From: Natrinema sp. CBA1119
GTDB lineage: Archaea > Halobacteriota > Halobacteria > Halobacteriales > Natrialbaceae
Assembly: GCF_002572525.1 (NCBI RefSeq)
Contig: NZ_PDBS01000002.1
Coordinates: 186,001 to 250,000 of the forward strand
Direction: 5' to 3'
Length of the DNA stretch: 64,000 nucleotides
Below are positions 1 through 64,000 of the stretch, piece after piece; the stretch's first letter is position 1, and each line of letters opens with the position of its first letter. The notes under the pieces were generated by a model that was not told the DNA's origin, did not search any database, and saw nothing but the letters and a program-made list of their open reading frames with translations. Made by a program: the position numbers and the translations under genes.

Positions 1-1692
1 CCGATTCCGAACGGCCAGATGCTCGCGTGATCCTCGTGGTCGGCCTCGAGCGACTCCACCTCCCCAGTGCGCTCGTGGGCGACCGCACCGCCGTCGGTCG
101 CCGTCGCGTCGTCGACGAACTCGAGGCGACCGTTCGCGTAGCTGGGCCGGTTCGGCCAGTTCTCGAGCGGCGGCGGCGACGTGGTCGCCCACTCGGCAGT
201 TCGCGAGTATGCCCACGGGTTATCGGGCGCGTCGGGTCCCGAAACGAAACTCTTCGCGAGTGTAACGAAAACGAGGAGAACCCCTGTACCGATGACGAAT
301 GCCCCGACGGTCGCAATCTGGTGGAGGAGTTCGGTCCCCTCAGGGTAGTGGAAGACGCGTCGCGGCGTCTCCCACGCGAGGAACATCGGGAAGTACAGCA
401 GATTGAAACCGACAAAGTAAACGGCGAAGCTGAGTTTCCCGAGCCGTTCGTCGTACATCTTGCCGGAGATCTTCGGCCACCAGTAGTAGAGGCCGCCGAT
501 CAGCGCGGTGACGCCCGCCACCATCACGTAGTGGAAGTGCGCGACGACCCAATAGGTACCCCTGAACTCGTAGTCGAGGACGACTGCACCGAGGAAGACG
601 CCCGTAATGCCACCGATGATAAACAGGACGAGCGCGCCGAGGGTGAACAGAAACGGTGTCGTGAATCGGACGCGACCCTTGACCATCGTGTAGATCAACG
701 CGAAGACCATCAGATCGAAGGGAAGCGAAATCCCGATTGTCGTCGCCATGAACAGCGTCTTGATTGGGAGGTTGATCGTCGTCAGAAACATGTGGTGCAT
801 CCAGACCAGGAAGGACTGTACCGCGACGAGCACCATCGCGATGATGACCCACTTCCGGCCGACGATTCGTCGGCCAGTGAACGTCTGGAATGTTTCGAAC
901 ATGATCCCCAGCGCAGGGAAAAAGACGATATACACCTCCGGATGGCCGAAGAACCAGAAGAGGTGAGCCCACAGCAGGCTCGAGCCCTGGGCGGTCGCGA
1001 AGTATTGCGTGAGCAGGAGGCGATCGGTCAACATGAGGATCAGTGCGGCCAGCAGCGCCGCGAACGCGAACAGCATCATCCAGACAGTCAGGAGGATCCC
1101 CCACGTGACCAGCGGCATGTTCCACAGGCCGAGGCCCTCGGCGCGACAGCGGTGGATCGTCGTCAGGAAATTCACCGTACTGAGGGTGGTCGACAGGACA
1201 AACAGGGTCACCGCGAGGATCGTCGCATTGCCGCCCATCGTCAGCGTGTAACCGGGATTGTAGATCGGCACGTTCAGCGGCGCGTACATGTACCAGCCGT
1301 TGGCCCACGTCGTCCCCTGGAAGAACGAGAAGAGGATGAGAAGGCCTGAGAACAGGTAGAACCAGTAACTCAGCGCATTCAGACGCGGAAATGCCATGTC
1401 CTTCGCCCCGATCTGGAGCGGAACGATATAGTTCCCAAAGCCAAACCCGAGCGGTGAAATAAACCAGAACACCATCAACAGCCCGTGAATCGAGACCGAC
1501 TGATTATACTCGGTGTTCGTGAGGAGTCCGGTGCCGCCGAACTCCCAGAGGTGAGCGCGGAACAGCAATGCGAGGACGCCGCCGGCGATGAGGAAGAACA
1601 GCGCCGTCGCGATGTACAGAATTCCAACGTCCTTGTGGTTAGTCGTCACCAGCCACCGCTTGATGGTCGTCTGCGGTGGGAGTTCACTCATG
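1..1692 (-). CDS. cox1: Cytochrome c oxidase subunit I, 3' part cut by window edge
   Basis: Catalytic subunit of a haem-copper terminal oxidase in the cell membrane; it reduces O2 to water and pumps protons. The frame is open from ATG at 1692 to base 1 (564 codons), so the C-terminus lies outside the window. Visible motifs are the haem-ligand His in SIHGLLMVFW, the CuB/His-Tyr motif FWFFGHPEVYI, the CuB pair in WMHHMF, and the haem a/a3 ligands in HFHYVMVAG. About twelve membrane helices are evident. After the core there is a polar linker leading into HASIWPFG, which resembles the start of a subunit III domain, so a I/III fusion as known in haloarchaea is likely (inference). The start overlaps an upstream short ORF by ATGA. 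A dead second copy lies at 56742. Confidence 0.95.
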
Positions 1693-1914
1693 GAGCTCCA
1701 CCTCCTGTTGGTGTTCCGAGTCGAACACTATCTCGGACACGCTAGGACCGGTTTCACCTGTAAACCAATAGTCGAGACAGTTCCTCGATCGCAGAACAAG
1801 ATGCATGGTTAGTATTTCCTTGCTACGATTGATCATATTATGGTGTCCGGCGCATTTGCAAGTGGTACTTCCGTGTTCTGATCCCGCCACGATCGGATTC
1901 ACGGTTATGCCCAC
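1684..1914 (-). CDS. Short ORF overlapping the cox1 start
   Basis: A 76-codon frame that ends in TGA inside the ATGA overlap with the cox1 start codon, an arrangement typical of translationally coupled haloarchaeal genes. The C-terminal half (DYWFTGETGPSVSEIV and following acidic residues) looks protein-like, whereas the N-terminal half is less convincing. It could be the truncated tail of an upstream oxidase gene such as subunit II, but no copper-site motif is present and I do not recognise it. The dead cox1 copy near 56.7 kb also has a short unrelated-looking ORF ending in an ATGA overlap. Confidence 0.3.
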   Translation of the reverse strand: MGITVNPIVAGSEHGSTTCKCAGHHNMINRSKEILTMHLVLRSRNCLDYWFTGETGPSVSEIVFDSEHQQEVELHE

Positions 1915-2462
1915 TAACAGACCTCAAATAGCACGATACTAGTCAACAATGGGCTATACAACACTCCCTAGCCCTCAACTTTAATCTCATTCAACCTCAG
2001 AAAAATAACATCTGATAGAGAATCCACGGATGCCAATCGACTCCACTGAGGTAGATGTGCTCAATCATCTTGAACAGTATGGCAATGGGACTGGAGATGA
2101 CAGAGTGTTACTTGAGAGGATGCCGTTGTTAATCGCGTAGAAGGAGAGATTAAACAGGTCAATATATGAATACATATCGAGCAGTTGCTCTTGGGAATGT
2201 AACTCAACGACGTGATGACGAATTGTGGATTCCACCGCAACTCTGGCGAAGAACCCTCTCTTCGCTTTTCTCTTCTTCCCGGTCCAACAAATTAACGCAG
2301 CTGAGACGATGAGAATCAGGGATGTTATCTTCGATCTAAAGTCGTATCATTTTGGGTCGCTCGTGGCATCTCGACGGGTTACCATCGTCGGAACGATAGT
2401 GGACGATCCAATCGGGTACCAGTGATGTGGATACTCTCGTTCGGCGAGTCACCCATAGATAC
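1915..2462. other. Intergenic, no supported gene
   Basis: AT-richer than the flanking genes with scattered stops in all frames. A 66-codon plus-strand frame at 2225-2425 has no recognisable features and overlaps nothing conserved. The cox1 promoter presumably lies in the left part; I could not place a TATA box with confidence. Confidence 0.4.
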
Positions 2463-3371
2463 TCACGGATCACATTTGCCTTGCGGCGTCCGAGACGGAT
2501 TACGGTGAGCGTCGTACTGATCGTAACGAGCCTGAATCGTTGATTCACTGATCCCAGTGAGCGATGCGAAATCGGCGACGGAGGTCTCGAGATCGTACTG
2601 TCGTGCCGTATACAACCACGCGCCGGCGACGAGTCCAAGGAACCGCTTGTTAGCGGCCCAGTTCGCGTCCCGAGCGTCCCGGAGCAGCGAATCGACGAGG
2701 GCGATCGCGTCACTGGACGCCTCGGGAAACCGACGTTCGAACAGCTGACCTCCCGTCGCCTCGAGCAGGTCGTCGCGTCGATCGCGAAGTGTCGCGGTCG
2801 ACACGTCGAGGTGAGATGCAATTTCCGCCTGGGAGAGGTCGACGTCACTGGCTGTACAGACGATGTAGAGGACCGCCGCGGCAAAGGTGTACGGAGAGAC
2901 ACCGCTCGTGACGCCAGCGGAGTCGCCGAGTTCGGCGAGTCGTATCGCTCGGTTTTCAACGGATTCCGGAATGGCGAGTTCACCGCATGTCTCTTCGAGG
3001 ATCGTCGTTGGATCCTCGAGCGGGATCGCGATCTCGAGTTCGTTCGAGAGGCGCTGCATTTCGTCGAGAATGTTCGCTTTCGTGACCGACGTTTGTTCGG
3101 CCAGCACGGTGACGCGAACCGGTATCTCCCGTAGACGACACGCCATGAGCAATGCCGCGGCGGCCGTCCGCGTCGGCGATCGAATCCAGATTTCTCGGGA
3201 GGGTATCTCCGCGACAATCGACATTGCGTACTCGCGGGTCGTTTCGTCGATGCCGAGATCCGTCTGTATCGCCGTTATTCGCTCGAGTAGTTCCGTCTGC
3301 GACTGCGAATTTGTGTCAGTACGCTCGGTCATCTGATGATTCACTGCGTTTTCGACGGCCTGTTCCGACAC
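2463..3371 (-). CDS. TFB-like protein without zinc ribbon, three cyclin-like repeats
   Basis: A 302-residue protein related to the core of archaeal transcription factor B. It has no cysteine zinc ribbon at the N-terminus, so the RNA-polymerase recruiting part of a normal TFB is missing. Three consecutive cyclin-like repeats can be read (about residues 25-115, 116-205 and 215-290). Each has an alanine-rich helix (TAAAALLMACRL, YTFAAAVLYIVC, LGLVAGAWLYTA) followed by a helix-turn-helix (VTVLAEQTSVTKANILD, QAEIASHLDVSTATLRD, VADFASLTGISESTIQA). Ordinary TFB has two. It may act as a DNA-binding regulator or a TFB antagonist (inference). Monocistronic, with no close upstream gene. Two complete TFBs are encoded at 12671 and 34121. 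Confidence 0.75.
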   Translation of the reverse strand: MSEQAVENAVNHQMTERTDTNSQSQTELLERITAIQTDLGIDETTREYAMSIVAEIPSREIWIRSPTRTAAAALLMACRLREIPVRVTVLAEQTSVTKANILDEMQRLSNELEIAIPLEDPTTILEETCGELAIPESVENRAIRLAELGDSAGVTSGVSPYTFAAAVLYIVCTASDVDLSQAEIASHLDVSTATLRDRRDDLLEATGGQLFERRFPEASSDAIALVDSLLRDARDANWAANKRFLGLVAGAWLYTARQYDLETSVADFASLTGISESTIQARYDQYDAHRNPSRTPQGKCDP

Positions 3372-3979
3372 GAAGCCAAAGTGGACGACGAGGTGGACAT
3401 CGATCTGATCGTTCCATCGCGAGGGGGACGATTCGGGAACCGAACCCGAATCCGCCGGATCACGCGATCGGTGTCGAACTCATGGTGTCGCCCTCCTCGT
3501 CGGACAGTATAAAGCCGCGGAGTACGGCGAGGAGACCGACGGGACGAGACCTCGCGAAACGATCGTCGCGAACGCTCCGCCCCAGCGAGGGAGTCGACCA
3601 CCCCAGTCCGCTTTCCTCGAGCCGGCTATTTCGTTCATAGTTTTCGGGCGCGAAACGGGCGTTCTGTACTTACTAAGAATTGAACGATCTCTACTACCTC
3701 TCGCTCAAAAGAGATAATGTGGAAATGCCATTATCTCCTAATGATGAATTGCCTGATATCGAAATCAGTCATCGTCCATCATAGGTAGGTGTTCTTCCAA
3801 GGACCTGCCTTTGAAAGCAGGCCATAAGAATGCATACTATCCACAAGGATATTTATTGTCCTGTATAATGCAGGCAGGCAAAACGAAACCTCTGCGTCTT
3901 CAAACATTGGCCTTCGGATCGTTATCAAGATCATCTATACTTACTGCAGAGAGTGACAAATTTATCATATTTTAAGAGT
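3372..3979. other. Intergenic between TFB-like gene and idi2 remnant
   Basis: The first ~280 bases are GC-rich and lack a credible gene; the rest is AT-rich. A short hairpin (CCTGC, 8-base loop, GCAGG) sits near 3800-3820. No ORF here has recognisable features. Confidence 0.4.
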
Positions 3980-3991
3980 TTCAACAGAGCC
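3980..3991. repeat. Relic 12-bp terminal repeat of an IS5-type element
   Basis: TTCAACAGAGCC, identical to motifs at 42666-42677 and 58368-58379. The 58.3 kb copy closes a recognisable IS5-family transposase remnant, so the motif is read as that element's terminal inverted repeat. Here it directly abuts the point where IPP isomerase homology begins, marking the likely 5' breakpoint. Confidence 0.5.
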
Positions 3992-4898
3992 GTTTCAGTG
4001 GAGTTTTTGGACCATAAGTTTGCGGTACCGATCGTCATCGAAGATATGACTGGTGGCCATCCGAACACTACAGATATCAACCAATCTTTGGCTGCTGCTG
4101 CTGCCGGCAAAACTGGGATCGCTATGGGTGTTAGGAGTCAACGGGCAGGGCTAGAGACCGACGATAAAGATGTTTTAGCATGTTATACAGCTGTTCGCGA
4201 AGTTACGCCCGATGCATTCCTCTACGGAAACCTCGGGGCAGCACAACTTTGAGAATGCGATTTCGAAAAGATAGAACGAGCCGTTGAACTGATCGATGCT
4301 GATGCATTAGCAGTCCATCTGAACTTCCTCCAAGAAGCTATCCAACCGGAGGGTGATGTCAATTCGAAAATTGTTCAGCAATAATTGAACGAGTAATTGA
4401 TGAACTCTCTGTACTGGTGATTGTAAAGGAGACTGGAAACGGGATCTCTGCAGAAACTGCTCGGAGACTTGCTACAATCGAAATCGAGGCGGTTGATGTC
4501 GCCGGCAAAGGTGGTACAACGTAATCAGGTATCGAAGCTTACCGCGCAGCGGCAGATAATGCACCGCGAAAAGAACGCGTCGGAACTCTGTTCCGGGATT
4601 GGGGAATTCCGATTGTCACTAGTACAATGAGTGTACTCATGAACACAGCTGTGTGATTGCAAGTGGCGGAGTTCGTACTGGCTTATCTAAAGCAATCGTA
4701 CTGGGTGCACAAGCAGGAGGTCTCGCTAAGCCGTTCTTAGAGTCAGCAGTAGAAGAGATAGCGGCTGTTGTTAAGTTGATTGAAGATCTGACTGCTGAAC
4801 TCCAGACAGCGATGTTCGTCACTGGCTCGAGGACTATCGATGAATTCCAGGAAACGGAGTATATCTTGCTCGGGGATACTCGTGAGTATATTCAGTAG
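3992..4898 (+). pseudogene. idi2: Type 2 isopentenyl-diphosphate isomerase, degraded
   Basis: Remnant of the FMN-dependent IPP/DMAPP isomerase of isoprenoid (archaeal lipid) synthesis. The N-terminal part is missing. Homology starts near SVEFLDHKF and runs through [17 protein letters not shown] and [11 protein letters not shown] to a stop at about 4252. It continues in other frames with [44 protein letters not shown] and a TAA, then [22 protein letters not shown] and TAMFVTGS in a C-terminal frame ending at 4898. At least three frameshifts or stops separate these pieces, so no functional enzyme can be made. Such a core gene should have an intact chromosomal copy elsewhere (inference). Confidence 0.85.
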
Positions 4899-5001
4899 CG
4901 CCAGAACCGCTGATAGAGAGTTAACCGAGAACTCAACCTGTCTGCCTTTAATTCGGAGGAGAACGGAAACTATACCGACCAAGAAGTAGATAAGAATTGT
5001 G

Positions 5002-5325
5002 ATGGCGTGGTATATTCTGATAATTGCAGCATTGTTCGAGATTGGATGGGCAATCGGTCTCGAATACTCCGATGGGTTCTCAAACCCAATTCCCACGTTT
5101 GGAACTATTATCGCTCTTCTCATCAGTATGATCCTACTGGCACAAGCTGTCAAAGAACTCCCTATCGGGACTGCTTATGCTGTCTGGACTGGTATTGGGG
5201 CTGTAGGAACGGCCTCATTAGGGATGATCTTGTTTGACGAACCGGTTAGTATTCTTCGGATTTTATTCATTGGTGTGATTGTTATTGGCATCGTTGGTCT
5301 CAACATCACGTCGGCAGGTCATTAA
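5002..5325 (+). CDS. SMR-family exporter, Gdx/SugE type
   Basis: A four-helix small multidrug resistance protein (107 residues), probably a proton-coupled guanidinium or quaternary-ammonium exporter acting as an antiparallel dimer. The essential glutamate is in the first helix (AALFEIGWAIGLEY), and the Gdx-type second-half motif [14 protein letters not shown] is present. GTG at 4999 is an alternative start; ATG at 5002 is preferred because the protein then begins MAWYIL, matching the paralogue at 59439 (MSWTYL). Monocistronic. It follows the idi2 remnant and precedes the copper module, with no evident functional link to either. The substrate is a family inference. Confidence 0.88.
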   Translation: MAWYILIIAALFEIGWAIGLEYSDGFSNPIPTFGTIIALLISMILLAQAVKELPIGTAYAVWTGIGAVGTASLGMILFDEPVSILRILFIGVIVIGIVGLNITSAGH

Positions 5326-5689
5326 TCAGTTACAATATTTCGGAGTGGATGTCCGTATTCTCACTATAGAAGTTTAGATGGTCTGTATCCGTTTCTATAT
5401 CAAATTCACTTCTTAACGGCCATGAACTGTGGAGGGGTTTCGACTGTCGTACCATAACTATGAATAATATCCCAACTAAATATTTGGTGTGGATCCATAC
5501 ACTAATAACGTGTCTTATTTAACAAGTAGTTATGTTTATTGCAACCGTCAAAAATTACAACAATGGTCGTAGCACTGCTGAATCAAAACTCTGGATTACT
5601 TCACGAGAAAGGCCTGATAGAACTGAGTCGAAACCCATTACCACATGGAGCAGATAGTTTGAACAGTACCACTTGCTAATCATATAGAT
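5326..5689. other. Intergenic, promoter region of the copper module
   Basis: AT-rich, with no ORF of note. Runs such as TTTATATC-like segments occur, and the stretch must hold the promoter for the 5690-8932 gene pair, but I cannot assign the box. Confidence 0.35.
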
Positions 5690-6481
5690 ATGGATCCATT
5701 TACACTCCTTGGCATTGACGTGCTATTGTTTCTCGCGATCGGTATCCTCGCTGGAGCACACTGTATCGGAATGTGTGGCCCACTCGTCACCATTTATGCA
5801 AGCCAGATGGATGATGGCACATCAAACAACGGTCGGGAAAGTCATCTTACAACATATGAGGTACGTCAACATGCACTGTTCAATATCGGGCGAACGTTGA
5901 GTTACACTCTTCTTGGCGCAGTGTTTGGCGCACTTGGTAGTATGTTGTTCGTGACGACCGCTTCGTTCTCGTCTATTGTTGAGTTCGTCCGCGGCGGTGT
6001 CGGTCTCGTCATCGGTGGTCTCGTCATGATCATTGGGATATATTATTTACTGGGCAGAACAACCGGTGGTATTCACTTGCCTGGACTTGAGCGCATATCG
6101 AGCTGGCTTGCGACACGGGTTGATCGTCTTGCGAACGGTCCGGGTATTGTCGGACTCGGTGCTGTTCATGGACTGCTACCATGCCCAATCCTGTATCCAG
6201 CGTTTCTGTACGCGTTTGCAATTGGCTCACCTGCCGGCGGCGCACTTGCACTTGGCGCACTTGGACTCGGAACAATTCCTGCCGTCTTCGCATATGGAAC
6301 TGTCATCGACGCCGTCGACGTGGTTCACCGCCAACGAGTGCATCGACTGCTTGGAGTTGCGTTCGTCGTCCTCGGATATGTCCTGCTTGCCCATGGAATG
6401 ATGAGCCTAGGTATCCACCTGCCACACCCTGGATTACCGTTTTATGACGGACTTGAGACAGCAAGTGTGAATGCCAACTAG
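5690..6481 (+). CDS. TauE/SafE- or DsbD_2-like membrane protein of a copper module
   Basis: A 263-residue membrane protein with about six helices and the family signature AGAHCIGMCGP near residues 20-30, plus the matching second-half cysteine region (VHGLLPCPILYPAF). These paired cysteines match the DsbD-like / COG2836 family whose bacterial members sit beside CcoI-type copper ATPases and assist cytochrome oxidase copper-site assembly. The Cu-ATPase follows 18 bases downstream on the same strand, so the two are probably co-transcribed. A role in copper delivery or thiol handling during oxidase assembly is inferred; a sulfite-exporter annotation is possible but less supported by the context. 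Confidence 0.8.
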   Translation: MDPFTLLGIDVLLFLAIGILAGAHCIGMCGPLVTIYASQMDDGTSNNGRESHLTTYEVRQHALFNIGRTLSYTLLGAVFGALGSMLFVTTASFSSIVEFVRGGVGLVIGGLVMIIGIYYLLGRTTGGIHLPGLERISSWLATRVDRLANGPGIVGLGAVHGLLPCPILYPAFLYAFAIGSPAGGALALGALGLGTIPAVFAYGTVIDAVDVVHRQRVHRLLGVAFVVLGYVLLAHGMMSLGIHLPHPGLPFYDGLETASVNAN

Positions 6482-6499
6482 AACTCATAATAGACTAAA

Positions 6500-8932
6500 A
6501 TGACCAACAATAGTACGACCGAAACCGGCTGCAAACTCTGCGACCTCCCCGTAGAAGGAAGCGATATTGTCGATGATGGGGACCCATTTTGTTGTCTCGG
6601 TTGTCGCGATGTCTATAACGCACTCGGCGACATTGACGATATCGAGGCAGAAGACGTTCGTCGTACTCGAGACGAATCACAGTCTAATCGGGAAATCCCG
6701 CCAGACCATGAAGCAACGTTTCTGGAAGTCGACGGGATGCATTGTGCAACCTGCGAGGCGTTCATCGAGTCAGCTGCAACCGCAGTTGAGGGTGTCAGCG
6801 ATTCGAAATCAAGTTATATCACCGATACAGTTCGAATCGATCATGATCCAAATGTTGTCTCAGAAGAAGATCTTCAAGACGAGATAAGTGGACTCGGCTA
6901 TAGTGCATACTCCCGTGACGATGCGTTCAGTCGCCGAAGGGCAAACGATTGGGAGATGGGGCGAGTTGCTGTCGGTGTCCTTATGGGTATGTCGGTGATG
7001 CTACAGTACATAGTTATTATATATCCAACATATTTTGGCGGACTATTTTATGATGATCGTACCGCAGAGTTCTTCGAAACAGCTCTCGCGAGTTCTGTTG
7101 CCACGCCGTTTTACGTCGTTATCGCGGCACTCACGACAATTATTGTGGCTATAACGGGAAAGCCGATTCTGCAGGGGGCATACGTTAGCGTTCGGACGCG
7201 GTCTCCGAATATGGATCTGCTCATCGCGATTGCAGCCATGAGCGCGTACGTCTACAGTACGCTCTCAATCGTATTTGGCGGTGAACACATTTATTATGAT
7301 GTGACAGTCGCTATTATCGTTATCGTCACGGCAGGGAATTATTATGAGTCGACGATCAAGCAACAGGCGACTGAGCGCCTCTCTGATCTCACATCCATCC
7401 AAGTCGATGAAGCCCGTCGAATTTGTGAGGACGGTGAATACGAAGATGTCACAGTCGATGAACTCGAGGTTAGTGACCGTGTGCTTGTCCGGGCCGGAGA
7501 ACGGATCCCCGTCGATGGAGAAGTTATCAATGGCGACACGGCTGTCGACGAAGCAATTGTTACTGGCGAGTCTCTTCCTGTGCAGAAAACTAATGGCGAT
7601 ACCGTAGTCGGAGGCTCAATGGTGACCAACGGTGCGGTGACCGTCCGTGTCGGGGAGAACGCAACGAACAGCCTCGATCGGATCGCCGAACTTGTCTGGG
7701 ACCTCCAGAGTGGCTCCCACGGTATTCAGAAACTCGCGGACAAACTGGCAACGATTTTCGTGCCGGTTGTTCTCGTCCTTGCAGTTATCGTCACGGGTGT
7801 GTATCTCTTGCTCGGTAACGGAGTCTCTGCCCTTCTGGTCGGCCTCACGGTGTTGATCGTTTCTTGTCCCTGTGCGCTCGGATTGGCGACACCGCTCGCA
7901 GTTGCTGCAGGGATCCGTGACGCACTAGAGCGCTCAATTGTCATCTTCGATGACAGCGTGTTCGAGCGAATCCGTGACGCGGACACTGTCATTTTCGACA
8001 AGACTGGCACATTGACGACGGGCGAAATGACTGTCGCCGACACCGACCTGAAGGCGGCCTTATTCGAAAAGGCTGCACTCCTCGAGGGGAGGTCGTCACA
8101 TCCAGTTGGGAAAGCGATTGCCGCCGAACGGACAGTCTCTGACGGCGGCACGGCCGAATCCGCTTCGAACACCAGTTCGGCAGACGACCGCGTCGAATCC
8201 TTTGACAGTCACCGGACCGGCGTTACAGGTGTCGTAGACGGAGACAAGATCCTCGTCGGCCACCCAGATCTCTTCCGTGACCACGGCTGGGACGTTCCCG
8301 CGGACATCGCCGAGAATATTGCCGATAGCCGCGAAACGGGTCGGGTTCCGGTCGCTGTCGGTCGCGACGGGACCGCCAAGGGTGTTATCGTCGTCAGTGA
8401 CGAACTGCGAGCGAATTGGAATGAGACGCTGACTGCAATTTCAAGTGAAGAAAGGGAGGTCATCGTACTCACCGGAGACGACGCTCGAGCGGCGGAGAGT
8501 TTTCGTGAGCATGCTGCCGTCGACGAGGTGTTTGCGGGCGTCCCTCCGGAAGGAAAAGCTGAGACTGTCAAACGGTTCAACGGGGCTGGGCGAACAGTCA
8601 TGATCGGTGATGGTACCAACGACGCACCGGCGTTAGCCGCCGCTGATCTCGGCATCGCGCTCGGTGGTGGTACCGCGATGGCCGCCGATGCTGCGGACGT
8701 CGCCCTCGTCGACGATGATCTCTCATCTGTCGAAACCGTCTTCGATCTCGCTCAAGCGACGAACCGACGCGTAAAAGGGAATATTGGGTGGGCATTCTGC
8801 TACAACGCCATCGCAATTCCGTTGGCCGTACTTGGCCTCTTGAACCCGCTCTTCGCCGCACTTGCAATGGGTGCGAGCAGCTTGCTGGTCGTCACTAATT
8901 CGACCCGGTCGCTGCTCCCAGAAGATAAATGA
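6500..8932 (+). CDS. Cu+-transporting P1B-type ATPase (CcoI-like)
   Basis: An 810-residue heavy-metal ATPase. It has an N-terminal cysteine cluster (C11xxC14 and C31-C32xxC35) and a heavy-metal-associated domain with GMHCATC at 79-85. Eight predicted helices include the metal-channel motif CPC at 456-458. It also carries the TGES actuator loop, the phosphorylated DKTGT at about 500, a SHP nucleotide-site motif and GDGTNDAPA. It should move Cu+ out of the cytoplasm; the N-terminal cysteine cluster is the arrangement of CcoI/FixI-type pumps that supply copper to haem-copper oxidases. It lies 18 bases after the DsbD_2-like gene. A fragment of a near-identical copy is at 20413, and a divergent paralogue with altered metal sites is at 14360. 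Confidence 0.95.
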   Translation: MTNNSTTETGCKLCDLPVEGSDIVDDGDPFCCLGCRDVYNALGDIDDIEAEDVRRTRDESQSNREIPPDHEATFLEVDGMHCATCEAFIESAATAVEGVSDSKSSYITDTVRIDHDPNVVSEEDLQDEISGLGYSAYSRDDAFSRRRANDWEMGRVAVGVLMGMSVMLQYIVIIYPTYFGGLFYDDRTAEFFETALASSVATPFYVVIAALTTIIVAITGKPILQGAYVSVRTRSPNMDLLIAIAAMSAYVYSTLSIVFGGEHIYYDVTVAIIVIVTAGNYYESTIKQQATERLSDLTSIQVDEARRICEDGEYEDVTVDELEVSDRVLVRAGERIPVDGEVINGDTAVDEAIVTGESLPVQKTNGDTVVGGSMVTNGAVTVRVGENATNSLDRIAELVWDLQSGSHGIQKLADKLATIFVPVVLVLAVIVTGVYLLLGNGVSALLVGLTVLIVSCPCALGLATPLAVAAGIRDALERSIVIFDDSVFERIRDADTVIFDKTGTLTTGEMTVADTDLKAALFEKAALLEGRSSHPVGKAIAAERTVSDGGTAESASNTSSADDRVESFDSHRTGVTGVVDGDKILVGHPDLFRDHGWDVPADIAENIADSRETGRVPVAVGRDGTAKGVIVVSDELRANWNETLTAISSEEREVIVLTGDDARAAESFREHAAVDEVFAGVPPEGKAETVKRFNGAGRTVMIGDGTNDAPALAAADLGIALGGGTAMAADAADVALVDDDLSSVETVFDLAQATNRRVKGNIGWAFCYNAIAIPLAVLGLLNPLFAALAMGASSLLVVTNSTRSLLPEDK

Positions 8933-9512
8933 GGAACCTGCCCTATTAGTAGCCATCTTAACGGTATTCTCTTAAGAACGAACTCGTCAACTCTCAAATA
9001 ATATAAACTGCTGGAGATTGAGATTCTGGGCTATCAGTGATAATAGGTGGTTACCTCTGTATCTTCCCCCTGGACTCATTCACGTAGACGGCCTGTCTTC
9101 ATTCCGTTCCCAATATATGTAAAGGATGATAGGAGGTTAGGGACAGTCATCCAGATTAAATTTGGGTCCTCTGTACAGCATGTCATAGAATACGTCTCAT
9201 ACCTACTACCTAACGATTATACAGCCCCCAATTCGCGTATAAGACTTAATTCCGTCAATCATTGATTTTATCCAAGGGAAGGGACGTAAATAATGTCTGT
9301 TGAGAACTATTGTATGTCACACTCTTCTCAGTATCGTAAGACTACATCGAACATACGAGCGTCCCTACCTACGAAATTAGTTATGTAGTTGGAGATTCTA
9401 ATTAGTTAGATGACACACTATATAGAACGAGATTCCGCCCCACACGATATAAGGGGGATAATATGCCATAATAGAATAAATATTATGAATATAGGCAGCA
9501 TAGACCCTGATG
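8933..9512. other. Intergenic, no supported gene
   Basis: AT-rich, many stops. A 72-codon plus-strand frame (9047-9265) has no hydrophobic or motif pattern suggesting a real protein. Nothing else is visible before the zinc-ribbon remnant. Confidence 0.4.
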
Positions 9513-9564
9513 ATGTTCGACGTGAAAGCTGATGCGAAGAGAGCGAGTCCACGTATGAATGTCC

Positions 9565-11192
9565 CATCCGTTCTAGTTTAGCGACTGGCTGAGACGGATA
9601 TCACGCCGAAATTGCGTCGAGTCTGACCGCAATCATACCGAGATAGCTGCCGTTCGGGCAGACTGGCTGATGTCCGGTCATGTCTCCCGTCGAAGGCGGC
9701 GCACTCGCGGTCGTGAGTGCGCCGCCGTTGCAGAGCCGCCGCTGATCAACAGGGCGATTCGGCCCGTTTCGTCAGGCGAGTTCCTTACCAGAACTCGCCT
9801 GACTCCACCTGTTCACGTAACCGCGGACGGTGTGGATTTGGATCTCGTGCTGACCACAGCAACAGCGAATCAAGATCCGGTAACTCGTAGCCCAGTTCAA
9901 CCATCAGGTACAACTGGATCAGATGTGCGTGCCGTTCGACAGCGTGTGAACATCGTCGCCGAGGAAGTCGCGTCGACGACTCCGAGGCGTCGTCGGCGCA
10001 GTCTCGTTGGTTTGCGTTCAGTTTCTGGAGTTCGTCGGCGATAACCCGGCTCATCAGCAACGAGAGTGCTGCCATGATGATCAGCGCCTCGATGACGTAG
10101 GCATCGGTCGTGTTGATCTCGTCCAAACCGAACCGTGATTTGAGTTCTTTGAACAGCAGTTCGATCTCCCAGCGCGCCCGATAGAGCTGTGCGATATCGG
10201 GCGCGCGGTAGTCGTCTCTGTCGAGGTTCGTCAGGTACAGATGGTATTCGTCGCTGTCGTCATTGCGAACGCCGACTAATCGGAAGGTTCGGGACGTGCT
10301 GGCGCCCGACCCTCGTTTACGGTCGAACGAGAGCGTGATCCGCACGTCGATTTCCTGTCGCTGCAGGTCGTCGAGGACGGCCTGCAGCGACTGGCCTTCT
10401 AGCGGGATGCTGTTCCCTCGCCACGTGCGAAGTTCCTCGACGATTTCGAAGTTCGCGTTTTCTTTGACGCGAGAAACGAACCAGCCGTCATTGGCGTCAA
10501 TGCGGTCGAACAGCCAGAAATCGTAGTAGCCGAGATCAAACAGGATGAGGGCGCCAGCTACCCACTCGCCGGTGGGTAGCTGGCTCCGTTCATGGGTGCT
10601 TGCATCGGTTGTCTGGAATCGCGTCGGAAGCCCAGTCGAGAGCGATTCGGTGAGGTGGAGCTTCGCACCGGCTCGGTCGTCATCAAGCGCGTAAACGTCT
10701 CTGGCGTCTTGGTAGAGCGAGATGATCGTGGCGTCGACGATGAGGACGTCTCGAAATCGTTCGAGACGTCCGGTCAGCTCGGTTTGGTCCGTGTCAAGAT
10801 TCTCGATGGCGTCATCGAGAATCTCTCGAAGGAGTGCGACAAACCCCGGTTTGAACCACCCATGAAATGTCGCATACGAGAGGTCGTCACAGTCAGCCAT
10901 CTCGACGTAGCGTTCAAGAAACGCCTGGATGGATCGATCAGATCCGGCTGCGAAGCCGAGTGAAAGCGTGTAAAACAGGGCGACAACGTCGAGTTTCCGC
11001 TCTCGCTGGATGAGATTCGTTGCGCGAGCACGCTCGCGCAACTCATCGGATGGAAACGCTCTTTGAATGCGGTTCACAACTACTGAATCCGGTAGGGTGT
11101 ACACATTCTCTACCGGACCCTCACGTTTCTAGTTACTGACTATTCTAGCTTGGTGTCTCTGGATCCCCCGATCTGCTAAACTAGAACGGATG
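9565..11192 (-). mobile_element. IS4-family element, ISH8 group, with 10-bp target duplication
   Basis: Ends are defined by inverted repeats CATCCGTTCTAGTTTAGC at 9565-9582 and its complement ending at 11192. The element is flanked on both sides by the 10-base direct repeat ATGAATGTCC (9555-9564 and 11193-11202), the duplication length known for ISH8-type elements. It carries one intact transposase gene on the minus strand. The target was the zinc-ribbon gene upstream of gdh. The perfect duplication argues for recent insertion without later rearrangement. Confidence 0.93.
9785..11104 (-). CDS. IS4-family (ISH8-type) transposase
   Basis: A full-length 439-residue DDE transposase. Catalytic aspartates lie in LIVDATIISLY and LILFDLGYYDFW, and the glutamate in the Y-R-E-K signature YRARWEIELLFKELK. 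The reading frame is intact and lies inside the 9565-11192 element, so the element may still be active. An arginine-rich, lower-complexity stretch near the C-terminus (STRLPRRRCSHAVE) precedes the conserved tail. Confidence 0.95.
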   Translation of the reverse strand: MYTLPDSVVVNRIQRAFPSDELRERARATNLIQRERKLDVVALFYTLSLGFAAGSDRSIQAFLERYVEMADCDDLSYATFHGWFKPGFVALLREILDDAIENLDTDQTELTGRLERFRDVLIVDATIISLYQDARDVYALDDDRAGAKLHLTESLSTGLPTRFQTTDASTHERSQLPTGEWVAGALILFDLGYYDFWLFDRIDANDGWFVSRVKENANFEIVEELRTWRGNSIPLEGQSLQAVLDDLQRQEIDVRITLSFDRKRGSGASTSRTFRLVGVRNDDSDEYHLYLTNLDRDDYRAPDIAQLYRARWEIELLFKELKSRFGLDEINTTDAYVIEALIIMAALSLLMSRVIADELQKLNANQRDCADDASESSTRLPRRRCSHAVERHAHLIQLYLMVELGYELPDLDSLLLWSARDPNPHRPRLREQVESGEFW

Positions 11193-11312
11193 ATGAATGT
11201 CCCAATTGTGGTGGGATTATAAGACCGAAATCTTACCCGGTAGCTGCCCAGAATGTGGCGGAGAAGTACAAAATAGAGTGAATCCCCTCAAATAAGTCGC
11301 CAACCGATATAC

Positions 11313-12614
11313 ATGACATCCAACTCTACAATGACGAACGAAGTAGACCCCGAAGAACAGAGCGATGAATCTGCTCAGAAGACAGCGATTCGCCAGCTCA
11401 ATCACGCTGCAGAACATCTTTCTCTTGACCCAAACGTTGTTGAACGACTCAAACATCCGACTCACGTCCACGAGATCAACATTCCGGTTGAACGGGATGA
11501 TGGGTCGCTTGCAGTGTATACCGGCTATCGAGTACAGCACGATAGTGTCCGTGGGCCATTCAAAGGTGGGTTGCGTTACCATCCTGAGGTTACCCGAGAG
11601 GAATGTATCGGGCTGAGTATGTGGATGACGTGGAAGTGTGCCGTAATGGATCTCCCATTTGGCGGGGCAAAGGGTGGTATCGTCGTCAATCCAAAGGAAT
11701 TGAGTGACGCAGAAACAGAACGGCTTACGCGCCGGTTTACAGAAGAGATCCGTGACGCAATCGGTCCTCATAAAGATATTCCAGCACCTGATATGGGGAC
11801 GGATTCTCAAACTATGGCGTGGCTGATGGATGCGTACAGCATGCAGCAAGGTGAAACCTGCCCAGGCGTTGTTACAGGAAAGCCTCCTGTAATCGGAGGT
11901 AGCCAAGGACGTGAGGAAGCCCCTGGACGAAGTGTCGCAATTATTACTCGGGAAGCACGCGACTATTACGACCAACCACTTGAGGAGACAACTGTTGCCG
12001 TGCAAGGGTTCGGTAGTGTCGGTGCAAATGCTGCTCGTCTGTTAGATGAATGGGGAGCAACAATCGTCGCGATTAGCGACGTAAATGGAGCCGCGTATGA
12101 TCTTAGTGGGATCCCAGTTCACGAGATTCCATCGCACGATGAGGAACCGGAAGCCGTTATGGAATACGCGAATACCCACGCTGAGAACATCATCAGCAAT
12201 GACGAACTGTTTCAGCTCGATGTGGATGTATTGATTCCTGCTGCAATCGGAAATGTGCTCACTGAAGCGAATGCCGACAACGTGCAGGCATCACTCATCG
12301 TCGAAGGGGCAAATGGACCGACGACGAGTACTGGTGATATGATTCTCACAGAACGAGGTATTCCTGTTATTCCCGATATTTTAGCTAATGCGGGCGGCGT
12401 CACAGTGAGCTATTTTGAGTGGTTACAGGATATAAATCGTCGTTCATGGTCGCTGGAGCGAGTGAATGATGAACTCGAAGCAGAAATGAAAGGTGCGTGG
12501 AACGCGGTCAAGAAAGAAGTAAATCAGCGTGATATTACATGGCGCGATGCAACGTATATTGTCGCGCTCGATCGTATTGGACGAGCCCATGAATCTCGCG
12601 GTCTCTGGCCCTGA
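11313..12614 (+). CDS. gdhB: Glutamate dehydrogenase (Glu/Leu/Phe/Val family), copy 1
   Basis: A 433-residue cytoplasmic enzyme interconverting glutamate and 2-oxoglutarate with NAD(P). Substrate-site motifs [10 protein letters not shown] and the catalytic lysine region PFGGAKGGI are present, as are the conserved PAPDMGTD, the Rossmann motif VQGFGSVG, and the terminal EGANGPTT and NAGGV..SYFEW blocks. Full length for the family. The N-terminus is slightly longer than bacterial homologues and acidic. It follows the IS-split zinc-ribbon gene; the insertion may have separated gdh from its original promoter (inference). Copy 2 at 40056 is very similar throughout. Confidence 0.95.
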
Positions 12615-12670
12615 TTAGGGCCTTCGAATAGGTTTCGACCCTTCGGATTCCGGGGAGCGAGATTAGTGTG

Positions 12671-13645
12671 CTATTGATCTTTATGTGCGCTATACACGTC
12701 TAGTAGCTCTTGGTACCGATTCCGTATTGTGAACTCGCTCACTCCTATCGTCTCATCTACCGTCTTCTGAGTTATGTGTTCGTTCGTTAGACGTGCTGCC
12801 GCGTAGAGTGCCGAAGCTGCGAGTCCCGAAGGGGTTTTTCCGATGTGTATTCCATCGTCCTTTGCTGCCTCAAGTATGTCCCGTGCAACATGTTCCGCTT
12901 CATCACTTACTCCAAGTTCCGATGCAAACTGATGAAGATATTGAGCAGGATCAGCAGGCGCAATCTCCAGACCGAGCTCACTCGAGAGGTAGCGGTATGC
13001 TCTCTGAATGGGGATCTTTTCAACACGACTGACTGATTCGAACGTGGTGAGCATCCGCGGCGTACTATGTTTCCGAGCTGCTGCATAGAGACAAGCAGTT
13101 GTCATCGCTTCAATTGAGCGCCCAGGAAGGAGTTCTTCGTCGACAGCCCGTCGATATAATACTGCGGCGGTTTCACGACACGGATCTGATAATCCAAGCG
13201 CTGACGCCATACGCTCGAGTTCTCCGAATGCCTGCTTTAGGTTCCGTTCTTGAGAATTTTTTGAAGTAAATCGTTCGTTCCACGTTCTGAGTCGACGTAA
13301 CTGCCTCCGCTTTCGAATTGGAATTTCATTTCCATATATATCCTTATTCCGCCAGCCGATCGTCGTACTGAGACCTTTATCGTGTCTCAGTTCCGTAATT
13401 GGAGCTCCAACTCGTCGGCGTTCGTTCTCCTCGTTATCGAAGGACCGCCACTCAGGGCCGTAGTCGATTCTAGCGTCGTCAAGTACTAACCCGCAACCTG
13501 TACATACACGTTCGCCGTGTTCTTCGTCATGCCGAATTCGCCCTGAGCACTCCGGACATACTGAACGCTGCCGAGTCGGCGCGGTATCCCGCTTCTTTTC
13601 CTGAGTCTGCTGTTTTTCGGCTGTATTGACGGTCATTTCAGTCAT
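12671..13645 (-). CDS. tfb: Transcription initiation factor TFB
   Basis: A 324-residue TFB, the archaeal TFIIB that bridges TBP-bound promoter DNA and RNA polymerase. The N-terminal zinc ribbon is complete (VCPECSGRI ... RVCTGCGLVL, about residues 29-54) and is followed by the B-reader region (DYGPEWRSFD, RVGAP). Two cyclin repeats end in helix-turn-helix segments (about 130-220 and 225-318). Monocistronic and convergent with gdh copy 1. Haloarchaea commonly carry several TFBs with overlapping promoter sets; which promoters this one serves cannot be told from sequence. Confidence 0.95.
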   Translation of the reverse strand: MTEMTVNTAEKQQTQEKKRDTAPTRQRSVCPECSGRIRHDEEHGERVCTGCGLVLDDARIDYGPEWRSFDNEENERRRVGAPITELRHDKGLSTTIGWRNKDIYGNEIPIRKRRQLRRLRTWNERFTSKNSQERNLKQAFGELERMASALGLSDPCRETAAVLYRRAVDEELLPGRSIEAMTTACLYAAARKHSTPRMLTTFESVSRVEKIPIQRAYRYLSSELGLEIAPADPAQYLHQFASELGVSDEAEHVARDILEAAKDDGIHIGKTPSGLAASALYAAARLTNEHITQKTVDETIGVSEFTIRNRYQELLDVYSAHKDQ

Positions 13646-13930
13646 AATTTCGTGAACATGAGGTCATCTGAATCCCCTTTGGGGGATGGTGTTCCCTATC
13701 ATTAGTTGTCCAAGGAGCCCTATGTATGATAGGTGGATTCCCACCCTATAGGAACCAGCTTACGTTTCTCCAGGGCTACAAGGCGAGTATCTCGAAGCAT
13801 AACCTCGAGAGGGTTTACAGCAATCTATCTCTAATTCTTCTTGAGGGGGCGCTTTGACTACTGTATCCAAAACCAACATTATCCACATAAAATCCGCAAC
13901 TTTTTGTTATCGTGATCTCAACAGCATATC
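13646..13930. other. Intergenic with inverted repeats upstream of tfb
   Basis: Contains a CCCCTTTGGGGG palindrome near 13673-13685 and a pair CCTATCAT / ATGATAGG about 25 bases apart. These may be operator or transcript-end structures; function is inferred only from symmetry. The divergent small membrane ORF starts at 13931. Confidence 0.3.
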
Positions 13931-14152
13931 ATGCCTATACAAGACTATTTTGAGTCCGATATCCGTTTCTACTATGCGGTCGGCGTATTTATCATTGCTA
14001 TATACCTCATAGGAATTATCGGGATGGCAATCGTGGATTCTACCAGTATTGATGGAACGACTCTGATCCCGCTTAGTGGTGGCTTCTTCCTGTTTATGTT
14101 TGTTTACTTCATATCGATAAGCGTTCAACTCCTTGAGGAGGAGGAGTTCTGA
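13931..14152 (+). CDS. Small two-helix membrane protein, unrecognised
   Basis: A 73-residue protein with two hydrophobic stretches (about residues 14-34 and 46-64) and an acidic tail LLEEEEF. It sits alone between tfb and the TFB fragment. Hydrophobic pattern and acidic end support a real protein; no family recognised. Confidence 0.5.
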   Translation: MPIQDYFESDIRFYYAVGVFIIAIYLIGIIGMAIVDSTSIDGTTLIPLSGGFFLFMFVYFISISVQLLEEEEF

Positions 14153-14253
14153 TAACTGCCCCTATTTCGGACATCGCTGTTGTTCTTTATAGAACAGAAG
14201 ATCAATCACACCCTGAGTGTTTAACCTTCTAGGAACCAATAGGCAATTAACTG

Positions 14254-14394
14254 ATGGAACGCCCGACTCGTCAGAAAGAGCGTGATGATGAGACAGAGCG
14301 TGAATCACCTAAACAAGAAGACGTTCAGACCTGTCCTGAATGTGATTCAAGTACACTCATTAAATCAGATCTCGCGAACAGTTCGCTGCAATAA
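14254..14394 (+). pseudogene. N-terminal fragment of a TFB gene
   Basis: A 46-codon frame beginning MERPTRQKERDDE and reaching the first zinc-ribbon knuckle TCPECDSSTLIKSD, the standard N-terminus of haloarchaeal TFB. It then abruptly runs into DNA that is the 3' end of the convergent ATPase gene. The second knuckle and all cyclin repeats are absent. The join lies near 14365, showing that the ATPase segment was spliced onto a tfb gene by recombination. If translated, the peptide would hold only half a zinc ribbon. Confidence 0.75.
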
Positions 14395-16885
14395 GACCGC
14401 AACTAGTGAGTACCGCAATCGCTGCTGTCAGTGGGTTTAGTAGCCCAACAATAGCGACGGATAGTGCAAGTGCGTTATAAATGAGAGCTAATCGGTTATT
14501 CTGTTGAACGCGATGATAGGCTGAACTCGCTATGTCAAATGCTGTTTCCACGGAAGCTATATCACTGTCAACAAGCGTGATATCAGCTGCATCAGCTGCT
14601 AACGCAGTCCCACTTGCCAACGAAACACCGAGATCGGCGGCAGCAAGTGCAGGTGCATCATTCGTCCCGTCACCTACCATTGTGACCTGGCCACTAGATT
14701 TGAGCCGATGAATCGTCGCAGTCTTTCCTTCAGGTGGCACACCAGCAAACACGTGTTCAACGTGGAGATGACGACGGAAAAAGTCGGTAGCCTCTTCATC
14801 GTCACCAGTTAGCACAACGATCTCTGCCCCACGCTCACTGAGTTGGGTGATAGCCTCGTCCCAACCTTCTCGTGGCTCATCACCAACAATAATGATTCCC
14901 TCTGCAACACCATCTCGGCCGACGATGACAGGGAGCCGACCGAATCCGCGGGCTTCAATGACACGCGTTTCGATTTCCTCACTTACATTCCACCCTTGTT
15001 CTTTGAAGAGATCAAGATTTCCAACTAAGATCTTTACCCCATCTACGACTCCTTCAACACCCTTTGCATGAGTTCGAAACTCACTGACTTGATCCGACTG
15101 ACTTTCGTCGTAATCGTCAATAACGCCGCCGTCAGGGTGAGAGGGATCCTTTTCTTCTGCCTCATAGGAAAAAGTATCTACGATGGCGTTCGCGGCAGGG
15201 TGGGAAGCCAGACGTTCCAGTTCCGCAGCGGCCGCTAGTAGATCCTGCGGGGCCTCGGTTTCGATTACTTCCATCTCTCCGGTCGTCAGGGTGCCTGTCT
15301 TGTCAAAGACGATAAAATCGGTCTCTCGAAGGCGTTCAAAGACGGTTTCATCGAACACAACAACACCCTGCCGTAATGCCTCTTCGAGGCTAGTCGCAAC
15401 AGACAACGGAGTTGCGAGGCCGAGTACCCATGGACAGCCGACGATGAATACCGTCAAGAACGCCAATAGACCAGCAGAGAATTCGACACTAAGTACAAAT
15501 GATATTGCACCAGTAATGATAGCTACGCCCACAAGAGGTGGAATGATTCGGGAGGCCAAGTAATCGGCCCGACGCTGAATACCGTGTTCTGCACTCTGAA
15601 GATTCCACACGGATGTCGTGATCCGGTCGATACTACTTATCGCATCGTCACCAACCTCAACGATAGCCGCGCTATCCGTTACGATTGATCCTCCGACGAT
15701 ATCATCCCCTTCTTGCTTCACGACTGGGAGGGATTCTCCTGTTATGACTGATTCACTCACTGTACAGTCGCCGTCAACCAGTACCCCATCAACAGGGGTT
15801 CGTTCACCTTGGCGGACAAGAACCCGATCACCAGAAGTCACTTCTTCAACTGCAACTTCTGTCGTAGTTCCATCTTCGTTATAAACCCGAGCAGCGTCCA
15901 CGTGCGAAACGGTGAGATCAGTGAGCCGATCGAGTGCACGCTGTTTTACTGACGATTCGTAGAATACTGCCGCCGTCACGACAGCTGCGGCCACCACAGT
16001 CAGATCGTAGAAGATGTCGTTTCGACCGAAGAGAACTGCGACTGTACTGTAGACATAGGCGCTCATGACAGTAATTGCAACAAGGAGGTCCATGTTCGGC
16101 TGTCGCATCTTCAAACTCACGTACGCCCCGCGCAGCACAGGTAATCCGGTGAAGAGCAGAATTATTCCGGTGAGTCCGAAGTAGAGGCGTAAGAAGAGCA
16201 GTCCACCGCCGCTATCCAACTCAAAAGAACCCGCGAAAATTTGGAGCGCATCCCAATCGAGAAACGAGGCAAGATGTGTGGGATAAAGTAATGCCACGTA
16301 CGGAATCATCAAAAACGCACCAAAGAGAATCCCAGCAGCATACCGCATACCCAGCATCTCATCAGTCCGTCGCTTACGCACCCCATCCATTTCTCGTGAC
16401 CGCCGTGATGTACCGGTTGTACTTTGATTAGCTTCTGAGACATCATCACGGAAATACGCCGTATATCCAAGCGTACTCAGCCCATCACGGAGGTCTGTCT
16501 TTGAAATTCGCTCAGGGTCATATTCAACACGAATCGTCTCCGTGACGTAACTTGCTTCCGCGTCGGTAACACCCTCGGATTCTTCAGCAACTGATTCCAG
16601 AAACGCTTCACACGTCGCAGAATGCATTCCATCGATCCGAAGGAAAATATGAACTACTTCCCCATCAAATTCCCCTCTGTTTATTTTTTCACTCTCAAAA
16701 ATTCTATTGTCAAAGGAGCTAAGATGATCGTTGTTTGACTCACTATCTTTAGCACCAAGTGTCTTCTGAACATCACGACAGCCGACACAGCAGTATAAAA
16801 GCTTATCCTTGTCAGTAACAGGGTCTGTGGGTAGAGGCCTGCCACAGAGGCTACAATCGCCGTCTCCTGTAGGCTCACCAGCCAA
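14360..16885 (-). CDS. P1B-type ATPase paralogue with CPW instead of CPC
   Basis: An 841-residue relative of the pump at 6500, with the N-terminal C11xxC14 / C32-C33xxC36 cluster, a heavy-metal domain, and intact TGES, DKTGT, SHP and GDGTNDAPA motifs. Two metal-binding sites differ: the domain motif reads GMHSATC (Ser at 89 for Cys) and the membrane motif reads CPW at 484-486, each one base change from the usual codon. The catalytic machinery is therefore conserved while copper coordination is reduced. It may transport another ion, act in regulation, or be drifting. The start is a TTG at 16885 (an in-frame stop lies just upstream). The 3' end overlaps a truncated TFB gene. Confidence 0.85.
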   Translation of the reverse strand: MAGEPTGDGDCSLCGRPLPTDPVTDKDKLLYCCVGCRDVQKTLGAKDSESNNDHLSSFDNRIFESEKINRGEFDGEVVHIFLRIDGMHSATCEAFLESVAEESEGVTDAEASYVTETIRVEYDPERISKTDLRDGLSTLGYTAYFRDDVSEANQSTTGTSRRSREMDGVRKRRTDEMLGMRYAAGILFGAFLMIPYVALLYPTHLASFLDWDALQIFAGSFELDSGGGLLFLRLYFGLTGIILLFTGLPVLRGAYVSLKMRQPNMDLLVAITVMSAYVYSTVAVLFGRNDIFYDLTVVAAAVVTAAVFYESSVKQRALDRLTDLTVSHVDAARVYNEDGTTTEVAVEEVTSGDRVLVRQGERTPVDGVLVDGDCTVSESVITGESLPVVKQEGDDIVGGSIVTDSAAIVEVGDDAISSIDRITTSVWNLQSAEHGIQRRADYLASRIIPPLVGVAIITGAISFVLSVEFSAGLLAFLTVFIVGCPWVLGLATPLSVATSLEEALRQGVVVFDETVFERLRETDFIVFDKTGTLTTGEMEVIETEAPQDLLAAAAELERLASHPAANAIVDTFSYEAEEKDPSHPDGGVIDDYDESQSDQVSEFRTHAKGVEGVVDGVKILVGNLDLFKEQGWNVSEEIETRVIEARGFGRLPVIVGRDGVAEGIIIVGDEPREGWDEAITQLSERGAEIVVLTGDDEEATDFFRRHLHVEHVFAGVPPEGKTATIHRLKSSGQVTMVGDGTNDAPALAAADLGVSLASGTALAADAADITLVDSDIASVETAFDIASSAYHRVQQNNRLALIYNALALSVAIVGLLNPLTAAIAVLTSCGLIAANCSRDLI

Positions 16886-17120
16886 TAACTACCCCCTCCA
16901 TTACCTGAAAGGCGGGATGAATTCCAACGGCCCCATTCTTGAATAGACCCATTACAAGAAATATTGCCCCGAGGGTAATAAGCGCAATTATAACGAGTTG
17001 TTGCCTACCTGGTCTCTGTGAAGAGATTTCGATCGCGAAAACGCGAGAGATAGAGAGAACACTGCTGCTATCAAACCAATTATCGGGGTCAGGCGTTCAA
17101 AGCAACCGTACTTTGTTGAT
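16886..17120 (-). pseudogene. Frameshifted small membrane protein upstream of the CPW ATPase
   Basis: Two overlapping frames each read as a membrane helix: LTPIIGLIAAVFSLSLAF in the upstream frame and LVIIALITLGAIFLVMGLF in the downstream frame. The shift lies in the short polar link (around 17000-17020). The downstream frame ends in TGA overlapping the ATPase start region, suggesting the two were once coupled. No family recognised, and no start codon for the upstream frame was identified. Limits are approximate. Confidence 0.4.
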
Positions 17121-17586
17121 ACAGACTTACAAGCTTTCCTTGGATTTCCTGTACGATCGAAAAGGGTGTAATATGTGATGGACTTTTAAAATGAACTAGT
17201 ACAAGTAGTTTTATCGCTGGTCGCTTGCCAAGAGGGGTTGATAGGCGGCCTAGTTTCTGAGCAACCTAACCGGTTGACGAACAACCTGACCTGCCCTGTT
17301 TCATTTTCAGCTCGCTATTCATCAAGCGCTGATATCTATCGTGATAGGATATCCTATAATATTGATAACATCTATAACACCCACTGTGTATATGCTTAAA
17401 CAGGAAGTGATCACGCTAACTCGTACGCTCTCCAGCGGGAAAGTCTCCCAAAAGAGCCCGTGTGAAGATCCCGATCATCTATCAGGCGTTGTGTGGATGG
17501 CAGTTAGAGTTGGACACGGCCGCCTGAGGCCGGAATCGTCTAGTAACTGTTCCGAATCCGCATCTCAATTCTTAGTTCGATTATTC
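17121..17586. other. Intergenic, no supported gene
   Basis: Mixed composition with no convincing frame. A partly repeated AACCTGACC/AACCTAACC pattern occurs near 17265-17295. It lies at the junction between the ATPase block and the ComA-like block. Confidence 0.35.
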
Positions 17587-18414
17587 TCAATTGCCCTTCC
17601 AAGTGACGGTCCGCCCCCAGGTGGTCGCCTTCCCCCAGAGGCCGGACCGCATGCACTCTAGCTCGACGATCTGGGAATTATCGACGAACAGGTTAATCTC
17701 GGGCCCGAAGTTCTTGATGTACCACTCGAACATCTCCGGTCCCGGCGCCTCAAATACGAGGTTCTCGATCCCGAGCTCGTTCGCGATCTGGTAGGCGACG
17801 TCGGTGCGCCACTCGGTGACCTCCTCAGTAATGCCCTCGGCTTCGACCATCAGGAGGTCCGCGCCAGTCTCCAGGTGGCGACGGCCCTCCTCGATGGCCT
17901 GCTCGGGATCCTGCTGGCCCTGCTCCTCGAGGATCTCTGGATCGGTGGCTCCACCTGCTCCGAACTGGACGTTGATCTCCGGCTTCGGGTCGACCTCGTA
18001 GTCCTTGGCGACAATCTCCGTCATGCGCACCATGTCGTCGGTTCCGATGGTGAGGAAGCCGCTCGATAGCTCGACGATGTCGAACCCGAGGCGTTCGGCC
18101 TCCTCGAAGTACCGCTCGACTTTGTCATTGGCACGGATGAGGACGTTCTCGACGAACCCGCCTGTGGAGACTTTGACGTCGTGCTCGTGGCAGACATCGA
18201 TCAACTCAGTGACTGCCTCCTCAGGCATCAGGGCGAACGACCCGCCACTGAACTTGTAGATATCGACGTATTGCCCCATCGTCTCTAGGATGTCCCGTAG
18301 TTCGCGGGGCCCCATCGGATCATAGTACGGTCCCCTGATCTCCGTGATTCCTTTGTCTCGGGGCTTCTCCTCGCGTTCGTTGTGGTGCAGGAACTCGAAG
18401 GTACGGTCGACCAT
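17587..18414 (-). CDS. Phosphosulfolactate synthase-like protein (ComA family)
   Basis: A 275-residue TIM-barrel protein of the PF02679 type. The family's first known reaction adds sulfite to phosphoenolpyruvate in coenzyme M synthesis. Conserved blocks include KPRDKGITEIRGP, DIYKFSGGSF, HDVKVSTGGF, IELS-type segment DIVELSSGF, MVEAEGI and IFEAP-like LVFEAPGPEMF. Haloarchaea do not make coenzyme M, so the substrate here is probably different. An MmgE/PrpD gene (now broken) lies immediately upstream on the same strand, suggesting a small catabolic or sulfonate/organic-acid operon (inference). Confidence 0.88.
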   Translation of the reverse strand: MVDRTFEFLHHNEREEKPRDKGITEIRGPYYDPMGPRELRDILETMGQYVDIYKFSGGSFALMPEEAVTELIDVCHEHDVKVSTGGFVENVLIRANDKVERYFEEAERLGFDIVELSSGFLTIGTDDMVRMTEIVAKDYEVDPKPEINVQFGAGGATDPEILEEQGQQDPEQAIEEGRRHLETGADLLMVEAEGITEEVTEWRTDVAYQIANELGIENLVFEAPGPEMFEWYIKNFGPEINLFVDNSQIVELECMRSGLWGKATTWGRTVTWKGN

Positions 18415-18507
18415 GGTACGTCCAACGCTTCGTGCGCTGCATACTTAGTCAGCAGGCCAACCGAAGTCAGAAATGCCGACCGTGGCGTGCCAACTGACGG
18501 AAACTCC

Positions 18508-19380
18508 CTACGCCAGCGGTCCTACGAGGCCGTCTACATCGTGGGATTCCAGGTTCTCGACCACGTCGATTATATCCTGCCGGCGCTCGTCGTCGAACCG
18601 AGTACCAGCGGTATCGTGGAATTTCCTCCTGATTCGATCCCAATCCATCGAGTTGGTGGGATGGCCCTCGAAGGCGTCCTTCTTGACGACGTGGGTGGTG
18701 CCGTCCTCGAGTTCGATCGTCACGCGAGCGGGCATCTCGCCGGCCTCGAACCGCTCGGTGAACGAGTCGTCTTCCTCGTCCTCGACGGTGACGTGCCGGA
18801 GGAGGTGCTGGACGTCGTCCCGGTTGATGCGCTCGCGATCATATTGGGAGTTGCCCATCTCCCGATCGAGTAGCGCGGCTGCCAACATGTACGGTAGCGA
18901 ATGGTCGGCCTGGGCCTTCGTCTCGACAGTGTGGTGATCGCCTTCGCCGCCGCCGATGATGAGCTTCGCACCGGCGAAGGTTTCCAGGTCGATGAGCTCG
19001 CCGTCACTATCATCGAGGTCTTCTCACTTGACTAGTTCGATGACACCCTCAACGGCAGACTGGGCGTACGTCTCCGCGACGTACCGCTTGGTCATGACGT
19101 CGTGGACTCGCGTGCAGCCGGGGTCAAGGTCGACTTCGAACTCGCCGCTAATCACCTGCTTCCAGCCCTTCTGCCTCTCGAAGAGGTTCTTGGGACCCTC
19201 CATCCCATCACTGGCCAGCAAGACAGCGTAGAGGGCATTGCGAGCGGCGTTCGCCGCCGCAATGCCCTTCCACTCGTTGATGCCGCCGGTGCGAGTCACC
19301 CGGAGAGAATTATGGGCGGTCCCGGCGATGCCGATGGCGTCCCGGGTCGTCTCGACGTCGATCTCGAGAGTGGATCGATT
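18508..19380 (-). pseudogene. MmgE/PrpD-family protein, truncated and with an in-frame stop
   Basis: Remnant of the MmgE/PrpD family (2-methylcitrate or cis-aconitate-type dehydratases/decarboxylases). The readable part begins near 19380 with RDAIGIAGTAHNSLRVTR and continues with GGINEWKGIAAANAARNA. It reaches a TGA at 19026-19024 and resumes in the same frame with ETFAGAKLIIGGGEGD through the C-terminal domain to 18508. The N-terminal half is missing: at about 19380 the sequence switches to an opposite-strand metallo-beta-lactamase remnant. It was probably in an operon with the ComA-like gene. Confidence 0.8.
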
Positions 19381-19383
19381 TTC

Positions 19384-20168
19384 TTTATTGAAACTGCGAC
19401 AGTGATTATCCGCTATCCGAATTCACAATTCTCACTGATCCGAACTTCCTGCATAGCGGTGACCATGTCCATCTTGGGTATGGGATAACTTCTGAACGCA
19501 AGACCGATCCAGCCATCGAAATTGAGGAGGTGCCGTCAGATATCGATTTCGTACTGCTTTCTCACTATCATGGTGATCATTTCGATCGTATTGTCGAGGA
19601 AAACCTCGACCAAACCCTGCTGATTGTGATGACAGAACACGCAGCTGACGAACTGGCAGATAAAGGATTCCACGAAACATATCCCATGGATACATGGGAG
19701 GAGATAATCATCCGGAAAGGGGCTATAGAGCTCAATATCCCGTCATTGCCTGGCAGACATGGCCCCCCGGTTGTTGAAAAGGGCTTACCGCCCGTTATGG
19801 GTAGTATGTTAGAGTTCGAATCGACGCAGGAAAACACCCTTCTCCAGTTGTATATTACAGGGGATACGGTGATGTACGATGAATTGGAGAAGATTCCTGA
19901 AGAGTACCCAGATATCGATCTAGCACTCCTCTATTTAGGTGGGACAAAGATACTCGGTGTACTCCTAACGATGGGCGCTGAACAGGGTGTCGAAGCCGTG
20001 GAATTGTTTGATGCGGATACTTCGATTCCGATTCATTACAACGACTACGAAGTATTCCGCTCACCACCCTCGGATTTCAAGGAAGCAATCACAGAAGCTG
20101 GGCTCGAGGACCAAGTCGCATACCTCGATCATGGGGATACCTATGAGTTTACACTACCGAAGAATTGA
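19384..20168 (+). pseudogene. Metallo-beta-lactamase-fold hydrolase, 5' truncated and frameshifted
   Basis: An UlaG-like MBL-fold protein. The main frame (open from GTG 19530) has the metal motif SHYHGDHFD, then ITGDT and a final PIHYND. In-frame sequence continues 5' of that start as EFTILTDPNFLHSGDHVHLG, and before that the neighbouring frame gives FFIETATVIIRY. The natural N-terminus is therefore upstream and broken by one shift near 19410. Translation from 19530 would lack the first strands of the fold. It abuts the broken MmgE/PrpD gene at about 19380. A truncated but expressed protein cannot be excluded. Confidence 0.7.
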
Positions 20169-20412
20169 CGAACGTAATCGCCCGGAAGAGAACACTCGTG
20201 ACTTCCACCTCACTCTACTCGATCACGACTGCACCGCTCGCTCCTTGAAGGCGCGGCTTCTTGTACAATCCCATGGTCTACAGGCCTGCTGTAGAACAAT
20301 CCAAGAAACTCGAGAGGTGCTGTATCCCCCCTGCTTGCGCCTCCGGCGTTCGCTGAGCAAAGGGTATTAGCGCCTCGATTTAGGTAAAATAGCAACTGGG
20401 AGAGCGAAACCT
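20169..20412. other. Intergenic between MBL remnant and ATPase fragment
   Basis: No credible reading frame in 244 bases; it links two fragments of unrelated genes and is probably recombination debris. Confidence 0.3.
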
Positions 20413-20757
20413 TCAGTCGTCCTCTGGTAGCAACGGTCGGGTCGAATTCGTCACGACCAGCAAACTACTTGCACTCATCGCAAGTGCGGCGAAAAGCGGA
20501 TTTAGAAGGCCTAGCATAGCCAGCGGAATTGCAATAGCGTTGTAGCAAAACGCCCGCCCAATATCCCCTTTCACGCATCGGTTTGTCACCTGGACGAGAT
20601 CGAAAATAGTTTCGATAGATGAGAGATCGTCATCGACGAGAGCGACGTCCGCGCCATTAGCAGCCATCGCGGTACCGCCACCGATCGCGATACCGAGATT
20701 AGCTCGGCTAACGTCGGCGCGTCATTAGTACCGTCACCGATCATTACTGTTCGTCCC
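20413..20757 (-). pseudogene. C-terminal fragment of a Cu+ P-type ATPase
   Basis: Reads MIGDGTNDAP, then after a small deletion/frameshift near 20695-20705 continues as ANGADVALVDDDLSSIETIF to the terminal NPLFAALAM and LLPEDD. It is closely related to the last ~110 residues of the ATPase at 6500 rather than to the CPW paralogue. All upstream domains are missing. The internal shift and truncation make it non-functional, and it shows that a third copy of this pump once existed here. Confidence 0.85.
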
Positions 20758-20776
20758 AGTATTAAATCGGACTATA

Positions 20777-21055
20777 CTATTTGTTATTTATATTCCAATA
20801 TGACTTGTGTTTGAAGACTAGTCCGTATACCAACGGTGAACTCATCACGGAAAACAGGGCCACCATCCAGAAATACGACCAGTAACACGTAATAGAGTCG
20901 AAGACGGACGATAGAATAGCCGACATACAAAAGATGGCTATGGTAGCGTGCAAAACAAGGTTGATCGCAGATTTATCTGTGGACATCGAATTATAGAATA
21001 AAAGGTAAGCCGTGATAAGTATTCCTGTCCAGAATAGCAACCTGAGCGCACTCAT
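20777..21055 (-). CDS. Small membrane protein, unrecognised
   Basis: A 92-residue protein with three hydrophobic stretches (about residues 4-22, 32-52 and 60-80) and a short polar C-terminus. Composition is AT-rich relative to the GC-rich neighbours, suggesting recent acquisition. It lies between the ATPase fragment and deoxyhypusine synthase. No family recognised. Confidence 0.5.
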   Translation of the reverse strand: MSALRLLFWTGILITAYLLFYNSMSTDKSAINLVLHATIAIFCMSAILSSVFDSITCYWSYFWMVALFSVMSSPLVYGLVFKHKSYWNINNK

Positions 21056-21378
21056 GACGGATATATCACTATCGGTGTAGCGAGCCGAATCCTAGTTCAA
21101 CATAGTATATTACGTCTCATATAGTTGCCGGTTACGAGGCTGGCTCCCACGTGAACTTTCTCTATCTACATATCGATCCCGCCGAGATAACACGGGACTT
21201 ACAGTGACAATCCATATGGGGATAGTGAAAACCGGATGAGTCGCTGAAGTGTCTCTCCCCGAGACCTGCTCGGGGAAATATTCGTAGCACCGTTCCGATA
21301 TGATGGGTAGAGACCCTGAATCGAACGGAGATAGTGATCGAAGTGAGGAAATCGCATCGGACGCTGACTGTGCGGCTA

Positions 21379-22353
21379 TCAATCCGTGAACGCACTCGCA
21401 ACTAACAGCGGGAACACGAGCGTTGCTTCGGCCTCGACTTGCGTGTAGTTCGTTTGCTCGTCTTTGATTTTCCCCCACGACACCGCTTCGTTTGGCGGCG
21501 CTCCCGAGAGAGACCCATCTCCTTCCATCCCCGTAGAAATATAGACGACGTAGTCTGCACCGCCGCGGAACAGATTCGTCATGATCGCGTGGTGTTTTGG
21601 CACACCGCCACCGACAGCTATCAACCCTGTCGTATCCGCGAGCAACCCGTCCTCGATGAGCGAGTCGTAGTCGTCCAGGATTTCGATCCCGACCTCCGAA
21701 TCGTATCCTTGTCGGTAATAATAGAGGAAGTTACCGACTTCGGAGTCTGTCAGTGCCGGGCAGTAGACGGGGACATCGTTGTCCGCGGCCTGTTTCAAGA
21801 CAGAATACTCGTCGTCAAGCGTCTCTCCCAGTTCTCGTGCGAATGCTGTCGGCGTGCGAACTTTTTCGTCCGCGAAAAAGTCGTCAAAGAAGCCGTAGAG
21901 GTACTCCTCGAGCCACACATACCGATCAGACGGAACGAAAATATTCCCGAGTCGGTTGATGCCGCGGTCGCGGAGCCTTGCCTCGTCGGCGTCCCACTCA
22001 CCAATCTTGAACGGCTTTGCGGTCTTAATTACGTCTTCCGCCAACGATCCAGATGTAGTGATGAGCACGTCGACATACCCTTCGCGGACCAGATACGCGA
22101 CAACTTCACGTAATCCGGAAGAGACGATATTCGAGGTGAACGTGAGATAGATAGTAGCATTCTCCTTTTGCATTTGTTTGGCGATATCGACCGCTTCGGC
22201 CAATTGCGCCGCTTGGAATCCCGTCGTTTCATAGGACGCGATAAGGTCGTGAAAGTCGAACTCCCCGCGGAAATTATATCCACGAACGTCTGCTGTGGTT
22301 AGTTCGTCGTCACTGCCTGGAACAACATGTTCGTGCGATTCGTCTTCCTCCAT
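21379..22353 (-). CDS. dys: Deoxyhypusine synthase
   Basis: A 324-residue cytoplasmic enzyme that transfers the aminobutyl group of spermidine (or agmatine in haloarchaeal models) to a lysine of translation factor aIF5A. The catalytic lysine motif NEAVSWGKI is near the C-terminus. Also present are FTSNIVSSGLREVV, TTSGSLAEDV, the NAD-site segment LIAVGGGVPKHH and DYVVYISTG. Full length for the family. Flanked by non-coding DNA on both sides, so monocistronic. Its presence on what looks like an accessory replicon may mean a second genomic copy (inference). Confidence 0.93.
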   Translation of the reverse strand: MEEDESHEHVVPGSDDELTTADVRGYNFRGEFDFHDLIASYETTGFQAAQLAEAVDIAKQMQKENATIYLTFTSNIVSSGLREVVAYLVREGYVDVLITTSGSLAEDVIKTAKPFKIGEWDADEARLRDRGINRLGNIFVPSDRYVWLEEYLYGFFDDFFADEKVRTPTAFARELGETLDDEYSVLKQAADNDVPVYCPALTDSEVGNFLYYYRQGYDSEVGIEILDDYDSLIEDGLLADTTGLIAVGGGVPKHHAIMTNLFRGGADYVVYISTGMEGDGSLSGAPPNEAVSWGKIKDEQTNYTQVEAEATLVFPLLVASAFTD

Positions 22354-22537
22354 ACGATTCCGTAGCGCGACGACTGATTTGAATGTCTCGGGATGAATCA
22401 GCCACTATTCGTTACTGACTGGAATAACGGTTAACCTGACAATGTGGGCCAAACACCTTGAAAATTATCACCGAACGACACGATCCAGAAAGAGTGAAAT
22501 GAGAGGCATCTCATATTACTCGTTCGAATATGATCAT

Positions 22538-22672
22538 CTATCCAATGGTTCCATTCGTGATCAATAGGAGAGTAATTCCAGCTACTAACACCAGTGTTAA
22601 CCATCCAAAGAATATTATAGCGGCTTGCCGGCCTGTGACCTGGTCACCGTTAAGGATTTCGTCAAGCTCCAT
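22538..22672 (-). CDS. 44-residue single-helix membrane protein
   Basis: Starts ATG at 22672 (MELDEILNGDQVTG) followed by one strong membrane helix (IIFFGWLTLVLVAGITLLLI). The upstream bases include an ATATAT run close to the start, compatible with a leaderless haloarchaeal transcript. The acidic N-terminus and clean helix make a real small protein likely; no known family. Confidence 0.45.
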   Translation of the reverse strand: MELDEILNGDQVTGRQAAIIFFGWLTLVLVAGITLLLITNGTIG

Positions 22673-22732
22673 ATATAGTAGTACTCATCAGGTCGAGATA
22701 AATCGTTTGATCTGGTCTGTTCTCTAGCTCTA

Positions 22733-22912
22733 TCACGATTCGTTTGACTTGATTTTCCGGAGTTTCTCGAGGAGTTCGCCGGTCGAACTGCCCTCGTCGA
22801 ACGTTATTTTTCCTCGATACTCGTTCGGCTGGTTGTCCGACTCCGATTCGATCTCAGAGATCGTTCGTTCGTGACGCTCGTACTCTCGCTGGTCATAGTC
22901 ACCCATTCCCAT
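22733..22912 (-). CDS. Small acidic protein, DUF5786-like
   Basis: A 59-residue protein starting MGMGDYDQREYERHE and ending in ELLEKLRKIKSNES. The pattern matches the small haloarchaeal DUF5786 family: a GxYDexE start, an acidic middle, and a terminal helix with LLxxLxxIK. Function unknown. A second ATG two codons in is equally possible. Transcribed toward the small membrane protein at 22538. Confidence 0.6.
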   Translation of the reverse strand: MGMGDYDQREYERHERTISEIESESDNQPNEYRGKITFDEGSSTGELLEKLRKIKSNES

Positions 22913-23376
22913 GTGAATCCGAACGTTCGCGAGGAGTCGTAATCAAGGTATCGGTCACCTCCGGGATAGCGGTATAGACGCCGTAGCGAGCTTCTACTAG
23001 CATTATACTTAGTAGTACAATATAATAGGACTCAGCCATTTCGCGTTCGATTCCACTTCTGATAATTACAAACGTACGTCTGTAATATATCTGCCCATAT
23101 ATTTTATTCCAGAAATTCCGATCGGTGTTATATGAGTGATAGACTCAGCCGTCATTTGAGGAGCCAACCCAAAAATCTCCTAGTACATATTAGTCCACAT
23201 ATACTGGACAATACTGACGCACTCTAGAGTAAAGACCTATCTTCAATCAAGTGAGGCGCCCCACTCAAGCCACACAACTAACTAGTAAGCAAAACGTTGG
23301 ATAGGATAGACTCCGAATGAGAGCCCGTCTCCACAATCTCGTCTTTCACCAGTGATAGCGGGAACGGTATAGGCCT
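22913..23376. other. Intergenic left of the ISH3 element
   Basis: A 34-codon minus-strand frame (MLVEARYGVYTAIPEVTDTL, ending at about 22901) overlaps the DUF5786-like start but lacks recognisable features. The remaining ~370 bases are AT-rich and hold nothing I can support. Confidence 0.3.
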
Positions 23377-23381
23377 ATAGT

Positions 23382-24769
23382 CAGTACCTCACAAAGCATC
23401 GCCAGTTCACCTGACCTGAGTCACCTGTTCTGTTGTGATGAGTCGCCGATAGCGGTTGAACAACGCTGTTCGAAGGCGGAGCTGTCGCGTCGGCGGCTGA
23501 CCGCCGCCGACAGCGACAGCGTAGCCACTCACAAGGCGGCGTTCCTGGTCGGTGACTACCGGTGGAACCGGTCGTCTGGTGGCCGGTTCGCGGGGACGGC
23601 CCGACGCACCGCGAGGGCCGTCCACGCAGCCCGTCGAACCATATTGATAAACTCCTTGTACGGCCACCACCAGAGGCGGCGCCCGCCTCGGCGGGGCGTC
23701 GCCACGTATTCGTGGTGGAGATACCGCCAGACGTTCTGCAACAGCAGACTTACTACGACGTACAGCAGTCTCACCGTCGCGTCTCGCGTTGTTGTCGTCG
23801 CTATCGTTTGCTCGGACAAGCGATAGCTCGACTCGATACCGAAGCGTTTCGAGTAATGGTATCGAGCGTCGCGTGGCGTGTCAATGAACGGTGCGTCAGC
23901 GGCGTAGCCGTGACGCGCCACGCCGTTCTCGTCGTACCGTCCGTTCAGGTACGTACAGTCGATGTAGACCGGAAACTCGACGGTCCAGCTGTGACCGTCG
24001 AGTTTCCCTGTCAGGTCGTGGTTGATGACGCGACTCCATCCTTCCGAGAGTTCCTGCTGAATCGTCTCACCCCACCGGATAATCGGGACAACGTAGGCGT
24101 AGTTGTGCGTCTGGAGTAACGTGAGACACTTGCTGTCGTAGAATCCGCGATCGAGGTAGACGGCCTTGACTTCGGTGTCAAGGCCGTCGAGGACGCCGAG
24201 GAACTCAGCGAGGACGCTGCTGGCGGTGTCGCCGTCTTCGAGACGGCGCACCGCCAGCGTGTAGCGTTTGTTCTTCACACGCGCGTAGAGTGTGGCGTAG
24301 GCGTGGAAGGCGGTGGTTCCGCGCTTGGCCTCGGAGTGGTAGAGGCCGTCTGTGTCGGCTTCGTCACCGTAGTAGGGTCGCAGGTGGAGGTCTGCGCAGA
24401 CCTCCACCTGCTCGGGGAGCAATTCGACGACATCCTGCCGAAGGAGTGTGTTAGCCACTCGTTCGAGCCGTTCCGGCTCGAACTTCGTCCGCAGATGATA
24501 GAGAATCGTGTTCGCTGCGGGTGAGTTCTCGCTAGAGCCACATAACGTAGAGACCGAGGTCCCGTCGGCGCACGCGCCGACGAGGACCTCGTAGATGACC
24601 TCAGCATCTATTTCAGCGTTTTTCGAAAGGCCGAGCGAAACTTCCTCGTCAAGCCGGTTGACGAGAAAGTTAAGGAGTTCGTCTTCGTGGATTTCATTGT
24701 CTGCTTGTTGGGTCTTGAACACACCTTCAGCAAGCAGACGTTCTAACTAACCGGCTTTGTGAGGTACTG
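23382..24769 (-). mobile_element. ISH3-family insertion sequence, copy A
   Basis: Bounded by inverted repeats CAGTACCTCACAAAGC (23382-23397) and its complement ending at 24769. Flanked by a perfect 5-base target duplication ATAGT (23377-23381 and 24770-24774). 1388 bp with one transposase gene; a GC-rich palindrome (GCGTCGGCGG...CCGCCGAC) lies after the gene. The insertion sits ~230 bases upstream of trkA and may affect its expression. Confidence 0.93.
23556..24722 (-). CDS. ISH3-family transposase, copy A
   Basis: A 388-residue DDE transposase, intact. It has KRGTTAFHAYATLYAR, the catalytic segment VKAVYLDRGFYD, and the C-terminal glutamate region KRFGIESSYRLSEQ. Closely related to copy B at 32485. 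The N-terminus FKTQQADNEIHEDELLNF aligns with KATQADNELKEEHLLNF of copy B, supporting the start. Confidence 0.95.
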   Translation of the reverse strand: MFKTQQADNEIHEDELLNFLVNRLDEEVSLGLSKNAEIDAEVIYEVLVGACADGTSVSTLCGSSENSPAANTILYHLRTKFEPERLERVANTLLRQDVVELLPEQVEVCADLHLRPYYGDEADTDGLYHSEAKRGTTAFHAYATLYARVKNKRYTLAVRRLEDGDTASSVLAEFLGVLDGLDTEVKAVYLDRGFYDSKCLTLLQTHNYAYVVPIIRWGETIQQELSEGWSRVINHDLTGKLDGHSWTVEFPVYIDCTYLNGRYDENGVARHGYAADAPFIDTPRDARYHYSKRFGIESSYRLSEQTIATTTTRDATVRLLYVVVSLLLQNVWRYLHHEYVATPRRGGRRLWWWPYKEFINMVRRAAWTALAVRRAVPANRPPDDRFHR

Positions 24770-24995
24770 ATAGTGGTCGATTCAGTCGCTGTACACTGTT
24801 ACTTGAGGTCGGCTGAGGACTGGATCGTCCAGGAACGGAACTCATAATGGTCAACGGGTTCTATCTATGAACACATCCGAGACAAGGCGACTACAGCGAC
24901 GGCCGATTGGTCTCTTGGATGGTCCACAGAAATCAATGATGGTTACTGGTGCTACTTTCAGGCCAACCCTCGATTATCCGTTGAGTGAGAGTTCG

Positions 24996-26330
24996 ATGTG
25001 TATAACGGTCATCGGTGCTGGTGAGGTCGGACGAACGATCGCTGCAACGCTCGCAGACCTTCACGAGGTAGTTGTTGTTGATTGTGATGAGCAGACCGTC
25101 GAGGAACTCACGTACGCGTATGATGTACTCGCTGTCCACGGAGACGGCCGAGATATTGAAACACTACGAGAGGCCGAAATCGATCGAGCGGATCTCGTAA
25201 TCGCGTGTACCGACGATGACGACGTCAATACCGTTATCTGTGTGACCGTAACGATGATCTCTGATGCGTTCACGGTTGCACGAGTGAGGCACCGAACGCT
25301 CTTCGAAACATGGAACGACCATCCGGATGCGTTCGGTGTCGATTTCATGATCTGCACGAACTTGTTGACGTCCGAAGCAGTATTTCGGATTTCTGGACTC
25401 CCTGCTGCACTGGAGGTTGATACGTTCGCGAACGGTCTCGTCCGGATGGCTGCGTTCGAAATCGCCGCGCAGAGTCCGTTCGTCGATCGAACCGTGCGTG
25501 AGATCGATCTTGATGAGTCGGTAACGATCGCGGCGATCTTCCGCGACGACGAGTTGGTACTTCCGACCGGAGATACCGTGATACGTTCCACCGATCGGAT
25601 CGTAGTCATTGGAAGCGCTAGCGGCGTTACGAACGTCGCGAATCGTATTTCGCTATCATCGCGAAGTCCGACCGACGAGGTCGTTATCGCCGGAGCGAGC
25701 GTGATTGGCTTTCGAATAGCCCGACTGTTCGAAGAGCACGGTTATCATCCTCGAGTAATCGAACCGGATCCCGATCTCGCCCGAACTGCGGCCGAAGCAC
25801 TCCCACGTACGACAGTACTCGAGGGAGACCCCGCGGACATCGGATTTCTGGAACGCGAACACATCGAAGACGCCGATATCGTCATCGCTGCTTTGCCGGA
25901 CGACGAACGGAACTTACTCGTATCGTTAGTAACTCGTCAGTTCGAGGTCGGCGAAACTATCGCTATCGTCGAGGACATCGAGTACGCCGAATTATTTGAG
26001 ACCGCCGGCGTCGATGTGACCGTGAATCCGCGCGAAGAAACCGCCGAAGAGATCATTCGATTCACCCGACTGATTCCGACCGAAAAGATCGTACTGCTCA
26101 ACCACGATCGCGCGGAAGTGATCGAGATCGTAGTTACTGAAGAAAGTATTCTCGCAGATCGTGAAATCAAGGATTCTACGGCGAGCCTTCCGGACGAAGT
26201 CGTTATCGGTGCGATCTCTCGCTCCGGTGAACTCGTGACGCCTCGCGGAACGACCGTAATCAGACCGGGAGATCACGTCATTTTGTTCGTTGATACAGAT
26301 GTACTCGAGGAAGTCATCGAGGTTATCTAG
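24996..26330 (+). CDS. trkA: TrkA-type potassium uptake regulator (two RCK domains)
   Basis: A peripheral cytoplasmic subunit that binds NAD(H) and gates a Trk/Ktr K+ channel. The first Rossmann domain starts at once (MCITVIGAGEVGRTIAATL), followed by a TrkA-C domain (about 135-215). A second Rossmann-type half (EVVIAGASVIGFRIARLF) and a second TrkA-C domain end at VLEEVIEVI. 444 residues, typical for TrkA. The frame is open further 5' to 24867, but ATG 24996 is chosen because it gives the family N-terminus. No TrkH is nearby. An ISH3 element ends ~230 bases upstream. Confidence 0.92.
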   Translation: MCITVIGAGEVGRTIAATLADLHEVVVVDCDEQTVEELTYAYDVLAVHGDGRDIETLREAEIDRADLVIACTDDDDVNTVICVTVTMISDAFTVARVRHRTLFETWNDHPDAFGVDFMICTNLLTSEAVFRISGLPAALEVDTFANGLVRMAAFEIAAQSPFVDRTVREIDLDESVTIAAIFRDDELVLPTGDTVIRSTDRIVVIGSASGVTNVANRISLSSRSPTDEVVIAGASVIGFRIARLFEEHGYHPRVIEPDPDLARTAAEALPRTTVLEGDPADIGFLEREHIEDADIVIAALPDDERNLLVSLVTRQFEVGETIAIVEDIEYAELFETAGVDVTVNPREETAEEIIRFTRLIPTEKIVLLNHDRAEVIEIVVTEESILADREIKDSTASLPDEVVIGAISRSGELVTPRGTTVIRPGDHVILFVDTDVLEEVIEVI

Positions 26331-26376
26331 CGCGGAATCAACACGACTTATAGGCTGCAACCGCCAGTACGTACGT

Positions 26377-26658
26377 ATGGCAGACCTCAATCCGACCGCG
26401 AAACGAATACACCAGATCAGTCCCGACCCCGTCGAGCTGACGCTCGACGACGGAACGACGGACATATTTCATATTTCCGGGGCCGAATTCTTTCAGCAGG
26501 AATTTCAGGCGGAGGGTGTTTGCGAAGACGATGACGCGGACTATCGATTCATCACGAGCACGAATAACGAATCGGTTCTGGTCGGACGAAAGGGCGTAGA
26601 CGAATCGGCGTGGACGATGATCGGGACGATAGTTGAAGTCAACAGAGACGGATCGTAA
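26377..26658 (+). CDS. Conserved haloarchaeal small protein, function unknown
   Basis: A 93-residue soluble acidic protein starting MADLNPTAKRIHQISPDPVE at ATG 26377. The same frame is open upstream into trkA, so the start is chosen on the protein-like N-terminus. Predominantly beta pattern (VELTLDDGTTDIFHISGAEF, YRFITSTNNESVLVGRK). It resembles small haloarchaeal proteins of unknown role; 46 bases after trkA, so possibly co-transcribed. Confidence 0.6.
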   Translation: MADLNPTAKRIHQISPDPVELTLDDGTTDIFHISGAEFFQQEFQAEGVCEDDDADYRFITSTNNESVLVGRKGVDESAWTMIGTIVEVNRDGS

Positions 26659-26993
26659 TTACCTGTTCGCTAGGAATCATACTGTGCTCCCGTTCGCTAC
26701 GTATCGCTTATTGCAATGTGAGGTAAAATTCTCATTCTAGTCGGTTCTTCGCCGACCTAACTGCCGTCAGCACGGTTGACGACGGTCGGCGATTCTCCTG
26801 GAATACAATGTATTCGTTCGGTGGCGTATAGTAGTCCGGATTTGTCGAACAGTGTCGACGACGGTTGCACGGTTTCGAGATTACACCTGTATGGGTGTAA
26901 TTGGAATCCATCATCTCGTTCCGAAAACGGGAGAACGTATAATGATACAGTATACGCGGATTGTTCGCTGAAATTCGTGAGAGATCCGATTAC
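26659..26993. other. Intergenic between convergent genes
   Basis: Region between the 3' ends of the small protein gene and the IclR gene. No ORF with recognisable features and no clear hairpin. Confidence 0.35.
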
Positions 26994-27794
26994 TTAGCGA
27001 TAATCGTCCAAGTACGAATCGCTGATTTCGGTCTCGAGGTCGTCGACGTATTCCATCAGGATCTCCGGCAACTCGGTGGTGTACCGTTCGTCCATGAATC
27101 GATACTTCGGGCCGATGATGGCGATTGCACCGAGAACGCTCCCATCAGGACCTGTCACACGTCGCCCGACTTCTCTGAGACCGTCGACGTACTCTTCGTC
27201 GGCGAATGCAACGCCTCGATCGCGAATCTGCTCGAGTTCTCGGAAGAAATCATCCCGGTCCGTGATTGTATGTGCTGTCTGTCTGGGGAGACCCCAGTCG
27301 TCCAATACCGCTTCGACGCGCTCGCCGGGTAATTCGGCGAGAATCGCTTTGCCGGTTGCAACGCTGTGGAGATAATAGTAGATCCCGGCGGAGCTAGGCG
27401 TGGTAGAGATGTGTCGCTCCTTGGACGGAAAGTGGCTGTCCGGATGGAAGGATTCGTGGACGAGAATGCCGCGGTTATCGTTCTCGACGACGAATTCAAC
27501 CTCTTCGTCGATCCGATCGGAAAGCTCTGTTACGGTCTGCTTCGCCAGCGTATACGCCGTCTTGCGTGACCGCGCGTACTCACCGTGATTGAGGAACCGT
27601 AAGCCGATGTGATAGACCGCTCCCTCTTTCGTGAGATACCCTTCTTCGAGAAGGGTCTGGAGGTGGAGGTGAATCGTACTTCTCGCGATCTCTAATTCAC
27701 CGGTCAATTCATTGAGTGTTGCACCCCCTAGTTTCTGGATTGTATTGATTATGACCAGTGATCGTTCTGTTGTTTTCGCCGTCTGTTTGGCCAT
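26994..27794 (-). CDS. IclR-family transcriptional regulator
   Basis: A 266-residue DNA-binding regulator. The N-terminal winged helix-turn-helix is at about 10-75 (LNELTGELEIARSTIHLHLQTL). The C-terminal IclR effector domain shows SSAGIYYYLHSVATGKAILAEL, ELEQIRDRGVAFADEEYVDGLR and VLGAIAIIGPKYRF. Members usually control catabolic genes in response to small organic ligands. No target operon is adjacent; acs at 30385 or the multicopper oxidase are possible but unproven targets. Confidence 0.93.
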   Translation of the reverse strand: MAKQTAKTTERSLVIINTIQKLGGATLNELTGELEIARSTIHLHLQTLLEEGYLTKEGAVYHIGLRFLNHGEYARSRKTAYTLAKQTVTELSDRIDEEVEFVVENDNRGILVHESFHPDSHFPSKERHISTTPSSAGIYYYLHSVATGKAILAELPGERVEAVLDDWGLPRQTAHTITDRDDFFRELEQIRDRGVAFADEEYVDGLREVGRRVTGPDGSVLGAIAIIGPKYRFMDERYTTELPEILMEYVDDLETEISDSYLDDYR

Positions 27795-27891
27795 ACCTCT
27801 TCGTACCAGTTACATCGGTATAAAGATTCACCCTGATCGAATCATTAAGTACTATTGTCGCTCCTATCAGAAATCTGCATGCGGCGCACAG

Positions 27892-28167
27892 TTAGCGGAG
27901 GTGGTCTCGTAGGATTCGATAGCGATACGATCCGTTGTATCCTCTCGACCACTTCTCCAAGTACGGTCGACTTTCACAGAATAACCCGAACAACTCCAAA
28001 GAGAACCGATTGTCGATCTCGTCTTCGACACCCTCGTACAGTACTCGTGATTTTATGTAGGGTCCTCTCGTCGGGTGATCCAGACACTCCGTTTGTAGAT
28101 ACGCTCGCACTATGTCGTCTGTTTCCGCGATGTCGAACGTCTGTAACTGGGATGGGACTTTGGTCAT
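27892..28167 (-). CDS. Small protein, possible winged-helix fold, unrecognised
   Basis: A 91-residue protein from ATG 28167 (MTKVPSQLQTFDIAETDDIV). It has YIKSRVLYEGVEDEIDNRFS followed by LEKWSRGYNGSYRYRILRDHL. The layout (KSR helix, long helix, W-containing hairpin) resembles small haloarchaeal winged-helix proteins, but I cannot assign a family. The frame continues 5' to 28308; that extension looks non-coding. Confidence 0.45.
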   Translation of the reverse strand: MTKVPSQLQTFDIAETDDIVRAYLQTECLDHPTRGPYIKSRVLYEGVEDEIDNRFSLELFGLFCESRPYLEKWSRGYNGSYRYRILRDHLR

Positions 28168-28403
28168 GGTGATCGAGGTGACTCTAGCGGCTACCGGGGT
28201 GCGTATAGATAGCTTAGTCCGGATGAACCATAATGATGTTGCTGTGGCCACATCGGCTCCGGATCGATGCACATCCTGTCCCCGTTTCGGGAACGAGGAC
28301 GGTTGCAATAGGCTGCTTCCGGTGATGTATTCTCTTCGGATTCCGACTCAGTAGGAATCGGCTGACCCCACATATACTGGGACTTCATACGGTTACATGT
28401 ACT

Positions 28404-30254
28404 ATGAATGATCGCGCTGGAGAACCTCGACCAGCGATATCGCGCCGTGAGCTCTGCATCGCAGCCGGTGGCACGGGTATCTCAGCTCTCGCAGGCTGTT
28501 CGACTGAGAATACGAATCCACCCCAAGCCAAGAACGCGACGACGATAACGGACCACTCATCGCCAGACCTTGAGAAGTGGGTCGATGAGGTCCCCCGACC
28601 GGGTGTCGCGAAACCGTCCGGAACGAAGGACGGGCACCCCCGCTACGAGATAGCGATGCGCGAGATTGAGCAGAAGCTACACCGCGACCTCCCGGCGACG
28701 ACCGTCTGGGGCTACGACGGGCAGTTCCCAGGCCCAACGATCGAAGCCGAGCAGGGCGAACCGATCTACGTCCGCTGGGCGAACGACCTTCCGGACGAGC
28801 ATCTCCTGCCCGAAGACACGACGATTCATAGCGACCTCATTCCGTACGATACACCGGGCGTACGGACCGTAACGCATCTTCACGGCGGAAACGTCGAGTC
28901 CGAGAGCGACGGTCATGCACAGGCGTGGTTCACTCGAGACTTTCAACAGACGGGCCCCGAGTTCGAGAAGAAAGACTACTACTATGTAAACGACCAGCCG
29001 CCGGCGACGCTATGGTATCACGACCACTCACTCGGCATTACGCGATTAAACGTCTACGCCGGGCTCGCGGGGTTCTATCTCTTGCGGAGTGACCACGAAC
29101 GAAGCCTCGGTCTGCCCGAGGGCGAGTACGAAATCCCGCTCGTCCTTCAGGATCGGAGTTTCGAGGAGGACGGATCGCTGTTCTATCCGACGGCCATTTC
29201 GGACGAGCAAGGCGGCAACGACGAGTCGTATCCCGATCCGAGTATCGTTCCGCAGTTCTATGGGGACACGTCCGTCGTCAACGGGAAGGCTTGGCCGCGC
29301 CTCTCCGTCGAACCCAGATCGTATCGGTTCCGGCTCCTCAACGGATCGAATAGCCGATACTATACTCTCAAACTCCGCCAGTACGACGAGTCGTCGGGCG
29401 AGACTGGTGGGGATGGACCGTCGTTCGTCCAGATCGGGAACGACGGCGGCCTCCTCTCGACGCCGGTCGAGATCAGCGATCGCCTCGAGCTTGGTGCTGG
29501 CCAGCGCGCCGACGTCGTCGTCGACTTCTCCGAATACGCCGGCGAGACGCTGCTGCTCCACAACAACGCGCCCGCTCAGTATCGCGGCAGGACGGGTTTG
29601 GAGGACGACGACATCGTTTCGCTCCCCGAGATCATGCTCGTGGACGTGAACGAGGCCGGAGATTCACAGGATGCTACTGAGCTCCCCGACGAACTCACTC
29701 GTGTTCCCGACATCCCCGTCGATTCGGTTGACAACGAGCGATATCTCACGCTCAACGGCGGTACGGCCGATGACTACGGCCGGCTGCTCCACTTGCTCGG
29801 AACGGCTGAAGAACCGGACGGCCTCAAGATCGACGCCCCCGTGACCGAGGAACCTGTGCTCGGTGACACCGAAATCTGGAGTTTCGCCAACCGAAGTGGG
29901 ATGTCCCATCCGATGCACCTCCACCTCGTACACTTCCAGATGCTGGGCCGACAGCCGATCGGGGACTACGATCCAGCCGAGGATGAGATCGACCTCGACG
30001 TGCTCGAGGCGCCCGAGCCGTACGAACGAGGATGGAACGACGTGATCACCGTCGATCCCGGTGAAATAGTCCACGTGATTGTCCACTTCGGAGAGCATGA
30101 CGGGCTGTTCAACGATCAGACGGGCACGTACATGTGGCATTGTCATATGCTCGAACATGAGGACCACGACATGATGCGCCCGCTCGAGGTTCGACCCCGC
30201 ACAGACGATACTAATACTCGTACTGAGTTGGACGCAAGGCGTCGGCCCGAATAG
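28404..30254 (+). CDS. Multicopper oxidase, Tat-exported lipoprotein (CotA/laccase type)
   Basis: A 616-residue extracytoplasmic copper oxidase. The N-terminus has the twin-arginine motif SRRELCIAAG and a lipobox ending in LAGC at about residue 31. Copper-site motifs in order are THLHGG, WYHDHSLG, HPMHLHLVHF and the type 1/type 3 site MWHCHMLEHEDHDMM. Members oxidise phenolics, metal ions (Cu+, Mn2+, Fe2+) or bilirubin-like compounds; the substrate here is not predictable. Monocistronic. With the copper ATPases in the window it may belong to copper tolerance (inference). Confidence 0.93.
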   Translation: MNDRAGEPRPAISRRELCIAAGGTGISALAGCSTENTNPPQAKNATTITDHSSPDLEKWVDEVPRPGVAKPSGTKDGHPRYEIAMREIEQKLHRDLPATTVWGYDGQFPGPTIEAEQGEPIYVRWANDLPDEHLLPEDTTIHSDLIPYDTPGVRTVTHLHGGNVESESDGHAQAWFTRDFQQTGPEFEKKDYYYVNDQPPATLWYHDHSLGITRLNVYAGLAGFYLLRSDHERSLGLPEGEYEIPLVLQDRSFEEDGSLFYPTAISDEQGGNDESYPDPSIVPQFYGDTSVVNGKAWPRLSVEPRSYRFRLLNGSNSRYYTLKLRQYDESSGETGGDGPSFVQIGNDGGLLSTPVEISDRLELGAGQRADVVVDFSEYAGETLLLHNNAPAQYRGRTGLEDDDIVSLPEIMLVDVNEAGDSQDATELPDELTRVPDIPVDSVDNERYLTLNGGTADDYGRLLHLLGTAEEPDGLKIDAPVTEEPVLGDTEIWSFANRSGMSHPMHLHLVHFQMLGRQPIGDYDPAEDEIDLDVLEAPEPYERGWNDVITVDPGEIVHVIVHFGEHDGLFNDQTGTYMWHCHMLEHEDHDMMRPLEVRPRTDDTNTRTELDARRRPE

Positions 30255-30384
30255 ACGAAGGAGGCGACACAAACGTCTCTCACCGTCGCCTCCAGAATCG
30301 AACCTGCTAACAGTGACTTGAGGCCACGAAGATACCCCGTCACTAGCGGAGGAAACGGCGTAATCGAGAACACTCTCGTCCTGC

Positions 30385-32352
30385 TCACTCCCGATTCCAG
30401 ATCGTCGTAAGCTCACCGACGACTTCCGGATTTCTGAGAGTGTCACTATCCGTGGGCGGTCGGTCGTTGACAATGCGCTTGAGGAGTTTGTACATCGTCT
30501 TTCCGGAGTAGGTTTCGGGTAGTTCGGGTGTGAATACGACGCTCGCTGGTCGTGCGAACTCACCGACGTGTTCAGCGACTGCATCCGCAACCGCGTCCCG
30601 AATGGCGGTTCGATCCTGCTGTCCTTGCTCAAGTGTCGCAAAGACGCAGAGTGCGGACTCGCCGATTGTACGCTCAGCGACAGCAGCGGCTTCGGTAACG
30701 CCGTCAATGGTCGTTATTGCAGCCTCGAGTTCGGCTGTTCCGATGCGACGATTGCCGATCGTAATGACGTCGTCGTCGCGGCCGATGATCGTCACGTACC
30801 CGTTGTCGTCGACGACCGCACGGTCGCCGGTGAAGTACCGCCAGGAATCCGCCCGTGGGTCCGAAAACGCCTGCCAGTATTCTGCGAGAACCCAGTACCG
30901 GTCTCCCTCGAGCGGAACAAGCATCGACGGCCAGGGACGGTCAATCGTCAGATAGCCAGGTTTGCCCGGCGGGAGTTCGCGACCGTCTTCGTCGACGATC
31001 TGGATTTCAATTCCGGGTAACGGAGGACCGACTGAACCGGGCTTTAACTCGTCGACCTCAGGACGGACCGAGATGAGGACGCATCCAGTTTCGGTCTGCC
31101 ACCACGTGTCGACGATTGGGCACCGTTCCTGGCCGACGTGGGTGTAGTACCACTCCCAGGTGTCCGGACTGATCGGCTCACCGACGCTACCAAGCAGTCG
31201 CAACGACGAGAGGTCGTGGGACGCAGGAAACGACTCACCCCACTTCATGAATGTTCGGATTACTCCCGGCGTCGTATAGAAGACCTCCACACCGTTCCGT
31301 TCGATCACCTCCCACGGACGGTGGCGGTCCGGATAGCGGAGACTTCCCTCTGCGAGGACGACCGTCGCACCTGAAAGCAGCGGCCCGTAGACGACATAGG
31401 AGTGACCGGTAATCCATCCGGCATCGGCCGTACACCAGATCGTGGTCCCCGGTGTGAGATCGAATACGGTCTGGGCCGTCCACGCGACACCTGTGAGGTA
31501 GCCCCCGGTTGCGTGAGTCATCCGTTGCGGTTCGCCGGTCGTTCCTGATGTGTGGATGTGAAAGAGGGGGTCGGTTGCCTCCCGCGGCACTGGGGACACG
31601 TTCGCACCGACAAACGCCTCAACGAGATTGTCATAGTCGTATTGGTTCCCACCGAGGTGCATATCGTGACTCGAACCGAGTCGATTGACGACGATTGTCG
31701 GGAGCGATTCCTCGATCGATGCCAGTGCCGTATCGGCTTTCCGCTTCTGATCGATCATGGTCTCCTCGCGGAAGCTACCGTCGCATGTGACGAGCGCGCG
31801 TGAGTCAACACGTTGCATCCGTTCAGCGAGCGCGTTAGGGGCGAATCCCGCGAAAACGACGTTATGGAGCGCGCCGATACGAGCACAGGCGAGCATCGTG
31901 ATCGGTAACTCGGGAAGTTTCGGCAGGTAGATCGTGACGACATCGTCTTCTTCGACGCCGAGCTCACGGAGCGCGGCTGCGACAGCTGACACCTCGCGAT
32001 AGAGATCGTAGTACGTATAGGTCCGACGCTCGCCACGTTTCCCTTCCCACCGCAATGCGACCTGATTCTTCCGCTCCTCGAGATGGCGATCGATGCAGTT
32101 TTCTGCGGCGTTCAAGCGCCCACCAACGAACCATCGGTAGAACGGCGCATTTTCCTTATCCACGATGCGCTCGTAGGGCTCGCTCCACTCGAGCAACGAT
32201 GCGGCGGCGTCCCAGCACGCCGGCCACGCGCGATCGGGGCAGTCACCATCGGTTGGCTCTGTCGCAGTCCCGTCGCGACCGACCACTTGTGGAGTCCGGT
32301 GGCGAACCGTTCGGTTCTTGGAGGATATATATACTGGTCTCTCTTCGGTCAT
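30385..32352 (-). CDS. acs: Acetyl-CoA synthetase, AMP-forming
   Basis: A 655-residue adenylate-forming enzyme that activates acetate (possibly propionate) to the CoA ester. N-terminal ACS domain (FYRWFVGGRLNAAENCIDRH), phosphate-binding loop HTSGTTGEPQ, and VDTWWQTETG. The hinge YFTGDRAVVDDNGY and the C-terminal lysine in YSGKTMYKLLKRIV (usual acetylation/catalytic site) are also present. Normal length. The final segment differs somewhat from the usual SGKIMRR motif, so substrate preference could differ. Convergent with the multicopper oxidase gene. Confidence 0.93.
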   Translation of the reverse strand: MTEERPVYISSKNRTVRHRTPQVVGRDGTATEPTDGDCPDRAWPACWDAAASLLEWSEPYERIVDKENAPFYRWFVGGRLNAAENCIDRHLEERKNQVALRWEGKRGERRTYTYYDLYREVSAVAAALRELGVEEDDVVTIYLPKLPELPITMLACARIGALHNVVFAGFAPNALAERMQRVDSRALVTCDGSFREETMIDQKRKADTALASIEESLPTIVVNRLGSSHDMHLGGNQYDYDNLVEAFVGANVSPVPREATDPLFHIHTSGTTGEPQRMTHATGGYLTGVAWTAQTVFDLTPGTTIWCTADAGWITGHSYVVYGPLLSGATVVLAEGSLRYPDRHRPWEVIERNGVEVFYTTPGVIRTFMKWGESFPASHDLSSLRLLGSVGEPISPDTWEWYYTHVGQERCPIVDTWWQTETGCVLISVRPEVDELKPGSVGPPLPGIEIQIVDEDGRELPPGKPGYLTIDRPWPSMLVPLEGDRYWVLAEYWQAFSDPRADSWRYFTGDRAVVDDNGYVTIIGRDDDVITIGNRRIGTAELEAAITTIDGVTEAAAVAERTIGESALCVFATLEQGQQDRTAIRDAVADAVAEHVGEFARPASVVFTPELPETYSGKTMYKLLKRIVNDRPPTDSDTLRNPEVVGELTTIWNRE

Positions 32353-32439
32353 AGATTTGTCTCTTCGACGTCCACCCCCCTGTAGATTCTGTTTATTTGC
32401 CCATGGTACTATAATTTATAAATAAGGGTGGGAGATACT

Positions 32440-33816
32440 CAGTCGATCACATCGGATTAGGATGAGTGTCTGCTTGGCGAAGGTGTGAAAGCAACCCAAG
32501 CAGACAACGAGCTAAAAGAAGAGCACCTGCTTAATTTTGTCGTCAACAGTCTCGATGAGGAACTTTCGCTGGAGCTCGGGGAGAATGTAGCGGTCACGAC
32601 GGAGGAATTGTACGAGGTCCTCGCCGGCGCCAGCGCCGGCGGGACCTCAATCAATCACGTCTGCGAGAAAACAAACGACTCGCCCCACGCCAATACCGTC
32701 CGTGGATATCTTACCGATCAGTTCGATCTTGATACCGTTGAAGCGGTTGGGAACACGCTCCTTCAACGGGATGTTCTTGAGACGCTTCCAGATCGACCGG
32801 TGGAGGTCGTCGCCGACCTCCACCTCGATCCCTACTACGGTGACGAGGACGAGACGGAGTCACTGTATTTCTCGCAGGCGAAACGAGGAACCACTGCCTT
32901 TCACGCCTACGTCACGCTCTACGCACGGGTGCGTAACAAGCGATACACACTGGCGGTTCGCCAGCTGGTCGCTGGCGAAGTCACCAGCGATGCTCTTGAT
33001 GAGTTCCTCGAACTCCTCGACGGCCTTGACCTGCGCGTCAAGGCCGTCTACCTTGATCGCGGATTCTACAACAGCACCTGTCTCGAACTGCTGTACGCGC
33101 ACAACTACGCCTACATCATGCCAATCGTCAAGTGGGGTGAGACGATTCAAGACGAACTCAGCAGAGGCTGGAGTCGCGTGATCGAACACAAACTCGCTGG
33201 GCGGGTAACATTCCCTGTGTTCATCGACTGTGTCTACCAGCGAGGACGATACGACGAGCACGGGGTGGCGCGTCACGGCTACGCCGCTGACGCGCCGTTC
33301 ATTGACACACCACAGGATGCACGAGAACACTATCGCAAGCGCTTCGGCATCGAATCAAGCTACCGATTAGCCAAGCAGAGCCTTGCTCTCACCAGTTCAC
33401 GGGACGCTGGGCTTCGGTTATTGCTGTTTGTCGTGAGTCTGTTGCTGCAGAACGTCTGGCGATACCTCCACTGGATGTACGTGGCGGCGCCCCGCCGTGG
33501 GGGGCGCCGCCTCTGGGAGTGGTCGTTCACGGAGTTCTGTGAGATGGTGGTTCGTGCTGCCTGGACAACCCTCGGTGTGCGCAGAACTGTCCCAGCGAAT
33601 CAACCACCCGACGACCGGTTCTTCCGGTAGCTGTCCCTGAATTGGGGCTGCGCTCGTGAGTGGCTACACTGTCGCGTCGGCGGCGATCCGCCGCCGACAG
33701 CGACTGACTGATGTCAGATCCTGCCACCACCATCGTTCCGAAGGCTATCCAGACATTACGGACGTAGATTCAGTGCCTACTGGAGGAGATCGTGAGCCTC
33801 TCGATGTGATCGACTG
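32440..33816 (+). mobile_element. ISH3-family insertion sequence, copy B
   Basis: Bounded by inverted repeats CAGTCGATCACATCG (starting 32440) and its complement ending at 33816. Flanked by the 5-base target duplication ATACT (32435-32439 and 33817-33821). 1377 bp. Its termini differ from copy A, so it is a distinct ISH3-family member, not a recent duplicate. It sits just upstream of acs. Confidence 0.92.
32485..33630 (+). CDS. ISH3-family transposase, copy B
   Basis: A 381-residue intact DDE transposase with a GTG start (KATQADNELKEEHLLNF). Catalytic regions are VKAVYLDRGFYN and KRFGIESSYRLAKQ, and KRGTTAFHAYVTLYARVRN matches copy A. A GC-rich palindrome follows the stop as in copy A, possibly a transcript-end or structural feature of the family. 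Confidence 0.95.
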   Translation: MKATQADNELKEEHLLNFVVNSLDEELSLELGENVAVTTEELYEVLAGASAGGTSINHVCEKTNDSPHANTVRGYLTDQFDLDTVEAVGNTLLQRDVLETLPDRPVEVVADLHLDPYYGDEDETESLYFSQAKRGTTAFHAYVTLYARVRNKRYTLAVRQLVAGEVTSDALDEFLELLDGLDLRVKAVYLDRGFYNSTCLELLYAHNYAYIMPIVKWGETIQDELSRGWSRVIEHKLAGRVTFPVFIDCVYQRGRYDEHGVARHGYAADAPFIDTPQDAREHYRKRFGIESSYRLAKQSLALTSSRDAGLRLLLFVVSLLLQNVWRYLHWMYVAAPRRGGRRLWEWSFTEFCEMVVRAAWTTLGVRRTVPANQPPDDRFFR

Positions 33817-33821
33817 ATACT

Positions 33822-34120
33822 AGCATAGTGGACCCAAATTGATCTCCGAGAACCAGTTATGGACAGCGACTAAAAGTTGCCAGTACGTGTTTGCCTCAAA
33901 GGCTCAACCTCGATACAGTGCGTGACAGAAGATCACTTCGTGGTCTCAGATCACCTGCTGGAGTTCTTCGTATAGTTTCACTGCTAATGTCACTGACGCG
34001 TTTGAGTGTGCTATCAAGAAAAACACTAATCTAATTCTAAGCTGTGAATGATGGGAATGAATGGTGTATCCATCTCGAAATTCAAACTTTATGCTCCTGT
34101 ATCTTCACTACTAAATAACA
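33822..34120. other. Upstream region of tfb
   Basis: AT-rich; likely promoter of the tfb at 34121, for which CTTTATG-like bases occur about 30 upstream of the ATG. No ORF supported. Confidence 0.35.
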
Positions 34121-35077
34121 ATGGTCTGGTCCGTTCGGCTCAGGGACGACGAGCATGAAACGAGGCGAACCGAATCCAATGCAACTATCTCTACATGTTC
34201 AGAGTGTGGGTCGAGTAACGTAGTCCGACACTCTGATCAAGGTGAGCGAATCTGTGAGGAGTGCGGTCTAGTGATTGAGGAAGCAATGGTTGATTCGGGA
34301 CCAGAATGGCGTGCATTTAATCACAAAGAACGACAGGAGAAGTCGCGTGTCGGTGCCCCAACTACTCAGACAATGCACGACAAGGGGCTCACCACCCAAA
34401 TCGACTGGAAGGATAAGGATGCATACGGTCGCTCGATTTCCTCGAAGAAGCGTTCGCAGATGAACCGGTTACGGAAATGGCAGAGCCGTATCCGGACAAA
34501 AGACGCCGGTGAGCGGAATCTCCAGTTCGCGCTCAGCGAGATCGACCGGATGGCCTCGGCACTGGGTGTCCCACGATCGGTTCGTGAGGTAACAAGTGTG
34601 ATTTACCGGCGAGCGCTTCAGGAAGACCTCATCCGTGGACGATCAATTGAGGGCGTTGCCACAGCTGCACTGTATGCCGGCTGTCGGCAAGAAGGTATTC
34701 CGCGCTCATTGGAAGAAATCACAGAGGTTTCGCGTATCGAACGAATAGAGGTAAGCCGTACCTACCGATACATCTCGAACGAGCTCGGTCTTGAACTACT
34801 CCCTATCGATCCGAAGCAGTACGTGCCTCGCTTTAGCTCAAAACTGGATCTCCCACAGGAAGTCGAAGCTAAGGCCAATGAAATAATTGAAGAGACCGCT
34901 GATCCATTACTCTCTGGGAGAGGTCCATCGGGATTCGCTGCCGCCGCTATTTACGCTGCCGCCTTGCTTTGCAACGAGAAACGGACCCAGAAAGAAGTAG
35001 CAGATGTCGCCCAAGTCACCGAAGTTACAATTCGTAACCGGTATCAGGAGCAAATCGAGATGCTTGGCATACAGTAA
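34121..35077 (+). CDS. tfb: Transcription initiation factor TFB
   Basis: A complete 318-residue TFB: zinc ribbon (TCSECGSSNVV ... RICEECGLVIEE, about residues 26-52), B-reader (DSGPEWRAFNHKERQ, RVGAPTT), and two cyclin repeats (about 125-215 and 220-315). The terminal helix-turn-helix is QKEVADVAQVTEVTIRNRYQE. The second of two full TFBs in the window, clearly diverged from the one at 12671. A conserved regulator starts 61 bases downstream on the same strand but has its own promoter-like region. Confidence 0.95.
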   Translation: MVWSVRLRDDEHETRRTESNATISTCSECGSSNVVRHSDQGERICEECGLVIEEAMVDSGPEWRAFNHKERQEKSRVGAPTTQTMHDKGLTTQIDWKDKDAYGRSISSKKRSQMNRLRKWQSRIRTKDAGERNLQFALSEIDRMASALGVPRSVREVTSVIYRRALQEDLIRGRSIEGVATAALYAGCRQEGIPRSLEEITEVSRIERIEVSRTYRYISNELGLELLPIDPKQYVPRFSSKLDLPQEVEAKANEIIEETADPLLSGRGPSGFAAAAIYAAALLCNEKRTQKEVADVAQVTEVTIRNRYQEQIEMLGIQ

Positions 35078-35137
35078 TTGTACTCTCAAAGGTACTCACC
35101 CGCCGGGCTTAAGGCATACAATTACGAACAATTTACT

Positions 35138-35671
35138 ATGTCGTCCATTGAGCTCACTCCGAGCCAGAAAAAGATTCTCCGCGCACTAACGAACCTCTAC
35201 AAGGAGTCCGAGGGCGCCATCAAGGGCGAAGACATCGCCGAGCAAGTTGACCGGAACCCAGGGACAATACGCAACCAGATGCAGAGTCTCAAAGCGCTCC
35301 AACTGGTAGAGGGCGTTCCCGGCCCGAAAGGCGGCTACAAACCGACTGCTACAGCCTACCAAGCACTTGATATCCAGCAGTTGGACGACCCAGTCACTGT
35401 CGCTCTCGAGCACGAGGGGGATCTGGTCGAGGACGTCATTGTCGAGGAAATTAACCTCTCGAGCGTCCACCATCCCGAACTCTGTCGCGCGGAGATACTC
35501 CTGCAGGGAACCATCAGTGACGTCGATGAGGACGATCCAATCACCGTCGGCCCAACCCCTCTCTCGAAGCTCGTCATTGATGGACGCGTCGACGGTAAGG
35601 ACGATACGAACAACATTCTCATCCTCAGGATCGAAGACATGATTGCTCCAGCCGAAAAACCCGAGCACTGA
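35138..35671 (+). CDS. Conserved haloarchaeal HTH regulator (TFB neighbour)
   Basis: A 177-residue protein with an N-terminal winged helix (SSIELTPSQKKILRALTNLY, EDIAEQVDRNPGTIRNQMQS, then GPKGGYKPT) and a C-terminal domain containing SVHHPELCRAEI and VGPTPLSKLVIDGRVDGKDD. The family is widespread in haloarchaea, often labelled Rrf2-like or ligand-binding HTH regulator; the ligand is unknown. ATG 35138 is chosen over the longer frame from 35078 because the family N-terminus begins MSSIELTPSQ. CTTAAG about 30 bases upstream may be its TATA/BRE box. Confidence 0.85.
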   Translation: MSSIELTPSQKKILRALTNLYKESEGAIKGEDIAEQVDRNPGTIRNQMQSLKALQLVEGVPGPKGGYKPTATAYQALDIQQLDDPVTVALEHEGDLVEDVIVEEINLSSVHHPELCRAEILLQGTISDVDEDDPITVGPTPLSKLVIDGRVDGKDDTNNILILRIEDMIAPAEKPEH

Positions 35672-35945
35672 CCACACGCGTCGCCGGTGTCCCGTTCATT
35701 CCCTTCTCATTCAAATTTACCTCCTAAAATAAGATGCCACTAGATGCTATGCTTGTTTTCTTGATAGCTGTCGATTGCGAGAGTTTCCAAGTTGTGACTA
35801 GTTTGAAGGTCGGTTTCACAACATTATTCTCAATCGTGAATTCAAGCGATTTCGAACTATAGACCGTGTACGTCGGTTCATGATCGACTCGCGAATCTCG
35901 AAAATCGAGATACGGGATTCGAACGAGCGCGGTCCCAGGCATAGA

Positions 35946-38802
<2,857 letters not shown>

Positions 38803-39720
38803 TCAATCGATTCGATTCCTTTCCTTGTCAAATTCGATGCTGTAACCACCAGTACGGAGGGCGGAGACCGCTTCGTCAAGGGTGGTCGTATCACGAACGA
38901 GAGTGGCAACGTCCGAACGATCAGCCACCGGGCTCGTCTCGAAGTAGAACGTTACCGAGCTAGGGACGGTAACCTCGAGGGATAGCTCCCCGCGGCGGAT
39001 CGTTCGCTCCCCGAGTTCACCCCGCGCGGCTTCGACAGGAAGCCGACTCGCCTCCGTATCAACGATGTCGAGCACTGCTTCCAGTTCCGACCGGACCTGA
39101 CGCGTGATCCCCCATGAGCCGAGGAGCGCGTCCTCGGAGAGCGACTCGAAGGCTCGATCGAGTTCATCGAGGGTCAATTCGCCGTCGCTTCCGAATCCAA
39201 TGACACCGATGCACGTGTCGATGTCGAGTTTCTCCAAGGTAACGAGGCCGAGTCCATCGGTGACCGGACTACGTAGTCCCGGTTCGTCCCCTCGGGCGAG
39301 AATGTCACCGCCGGCGTCAACACCGACGACGAGATCGACTTCTAGCGTTTCGCAAGCATCCCGAAGTCCACTGGTCATTTCGCGGACACCCCGGCTGATG
39401 TCGATGAGCGCGACCCGTTGTTCGAAGTGGTCAGCGACGAGGGATTCGCAGAATACCAGTCCATCCTCGGTTCTCGTGTCGCCGTTTGCCATACCGACAG
39501 TCTCGCTGATCCGCTCGTAGTCGACCACTTCCGAGAGGCTGCGAGGACCGGGCCGGGAGTCGCGAGGAACCGGTTCCCAGGTCGTCCCACCCAAGATTAC
39601 GTCAACGCCTACCGATTCGAGAAAACGGGCGGTCGGGATACTACCGACTACGTCGCCACTTCCACCGATACCGAAAACGAGCGCACGATCGACGTCGAAG
39701 GAGTCTTCCAGCGTATTCAT
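38803..39720 (-). CDS. DUF1152-family protein
   Basis: A protein of about 305 residues with a nucleotide-binding-like start (RALVFGIGGSGDVVGSIPTA), then LGGTTWEPVPRDSRPGPRS, VDLVVGVDAGGDILARG and GVIGFGSDGELT, all characteristic of the DUF1152 family. Archaeal members are uncharacterised; the glycine-rich motifs suggest a small-molecule or nucleotide-binding enzyme. An in-frame ATG six codons upstream (39738) is an alternative start. Divergent from the zinc-ribbon/gdh pair. Confidence 0.85.
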   Translation of the reverse strand: MNTLEDSFDVDRALVFGIGGSGDVVGSIPTARFLESVGVDVILGGTTWEPVPRDSRPGPRSLSEVVDYERISETVGMANGDTRTEDGLVFCESLVADHFEQRVALIDISRGVREMTSGLRDACETLEVDLVVGVDAGGDILARGDEPGLRSPVTDGLGLVTLEKLDIDTCIGVIGFGSDGELTLDELDRAFESLSEDALLGSWGITRQVRSELEAVLDIVDTEASRLPVEAARGELGERTIRRGELSLEVTVPSSVTFYFETSPVADRSDVATLVRDTTTLDEAVSALRTGGYSIEFDKERNRID

Positions 39721-39918
39721 ATGAAGTGCAGTCACCATAGATGTATGAAGATTTGGTCCTCTGCGACGGTGACGTGCCCACTGGCTGTAATCTGAACCGA
39801 CCGAACAGATGATAGAGGAGATGCTGGACCGAACCAGACGGGTTGTCCGGTCTGCACGGCAACGCCCACCGAGAGCGGGTCAGGCAAGTCGGTGCGATTA
39901 TAAACGATAGAATCTAAC

Positions 39919-40059
39919 ATACGAGATGTCGAAGCTGATCCCGGCGAAGAGAAGCTGTACGAGTGCTTCAAGTGGAAAAACATCATCGCCGTGGACAGCC
40001 CTAGCTACTGTCCCGACTGTGGCGAATCGATGCGAAATCGTCGAAAGCCGCTAGAATGA
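39919..40059 (+). pseudogene. Small zinc-ribbon protein, start codon and one cysteine lost
   Basis: An open frame reading RDVEADPGEEKLYECFKWKN, then [20 protein letters not shown], with its stop overlapping the gdh start (ATGA). The expected initiator is ATA and no ATG, GTG or TTG precedes the conserved part. The second knuckle cysteine is Trp (CFKW for CFKC). Family and position match the IS-split gene in front of gdh copy 1. Probably dead; its remains keep the original overlap with gdh. Confidence 0.6.
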
Positions 40060-41363
40060 CCATGTCACCCAACTCCGAGAGAGACCGCGACAAGACAGAG
40101 GATTCGACAGTACAATCTACGGAACCGGAATCGGCGCTCGAAACGGCACGCCGGCAGCTCCACCATGCCGCAGACCACCTCAGTATTGACCAGCATGTCG
40201 TCGAACGGCTCAAACACCCGAAAAAAGTCCATGAGGTTACCGTCCCAGTCGAACGAGATGACGGCACAGTTGAGGTCTTTACGGGATACCGAGCCCAACA
40301 TGATAGCGTCAGAGGCCCATATAAGGGAGGGCTCCGATACCACCCTGAAGTGACCAGAGATGAATGCGTCGGACTCGGCATGTGGATGACCTGGAAGTGT
40401 GCGGTTATGGACCTCCCGTTCGGCGGTGCCAAAGGTGGCGTCGCCGTCAATCCGAAAGAGCTGAGTTCGGCGGAAAAAGAGCGGCTCACCCGGCGGTTTG
40501 CACAAGAGATTCGCACCGTCATCGGTCCCAACAAGGATATTCCCGCCCCAGACATGGGGACGGATCCACAGACGATGGCGTGGCTGATGGACGCGTACTC
40601 GATGCAAGAAGGCGAGACGACACCGGGCGTCGTAACCGGAAAGCCGCCGGTCGTCGGCGGCAGTAAAGGCCGTGAAGAAGCCCCCGGACGGAGCGTGGCG
40701 ATCATCACACAACTCGTCTGCGAGTACTACGACCGTCAACTCGAGGAGACGACGGTAGCAGTACAGGGATATGGAAGTGTCGGCGCAAATGCTGCCCGAC
40801 TGCTTGACGAATGGGGAGCGACGGTCGTCGGGATTAGCGACGTCAACGGAGCGATGTACGATCCAGAGGGGATCGATACGGCTTCGGTCCCCTCGCACGA
40901 CGAGGAGCCGGAAGCCGTCACCGACTACGCGGATACCCTGATCTCAAACGAAGAGCTACTCACGCTCGACGTCGACGTGCTCATTCCCGCAGCTCTGGGG
41001 AACGTTATTACGGAAGAAAACGCAGAGGCGATTGCTGCGGATCTCGTCGTCGAAGGAGCAAACGGTCCGACCACCTCGACAGCAGATTCGATGCTCGCCG
41101 AACGTGATGTTGCAGTGATCCCCGACATTCTCGCCAACGCCGGTGGAGTTACGGTGAGCTACTTCGAGTGGCTCCAAGACATTAATCGTCGAGCCTGGTC
41201 GCTCGAACGAGTGAATGATGAACTCGAAACAGAGATGCAGGCCGCCTGGCGTGACGTCCAAGCAGAGTTCGAAAGCCGTGATGTCACCTGGCGTGATGCA
41301 GCCTACATCGTCGCGCTTTCTCGAATCGCTGAGGCTCACGAGGCCCGGGGGTTGTGGCCGTAA
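40056..41363 (+). CDS. gdhB: Glutamate dehydrogenase, copy 2
   Basis: A 435-residue paralogue of the gene at 11313, with [63 protein letters not shown] and [12 protein letters not shown]. Full length and intact. The ATG overlaps the stop of the zinc-ribbon remnant, so translation may originally have been coupled; MSPNSERD two codons in is an alternative start. Differences from copy 1 are mostly third-position and N-terminal, suggesting duplication within haloarchaea rather than very recent copying. Confidence 0.95.
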
Positions 41364-41366
41364 CAG

Positions 41367-41780
41367 ATGGGTCATCCTCCACTCAAGCGAACTCGGCAGC
41401 CATCCACTCCGCTTGAACGAGGACTATTTCGGATATTCCGACTGTCATCGCTCGGTACCACTGCTGTAGTTGTTTGGTTATTCGGGTATCTATTCATCGG
41501 GTTTACACTCAGCGTGATTGGCATCTACGATCCTGAATTCGGCGTGATGAGCTTTACCGATCCCTTCTTTATTGTGTCGAGCTTCTTGGCGGGAGCTTTC
41601 ATGTGTGCGATGTCCGGGACACTCACGCTACTCACACTCCTTCTTGATACGAAGAATGCAAACGCGGAATTTGTTATACTGATGAGTTTGATCGCCTTTG
41701 GCTTTGGCGCAGCCACGATGCGAATTACATCCAATCCTGTGCAAGCGTGGCTCATTGATGTGTGGAGCGCTATAGTGTGA
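41367..41780 (+). CDS. Small membrane protein downstream of gdh copy 2
   Basis: A 137-residue protein with three to four hydrophobic segments (about residues 28-52, 66-92 and 98-118). It starts three bases after the gdh stop, so surely co-transcribed. No family recognised. The N-terminal 25 residues are basic and polar; the remainder resembles a small integral membrane protein. Confidence 0.6.
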   Translation: MGHPPLKRTRQPSTPLERGLFRIFRLSSLGTTAVVVWLFGYLFIGFTLSVIGIYDPEFGVMSFTDPFFIVSSFLAGAFMCAMSGTLTLLTLLLDTKNANAEFVILMSLIAFGFGAATMRITSNPVQAWLIDVWSAIV

Positions 41781-41900
41781 ACCGCCTCGAGGGCAAGTGG
41801 TTCGAGAGATCTGCTCCCTCGTCATCACGAGACGGCTTTTTTTGCTGTCTCGGACGACTCCGAAGCACGCCGCCTACTCAGCCTGGTGATCTGGATAATC

Positions 41901-42521
41901 CTATTCGAAGTGATCGACGGATTTCTCGTACTGCTCGGTCGCGTGTTCCCAGTCGACGACCTCGAAGAAGGCATCGATGAAGCTTCCCCGATCCGGGCCG
42001 TAGTCGTAGTAGTAGGAATGCTCCCAGACGTCGAGCGCAAGGACGGGATGAGCGCCCCAGAGCGCGCCCTGGTCGTGCTTGTCGACCACAACGTTGCGCA
42101 GCTGCTTGGTGACTGGATCGTACACTAGGAGAGCCCAGCCACCAGCGGCGCTCGCGGCGGCTTCGAACTCTCCTTTCCAGCCCTCGTAGGAGCCGAAATC
42201 GTCTTCGATGCGTTCACGGAGATCGCCGGACGGTTCGCCGCCGCCGTTGGGCGACATATTGTTCCAGAACAGTGTGTGGAGATAATGGCCACAGCCGTTG
42301 TGAGTGACGCTGCGCATCGCGCTTCCGGAGGAACCGAAGTCGCCTGATTCGCGGTTCTCCGCCAGCGTCTTTTCGGCGCTATCCAGGCCTTTCACATAGC
42401 CCTGATGGTGGGTATCGTGGTGCCACGTCAACACTTGCTCGGCGCTCTTGCGAGGGAGATTGTTGAATGCGTGAGCGGCGGCTGAATGTCGAAGAGAGTG
42501 GGCACCGCGCGGCGCCAACAT
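41901..42521 (-). CDS. sod: Superoxide dismutase (Fe/Mn) with atypical N-terminus
   Basis: Converts superoxide to H2O2 and O2 in the cytoplasm. All metal ligands can be seen: His in LTWHHDTHHQGYV, His in HYLHTLFWNNM, and Asp/His in DVWEHSYYYDY. From SAEQVLTWHH onward it matches haloarchaeal SODs closely. Upstream of that point the usual LPPLPYDYDALEPHIS segment is replaced by unrelated sequence (MLAPRGAHSLRHSAAAHAFN). ATG 42521 gives 206 residues; a GTG at 42617 would give 238. An IS5-type terminal repeat relic lies at 42666, so the 5' end may have been rearranged. Activity is uncertain. Confidence 0.85.
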   Translation of the reverse strand: MLAPRGAHSLRHSAAAHAFNNLPRKSAEQVLTWHHDTHHQGYVKGLDSAEKTLAENRESGDFGSSGSAMRSVTHNGCGHYLHTLFWNNMSPNGGGEPSGDLRERIEDDFGSYEGWKGEFEAAASAAGGWALLVYDPVTKQLRNVVVDKHDQGALWGAHPVLALDVWEHSYYYDYGPDRGSFIDAFFEVVDWEHATEQYEKSVDHFE

Positions 42522-42665
42522 GTTCCCTGTGACCAGATATTTCTGTGGGATTGGCCTTGTTGAAATCCTTTTTCGCTGACATTCGGTAGAGGTGCCCTCC
42601 TCGCTACTCACAACCAAAGCACCAGCAACGAGCCGCTATACGAAACCCCACGACTGCACGAGGGC

Positions 42666-42677
42666 TTCAACAGAGCC
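42666..42677. repeat. Relic 12-bp terminal repeat of an IS5-type element
   Basis: TTCAACAGAGCC between sod and sufB, identical to copies at 3980 and 58368. No transposase remains beside it. Its position near the aberrant SOD N-terminus suggests a past insertion and excision or deletion. Confidence 0.4.
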
Positions 42678-42735
42678 GTGGGATTCCGATCGACTTTTTA
42701 CACCTGATTTATGGGTGGTCTCAGGAAGGGCTTCT

Positions 42736-43974
42736 TCACCCGAGGCTCCCCTCCATCTCGAGTTCGATGAGGCGGTTGAGTTCGACTGCGTACTCGATCG
42801 GCAGTTCCTCTGTGATGGGCTCGATGAGGCCCGCGACGATCATTTGCTTGGCGTCGTCGTCGCCGAGGCCACGGGACTGGAGGTAGAAGACGTCCTCGTC
42901 GCCGATTTTGCCGACAGTTGCCTCGTGGGCGACATCCACCTTCGACTCGTTGATCTCCATATACGGCATGGTGTCCGAGGTGGACTCGTTGTCGAACATC
43001 AGCGCATCGCACTCCACCGACGTGGAGGAATGTTCGGCGCCGTCGGCGATGTGGACGAGGCCGCGGTAGTTCGTACGGCCGCCGTCTCTCGAGATAGACT
43101 TCGATTCGATGGTCGACTTGGTGTTCGGTGCGTTGTGGTAGACCTTCGCGCCGGTGTCGATGTTCTGATCTTCACCAGCGAAGGCGATGGTGATGTGGTT
43201 GTCCGTCGCACCCGGACCCTTGAGGATCGTGGCCGGGTAGAGCATCGTTGCCTTCGAGCCCATGCTCCCAGACACCCACTCCATCGTGCCGTCTGCCTCG
43301 ACGATGGCACGCTTGGTGTTGAGGTTGTAGGTGTTTTTCGACCAGTTCTGCACGGTCGAATACTGGACGTGCGCGCCCTCGTCCACGAACACTTCGACGC
43401 AGCCCGAGTGAAGGTTGAACTCCGAGTATTTCGGCGCCGAGCAGCCCTCGATGTAATGGACTTCCGAGCCCTTTTCGGCGACGATGAGCGTGTGCTCGAA
43501 CTGGCCCATCCCTTCGGAGTTCATCCGGAAGTACGCCTGGATGGGCATCTCGACGACCGTGTCCTCGGGAACATAGACGAAGGAGCCGCCCGACCAGATC
43601 GCACCGTGGAGCGCGGCGAATTTATTGTCGCTCGGCGGAACGCACTTCGTCATGAAGTACTCTTTGACGATATCGGGGTGCTCCTGGACCGCTTTGTCCA
43701 TATCCATGAAGACGATGCCCCTCTCTTCCCACTGATCCTTCATGTTTTGGTAGACGATTTCGGACTCGTACTGGGCGCCGACGCCGGAGAGAGCGTTCTT
43801 CTCGGCCTCGGGGATGCCGAGCTTGTCGAAGGTGTCCTTGATGTCCTCGGGGAGCTCATCCCAGTCGTCGACGGCGCCGCGGACGTCAACGTCCGGCCGG
43901 ATGTAGGGGATGATTTCGGCGACGTCAACCTCCGAGAGGTCGGGCTGCCCCGGCCAGTCCGTCGGAACCGGCAT
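42736..43974 (-). pseudogene. sufB: SufB, 5' end removed at an IS insertion
   Basis: A scaffold/cluster-assembly subunit of the SufBCD iron-sulfur system. The 412 codons from ATG 43974 (MPVPTDWPGQPDLSEVD) to the end at EMEGSLG match the C-terminal ~410 residues of haloarchaeal SufB, with MTKCVPPSDNKFAALH, YFRMNSEGMGQFEHTLI and the beta-helix core. About 60 N-terminal residues of the usual ~475 are missing. The remaining frame begins within a few bases of the IS5-family element at 43980, and I do not find the missing part beyond the IS. The core is intact, so a shortened protein might be made; sufC and sufD are absent here. Confidence 0.75.
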
Positions 43975-43979
43975 ATTCT

Positions 43980-44912
43980 GCTCTATTGAAAATGCGGTAC
44001 GGCGGTAGGATCATAGTTTTTCAGCGGTCAGTTTGATGTTGTGAAGAGCGAACATCAGGATGATCTCTCGAAACTGTCGGTACCAGAACCGCGAACGCAA
44101 GGCGGAGTCTTGCGTTCGCTTCGTGGTTAAGTAGGACGTTTCTGCCATCCATCGTTGCGTGTACCCGCTGGCCCGGTTGAGTGCGTTATGCGCAGCAGCC
44201 ATCGGTGTCGACCCACGGTGATGAACGAGGTAGTCGAGATTTAGCCCAGATAGCTCGTATTCGGTGTGCCAGTCCTGGAAGCCGTTATCGGCGACTACGG
44301 CCCGCAGGTCGTCCGCGTTCCGGCGGACGACCCGCGGGCCAGCCTTCGTATCGTGCTCTCGCTCAATGCAGCAATGAACGTCAAGCACCGCCAGAGACTC
44401 TGTATCAGTCAGTGTCGTCGCTTTGATCGTCTTAACCGTTCGATCTCGCCGCTGGAGGTAGTACTGCGAGGCTTGCTTGCGTTCGAAGAATGTGCTATCT
44501 AGGGCGACGTGTCCGGACTGGCGGTGTTGCTGCGCTGAAACGCGCAGCAACGCCCGCCAAACGTACATCGCATACCGATCGAGTGAGTGGTAGAACGTCG
44601 TTGGATCAGGCAACGCGTCCGGATGGAGCCCAAGACGTTCGCACACCTCAGGCATGAGACCGAGCCGATCGACGAGTTCAGTGAACGTGTGGCCTTCTTC
44701 CTTACGAAGACAGTGAGCGACGATGTGAGCCTCGCGGGGAAGCCCGCCGGAGGCGGGCCTCCCCGCTCGATTCCCTAACGCTTGTTTAGCTGCATGGAGT
44801 CCCTTTCCAACGAAGTCGAGGAGTGCGACTGCCATAATCGGCTTCTCGACCTCATTCCCTCAAATCATTACGGACTAATCCCGTCGCCGTCCGCTGTTTT
44901 CAATAGAGCACT
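43980..44912 (-). mobile_element. IS5-family insertion sequence in the sufB 5' region
   Basis: Imperfect inverted repeats GCTCTATTGAAAA...GCGG (from 43980) and its complement ending at 44909-44912. ATATTCT occurs on both sides (43973-43979 and 44913-44919) and is the probable target duplication, though the exact right boundary is uncertain by a few bases. About 930 bp with one intact transposase gene. Confidence 0.8.
44011..44835 (-). CDS. IS5-family transposase
   Basis: A 274-residue transposase, intact. DDE residues are in HVALDSTFFER, RAVVADNGFQDW and the C-terminal RWMAETSYLTTKR region. The tail FWYRQFREIILMFALHNIK is typical of haloarchaeal IS5 members. Fills most of the 43980-44912 element. 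Confidence 0.92.
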   Translation of the reverse strand: MAVALLDFVGKGLHAAKQALGNRAGRPASGGLPREAHIVAHCLRKEEGHTFTELVDRLGLMPEVCERLGLHPDALPDPTTFYHSLDRYAMYVWRALLRVSAQQHRQSGHVALDSTFFERKQASQYYLQRRDRTVKTIKATTLTDTESLAVLDVHCCIEREHDTKAGPRVVRRNADDLRAVVADNGFQDWHTEYELSGLNLDYLVHHRGSTPMAAAHNALNRASGYTQRWMAETSYLTTKRTQDSALRSRFWYRQFREIILMFALHNIKLTAEKL

Positions 44913-45053
44913 ATATTCTTGCCCTCAAGAAGCCGCTGAAGGCAGTGAGTAGGCAGGGTAGTTCACTTGGCGATACTCATTGAGAAGATTGGAACAGATC
45001 TGCAGTGTTACGGGAGTGATGGCGAATGGTACGGTGAAGGAGAGACGACAACC

Positions 45054-45170
45054 CTCCACCGTTTCCGGAGCTTTTGCTAATGGTGCGTTCCGAGAACCCA
45101 CACTCCACCGTTTCCGGAGCTTTTGCTAATGGTGCGTTCCGAGAACCCACACTCCACCGTTTCCGGAGCT
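45054..45170 (+). repeat. 49-bp direct repeat carrying origin recognition boxes
   Basis: Three boxes CTCCACCGTTTCCGGAGCT start at 45054, 45103 and 45152, spaced exactly 49 bases. Between them GCTAATGGTGCGTTCCGAGA is repeated identically, so the unit is a 49-bp tandem duplication ending in a third box. The box core TTTCCGGAGC is of haloarchaeal ORB type. Confidence 0.88.
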
Positions 45171-45450
45171 ATCTCAAACAAAGGAGGTGGTGGTCCTAGA
45201 AAAGAGGTCTATATCACCGGAAGATTCCATGAATCGCATAGCGTGAACCACTAAAAAATAACATATAATATATTCATGATGAAGTTGCTCCGACAGTACG
45301 GTTACTGTTTCATTCACTTTTATTTAAAGCTTTGTCTTTTGCTAGACCATCGTCGAAAAGAGGGAGTACCTTTTCAAACGAAAGCTCCGGAAACAATGGA
45401 GTGAGGGTGTATTATAAAGAACGAAAGCTTAGGAAGTGATGGTGTGGGGT

Positions 45451-45462
45451 TGGTTTATAAGC
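45451..45462 (+). promoter_or_regulatory. Possible orc1/cdc6 promoter overlapped by degenerate ORBs
   Basis: GGTTTATAAGC is a good archaeal TATA candidate about 75 bases before the initiator ATG; TATTATAAAG at about 45410 is another. Degenerate ORB-like boxes lie on both sides, so the initiator may repress its own transcription (inference). Confidence 0.4.
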
Positions 45463-45534
45463 ATCTGAGCTTAGGACGCTTCGGAAGCTTAGGAAGCGGT
45501 GGCTTTATCATGTCATGTTGTATTGTAATCTCTC

Positions 45535-46791
45535 ATGGGGATGTTCCAGCGGGATCGTCAAGTGTTCGCGGATGCCGAACCACTTGACGACTCGTATGAG
45601 CCTGAGGATATCCGTGAACGGGATGTGGAACTCGAGAAATATCAACGAGCTCTCCAACCCATCATCGATAACCGCCCGACATCGAACATTTTCCTGTACG
45701 GGAAGACGGGAACAGGAAAAACCGTCGCGACCAAATTTATGCTATCGCACTTGGAGAACGATGCTGCCGAGTACGATGACGTTGATCTCTCAACCGTCTG
45801 GGTCAGCTGTGAGAATCTTTCCTCGTCTTACCAGGTCGCAGTCGCACTCGTAAATGAGCTTCGTGAAAGCCAGAACAGAGATCGCATCAGTACCACCGGC
45901 TATTCCCAGCAACGTGTATTCGATATCCTCTACGAAGAACTCGATGCACTCGGTGGTACTGTTGTGATTGTCCTTGACGAGATCGACAACATCGGTGACT
46001 CCGATGATATTCTCTATGGACTTCCTCGAGCGCGGTCGAACGGTTATGTCAGCAACGTTCGCCCTGTGATCGTCGGTATCAGCAATGACTTCCAGTTCCG
46101 GGATAATCTCTCGCCGAAGGTCAAGGACACACTCGCTGAAAAAGAAATCCTCTTTCCGCCATACGACGCGAACCAACTGCGCTCGATTCTCGAACCACGC
46201 GCTGAAAAAGCGTTCTATGATGGCATCCTCGATGGAGACGTGGTTCCGCTTTGTGCAGCCTTTGCCGCTCAGGACACTGGATCGGCCCGACAGGCGATCC
46301 GTCTACTTCGTGAAGCTGGAGAACTGGCTCAGGCTGAAGATGCCGATATCGTGACCGAGGAGCACGTCCGGGATGCACAAGACGAACTCGAGAAGAACCA
46401 ACTCTATGAAGGGATGCAAGAACTCACGACACAGGGGCACGCAGTCCTCTGTGCACTCGCTTATCGCCAGGCGCTCAACGAAGTTCCTGTCCGGTCTCGA
46501 GATCTTTACGAACGGTATATAAAGATATGTGATAGACTTGATGCTGATAGTGTGAGCGAACGGCGTGTTCGCGATCACCTTTCAGATATGAACATGCTTG
46601 GGCTCATTAACGTCTATGAACGGAACGAAGGGCTCTCGGCCGGCCGTTATCACGAGTACGAGCTTGATGTCCCGCTAAACGCAGTTCTTGAGGTTCTTCT
46701 CTCGACGAACCGGTTTAAAGAGGTGGCAAACATCATTCACTCAATGGCTAATGACAACAATCTCCTTCAGTCAGATATTTCTGATTATTGA
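45535..46791 (+). CDS. orc1/cdc6: Orc1/Cdc6 replication initiator
   Basis: A 418-residue AAA+ initiator that binds ORBs and loads MCM. Walker A GKTGTGKT is at about 56-63 and Walker B VVIVLDEID near 145. Sensor-type segments (VIVGISNDFQFRDNLSPKV, DTGSARQAIRLLREAGELA) and a C-terminal winged helix (about 320-400) follow. Length normal. The start ATG at 45535 is chosen as first in frame after the promoter region. ORBs of related sequence lie both upstream and downstream, so gene and origin form one unit that defines this replicon's replication. Confidence 0.95.
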   Translation: MGMFQRDRQVFADAEPLDDSYEPEDIRERDVELEKYQRALQPIIDNRPTSNIFLYGKTGTGKTVATKFMLSHLENDAAEYDDVDLSTVWVSCENLSSSYQVAVALVNELRESQNRDRISTTGYSQQRVFDILYEELDALGGTVVIVLDEIDNIGDSDDILYGLPRARSNGYVSNVRPVIVGISNDFQFRDNLSPKVKDTLAEKEILFPPYDANQLRSILEPRAEKAFYDGILDGDVVPLCAAFAAQDTGSARQAIRLLREAGELAQAEDADIVTEEHVRDAQDELEKNQLYEGMQELTTQGHAVLCALAYRQALNEVPVRSRDLYERYIKICDRLDADSVSERRVRDHLSDMNMLGLINVYERNEGLSAGRYHEYELDVPLNAVLEVLLSTNRFKEVANIIHSMANDNNLLQSDISDY

Positions 46792-46831
46792 GTCCGGGGC
46801 TTCGGTGATTGGAACAGTTCGATGGTCGCTG

Positions 46832-47100
46832 AAAGCTCCGGAAACGACGGAGGGTCCGGACTCGTTTAAGAGCTCCGGAGATTCCGGAGAAGACCTGTCA
46901 CCAATTGGTATGGTTCATAAAAGCTGCTCACGTATATCTGTGCCGCATCTAAGTGTACTATGATAAACAACTCTAGTAATAATTCTGCGTGGGACAATTC
47001 AATTATTACTGATATTGGTTAGCCCCGTGACTATTGAACAAACAGATTGCATCGGCTATTGTGGTTTCGTCCAAAACACCCCCCCACCGTTTCCGAAGCT
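46832..47100. other. ORB-like boxes downstream of orc1/cdc6
   Basis: AAAGCTCCGGAAACGACGGAG at 46832-46852 (inverted orientation), AGCTCCGGAGATTCCGGAG at about 46871-46889, and CCCACCGTTTCCGAAGCT at 47083-47100 (direct orientation). They repeat the core of the upstream boxes, so initiator binding sites flank the gene on both sides. Confidence 0.75.
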
Positions 47101-47414
47101 ATGGATGGGGAACTATCAAACTAGTTATCAGTTCGAAATTTTGACTGTAGTTGTCGGCAGCTCTTTGTAGTGGTGTGATGAGCACTAATCTAGTTTATTG
47201 ATAATTCGTTCAGCATCAGACGTGAACCATGCTGAACGAACCGCCCTCCAGTGCTTTGAGTGGCATTATATCTCCTCTGGGTCTATGTTCTGAGCTTTCT
47301 TCTATACTGTCTGTAGATCCGAAATGTTCGATATCATCGTTCGAGTACCTCAACATCTGGATTTGTACCCGTTGATCCGGCGACTGCTTTCGCACGCTCG
47401 AGCTCACGGATCTA
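47101..47414. other. Intergenic after the origin
   Basis: No supported gene. A 97-codon minus-strand frame (47216-47509) overlaps the small gene at 47415 in another frame and shows no conserved pattern. Confidence 0.35.
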
Positions 47415-47531
47415 TCACTGAGCCTGCCGTTCGAGCGGTTTGGCTCGCCGACAACGTTCACGAGCGTCGTCGACAACGTCCTTGTCACCAATCGTGAAGC
47501 GCTTGTCACGGTGATCGATCTGCTCGAGCAT
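47415..47531 (-). CDS. 38-residue acidic/basic helical protein, plasmid type
   Basis: Starts at an ATG overlapping the upstream stop as TGATG (47529-47531) and reads MLEQIDHRDKRFTIGDKDVV, then DDARERCRRAKPLERQAQ. The overlap and codon usage indicate coupling with the zinc-finger gene. No family known. Confidence 0.45.
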   Translation of the reverse strand: MLEQIDHRDKRFTIGDKDVVDDARERCRRAKPLERQAQ

Positions 47532-47695
47532 CAGTACCGATTCTCGGCTTCGTCCACTGCAGCATCTCGAGCGTCCGCTTGGAGGTGCTCGTAGCGGACC
47601 TCACAGCTGTCCGAACAGAACCGACCAGAATACCCTGTCCGATCGCGAGCAGGTTCCGAACACGTCGGCATCCGACACTCATCGCGGTCAGTCAT
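47531..47695 (-). CDS. 54-residue zinc-finger protein
   Basis: MTDRDECRMPTCSEPARDRT followed by GRFCSDSCEVRYEHLQADAR: cysteines at 7, 12, 27 and 31 form a compact zinc site, a pattern found in very small haloarchaeal plasmid proteins. Lies downstream of the SWIM gene on the same strand and overlaps the next small gene, so likely one transcript. Role unknown. Confidence 0.65.
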   Translation of the reverse strand: MTDRDECRMPTCSEPARDRTGYSGRFCSDSCEVRYEHLQADARDAAVDEAENRY

Positions 47696-47779
47696 CTGGC
47701 GATTCCTCGGTTCCGGAACCGAGTTGTTTCAATGTTCGTCGACGCGATTGCTGTCTCTCGTTGTCTCATGGGTTGCTGC

Positions 47780-47831
47780 GGTGGGCTCCTTTCGAGCCCC
47801 CGCACCCCTTTCGGGGGTTACAAACCGTCTC
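47780..47831 (-). terminator. Two adjacent hairpins after the SWIM gene
   Basis: GGGCTCctttcGAGCCC near 47783-47800, followed by a second stem ACCCCtttcgGGGGT near 47807-47822, between the SWIM stop and the zinc-finger start. Either a transcript end or a processing/stability element. Confidence 0.45.
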
Positions 47832-47853
47832 GGGTGACGAGATCACTCCACAG

Positions 47854-48414
47854 TCAGTGGCTGAACGTGCCATCCGGCGCAAGGACAAGTCCCGTCCGGA
47901 TCTCGAGGTCGACTCGGCGAAGATGCTTGCAGCCATCGTCTGGCTGGCGCTGCTCGAAATCAGGACAGGTACACGTTGTTGCCTCAATATCGACCTTGTA
48001 GGTGTTCCCGCTTTCACTCTTGACCTCGTAGAGCGGGCCCACTGTCGCAGAGCAGACGTCCAACTTCTCGTTCAGTGCACGGCGAGTTCGTGGGTCGTCG
48101 ATCGAGTAGCCACCTGCCTCGAGTGCAGTCGCTGGCTGGCGGTTGTCGCAGGGGATAGTGAACTCGTCGCGACGGTTGCGTTCTTGGCCACACTTCCTGC
48201 AGCGCCAGTACCGTGTACGATACTCGTAGCCATCAGTGAGATTGAGTTCGTACGGTGTTGGCTCTGCGCCCGGCAGCCATTCGTCGATCGCGACAAGTTC
48301 GTGTCCGTTCAGTCGGGCAATGTCTCCTGGATAGCTGTGATCGCGGTCGCTCGTGTGCTCGTTTGTCGGTTGATCTCGATGCGGGTCGCTCTCGGGTGGT
48401 CGATTTGTACTCAT
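47854..48414 (-). CDS. SWIM zinc-finger protein
   Basis: A 186-residue cytoplasmic protein. The C-terminal SWIM motif is TCTCPDFEQRQPDDGCKHLR (CxC..CxH) near residues 146-165; SWIM domains bind DNA or protein. A second potential zinc knuckle, WRCRKCGQERNRRDEF with a later IPCDNRQP, lies at about 70-90. The first 30 residues are polar and disordered-looking. Such proteins are frequent on haloarchaeal plasmids beside small zinc-finger genes. Function unknown. Confidence 0.8.
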   Translation of the reverse strand: MSTNRPPESDPHRDQPTNEHTSDRDHSYPGDIARLNGHELVAIDEWLPGAEPTPYELNLTDGYEYRTRYWRCRKCGQERNRRDEFTIPCDNRQPATALEAGGYSIDDPRTRRALNEKLDVCSATVGPLYEVKSESGNTYKVDIEATTCTCPDFEQRQPDDGCKHLRRVDLEIRTGLVLAPDGTFSH

Positions 48415-48525
48415 TCGTGGCCTCGAGGCACACGAACATGCGCCTCACTCCTACTGGCGCACAAAGATTACCGGCGTAAGCAGATTAGGAGAACAGATCA
48501 AGCTCTCGGCTATCTGGCTGGTCTT

Positions 48526-48960
48526 TCACAATGCTCTCGGGCCGCTATCGACAATACTCGCAAACGCGACGTTCTTCTGAACCTGCTCGATTTTGACGGT
48601 GGGCTCGTCACCAGGTTGGGCGTCAGGGACGATCACGACGTAACCACGTTCGACTTTTGCAATGCCGTCGCCCTGATCGCCGACAGTCTCGATTGTTACA
48701 GTACGTACCTCACCTTCCTCGACAGGAGGTCCCGATGGGGCACGGTTCACGGTTTCCCGAGAAGGAGATTGCTGTGACTCTTGTTGCATCGATGACTCTG
48801 TCGAAGCTGGTGACTCAAGAATCGCTACACGATATGTTTCGTCAGCTGACACCGCTTCATGATCAACTTCACTCAAGAGAACTTCAACAACGTATGTTCC
48901 ATTTCGTTTTTCGATTGGGGCGCTGAACAGAGAGCAAAGGGAATCGGGAATCTCGACCAT
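48526..48960 (-). CDS. TRAM-domain protein
   Basis: A 144-residue protein. The C-terminal half is a TRAM domain (about 84-140: EGEVRTVTIETVGDQGDGIA, VIVPDAQPGDEPTVKIEQV), an RNA-binding beta-barrel. The N-terminal part (VEIPDSLCSLFSAPIEKRNG, TYVVEV) is found in haloarchaeal TRAM proteins. These small proteins are proposed RNA chaperones analogous to bacterial cold-shock proteins. First gene of a minus-strand series with the SWIM gene. Confidence 0.85.
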   Translation of the reverse strand: MVEIPDSLCSLFSAPIEKRNGTYVVEVLLSEVDHEAVSADETYRVAILESPASTESSMQQESQQSPSRETVNRAPSGPPVEEGEVRTVTIETVGDQGDGIAKVERGYVVIVPDAQPGDEPTVKIEQVQKNVAFASIVDSGPRAL

Positions 48961-49097
48961 TGAGTTTCTAGTGTTCAGTTCCCACGGGACAAGTAAGTTT
49001 CAGTACTTCACAAAGCTGGTCCTCGTAGACGTGGATTGCATCGTCTGCTTGCTCAATAGTAGACACACCCCGCTTAAAAAGTTAATAAAGAAGGAGA

Positions 49098-49363
49098 TTA
49101 GAAATTGATCTTCTTGTAATTCTGTTCGAATTGTGCAGTATTGACATCGATCTCTGCCATGGACATGATGACTTGGTATTCTTCGAGGATGCTCGGAAGC
49201 TCGGTAAGGAAATCTGCTAAGTCGCTCTTGTTGCGTGATATCAAATTTGAAGGAAGCTGTCGACGAACTTGAGACCGGCCTGCAGTGACGCTTTGCTGCG
49301 TTCAGGAATACCTTCGACATCTGTCTCTCCGCGCCGCTCAACAACGTGGTAGAAATAGTCAGT
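49098..49363 (-). pseudogene. Frameshifted small protein, unrecognised
   Basis: Two frames join into one protein-like sequence: TDYFYHVVERRGETDVEGIP then ERSKASLQAGLKFVDSFLQ, a shift near 49240, then RNKSDLADFLTELPSILEEY and QVIMSMAEIDVNTAQFEQNY. No start codon precedes the first part. It appears to be a truncated and shifted gene of a helical protein I do not recognise. Confidence 0.4.
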
Positions 49364-49459
49364 TCAATCCAACAAGGAAGTACACTGTTCCTGTGAGAGA
49401 AGTGGATTCGACGGATACTGTTAAACGCCTGTCCATCAAAACTGCCATACAGAACTACG

Positions 49460-49732
49460 ATGGCTGGCATTACAGATCCACGGCCACCACTTCCGGAGTG
49501 GATTCTCGAGTGCTACGACCGGCTGTGTACGCAGGCATGTCGGCCAGACCAGGGAGAAGACAGTGTTCCGCTGATCGACTACGACGATGCCACCGACATC
49601 CTAGTCGCCGATTCAGAGCTGGCACTCGAGCAACGGGACGTTGAGTACGCCCTTACTCGGCTCCTCGAACGAGGCTACTTCTACGAAGTCGAGAACGAAC
49701 TTCGGATCACATCCCCAGAAGAGCAGTGTTGA
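49460..49732 (+). CDS. Small haloarchaeal plasmid protein with possible winged helix
   Basis: A 90-residue acidic protein: ATDILVADSELALEQRDVEY followed by ALTRLLERGYFYEVENELRI reads as a helix-helix-wing unit. The N-terminus MAGITDPRPPLPEWILECYD is typical of small plasmid genes. No enzymatic motif. Convergent with the GHKL-HExxH gene. Confidence 0.6.
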   Translation: MAGITDPRPPLPEWILECYDRLCTQACRPDQGEDSVPLIDYDDATDILVADSELALEQRDVEYALTRLLERGYFYEVENELRITSPEEQC

Positions 49733-49834
49733 CGGCTCTTCGAAGAGCTATCCTGCGTATCGATAGATCAACACACTATGCCGACCTCGAGCCATTGCAC
49801 TCGACTCGAGTCGGTCTTCCACCTCGCCACCCCA

Positions 49835-51568
49835 TTATCGAAATTGGCCAGAGGAGACGCCTTCGCTCCGCTGGAGATCTACCTCATACTTGTCGAATAC
49901 GGATTCGAATCCTTCGTCGACGATCTGCTGGACGAGTTCAGCGAACGAACTTCGATTTCCTGGATCCTCAACAAGCGACCGAAACGTACTCTCGAAGTGA
50001 TGCCCATGAGAAGGCCGATCACGACTCGAGGTTTCGTGAGCGGCTTCGTGCAACACCACGAGATACAGGTCGTGCATCCAGACTGCACGCTGGCGGCTCG
50101 TCACTGCCGAGTCGGTGATCACGATGTACGTCCTGCCATCAGTCCAGGCATCGACACTCGCCTCACCGTAGTACACGTCTCGCTCAATCCCAAGCTCCTT
50201 TGCGAGCACCCGAGCGAAGCGGAGATAGCGCCGCTGATCAGCGTTCAACTGTGATTCGTCCTCGATGCGATGATAGCACGTCCAGACACCTTCTGACTCT
50301 GCTTGTTCGCCAACATCGAACGTCTCTGGCACCGCTATCGATGTATCCTCGTCAGTGGCGAGGTCGCGAAGCCGCTGGGTCGCCGAATCACTCGTATCGA
50401 GGACGACGTAACCACGCTCGACGAGTTTGTCCGCGCCTTTTTCGGCATCGCCGACCCACCCGATTTTCGGGGCCGCCTGGATCTCCTCGAGGCTGATACG
50501 GGACTCAGTCGCTAATTGGAACAGTTTGCGATCGGCCCACTGCTCGTCCGACGACTCGGATTCCATCGCCTCGATCATTACCTCCCGACTCTCAGCAGTC
50601 AGCCGGTCATCCGAGACGTCCACATACAGATCGTCACGAGCCTGCTCAAGTGCGTTGTTGATCCGCTGCCAGCGGTCACAGCCTGACTGGATATCGTTGC
50701 GGGCAAAGTTCAGCGTCAAGTTTCCCTTCGAGACGACAACCCCGCCGAGTCCGTATTCGCGTTTCGTCGTCACGTACAGGCCATTACTGTAGATATCGAG
50801 CCCCTCGTGGGGTGTGTACTCGAGTGCGAGAGTCGCATCGTCAGTTTCGCGTGTGAGCGACGGATGTGGCGAGTCAGCCACTGCCTCGAGTGGATCACCC
50901 TTGTCGACCGATTCGCCGTTGATTACGACCGAGACGCCGGTTCGTGACTGCACGTACGCGAAGCGCTTGCGAAGATCGCGAACGTAGCGCCGCCAGCGGT
51001 AACTGTCCGGATCTGGAACCTCGTCTTCGTAGTGATCGATCTCAACGAGCATCCCCTCGAGATGATGCTCAGCATCCACGAGTTGGCCATCGCGCCCACT
51101 GACGTCTGCCCACGGCCTCGAGTCGTGTCGATCTCGGTAGTCAAAGCACAGTGCGGTGCCATGACTCCAGATACGAACGGCACCCTTCGCGATGATCGCA
51201 CCCTTGCCGATGCCCCACTCGCCGATCGTCTCGTCGTCCGACCGTTGCTTGCTTCCCGAACCCAGCACTGAGAGGTTGCGTCGCCCTTCGGTCGATTCGA
51301 GGTCAACACCAGCGCCGTCATCGAGGATGAGCGATCGTTCAGGCGAGATACTGACCAGCACACGGGATGACCCAGGACTGTCGATGCCGTTTTGGACCGC
51401 TTCACGGATCGCGTCTGTGAGATCCGCCATCTGATCTTCGATAAGGTACGTTGCGACCCGCTCGTCAGCGGTCATTGTCACGGTCTTCTCGGTCGATGGC
51501 TGACTGGCCGGCCTCGAGTCAGTCGCTTCGTTTGTGGCGAACTCCGATAACGTCGGATGTTCTGTCAT
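49835..51568 (-). CDS. GHKL ATPase fused to an HExxH metallopeptidase-like domain
   Basis: 577 residues from ATG 51568; GTG 51613 gives 592 and overlaps the upstream stop (GTGA), so either start is possible. The N-terminal half is a GHKL (Hsp90/MutL/gyrase-type) ATPase: N-box REAVQNGIDS at 55-64, G1 motif DDGAGVD at 83-89, and G2 lid GEWGIGKG at 116-123. A middle region (about 190-400) follows the transducer layout. The C-terminal third ends in a zinc-peptidase signature HEAAH at 507-511 with a further His cluster HGHHFESTF about 10 residues on, as in SprT/WSS-type proteases. An ATP-driven protease or a phage/plasmid conflict protein is inferred; no characterised homologue comes to mind. Confidence 0.75.
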   Translation of the reverse strand: MTEHPTLSEFATNEATDSRPASQPSTEKTVTMTADERVATYLIEDQMADLTDAIREAVQNGIDSPGSSRVLVSISPERSLILDDGAGVDLESTEGRRNLSVLGSGSKQRSDDETIGEWGIGKGAIIAKGAVRIWSHGTALCFDYRDRHDSRPWADVSGRDGQLVDAEHHLEGMLVEIDHYEDEVPDPDSYRWRRYVRDLRKRFAYVQSRTGVSVVINGESVDKGDPLEAVADSPHPSLTRETDDATLALEYTPHEGLDIYSNGLYVTTKREYGLGGVVVSKGNLTLNFARNDIQSGCDRWQRINNALEQARDDLYVDVSDDRLTAESREVMIEAMESESSDEQWADRKLFQLATESRISLEEIQAAPKIGWVGDAEKGADKLVERGYVVLDTSDSATQRLRDLATDEDTSIAVPETFDVGEQAESEGVWTCYHRIEDESQLNADQRRYLRFARVLAKELGIERDVYYGEASVDAWTDGRTYIVITDSAVTSRQRAVWMHDLYLVVLHEAAHETSSRDRPSHGHHFESTFRSLVEDPGNRSSFAELVQQIVDEGFESVFDKYEVDLQRSEGVSSGQFR

Positions 51569-51609
51569 GGTGTCCACCCCTGTGGCACCATAGAAACCGA
51601 ACCGTGCGG

Positions 51610-51813
51610 TCACTTGGAAACAGGCATGAAATCCGGTTCGACTTGGCGCAGTCTTCCGGTATTCTCGAGGAATGAGTAGAGATCGTCGTACAGGTCAGTG
51701 TCTTCGTCGGTGCCGTCTGGGATGAACGCAACGTATACCAGTCGCCAACGATCACACAGAACCGTTGGGTGCGAATCATCACGACGTTCAACCGTCGAGG
51801 ACCATCAAGGGGA
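51610..51813 (-). pseudogene. Small ORF coupled to the GHKL gene, start codon apparently shifted
   Basis: A protein-like frame SSTVERRDDSHPTVLCDRWR then LVYVAFIPDGTDEDTDLYDD to QVEPDFMPVSK. Its TGA overlaps the GTG at 51613 of the next gene. No initiator exists in frame; an ATG lies one base out of frame just before TCCTCGACG, so a single inserted base would explain the loss. It may be a defunct or non-canonically started partner of the GHKL protein. Confidence 0.45.
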
Positions 51814-52307
51814 CGCTCAAGGAAGCCTGTCTCGCCCGCTGCATTACTCCGAACCAATGAAATGACGATTGCGACTTTTTCGTTCCCCCGGAATGAATCA
51901 TCGCATCAACTGTGATGACTCTTCCAGAATCAAGTTGCACTGCTAACTTTTCTCGAATTCCGCTTTCTTAGGCTGTGTCTGTCTCAATGACTCCGATTTC
52001 GGCGCAGTTGAAGAGTACGAACCCAACTGCAACGGCGTTCGAATGATGTCCACGAGTGGCCGCGAGTGAGCGGCCAACTGTGTGTGCAGCGGGATCCGAC
52101 ATCTGTCTGGATCAGCTGCACTCTAACGCATGTATTCAAAGGAGAAAAATCATGCTTCCAATATAGTTTGGTTCCGTCGCAGAACTAGCGCAGGAAGTGA
52201 TTGAAACGGTGTTCGCTGTGTCGAAGATTGAGCCTGAGTACCGCCGATGATCATAGTAATCGTCTCTGAGAAAGCGAAGTCCATGATACCGCTCAACACG
52301 CTCTGGT
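51814..52307. other. Intergenic, no supported gene
   Basis: About 490 bases with no frame showing conserved features on either strand; probable promoter of the minus-strand GHKL operon at its left edge. Confidence 0.35.
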
Positions 52308-52607
52308 CTACGAAGAGAGGTCACGCCACTCCGTTCCTGTTGCCGTTTCCAGCTGTTCCAGAAACTGGTCTATGAGTTGGTCTTCAGTACCCGCTGATCC
52401 GGGTGCTGTGTCAAGCACGTCAATCGTTGCCCGTCTGGTGGTCTCCAGAGTTCCTTCCCAAATTTCGATATTGATAACGGCCTTTCGAAAGATGACGAGC
52501 AGTCGATCCGCTTGTACGGTGAGATAGTCGATTTCCTGCCGGTCAAGCGCAGCAGGGACATCAACAGGTGCCGTCAGCTGATATAACGTGGCCGATGCAT
52601 CACTCAT
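52308..52607 (-). CDS. Small acidic protein, unrecognised
   Basis: A 99-residue protein from ATG 52607 (MSDASATLYQLTAPVDVPAA) with an alternating hydrophobic middle (IDYLTVQADRLLVIFRKAVI) and an acidic helical end (EDQLIDQFLEQLETATGTE). The frame continues to 52865 without conserved sequence. Possibly a HalOD1-like or antitoxin-like fold; not assigned. Confidence 0.45.
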   Translation of the reverse strand: MSDASATLYQLTAPVDVPAALDRQEIDYLTVQADRLLVIFRKAVINIEIWEGTLETTRRATIDVLDTAPGSAGTEDQLIDQFLEQLETATGTEWRDLSS

Positions 52608-53066
52608 TATGGAGAGACTCACGATGCTCGTATAAGAGTGTCCGGCGTCCATCTGTTCACAGACGGTACGAGGCGGATGCCCCGACCCTTGTGCTGGTAG
52701 AGACTCCAGATTGAGGAAACCGCCCTGTCCGGGCAAGCGGTCGAACTGCTCCGTCGTCTCGAGACGCTGTTGGACTATTGGACCCACGTCGGAATCATGG
52801 TCGGTCTTTCCTTCCTGGTCCCGCCGTCGCTGTACGACGCAATTCGAGACGCCGGCCACGCCCACCAGCGATTCGTGGAGCTACGTCCTCGCACACGATA
52901 TCGAACCAACTGACTGCGTGTAGGATACTCAGATATTTTCATCCAGCCGGGTTCAAGAAACTACTACGGACGAGATAACAAAGGCGTAGAGAGCTATGGG
53001 GGGATGTTTTGAAGCGTCTGGTGGTTACTGAAGGAGACGACGATATGATATATACATAAACTCGAT
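52608..53066. other. Intergenic, no supported gene
   Basis: Plus-strand frames at 52711-52978 lack recognisable features. ATATATAC near 53050 could be a promoter element. Confidence 0.3.
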
Positions 53067-53222
53067 CTAGCCCGACTGTGATCCAGTGAAGAGTGAATCG
53101 AGTACATTCGGATCGATGTAGTCGTAGAGCGGAGGAAGTTCTACTGGATCCCGACCTGTCTGTTTCGCAACTTCCTGGACGATATCGATAGAAGAGAGCT
53201 CACTGGTTGTCTGAATGCTCAT
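53067..53222 (-). CDS. 51-residue HalOD1-like half domain
   Basis: MSIQTTSELSSIDIVQEVAK then TGRDPVELPPLYDYIDPNVL and DSLFTGSQSG. The pattern V..VA...G.dp.eLPPLYd.IDPd.LDsLF is the N-terminal half of HalOD1, the haloarchaeal output domain; the beta-strand half is absent. Either a genuine short protein or a truncated gene. Another HalOD1-like gene is at 53748. Confidence 0.55.
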   Translation of the reverse strand: MSIQTTSELSSIDIVQEVAKQTGRDPVELPPLYDYIDPNVLDSLFTGSQSG

Positions 53223-53265
53223 AGACTACCTCACATAAAAATATCGGCGATCTGGTGGATGCTTG

Positions 53266-53376
53266 CTAATAATCATGGTGGTCAAGTCCGACCACGATAT
53301 CGGCGTCATCCTTGGCTTCCTCCATCACCATATCGACCTCCTCTTAGGTTGCTTCCTCAAACTCGCTCTCGTCCAT
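53266..53376 (-). pseudogene. Tiny acidic ORF with an in-frame stop
   Basis: MDESEFEEAT, TAA, then EEVDMVMEEAKDDADIVVGL and DHHDY in the same frame. Acidic helical composition on both sides of the stop suggests one former gene of about 36 codons. Unrecognised. Confidence 0.3.
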
Positions 53377-53461
53377 TCTATTCGCGTGTAAATCAACTAA
53401 GCGCTTCGACTGCCAAAGCGAAACGACCTATAGTGTCTACTCTGAAGTAGTACTACAGACA

Positions 53462-53689
53462 GTGAGCAGCGCAAAACAACGGCTCGAGGACTTGCCATCG
53501 AGTGCGAAGTTGGTCCACATGACGCTGGAATTCGAGGGAGAGTGCACACAGAAGGAACTTGTCAAGGAGACCAGGCTCTCATCTCGGACTGTTCGATATG
53601 CGATCTCTCGGCTTGAAGAAGAGCAATTAGTTGAGCAACAAGTGTCCTTTCGAGACGCCCGTCAGAAGCTCTATTCGCTTGTGGAGTAG
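53462..53689 (+). CDS. Small winged-helix regulator (MarR-like)
   Basis: 75 residues from GTG 53462: SSAKQRLEDLPSSAKLVHMT, then TQKELVKETRLSSRTVRYAI and SRLEEEQLVEQQVSFRDARQ, a bare winged helix-turn-helix of the kind used by small plasmid repressors. Divergent from the HalOD1-like fragments, convergent with the ArdC pair. Likely regulates nearby genes (inference). Confidence 0.75.
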   Translation: MSSAKQRLEDLPSSAKLVHMTLEFEGECTQKELVKETRLSSRTVRYAISRLEEEQLVEQQVSFRDARQKLYSLVE

Positions 53690-53747
53690 TCCATAGTCCT
53701 CGTGGACTTCTGGGGATCCTTTGACGCCCTTGTCTTGGTAGCCTGTT

Positions 53748-53966
53748 CTACGAAGTCTCAAGTACGGCCACATCGGATGGTGTCACTACCACGCGGAACT
53801 CACTAACCGAGAACCGAATCTCGAGATCAGTCTGTGGGCCTGTCGAATCCACGACCCGCTCGAGGGCTTCGACGTCGATCATCCGCTGTAGTTGGTACTC
53901 GCCTCGATCGAGGCCCTGTTCCTCGAGTGCAGTGATGATCTCGAGCAAAAGCGGTCGATCACTCAT
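53748..53966 (-). CDS. HalOD1-like small protein coupled to ArdC gene
   Basis: 72 residues: MSDRPLLLEIITALEEQGLD, YQLQRMIDVEALERVVDST, then strands LEIRFSVSEFRVVVT and PSDVAVLE. This follows the HalOD1 pattern (helix, short loop, IDveAL helix, two-three strands). Its start lies inside the 3' end of the ArdC-like gene (8-base overlap), so the two are translationally coupled and probably cooperate. Confidence 0.65.
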   Translation of the reverse strand: MSDRPLLLEIITALEEQGLDRGEYQLQRMIDVEALERVVDSTGPQTDLEIRFSVSEFRVVVTPSDVAVLETS

Positions 53967-54894
53967 TGTCGGTCATCTCGCTGACGACGTCGATGATCTC
54001 CTGGGCGGTCGAACTGATCCGTTCAAGCCGGTCGAGAATTGTCTCCGGCTCTTCTCCGTGCCACGCGGCAAGGTAAAACACTGAGCCGCTCGTATCCAAC
54101 TCGAAGTGCCGTCCAACGATGTAACCGACCGCTTCGGCCTCGAGTTCACGTTTCGATCGCTCAGCCTCGTCGTCGACGCCACTGTGTAACAGCGCATGTG
54201 CGTACTCGTGAACGAGCGTGACAGCGAGATCTGCCTCGTTCTCACGATCATGGATGTCGACGTGTGGCTGTTCCGCTGGCCGATACTGGCAGACACCCTT
54301 GGCACTCCCATGCGACCAGTCCTGGGGTGATACGACCTCTACGTCTACTTCCAGTGTGTCTGCTGCCTCAAGGAGTGCGGGGACCAACTCGTCAGCCTGT
54401 CCCTTTGCTTCGGTCTCGAGGTCGGGCAGTGGCTCGCCGTCAGTCTGCGAAACATCGAAGACGGGCGCAGGTCGAAATCCCACGAGTCCCCTTTCCCAGC
54501 TGTCCGGAGGGGTTTCATCGTATTCACAGTCACTGCGCTCGTGGTACGAGGGCGAGTTTCCGCAGTTGGGACATCGCTTCGCAATGATCGGTGCCCAGAT
54601 CCAGATCGCTGTCTCCCCTTCTTTCACATGCCGGTCGAACTCGTTTTGCCATGTTCGATAGCCGGCAACGCGCGTTGCATGCGGACACTGGAGTTTGATC
54701 AACAGCGTGTTTCGGTGAGAGTAGTCGTGGAAGCGACTCTGAACGTCCAACCACTCTGTGAACTGCGCGCTCGAGACGGCGTCATCGACCTCGTCGACGA
54801 GATCCTGGATCCATGCTTCGATCGTACTGTGCATCTCATCATGCCGGGTGTCCGAATCGTCGAACGTTTCCCGGGAGCTGCTGCTTGTAGCCAT
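53959..54894 (-). CDS. ArdC-like antirestriction protein with zinc metallopeptidase domain
   Basis: 311 residues. The N-terminal ArdC-type ssDNA-binding domain is at about 20-145 (WLDVQSRFHDYSHRNTLLIK, GYRTWQNEFDRHVKEGETAI, WIWAPI), with an inserted Cys pair at 108/111 and a further Cys at 123 that may bind zinc. The C-terminal IrrE/ImmA-like peptidase has HEYAH at 229-233 and a downstream Glu-rich helix KRELEAEAVGYIVGRHF. Bacterial ArdC protects incoming plasmid DNA from restriction during conjugation; a similar plasmid-establishment role is inferred. Coupled to the HalOD1-like gene. Confidence 0.85.
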   Translation of the reverse strand: MATSSSSRETFDDSDTRHDEMHSTIEAWIQDLVDEVDDAVSSAQFTEWLDVQSRFHDYSHRNTLLIKLQCPHATRVAGYRTWQNEFDRHVKEGETAIWIWAPIIAKRCPNCGNSPSYHERSDCEYDETPPDSWERGLVGFRPAPVFDVSQTDGEPLPDLETEAKGQADELVPALLEAADTLEVDVEVVSPQDWSHGSAKGVCQYRPAEQPHVDIHDRENEADLAVTLVHEYAHALLHSGVDDEAERSKRELEAEAVGYIVGRHFELDTSGSVFYLAAWHGEEPETILDRLERISSTAQEIIDVVSEMTDNE

Positions 54895-55339
54895 GTTCGA
54901 TCACTGCTTCTCGAGTCGGATCGAGTCGTACTGAACTCGAGAAGACCTCCGCCCTTCAGGGGGTCTCAAAAATACGCCGGACTCGAGCAGCTAGAGAGTC
55001 GTCAGTCAGCAGGCGCCGGTTTCTCCACTTTGATCGGCGTGTCGTCTGGCGTTCTGCTCTTGTTCAGGAGAGACGCTGTGCCGATAAAAGTTCGCTCGAG
55101 TGTTGCGAGTGTTTTGGCACGTTGCTCATTAGGTATTGTCTCCGCCCTTATTGAGGCACGAAAAGCTATACTGCACTGTGTATCTTTCTACAGGTGAATA
55201 CAGGGTACGAATCTTGCACCAGTTGCGGCCTGGACAGCCGTCATACAGACTTCACCATGAGAGCGTCCTGCATGTTGGCTAAACCTGGATTTTCAGTCTC
55301 CCGCAAGTAATTAAAGCGATACCAAAAATACTGCAAACA
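54895..55339. other. Intergenic, divergent promoter region
   Basis: Lies between the ArdC gene and the plus-strand lipoprotein gene. Contains a TTAAAGCGATACC segment ~30 bases before 55340 that may be the lipoprotein promoter. No gene supported. Confidence 0.35.
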
Positions 55340-56398
55340 ATGAATTCTCTCAATCTATTTCGAAGCTCACCCAAGACCAAGAAGGCTGGTGGTGTTCAAA
55401 GAGCCAGGTCCAACGGTGGGCTGCACCGCCAACTAACCCGCCGAGACTTGCTTGGTGGGACCGGGACTGCAATCGTCACCGCCCTTGCTGGGTGTACGAG
55501 CCCAGGAGGAACCAGGGGTGCCGCTCAAGGCGGAGCCGAGCACCAACCCGCCACGCTCAGAATGGGGACTATAACTGATTCGGAGCTACCAGCGAGGGCC
55601 CTCTATTCAATCGGTACCGAAGACGGTCCTGATCGACGGCAGGTTGAGCTGATAGACGAGATCCTTGACGGTGGAACGACGGTCGAACGTATAAACCCGC
55701 CATTCCCAGAAGACCAACACATCTACTACGATGACGCGGTCTACGTGCTCTTCCACGAGATCACCGAACAGATACCGGCCACGAGCTACCAGATCCGGAT
55801 GGACATTGTCCAAGGGACGGTGGTCGAATCGGAAGCTGTCCATTTCTCCAACCTCCCGGCTGTCGACAGGGAGAAGTTTGCCGCCTACGGGTGGGACGTT
55901 GGCAGGAGTTTTGGATTTGGGACATCGATCCTCTACACCCACACCGAACATGAGAAATCAGCCCTCGTTCCAGAGTCGGAGTACTCGTACATCGTCTGGG
56001 AGGACGGCTCGGAGGCAGCGTGGTTCGTCGACAACTCCCACAAAACGACGCTAAACACCTACGAATACTCAGCCGAGAAGTACTCGACCGCCGCCGAATA
56101 CGGACAGCGAATGCGCGATCAACTGGCGTTCGAGCTGGAGGGGCTCTCGGACGCTGAGACAGATATTGTCCAGACAGCCATTGACGAAAACCAGTACGCC
56201 GTCGACCACGAACAGACGCCTCCGCAGGCGTTCTGGTCGCTGGCAGACAGGTTCCGACCACAGGAACAGGCACACGGTCTCCAGGAGGATGGAGAGGGCG
56301 ACCTAAGTGGCCCCTATCTCGTACGCTACGGCGGTGAGATCTACTGGACGGTGCTGTTGGTCAAGGTTGAACGGACAGAGACACACACCGTTGGGTGA
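55340..56398 (+). CDS. Tat-exported lipoprotein, function unknown
   Basis: A 352-residue extracytoplasmic protein. The signal has the twin-arginine motif LTRRDLLGG and a lipobox ending in LAGC near residue 52, unusually far in because of a ~30-residue basic N-terminal extension. The mature part is acidic and beta-rich (RMGTITDSELPARALYSIGT, IWEDGSE-like IVWEDGSEAAWFVD) without catalytic motifs I recognise. It resembles other haloarchaeal surface proteins of unknown role. A later ATG could shorten the signal region. Confidence 0.75.
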   Translation: MNSLNLFRSSPKTKKAGGVQRARSNGGLHRQLTRRDLLGGTGTAIVTALAGCTSPGGTRGAAQGGAEHQPATLRMGTITDSELPARALYSIGTEDGPDRRQVELIDEILDGGTTVERINPPFPEDQHIYYDDAVYVLFHEITEQIPATSYQIRMDIVQGTVVESEAVHFSNLPAVDREKFAAYGWDVGRSFGFGTSILYTHTEHEKSALVPESEYSYIVWEDGSEAAWFVDNSHKTTLNTYEYSAEKYSTAAEYGQRMRDQLAFELEGLSDAETDIVQTAIDENQYAVDHEQTPPQAFWSLADRFRPQEQAHGLQEDGEGDLSGPYLVRYGGEIYWTVLLVKVERTETHTVG

Positions 56399-56741
56399 TC
56401 ACTTCGTTGCGATTGTGGTGCTTGGGCGACGAAATCTCGTCGAAACATCTGCTTCAAGTTCAGACGCCGAGTACTGGAAGAGAGTAGCAATTCCGCTTCC
56501 TCAGGCGAACCGAGCTTAATCGATATCCAACAGGAGTGTTACAGATATGTCTGTCTGTAGTACAGAGTTGATTGACGTTTTCTCCCAGAAAGAGCAAGGT
56601 GCATTATTTTACTATCCACGATAGAACAATATTGGCAATGGGGGACAATATAGCCGTCGGAAATCGCGCTGGTCGCGCTGGAAGAGATGAACTCGATAGT
56701 CTCGCCACACGGGCACTAATTCAAAACAAGGTGATTATCCG
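56399..56741. other. Intergenic with short ORF before the cox1 remnant
   Basis: A 35-codon frame 56638-56745 (MGDNIAVGNRAGRAGRDELD) ends in an ATGA overlap with the dead cox1 start, as the short ORF does in front of the live cox1, though the two peptides are unrelated. Nothing else visible. Confidence 0.35.
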
Positions 56742-57266
56742 ATGAGTGACCTTCCTTCACGCACGACCATCAAGCGATGGTTAGTCACGACGAATCACAA
56801 AGATATCGGAATTCTATATTTGGTGACCTCTCTGTTCTTAATTGTCGTTGGCGGTGTCCTTGCGCTGTTGTTCCGTGTTCAGTTATGGGAGGCTAGAGGT
56901 ACTGGATTTCTCACGAACACTGAATTCAATCAGGCCGTCTCGGTGCACGGTATGCTAATGATTTTCTGGGTGATTTCACCACTCGGAGTTGCCTAGGGCA
57001 ACTACGTTGTTCCGCTGCAAATCGGTGCAAAAGATATGGCGTTCCCGCGTCTGAACGCCATGAGTTACTGGTTTTACCTGTTCTCGGGGCTGCTCCTCCT
57101 GCTCTCGTTCTTCCAAGGAGTCACATGGGCCAACGGCTGGTATATGTACGCATCGTTGAACATCCCCATCTATAATCCCGGATATACGCTGATAATGGGT
57201 GGAAATTCAGCGATCCTCGCGTTGACGCTGTTCGTCATCTCAGTCACCCTCAGCTCGGTAAACTTC
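56742..57266 (+). pseudogene. cox1: Cytochrome oxidase subunit I, second copy, nonsense and truncated
   Basis: Begins MSDLPSRTTIKRWLVTTNHK and follows the live cox1 closely (haem-ligand segment SVHGMLMIFW). It then has an in-frame TAG at 56994-56996 where the live copy has Phe, and continues in the same frame ([20 protein letters not shown]) to TLSSVNF. There homology stops at about 57266 and IS-derived sequence begins. The CuB and haem a3 ligands are all lost. About one third of the gene remains. Confidence 0.92.
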
Positions 57267-57330
57267 TCGCTCTTGTATAGAGCTACGGAAAGCCCCTATA
57301 GTTACACTGAGCCGGCCATAATCTGGGAGT

Positions 57331-58347
57331 ATGTCTTCTGCTCAGCCGGCGTTCGGCGCGATGTTTCGAGAGCTGATCGAGTTGGGCGTCGTCGAGATTG
57401 ACACGGAGCCGCTCGATGCGGGCATCGAGCGGCGACTCAAGGAATTCTGGGAGAATACGTCCTGTCCACGGTGCGGGCACACCACCGTTCAAACGTGGCC
57501 GCATCTCGACCGCGTGTGGTGCCGTGACTGCAATTTCAAACCGGTCTACACCTACGGAACGCCGTTTCACGAGAAGTACCTCTCCAGTGGCGAGGTGCTT
57601 CTCGCGTTCACGCTCTACGCCGATACATTGCTCAGTATCAACCAGATCGCGCCGTTCCTCGGTCGGGCCCACAAAACCGTTCATATGGCGATTCGGGAGG
57701 CGGAAGCCGCGATCCATCGCGGCTTCCCCGTCGTCTGGAGCCTCCTCGACCAGACGATCGATGGACCGACGCAAGTCGACGAATCTGGCATAGTCTGTTC
57801 GGGCTACAAAGGACAAGAGCCGCCGCGGAGCAGCCGTTCTCGCGGCGGTTCGTCCCAGACAGGGCGCTCACGCTGGCGAGATCGTGCGAGCCGCCACTAC
57901 TGCCAGCGAACGAATTATCGCGTCCAGACGCTCAAAGTCACAAAGCTCGTCGATACAGCAATGCAGGCTGTACTCGACCTTCACTGTTCGACGACGTTAG
58001 AAGGCAGTGACGCGGATCTTTGTGAGCAGATCGCCCGCCGGAACGCGGGCGATCTGCAGTTACTGGCTGCTGATAAGGGCTATGACAAGCAATAACTCCG
58101 CGAACGACTCCGTGAACTCGACATTCGTCCGCTGATCAAGCACCGGATCTTCGCGCCGTACGATCACGCACACAACGCCCGCATTGATGAAGATCGGTAC
58201 GCTCAGCGGTCAATGGCCGAAACCGTCAACTCAGCCGTCAAGCGCTCGCTCGGCTACGCCGTGCGAGCGCGTAGCTGGTATCGAAAGTTCCGTGAAATTG
58301 CTCTGATGTGTGTCGTCTACAACATCAAACGTGCCGTCAAACAGTGA
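57331..58347 (+). pseudogene. Fused transposase remnant (IS1595 N-part, IS5 C-part)
   Basis: From ATG 57331: zinc-ribbon start ENTSCPRCGHTTVQTWPHLD, VWCRDCNFKPVYTYGTPFH, helix-turn-helix LLSINQIAPFLGRAHKTVHM, and the first DDE aspartate in PTQVDESGIVCSGYKG, all IS1595-like. After about 57890 the sequence becomes IS5-like (LKVTKLVDTAMQAVLDLHC, LLAADKGYDKQ). It has a TAA at 58093-58095 and then in-frame ERLRELDIRPLIKHRIFAPY and SWYRKFREIALMCVVYNIKR to 58347. Confidence 0.8.
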
Positions 58348-58367
58348 AATCCTTCGCCTTACAGCGA

Positions 58368-58379
58368 TTCAACAGAGCC
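58368..58379. repeat. 12-bp terminal repeat of the IS5-type remnant
   Basis: TTCAACAGAGCC, 21 bases after the transposase stop; the same 12 bases occur at 3980 and 42666. Serves as the reference for identifying those relics. Confidence 0.6.
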
Positions 58380-58526
58380 GATTGCTTCGATCAGCCCAGC
58401 CATGATTAGTATTCGAGAGCACTACTACCAAAAGGATTTCGTCGAATGCCTTCGGAGGCAGATACGAGGAACGAATTAGTTCGAGGTACGCAGTCTTTAG
58501 GGATCAGCTGATTCACACGGAACATA

Positions 58527-58551
58527 TCTGTAGAAGAGAATTTCTACAGAG
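58527..58551 (-). terminator. Hairpin immediately after folE
   Basis: TCTGTAGAA, short loop GAGAAT, TTCTACAGA: a 9-bp perfect stem ten bases beyond the folE stop. Could end the transcript, or be a palindromic IS end. Confidence 0.4.
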
Positions 58552-58560
58552 CCGCCCAGG

Positions 58561-59175
58561 CTAAAATCCTTGATGTTCCCTATTTATGGCTGACTGGAAT
58601 TGCTTCAGTTCGGTATCTGTCGGCTCACCGACAACTGCTCTGGTATTAGTCATGCTCTTTGTTTCAATCCCACGCATCGCTTCACAGAGGTGTGTCGCAT
58701 TTAATTCCACAACCACCATTTCTGCGTCAATTTCATCGGCAAGTCCAGAAGCTATGTCAGAAGTTAATTGTTCTTGCATTGTTAGACGGCGGGAACGCCA
58801 ACGAACGTAGCGCGTAAGTTTTGAAAGGCCGATAACCTGCCCAGTTGGGAGATACGCTATGTTTGCTGTACCGAAAAATGGAAGCAGATGATGTTCGCAA
58901 AGAGAGTATACCGGAATTCCTGTCTTAACAATGAGATCATCAGAGTGAGAGTTGAAGGTCCGCATAGTAGGCTTCGATGAATTACGCTCTCCGTTTGTGA
59001 GAGTTATGAGGGATTCTGGTACCCGGCGTTTCCATGTCTCAACTAAGTCTTCTCGATCAGGATCTTCGCCAATTCCTTCGAGGAGAAGTCTGACACCTTC
59101 TTGTAGCTTCTCTTCGTCAATACGATGGTTTGCTTCGTCGCTACGCTGTGGTAACTGAGAAGGTTCGTTGGTCAT
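58561..59175 (-). CDS. folE: GTP cyclohydrolase I (type IA)
   Basis: A 204-residue cytoplasmic enzyme opening GTP to dihydroneopterin triphosphate for pterin, folate or deazapurine synthesis. Zinc and active-site motifs are VYSLCEHHLLPFFG, IGLSKLTRYVRWRSRRLTMQ and ATHLCEAMRGIE. ATG 59175 (MTNEPSQLPQ) is preferred to the 18-codon longer frame. Most archaea, including haloarchaea studied so far, use the type IB enzyme MptA, so the bacterial-type FolE is probably a transferred gene; its AT-rich composition agrees. Neighbours do not form a pterin operon. Confidence 0.93.
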   Translation of the reverse strand: MTNEPSQLPQRSDEANHRIDEEKLQEGVRLLLEGIGEDPDREDLVETWKRRVPESLITLTNGERNSSKPTMRTFNSHSDDLIVKTGIPVYSLCEHHLLPFFGTANIAYLPTGQVIGLSKLTRYVRWRSRRLTMQEQLTSDIASGLADEIDAEMVVVELNATHLCEAMRGIETKSMTNTRAVVGEPTDTELKQFQSAINREHQGF

Positions 59176-59438
59176 TTTGAGTATTGGTTTGTGTTTTCGC
59201 CAGTAATTCTCTTCAAAGCTCTCATTCACTACTGGTTATTTGGCAATAAAAACCGGCTCCTGATAACCCTTTCATCTTCCAAACGGGAGAATATGTAGAC
59301 TGGATAACGTGTGCATTGCTAGAGTACATAACTCTACCTTCCAGAAGGAGAACATTATCAGAGATATTTCAATAAACATTCAACAAGATGCGGCAAAATT
59401 GACAACCGTTATCTCTAATTTCCCGAATGTTTTCATCG

Positions 59439-59759
59439 ATGTCATGGACGTACCTCCTCATCGCTGCCGTCTTCGAGGTTGGGTGGGCAGTCGGCCTTGA
59501 ATACACAGAGGGATTTACCCACCCCGTTCCTAGCGTGTTGATTATTATCGCGATGATTATCAGTATGGGATTGCTCGCACAGGCAGTCAGAACTCTCTCT
59601 ATCGGAACTGCCTATGCTGTCTGGACCGGCATCGGAGCAGTTGGGACCGCTATCGCCGGGATCATTCTTTTTGGCGAACCGCGAAACGTGATGCGATTTC
59701 TCTTCATCGGTCTCATTATCACCGGCGTCGGCGGACTGAAACTTACCTCTGGTCACTGA
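59439..59759 (+). CDS. SMR-family exporter, Gdx/SugE type, copy 2
   Basis: A 106-residue four-helix protein very similar to the one at 5002: essential Glu in [14 protein letters not shown], motif [14 protein letters not shown], end LKLTSGH. Start ATG 59439 (MSWTYL) chosen by comparison with the paralogue; ATG 59427 is alternative. Convergent with the TrmB-like gene 12 bases away. Likely guanidinium or quaternary-ammonium exporter. Confidence 0.88.
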
Positions 59760-59771
59760 CCGGTTCACCGT

Positions 59772-60574
59772 CTATCGATTATCCGTTGCAGTCTCCCACT
59801 GAGGCTGCCATTGCTCTTGGACGGAGCAGATCATCTGCTCGTCGTTCACCTGAATCGTTCCGAGAATCGAGTTTTGATTGAATGGATTCGCGACGTATAC
59901 GCAGATGTTTTGCTCGTCGACGACATCGTAGGTGTTGTAGAGTGTGGCCGCCGTCCGAAGCTCAAAATCCACGTGGACATTGAGAAGTTGATCCAGTTCT
60001 GCAACGAGCGAGTCAGACATTTCCTCAACAAACTGGTTCGTGAATAGGAATCGGACGCTGACATCATGATCAAGCGTATCGGCGAGGCGGTCAATCGTTC
60101 GTGCATACACTTCCTCAAAGCCGAAGAGCCTGCCAGCGGTCGTGGTTGCAGTGATGACGAGACTGTCGGTTGCGGAATCCAGCCGATCAGCCAATAGCTC
60201 AGCAATCTCGTCCTGACCGACGGTCGCAGGCCAGAAACGACTCTCCATCGGAGCAATGGTTTCCAATTGGGCGAGAACCTCCGCAGCAACCATTTCATAC
60301 TGGGTTTGCTGCCGTTGAAGACGCGGATACGGGCGGTGAGTAACCGATCAATAGCACGGTCTGGTTCGACAGCGACATATGTTCGTGGGTGGTGGTCTGG
60401 CTGACGACGGACAACGTTCTGCGATTCGAGACTGGAAAGAACGTCGTAGATACGGCCCATCGGTACGTCACTCACCCCGGAGATTTCTTCGGCGGTACCG
60501 GACCCAAGCGTTAGTAGACCCCGATATGCTTTTTCCTCATAACTAGAGAGCCCGAGATCACGGAGGGTGGGCAT
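59772..60574 (-). pseudogene. TrmB-family regulator with one frameshift
   Basis: The N-terminal winged helix from ATG 60574 (MPTLRDLGLSSYEEKAYRGL, AEEISGVSDVPMGRIYDVLS, RRQPDHHPRTYVAVEPDRAI) ends its homology at LLTARIRV. The following coiled-coil and C-terminal PLD-like effector domain (QQTQYEMVAAEVLAQLE, SATDSLVITATT, FLFTNQFVEEM, LYNTYDVVDEQNICVYV) read in the next frame to 59772. One base is missing near 60315. TrmB proteins sense sugars and control transport or glycolysis genes. The lesion is single and may be recent or a sequencing error. Confidence 0.8.
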
Positions 60575-60608
60575 ACCCTGTTCTCGACTCTACACATGTG
60601 GACGCGCT

Positions 60609-60775
60609 TCACTCTGAAGGTTCACGGAGGGCAACACGGGTCATCTCCTTAGCGTCACTAATTATCACGACTTCCAACCCGTGTTGAGATGCAAGTTTAC
60701 GAAGGGATTCCGGGCATGCTTCGGGTCAGCGTCTACAGCACCGCCGCTAATTGATAGAGTGTCGAGAATCCGCAT
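60609..60775 (-). pseudogene. Small frameshifted protein, unrecognised
   Basis: MRILDTLSISGGAVDADPK in one frame, continuing after a shift near 60715 as PEACPESLRKLASQHGLEVV and IISDAKEMTRVALREPSE. The joined sequence is a plausible ~54-residue acidic protein with a mixed alpha/beta pattern. No family assigned. Confidence 0.35.
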
Positions 60776-60831
60776 CGAAAGCGGTTGATTCTCTCGCTTT
60801 AGTCTACCTTTACACGTAATTTTCCCCCTAC

Positions 60832-60984
60832 CTATTCCCCCGATAAACCCGGGATTGCCGTGTCTCCACTTTCGAACTCAAATCCAGAGTAGCCCGCTTC
60901 CTGAAGTTCCTGTTTCACACGTCTCCAATCGGTCGTTGTCCATTCAATCGAACGACACCGACGATAAGCATTCCTCCTGAACAT
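60832..60984 (-). CDS. 50-residue protein, unrecognised
   Basis: ATG 60984: MFRRNAYRRCRSIEWTTTDW, RRVKQELQEAGYSGFEFESG, DTAIPGLSGE. Basic N-terminus with an amphipathic helix and acidic tail. It may be a short gene or the C-terminal end of a lost one. Confidence 0.3.
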   Translation of the reverse strand: MFRRNAYRRCRSIEWTTTDWRRVKQELQEAGYSGFEFESGDTAIPGLSGE

Positions 60985-61064
60985 AGTGTTCTTCCCTAGA
61001 GCGTCTGGAAAGTAATGCAGCGGTTTGCTATGTACACGTGCAAACTTATCAGTTGATAATCTAT

Positions 61065-61898
61065 CTAATCCTCTTTGTCAATAGTATCAAAGACGTTCTC
61101 AGAGGCGGGAAAAACACCGTCTTGAACTTCATCCACATAGGATTCTACCGCTTCGCAGATAATCGAATTCAGATCAGCATACTGCTTTGAGAGGCGGTAT
61201 GATTCTTCACTAAGACCCAGTACGTCGGTTATGACGAGTACTTGTCCATCTACATATCTACCTGCACCAATCCCGATGGTCGGAATATCTACTGCTTCAG
61301 TAACACGCTTGCCAGTCTCTTCGGTAACAGCTTCGAGAACAAGCGAAAATGCCCCAGCTTCCTCAATCTGTTGCGCTGTATCAAGAAGAGCCTCAACCGT
61401 AGTTGAGTTCTCACTATCTCTACCCTGTATGTATCCTCCACCAATTTGGTTCATGCGTTGAGGAGTTAGTCCTATATGTCCCATCACCGGCATCCCGAGT
61501 TCAGTGAGCCGATCAATGATCTCGATAGACGTCTCTCCGTACGGTGCCGTTTCCAATTTCACTGCATCAGCCCCTGCTTCCTTCATAAATCGACCTGCGT
61601 TCTTGACTGACTCCTCCATGGAACTACCGTACGACAGAAACGGCAGATCGCCGATCACCATGGCATTCTTGACTGCTCGATCAACAGCCGCTGTATTTGA
61701 CAATGCCTCCTCGAGTGTGACTGGAACTGTGTCATCATACCCTAAGTGGTTATCTCCAGCACTATCTCCCACGAGAATCATATCAATACCACCATTATCG
61801 ACTTGGCGGGCGATTGGGGCGTCGTATGCGGTCAGCATCGTCAAACTCTCTCCGTCTTCATACTTTTCATGAATGTCGGGGATTGACACACGGTTCAT
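61065..61898 (-). CDS. panB: 3-methyl-2-oxobutanoate hydroxymethyltransferase
   Basis: A 277-residue TIM-barrel enzyme making ketopantoate from 2-oxoisovalerate and methylene-tetrahydropterin, in coenzyme A synthesis. Metal and substrate motifs are LTAYDAPIARQVD, MILVGDSAGDNHLGYDDTVP, DLPFLSYGSS, KLETAP, HIGLTPQ, EAVTEE and PTIGIGAG. ATG 61898 gives the family N-terminus; the open frame runs 41 codons further but looks non-coding. Monocistronic. Lower GC than neighbours, like folE. Confidence 0.93.
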   Translation of the reverse strand: MNRVSIPDIHEKYEDGESLTMLTAYDAPIARQVDNGGIDMILVGDSAGDNHLGYDDTVPVTLEEALSNTAAVDRAVKNAMVIGDLPFLSYGSSMEESVKNAGRFMKEAGADAVKLETAPYGETSIEIIDRLTELGMPVMGHIGLTPQRMNQIGGGYIQGRDSENSTTVEALLDTAQQIEEAGAFSLVLEAVTEETGKRVTEAVDIPTIGIGAGRYVDGQVLVITDVLGLSEESYRLSKQYADLNSIICEAVESYVDEVQDGVFPASENVFDTIDKED

Positions 61899-62064
61899 AG
61901 GGGACAGTTCGCACGACTCCACTTTAAATCCAGCATAATACCTGTACTGAGCGGTATGTGCTTCTTCTGTACTTGCCGCGATTTTCACACCCCACTCTGA
62001 ATAAAGAAACCGTACTACCAACTACTGTTATTGTGACAAATGAGAATGAGCCAATCAAATTTGC

Positions 62065-62364
62065 CTATACGTCTTCGATGTACTGACTCTCCCACTCACG
62101 GCGGGCCTCGAGTTCTCTGTATCCCCGATCAGTGATCGTATATGAATTCGTCCGTTTGTCGAGTGAGCCTTTCTCAACCAGCCCTTTTTCGACGAGCGTA
62201 TCGAGATTTGGGTAGAGCCGTCCGTGGTTGATCTCTGTTTCGTAGTAGTTTTGGAGTTCATCTTTTATCGCCAAGCCATGAGGCTCTTCATGGCCAGCAA
62301 TGACGTACAGCAAGTCGCGTTGGAAGGCTGTTAGATCATACATGGGGATGAATTTCTCGCTCAC
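62065..62364 (-). CDS. PadR-family transcriptional regulator
   Basis: 99 residues with the PadR winged helix: LTAFQRDLLYVIAGHEEPHG, LAIKDELQNYYETEINHGRL, YPNLDTLVEKGLVEKGSLD and SYTITDRGYRELEARREW. ATG 62364 or the internal ATG at 62343 (MYDLTAF) could start it. PadR proteins usually repress exporters or stress genes; no clear target is adjacent. Confidence 0.9.
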   Translation of the reverse strand: MSEKFIPMYDLTAFQRDLLYVIAGHEEPHGLAIKDELQNYYETEINHGRLYPNLDTLVEKGLVEKGSLDKRTNSYTITDRGYRELEARREWESQYIEDV

Positions 62365-62415
62365 AAGAATAAAACTGCCCGTTTCCAGTGGGACTCTATC
62401 GACGATCTTCCGCGA

Positions 62416-62592
62416 TCAGCGCTGGATCTCGACTGGATCTTTCGCCAGTAGATATGCGTCTGGATTGCCTTCTTCATGAACACAGAGCCCCGCTCGAGTA
62501 AACGCCACTGCCAATCGTGGTGCATGTCCAGCAGGAGCTGGGATGTGATCGTGTTCAAGGCCGTGAGCTGGAAGAACGAATTCAGATGTCAT
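62416..62592 (-). CDS. 58-residue haloarchaeal protein, function unknown
   Basis: ATG 62592: MTSEFVLPAHGLEHDHIPAP, AGHAPRLAVAFTRAGLCVHE, EGNPDAYLLAKDPVEIQR. Coherent composition (His- and Ala-rich start, short strands) and codon use favour a real small gene, although plus-strand and other minus frames overlap it. Upstream of padR on the same strand. Confidence 0.5.
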   Translation of the reverse strand: MTSEFVLPAHGLEHDHIPAPAGHAPRLAVAFTRAGLCVHEEGNPDAYLLAKDPVEIQR

Positions 62593-62647
62593 AGGATCGT
62601 TTCTTGGAGAGACTACTCCTGGTCACAGGAGCCTGCAATGAGAATTG

Positions 62648-62791
62648 TCACGTCTCTTCTGCTGACTCGCCATCTGAGATCTCGGCGTAGGTCATACAGG
62701 AGGGACATCCGTGGACGTTATTCTCATCAACGGCAAAGACACGGACGAAGGTTGAGGTAACATGACTTCCACAGTTGGAACATTCAGTCAT
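62648..62791 (-). CDS. 47-residue zinc-ribbon protein (DUF7563-like)
   Basis: MTECSNCGSHVTSTFVRVFA, VDENNVHGCPSCMTYAEISD, GESAEET. Two CxxC knuckles (C4/C7 and C29/C32) with the conserved VTxxFVRVFA segment match a family of tiny haloarchaeal zinc-ribbon proteins. Probably a nucleic-acid or protein-binding accessory factor; role unknown. Confidence 0.65.
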   Translation of the reverse strand: MTECSNCGSHVTSTFVRVFAVDENNVHGCPSCMTYAEISDGESAEET

Positions 62792-62835
62792 ATTGATTGA
62801 TTAGTTTCAATGTTTAGGATTTAGCATCCTTGATA

Positions 62836-63964
62836 GGGTCGGCTAAAGATCTTTACCGATCGAGACGGTAATCCGATGAAATGGGTCGGTTCGACGATAT
62901 TACTCTGGAGGAACTCCATGAAGTGCGCGAACAAACGGAAGGGGAGAAGCCGCGAGAACGCGTTCTCGCGGCGATTGGACGCAAGCAAGGTGCGCAGATC
63001 GATACCCTCGCTGAACGACACGGGGTTGTCGAGAAAACCATCCGAAATTGGCTCGATCGGTTTGCCGAGCAACCGATCGAGCAGGCTCCGTACGACGCTC
63101 CACGCCCTGGCGGCCCCTCAAAACTCACCACAGAGCAGCGTGAGCACCTCGAAGAGGTGCTCCAAGATTCACCTACCGAATTGGGCTACGACCAACAGGC
63201 TTGGTCGCCGAAGCTCCTCCTGCATTACGTCGCCCGCGAGTATGATGTTGAGTACAGCGATCGCCATGCACGCTATCTCTTGAGCGAGGCTGGGCTGTCC
63301 TGGCGGACAGCCCGGCCTCGCAATCACGAAGCCGACCCCGAGGAAGAAGCGGATTTCCAGGAGACAGTCGAAAAAAACGCGACGAATTGACCGCCAAAAC
63401 GGTCGTTGTTGTGGATCAGTTCACCAAGCGTGTGGGCACCGTTCAACGACATGGATGGTACCCGATCGGGTCGGATCCAACGATAGAGACGTCAAATTCC
63501 TGGGAGAAGGTGACAGTGCTCGGCGCTGTCACCGACGACGGTGACAGCTTCTATTGTTGGACCGAAGAAAGCCTCACGCGCCACCACGGAATACGCCTAC
63601 TCGAAGCACTTCAGGGAGAATTTGGCGAGGAATTGGTAGTATTTCTCGATCGTGCGGGTTACTTCTATGCGAGAGATCTCTGGGAGTTCGTGAGTGGTGA
63701 GCGCGAGACCGAAACTGTCTGCGACAGTTCGGTCTCGTGCGTTTGTGGAGAGAAGCTGGATGTCTGGTATTTTCCATCAAAACTCCCCGAACTCAACCCG
63801 GTGGAAGGATGTTGGAATCAGCTCTACGAATGGTTCAAGCACCGGCTGATTCCGGATCTCTCAACGCTGAAAGAGTCCATTCTGAGGGGAATCGATACAA
63901 TTGATGAGCCGAACATCTGGAACTATCTCTGTTCAGCTGAGGGGTAAAGATTCGTCACCGGCCC
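62836..63964 (+). mobile_element. IS630-family insertion sequence
   Basis: Terminal repeats GGGTCGGCTAAAGATCTTTACC (left, from 62836; first 20 shown pattern GGGTCGGCTAAAGATCTTTA) and the imperfect complement GGTAAAGATTCGTCACCGG ending at 63964. Each end is flanked by TA (62834-62835 and 63965-63966), the dinucleotide target typical of IS630/Tc1. About 1129 bp with a two-frame transposase. Confidence 0.85.
62881..63947 (+). CDS. IS630-family transposase made by -1 frameshifting
   Basis: Frame A (62881-63390) holds the helix-turn-helix (TLAERHGVVEKTIRNWLDRF) and linker. Frame B carries the DDE domain (TVVVVDQFTKRV, VVFLDRAGYFYARDLW, LPELNPVEGCWNQLYEWF) to 63947. Seven adenines at 63371-63377 sit at the end of frame A. 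A -1 slip there gives the continuous VEKKRDELTAKTVVVVDQ, a smooth join that matches single-frame relatives. Programmed frameshifting is known in this family, so the element can be considered intact. Confidence 0.85.
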
Positions 63965-64000
63965 TATGAGTGTTACGTAGTTTCCCTACACTGACCACTT

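Follow-up and report, generated by a model that had tools for sequence, protein, structure and literature searches.

The locus and its replicon

The window, by which we mean the whole 64,000-nucleotide stretch of Natrinema sp. CBA1119 that was analyzed, contains a gene whose 577-residue product joins an Hsp90-like ATPase to a zinc-protease-type domain (Table 1). An earlier, sequence-only reading of this DNA had recognized the N-, G1-, and G2-box motifs of GHKL ATPases and a HEAAH motif within one open reading frame, and we confirmed that frame on the minus strand. Specifically, the N-box reads E56-A-V-Q-N60, the G1 box D83-D-G-A-G87, and the G2 box G116-E-W-G-I-G121, while HEAAH occupies residues 507 to 511 and SHGHHF ends at F525. 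The numbering of Asn-60 and Glu-508 in the earlier reading corresponds to the 577-residue form. A GTG at 51613 is an alternative start that would add 15 residues to give a protein of 592 residues, which is unlikely; relatives are aligned and annotated from the ATG. When HEAAH was back-translated, there was one occurrence in the 64 kb versus zero expected, and because the ATPase and protease motifs are retained in relatives that share 20 to 35% identity, they are far beyond chance. No Pfam model matched the fusion protein itself, and its NCBIfam matches, to a sacsin-type ATPase and to TIGR04338 (HEXXH), were below threshold. Current annotation of the fusion proteins reads merely "ATP-binding protein."

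Table 1. Features of the locus (positions in the window)
Feature	Position	Strand	Remarks
Cdc6/Orc1 gene	45535-46791		in the window
SWIM zinc-finger-like protein	47854-48414	-	same accessory stretch; weak match
TRAM-domain protein	48526-48960	-	same accessory stretch
Conserved 90-aa protein	49460-49732	+	convergent, downstream of the fusion gene; recurrent neighbor
Hsp90-like ATPase/zinc-protease fusion gene	49835-51568	-	577 aa; ATG start at 51568
Wss1/Spartan-like zincin domain	49931-50269	-	about residues 434-546; H507-E508-x-x-H511, H521, F525, W475-T-D-G478
Hsp90-type middle domain	50282-50938	-	about residues 211-429; N287 and R290 aligned with HtpG N333/R336
N-terminal GHKL (Hsp90-type) ATPase domain	50939-51472	-	about residues 33-210; E56, N60, D83, G85, G87, G116, G121
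UPF1/SMUBP2-like SF1 helicase remnant	51613-52012	-	decayed C-terminal end; small ORF of the sequence-only reading; ends in GTGA overlap
MarR-like regulator	53462-53689	+	same accessory stretch
HalOD1-domain protein	53748-53966	-	overlaps the end of ardC; recurrent neighbor
ArdC homologue (ArdcN domain and HExxH)	53959-54894	-	recurrent upstream neighbor, same strand

The source genome (5.06 Mb in nine contigs) holds a single copy of the fusion gene. Since all of the 16S rRNA genes are on another contig, the 250,099-bp contig that includes the window behaves like a plasmid, which supports the plasmid location assigned by the earlier reading. That reading had also extended the locus to position 51813 and had taken a small upstream open reading frame for a coupled gene that might encode a partner protein. 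We rejected this idea. The part beyond the fusion gene is a helicase remnant with no coupled gene, and the small frame is the frameshifted C-terminal stub of an SF1 helicase of about 750 residues that is intact in several relatives. Intact versions are approximately 752 residues long and contain AAA_11 and AAA_12 domains; they occur at L006, L009, L010, L014, L021, and L025, and in relatives there is a 4-base overlap (GTGA) between the helicase stop codon and a GTG of the fusion gene. In other relatives, the helicase position is occupied by a MarR gene or by something different.

An Hsp90-type ATPase joined to a zincin

The fusion of a GHKL ATPase with a zinc-peptidase-type domain, as described by the sequence-only reading, is supported by our analysis, but its picture of a generic clamp was too broad: the ATPase half is specifically Hsp90-like and includes both the N domain and the entire middle domain. 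When the family profile was compared with five HtpG sequences using hhalign, residues 25 to 419 matched HtpG 2 to 483 (Prob 97.5%, E 8.7e-12), so the N domain and essentially the entire middle domain are covered. Within this alignment, LNFARN of the fusion protein (N287 and R290) falls on PLNVSRE of HtpG (N333 and R336), the loop that carries the catalytic arginine of Hsp90. Furthermore, with the AF2 model of the fusion protein (pLDDT 83.5) as the query, the top Foldseek matches were all Hsp90 (E 3e-16). In VIA comparisons, residues 33 to 429 of the model aligned with Hsp90, TRAP1, and GRP94 over 350 to 366 residues (Z 18 to 19.5), while the alignments with topoisomerase ATPases covered 270 to 283 residues, starting from about residue 35 and mostly ending near 320 to 405 (Z about 17). 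The region of the N-box also had a sequence-profile match to MutL/PMS2. Across the fusion family, E56, N60, D83, G85, G87, and G121 are near-invariant.

Proteins of the fusion family match HATPase models and not the Pfam HSP90 model (PF00183). That model had no match in the window's genome, nor in any of the 97 haloarchaeal genomes searched, which include the source genome; a bacterial control was positive. Our result agrees with the view that Archaea in general are without canonical Hsp90 (PMC1525184). Given that the sampled haloarchaea have no canonical Hsp90, the fusion represents an Hsp90-like protein, made up of N and middle domains, that arrives there on plasmids. When the C-terminal part was compared with that of Hsp90 by hhalign, the sequences showed no relation (Prob 0.2%), and a colinear structural alignment is all that hints at kinship of fold.

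In a model of residues 296 to 577 (pLDDT 87), one half is an Hsp90 middle domain and the other, at about residues 434 to 546, is a zincin. The three best structural matches of the zincin half are Wss1 (Z 7.7, 6.5, and 6.4; 87 to 99 residues; rmsd 3.0 to 3.2), and they rank above aminopeptidases and selecase (Z near 5). Since Z scores below 8 are no more than suggestive, and unrelated models can reach 7.7, the placement near Wss1 and Spartan rests on fold and motif jointly. With Foldseek, the best match of the zincin half was to the mini-zincin abylysin (E 0.03). Independently of the fold, Spartan was matched at the level of sequence profiles across HExxH...HGxxF (E 0.009, or 0.02 with another profile) and was the best motif-bearing match among PDB profiles. 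The HExxH, the third histidine, and the HGxxF are present as they are in Wss1/Spartan peptidases. A search for the WLM (Wss1-type) domain elsewhere in the source genome found none.

Conservation and selection

We counted active-site residues in 47 family sequences that share less than 90% identity. HExxH and the third histidine are kept in 44 of these nonredundant members, that is, 43 in one alignment along with L106, where HEYSH is kept in its proper reading frame. The ATP-site residues E56, N60, and D83, together with R290, are kept in 45 of the 47. Taken with the zincin model and its modest top match to Wss1 (Z 7.7), the retention of the motif leaves the peptidase assignment of the earlier reading unrefuted. 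All zinc-site residues have been lost, and the ATPase retained, in three lineages of IMG/VR contigs (L062, L122, and L125 [L125/L126]), and proteolysis would therefore be dispensable in some lineages.

The dN/dS ratio of the fusion gene was about 0.08 (0.07 to 0.10) in comparisons with Natrialbaceae and 0.20 to 0.24 in comparisons with Halorubrum. Moreover, the final 150 residues are under constraint equal to that on the first 290. The fusion is an old family under purifying selection.

Distribution on plasmids and viruses

Close relatives of the gene (85 to 94% identity) are found in Natrinema, Natronorubrum, Natribaculum, Natrialba, and others, often as several copies per genome that lie on different contigs and are often decayed. 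On the contigs of Natrinema hispanicum (L002, L004, L013, L014, L021, and L022) and in genome G317, there are many copies per genome, several of which are frameshifted or broken by insertions. Relatives in Halorubrum share 55 to 58% identity, and full-length relatives with approximately 20 to 35% identity occur on plasmids of Halobaculum, Methylibium, Photobacterium, Thioalkalivibrio, Variovorax, Bosea, and Rhizobium. When a bacterial member was used as the query, 200 plasmid records were retrieved, chiefly from Acinetobacter, Pseudomonas, and Xanthomonas, and 91 of these were typed as conjugative. A copy is also held by the conjugative plasmid of A. baumannii ATCC 17978 (L142), where a gene for an M48-type metallopeptidase (L142:11099-11839) is directly upstream of the family member. 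A gene that is 100% identical to the A. baumannii plasmid copy is present on a 69-kb record deposited as "Acinetobacter phage MD-2021a" (L139; CAKLQH020000019.1), which may be a plasmid instead of a phage.

Scans of IMG/VR identified more family members on large contigs. Two haloarchaeal contigs that carry a terminase are haloviruses, and in one bacterial clade a terminase large subunit gene (PHROG 675) is nearby, along with genes for a dNMP kinase and a deoxyribonucleotidase. These genes mark the two haloarchaeal contigs and the bacterial clade as real viruses. On most of the bacterial IMG/VR contigs, two terminase models found no match, and a direct tblastn search of phages with the haloarchaeal fusion protein had no match either. 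In a midpoint-rooted tree, two haloarchaeal clades stood apart from the bacterial members: one comprises Natrialbaceae plasmids and Halorubrum, and the other a Halobaculum plasmid and the two haloviruses. Among the loci that we examined, the fusion gene is mainly on plasmids and viruses.

A plasmid of Pseudanabaena encodes an 877-residue "ATP-binding protein" near a TIR-domain gene (L149:1432-4065). It is about 30% identical to HtpG over residues 9 to 412 only and may be a further Hsp90-like protein whose C terminus differs.

Neighboring genes

The sequence-only reading had noted an ArdC-like gene near the fusion, and our survey bears this out as a recurrent arrangement on haloarchaeal plasmids. 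An ardC gene is upstream, on the same strand and within 12 kb, in 32 of 39 Natrialbaceae copies, and it is also upstream at three loci of Halorubrum, with the identity of both genes down to about 57 to 60%. Based on a rough null from an assumed density of ArdC genes, chance proximity is negligible. The copies of the fusion gene are related by descent, however, and the 32 neighborhoods are therefore not 32 independent events. Nor does ArdC need the fusion gene, because an intact fusion gene is missing from the vicinity of approximately 20 of the 51 close ArdC copies. At bacterial loci, no ArdC proximity was seen. Two more ArdC copies, 69 to 78% identical to the one in the window, are on the same contig (contig positions 11263-12192 and 131579-132499).

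Clustering of open reading frames around 44 loci yielded no universal partner gene, and no bacterial neighbor was universal. On a plasmid of P. coronafaciens, the fusion gene is part of a conjugation operon, lying between virB11 and the coupling-protein gene, which are followed by topB and ssb.

Proposed function

The domain architecture of the fusion protein is well supported. Our preferred reading, which we consider reasonably probable, is that mobile elements carry it as a zinc protease gated by ATP, with an Hsp90-type clamp that would bring a target to an active site of the Wss1/Spartan type. In Hsp90, the N domains are closed by ATP; the middle domain supplies an arginine that completes the site, and it also holds the client. 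By analogy, E56, N60, and D83 would bind ATP, R290 in the middle domain would complete the site, and the clamp would close on a protein client. The middle domain would then hold the client beside the zinc protease of the same chain, which sits where Hsp90 has its dimerization domain. There, H507, H511, and H521 would bind zinc, E508 would activate water, and the zincin would cut the held client. ATPase activity, protease activity, and the coupling of the two are inferred, as are the target and the biological role. A job in transfer or establishment is suggested by the location of the gene on plasmids and viruses, by its ArdC neighbor, and by the conjugation operon. The probable task of the protein, during entry or establishment of its plasmid or phage, is to remove or process a host- or DNA-bound protein; in haloarchaea it may do so beside ArdC. 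Caution is needed in assigning a proteolytic role, since the protease activity of ArdC, which has a Spartan-like site, is dispensable for its antirestriction effect (PMC7213743).

The main alternative, which we regard as rather unlikely, is that the protein is a DNA-protein crosslink protease that, like Wss1 and Spartan, clears covalently attached proteins (relaxase or type IA topoisomerase adducts, for example) from the DNA of the element, with the GHKL part serving as an ATP-gated loader. The nearest folds and profiles of the zincin half are the crosslink proteases Wss1 and Spartan. Against this idea, the best match of the ATPase half is Hsp90, which clamps proteins and not DNA, and no DNA-binding region was recognized in the fusion protein. 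A topoisomerase neighbor is annotated in just a few of the retrieved loci. A plasmid of P. aeruginosa has a topoisomerase III gene 10 bp upstream of the fusion gene; in Photobacterium it lies two genes upstream, and in the P. coronafaciens operon approximately 3 kb downstream, while gyrase genes are near the fusion gene in Thioalkalivibrio. The SF1 helicase directly upstream in several haloarchaeal loci would also fit such a role. The source genome had no VirB4-type ATPase over the cutoff, which speaks against it.

It is improbable, in our view, that the protein is mainly a mobile Hsp90-like chaperone, with proteolysis a side activity and the zincin serving as a structural end piece. Retention of the zinc residues in nearly all nonredundant members and equal constraint on the protease and ATPase ends both speak against this scenario, despite the three lineages that keep the ATPase with no zinc residue left. 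A mini-zincin was likened in 2014 to the Hsp90 C-terminal domain, and a common origin was proposed (PMC3890501). Consistent with a chaperone, our full-length model is colinear with complete Hsp90 chains in VIA (about 440 to 459 residues, versus about 355 for the N and middle domains, at rmsd 10 to 12), but the zincin half is without sequence similarity to the Hsp90 C-terminal domain. Finally, the earlier reading likened the pair to the sense-clamp-cut logic of conflict systems. A corresponding role as a defense or superinfection-exclusion effector, with an invader sensed by the clamp and cutting done by the protease, found no positive support and is quite improbable. The gene is on accessory replicons, but PADLOC matched only residues 56 to 153, within the ATPase part, weakly and to part of TmtA, with no match over most of the protein's length to a defense protein. 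There is no universal partner or recurring defense-gene neighbor; the gene that does recur nearby, ardC, acts in antirestriction. Tailed phages and haloviruses themselves carry the fusion gene, and a mobile-element or counter-host role fits better.

Relation to known systems

In the open-license literature, we found no description of a fusion of Hsp90 or another GHKL protein to a zincin. Within that literature, the earlier claim that the pair is undescribed holds for the architecture. We assign the protein neither to Hsp90 (PF00183 does not match it, and its C-terminal sequence differs) nor to ArdC (the ArdC N domain is absent), and not firmly to Wss1/Spartan, for which the fold match by itself is only suggestive. 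Like Hsp90, HtpG, and TRAP1, it has an N-terminal GHKL ATPase and a complete middle domain, with the ATP-site residues and the middle-domain arginine in register; unlike them, it has a zincin in place, at least by sequence, of the C-terminal dimerization domain. With Wss1 and Spartan (SPRTN, SprT), the zincin half shares HExxH, the third histidine, and HGxxF, and these are its best fold and profile matches. In contrast to those proteases, it is joined to an Hsp90-like ATPase, and their ubiquitin- or PCNA-binding parts were not recognized in the fusion.

ArdC, which is encoded nearby in the window, is similar in being plasmid-borne and in coupling a Spartan-like metalloprotease domain to another activity (PMC7213743). 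It differs in having an N domain that binds single-stranded DNA and a glutamate as the third metal ligand. The model for the ArdC N-terminal domain (PF08401) matched the neighboring gene alone, with no match in the fusion gene or its family, and shared ancestry with the ArdC protease was rejected, as there is no profile similarity beyond HExxH. Phage GHKL proteins of the T4 rIIA type also combine a GHKL N domain with another C-terminal domain on mobile elements, and 1 of 12 fusion-family members matched phrog_612 (E 3e-5). In the parts of a jumbo-phage survey that bear on them, separate items are given for SprT-like proteases, ArdC-like proteases, and GHKL proteins of the rIIA type, with no HExxH domain described for rIIA and no mention of a fusion (PMC7824862).

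The presence of a zincin at the site of the Hsp90 C-terminal domain makes the proposed kinship between Hsp90 and zincins testable. It is conceivable, and we put it forward tentatively, that the fusion proteins are a new class of ATP-dependent proteases, spread among archaea and bacteria by plasmids and phages, and, in addition, that the dimerization domain of Hsp90 descends from an inactivated zinc protease. Given that there is no sequence signal for the link to the Hsp90 C-terminal domain, we treat descent from a zincin as a tentative idea. The replicons that bear the genes include conjugative and resistance plasmids from Acinetobacter, Pseudomonas, and other hosts, as well as phages. Among familiar enzymes, FtsH has an ATPase and a zinc protease in a single chain, as does the fusion protein, but FtsH uses an AAA+ unfoldase ring, whereas the fusion has a GHKL/Hsp90 clamp. 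To our knowledge, all well-known ATP-dependent proteases use AAA+ motors. If our reading is correct, proteolysis powered by an Hsp90-type clamp would represent a different solution.
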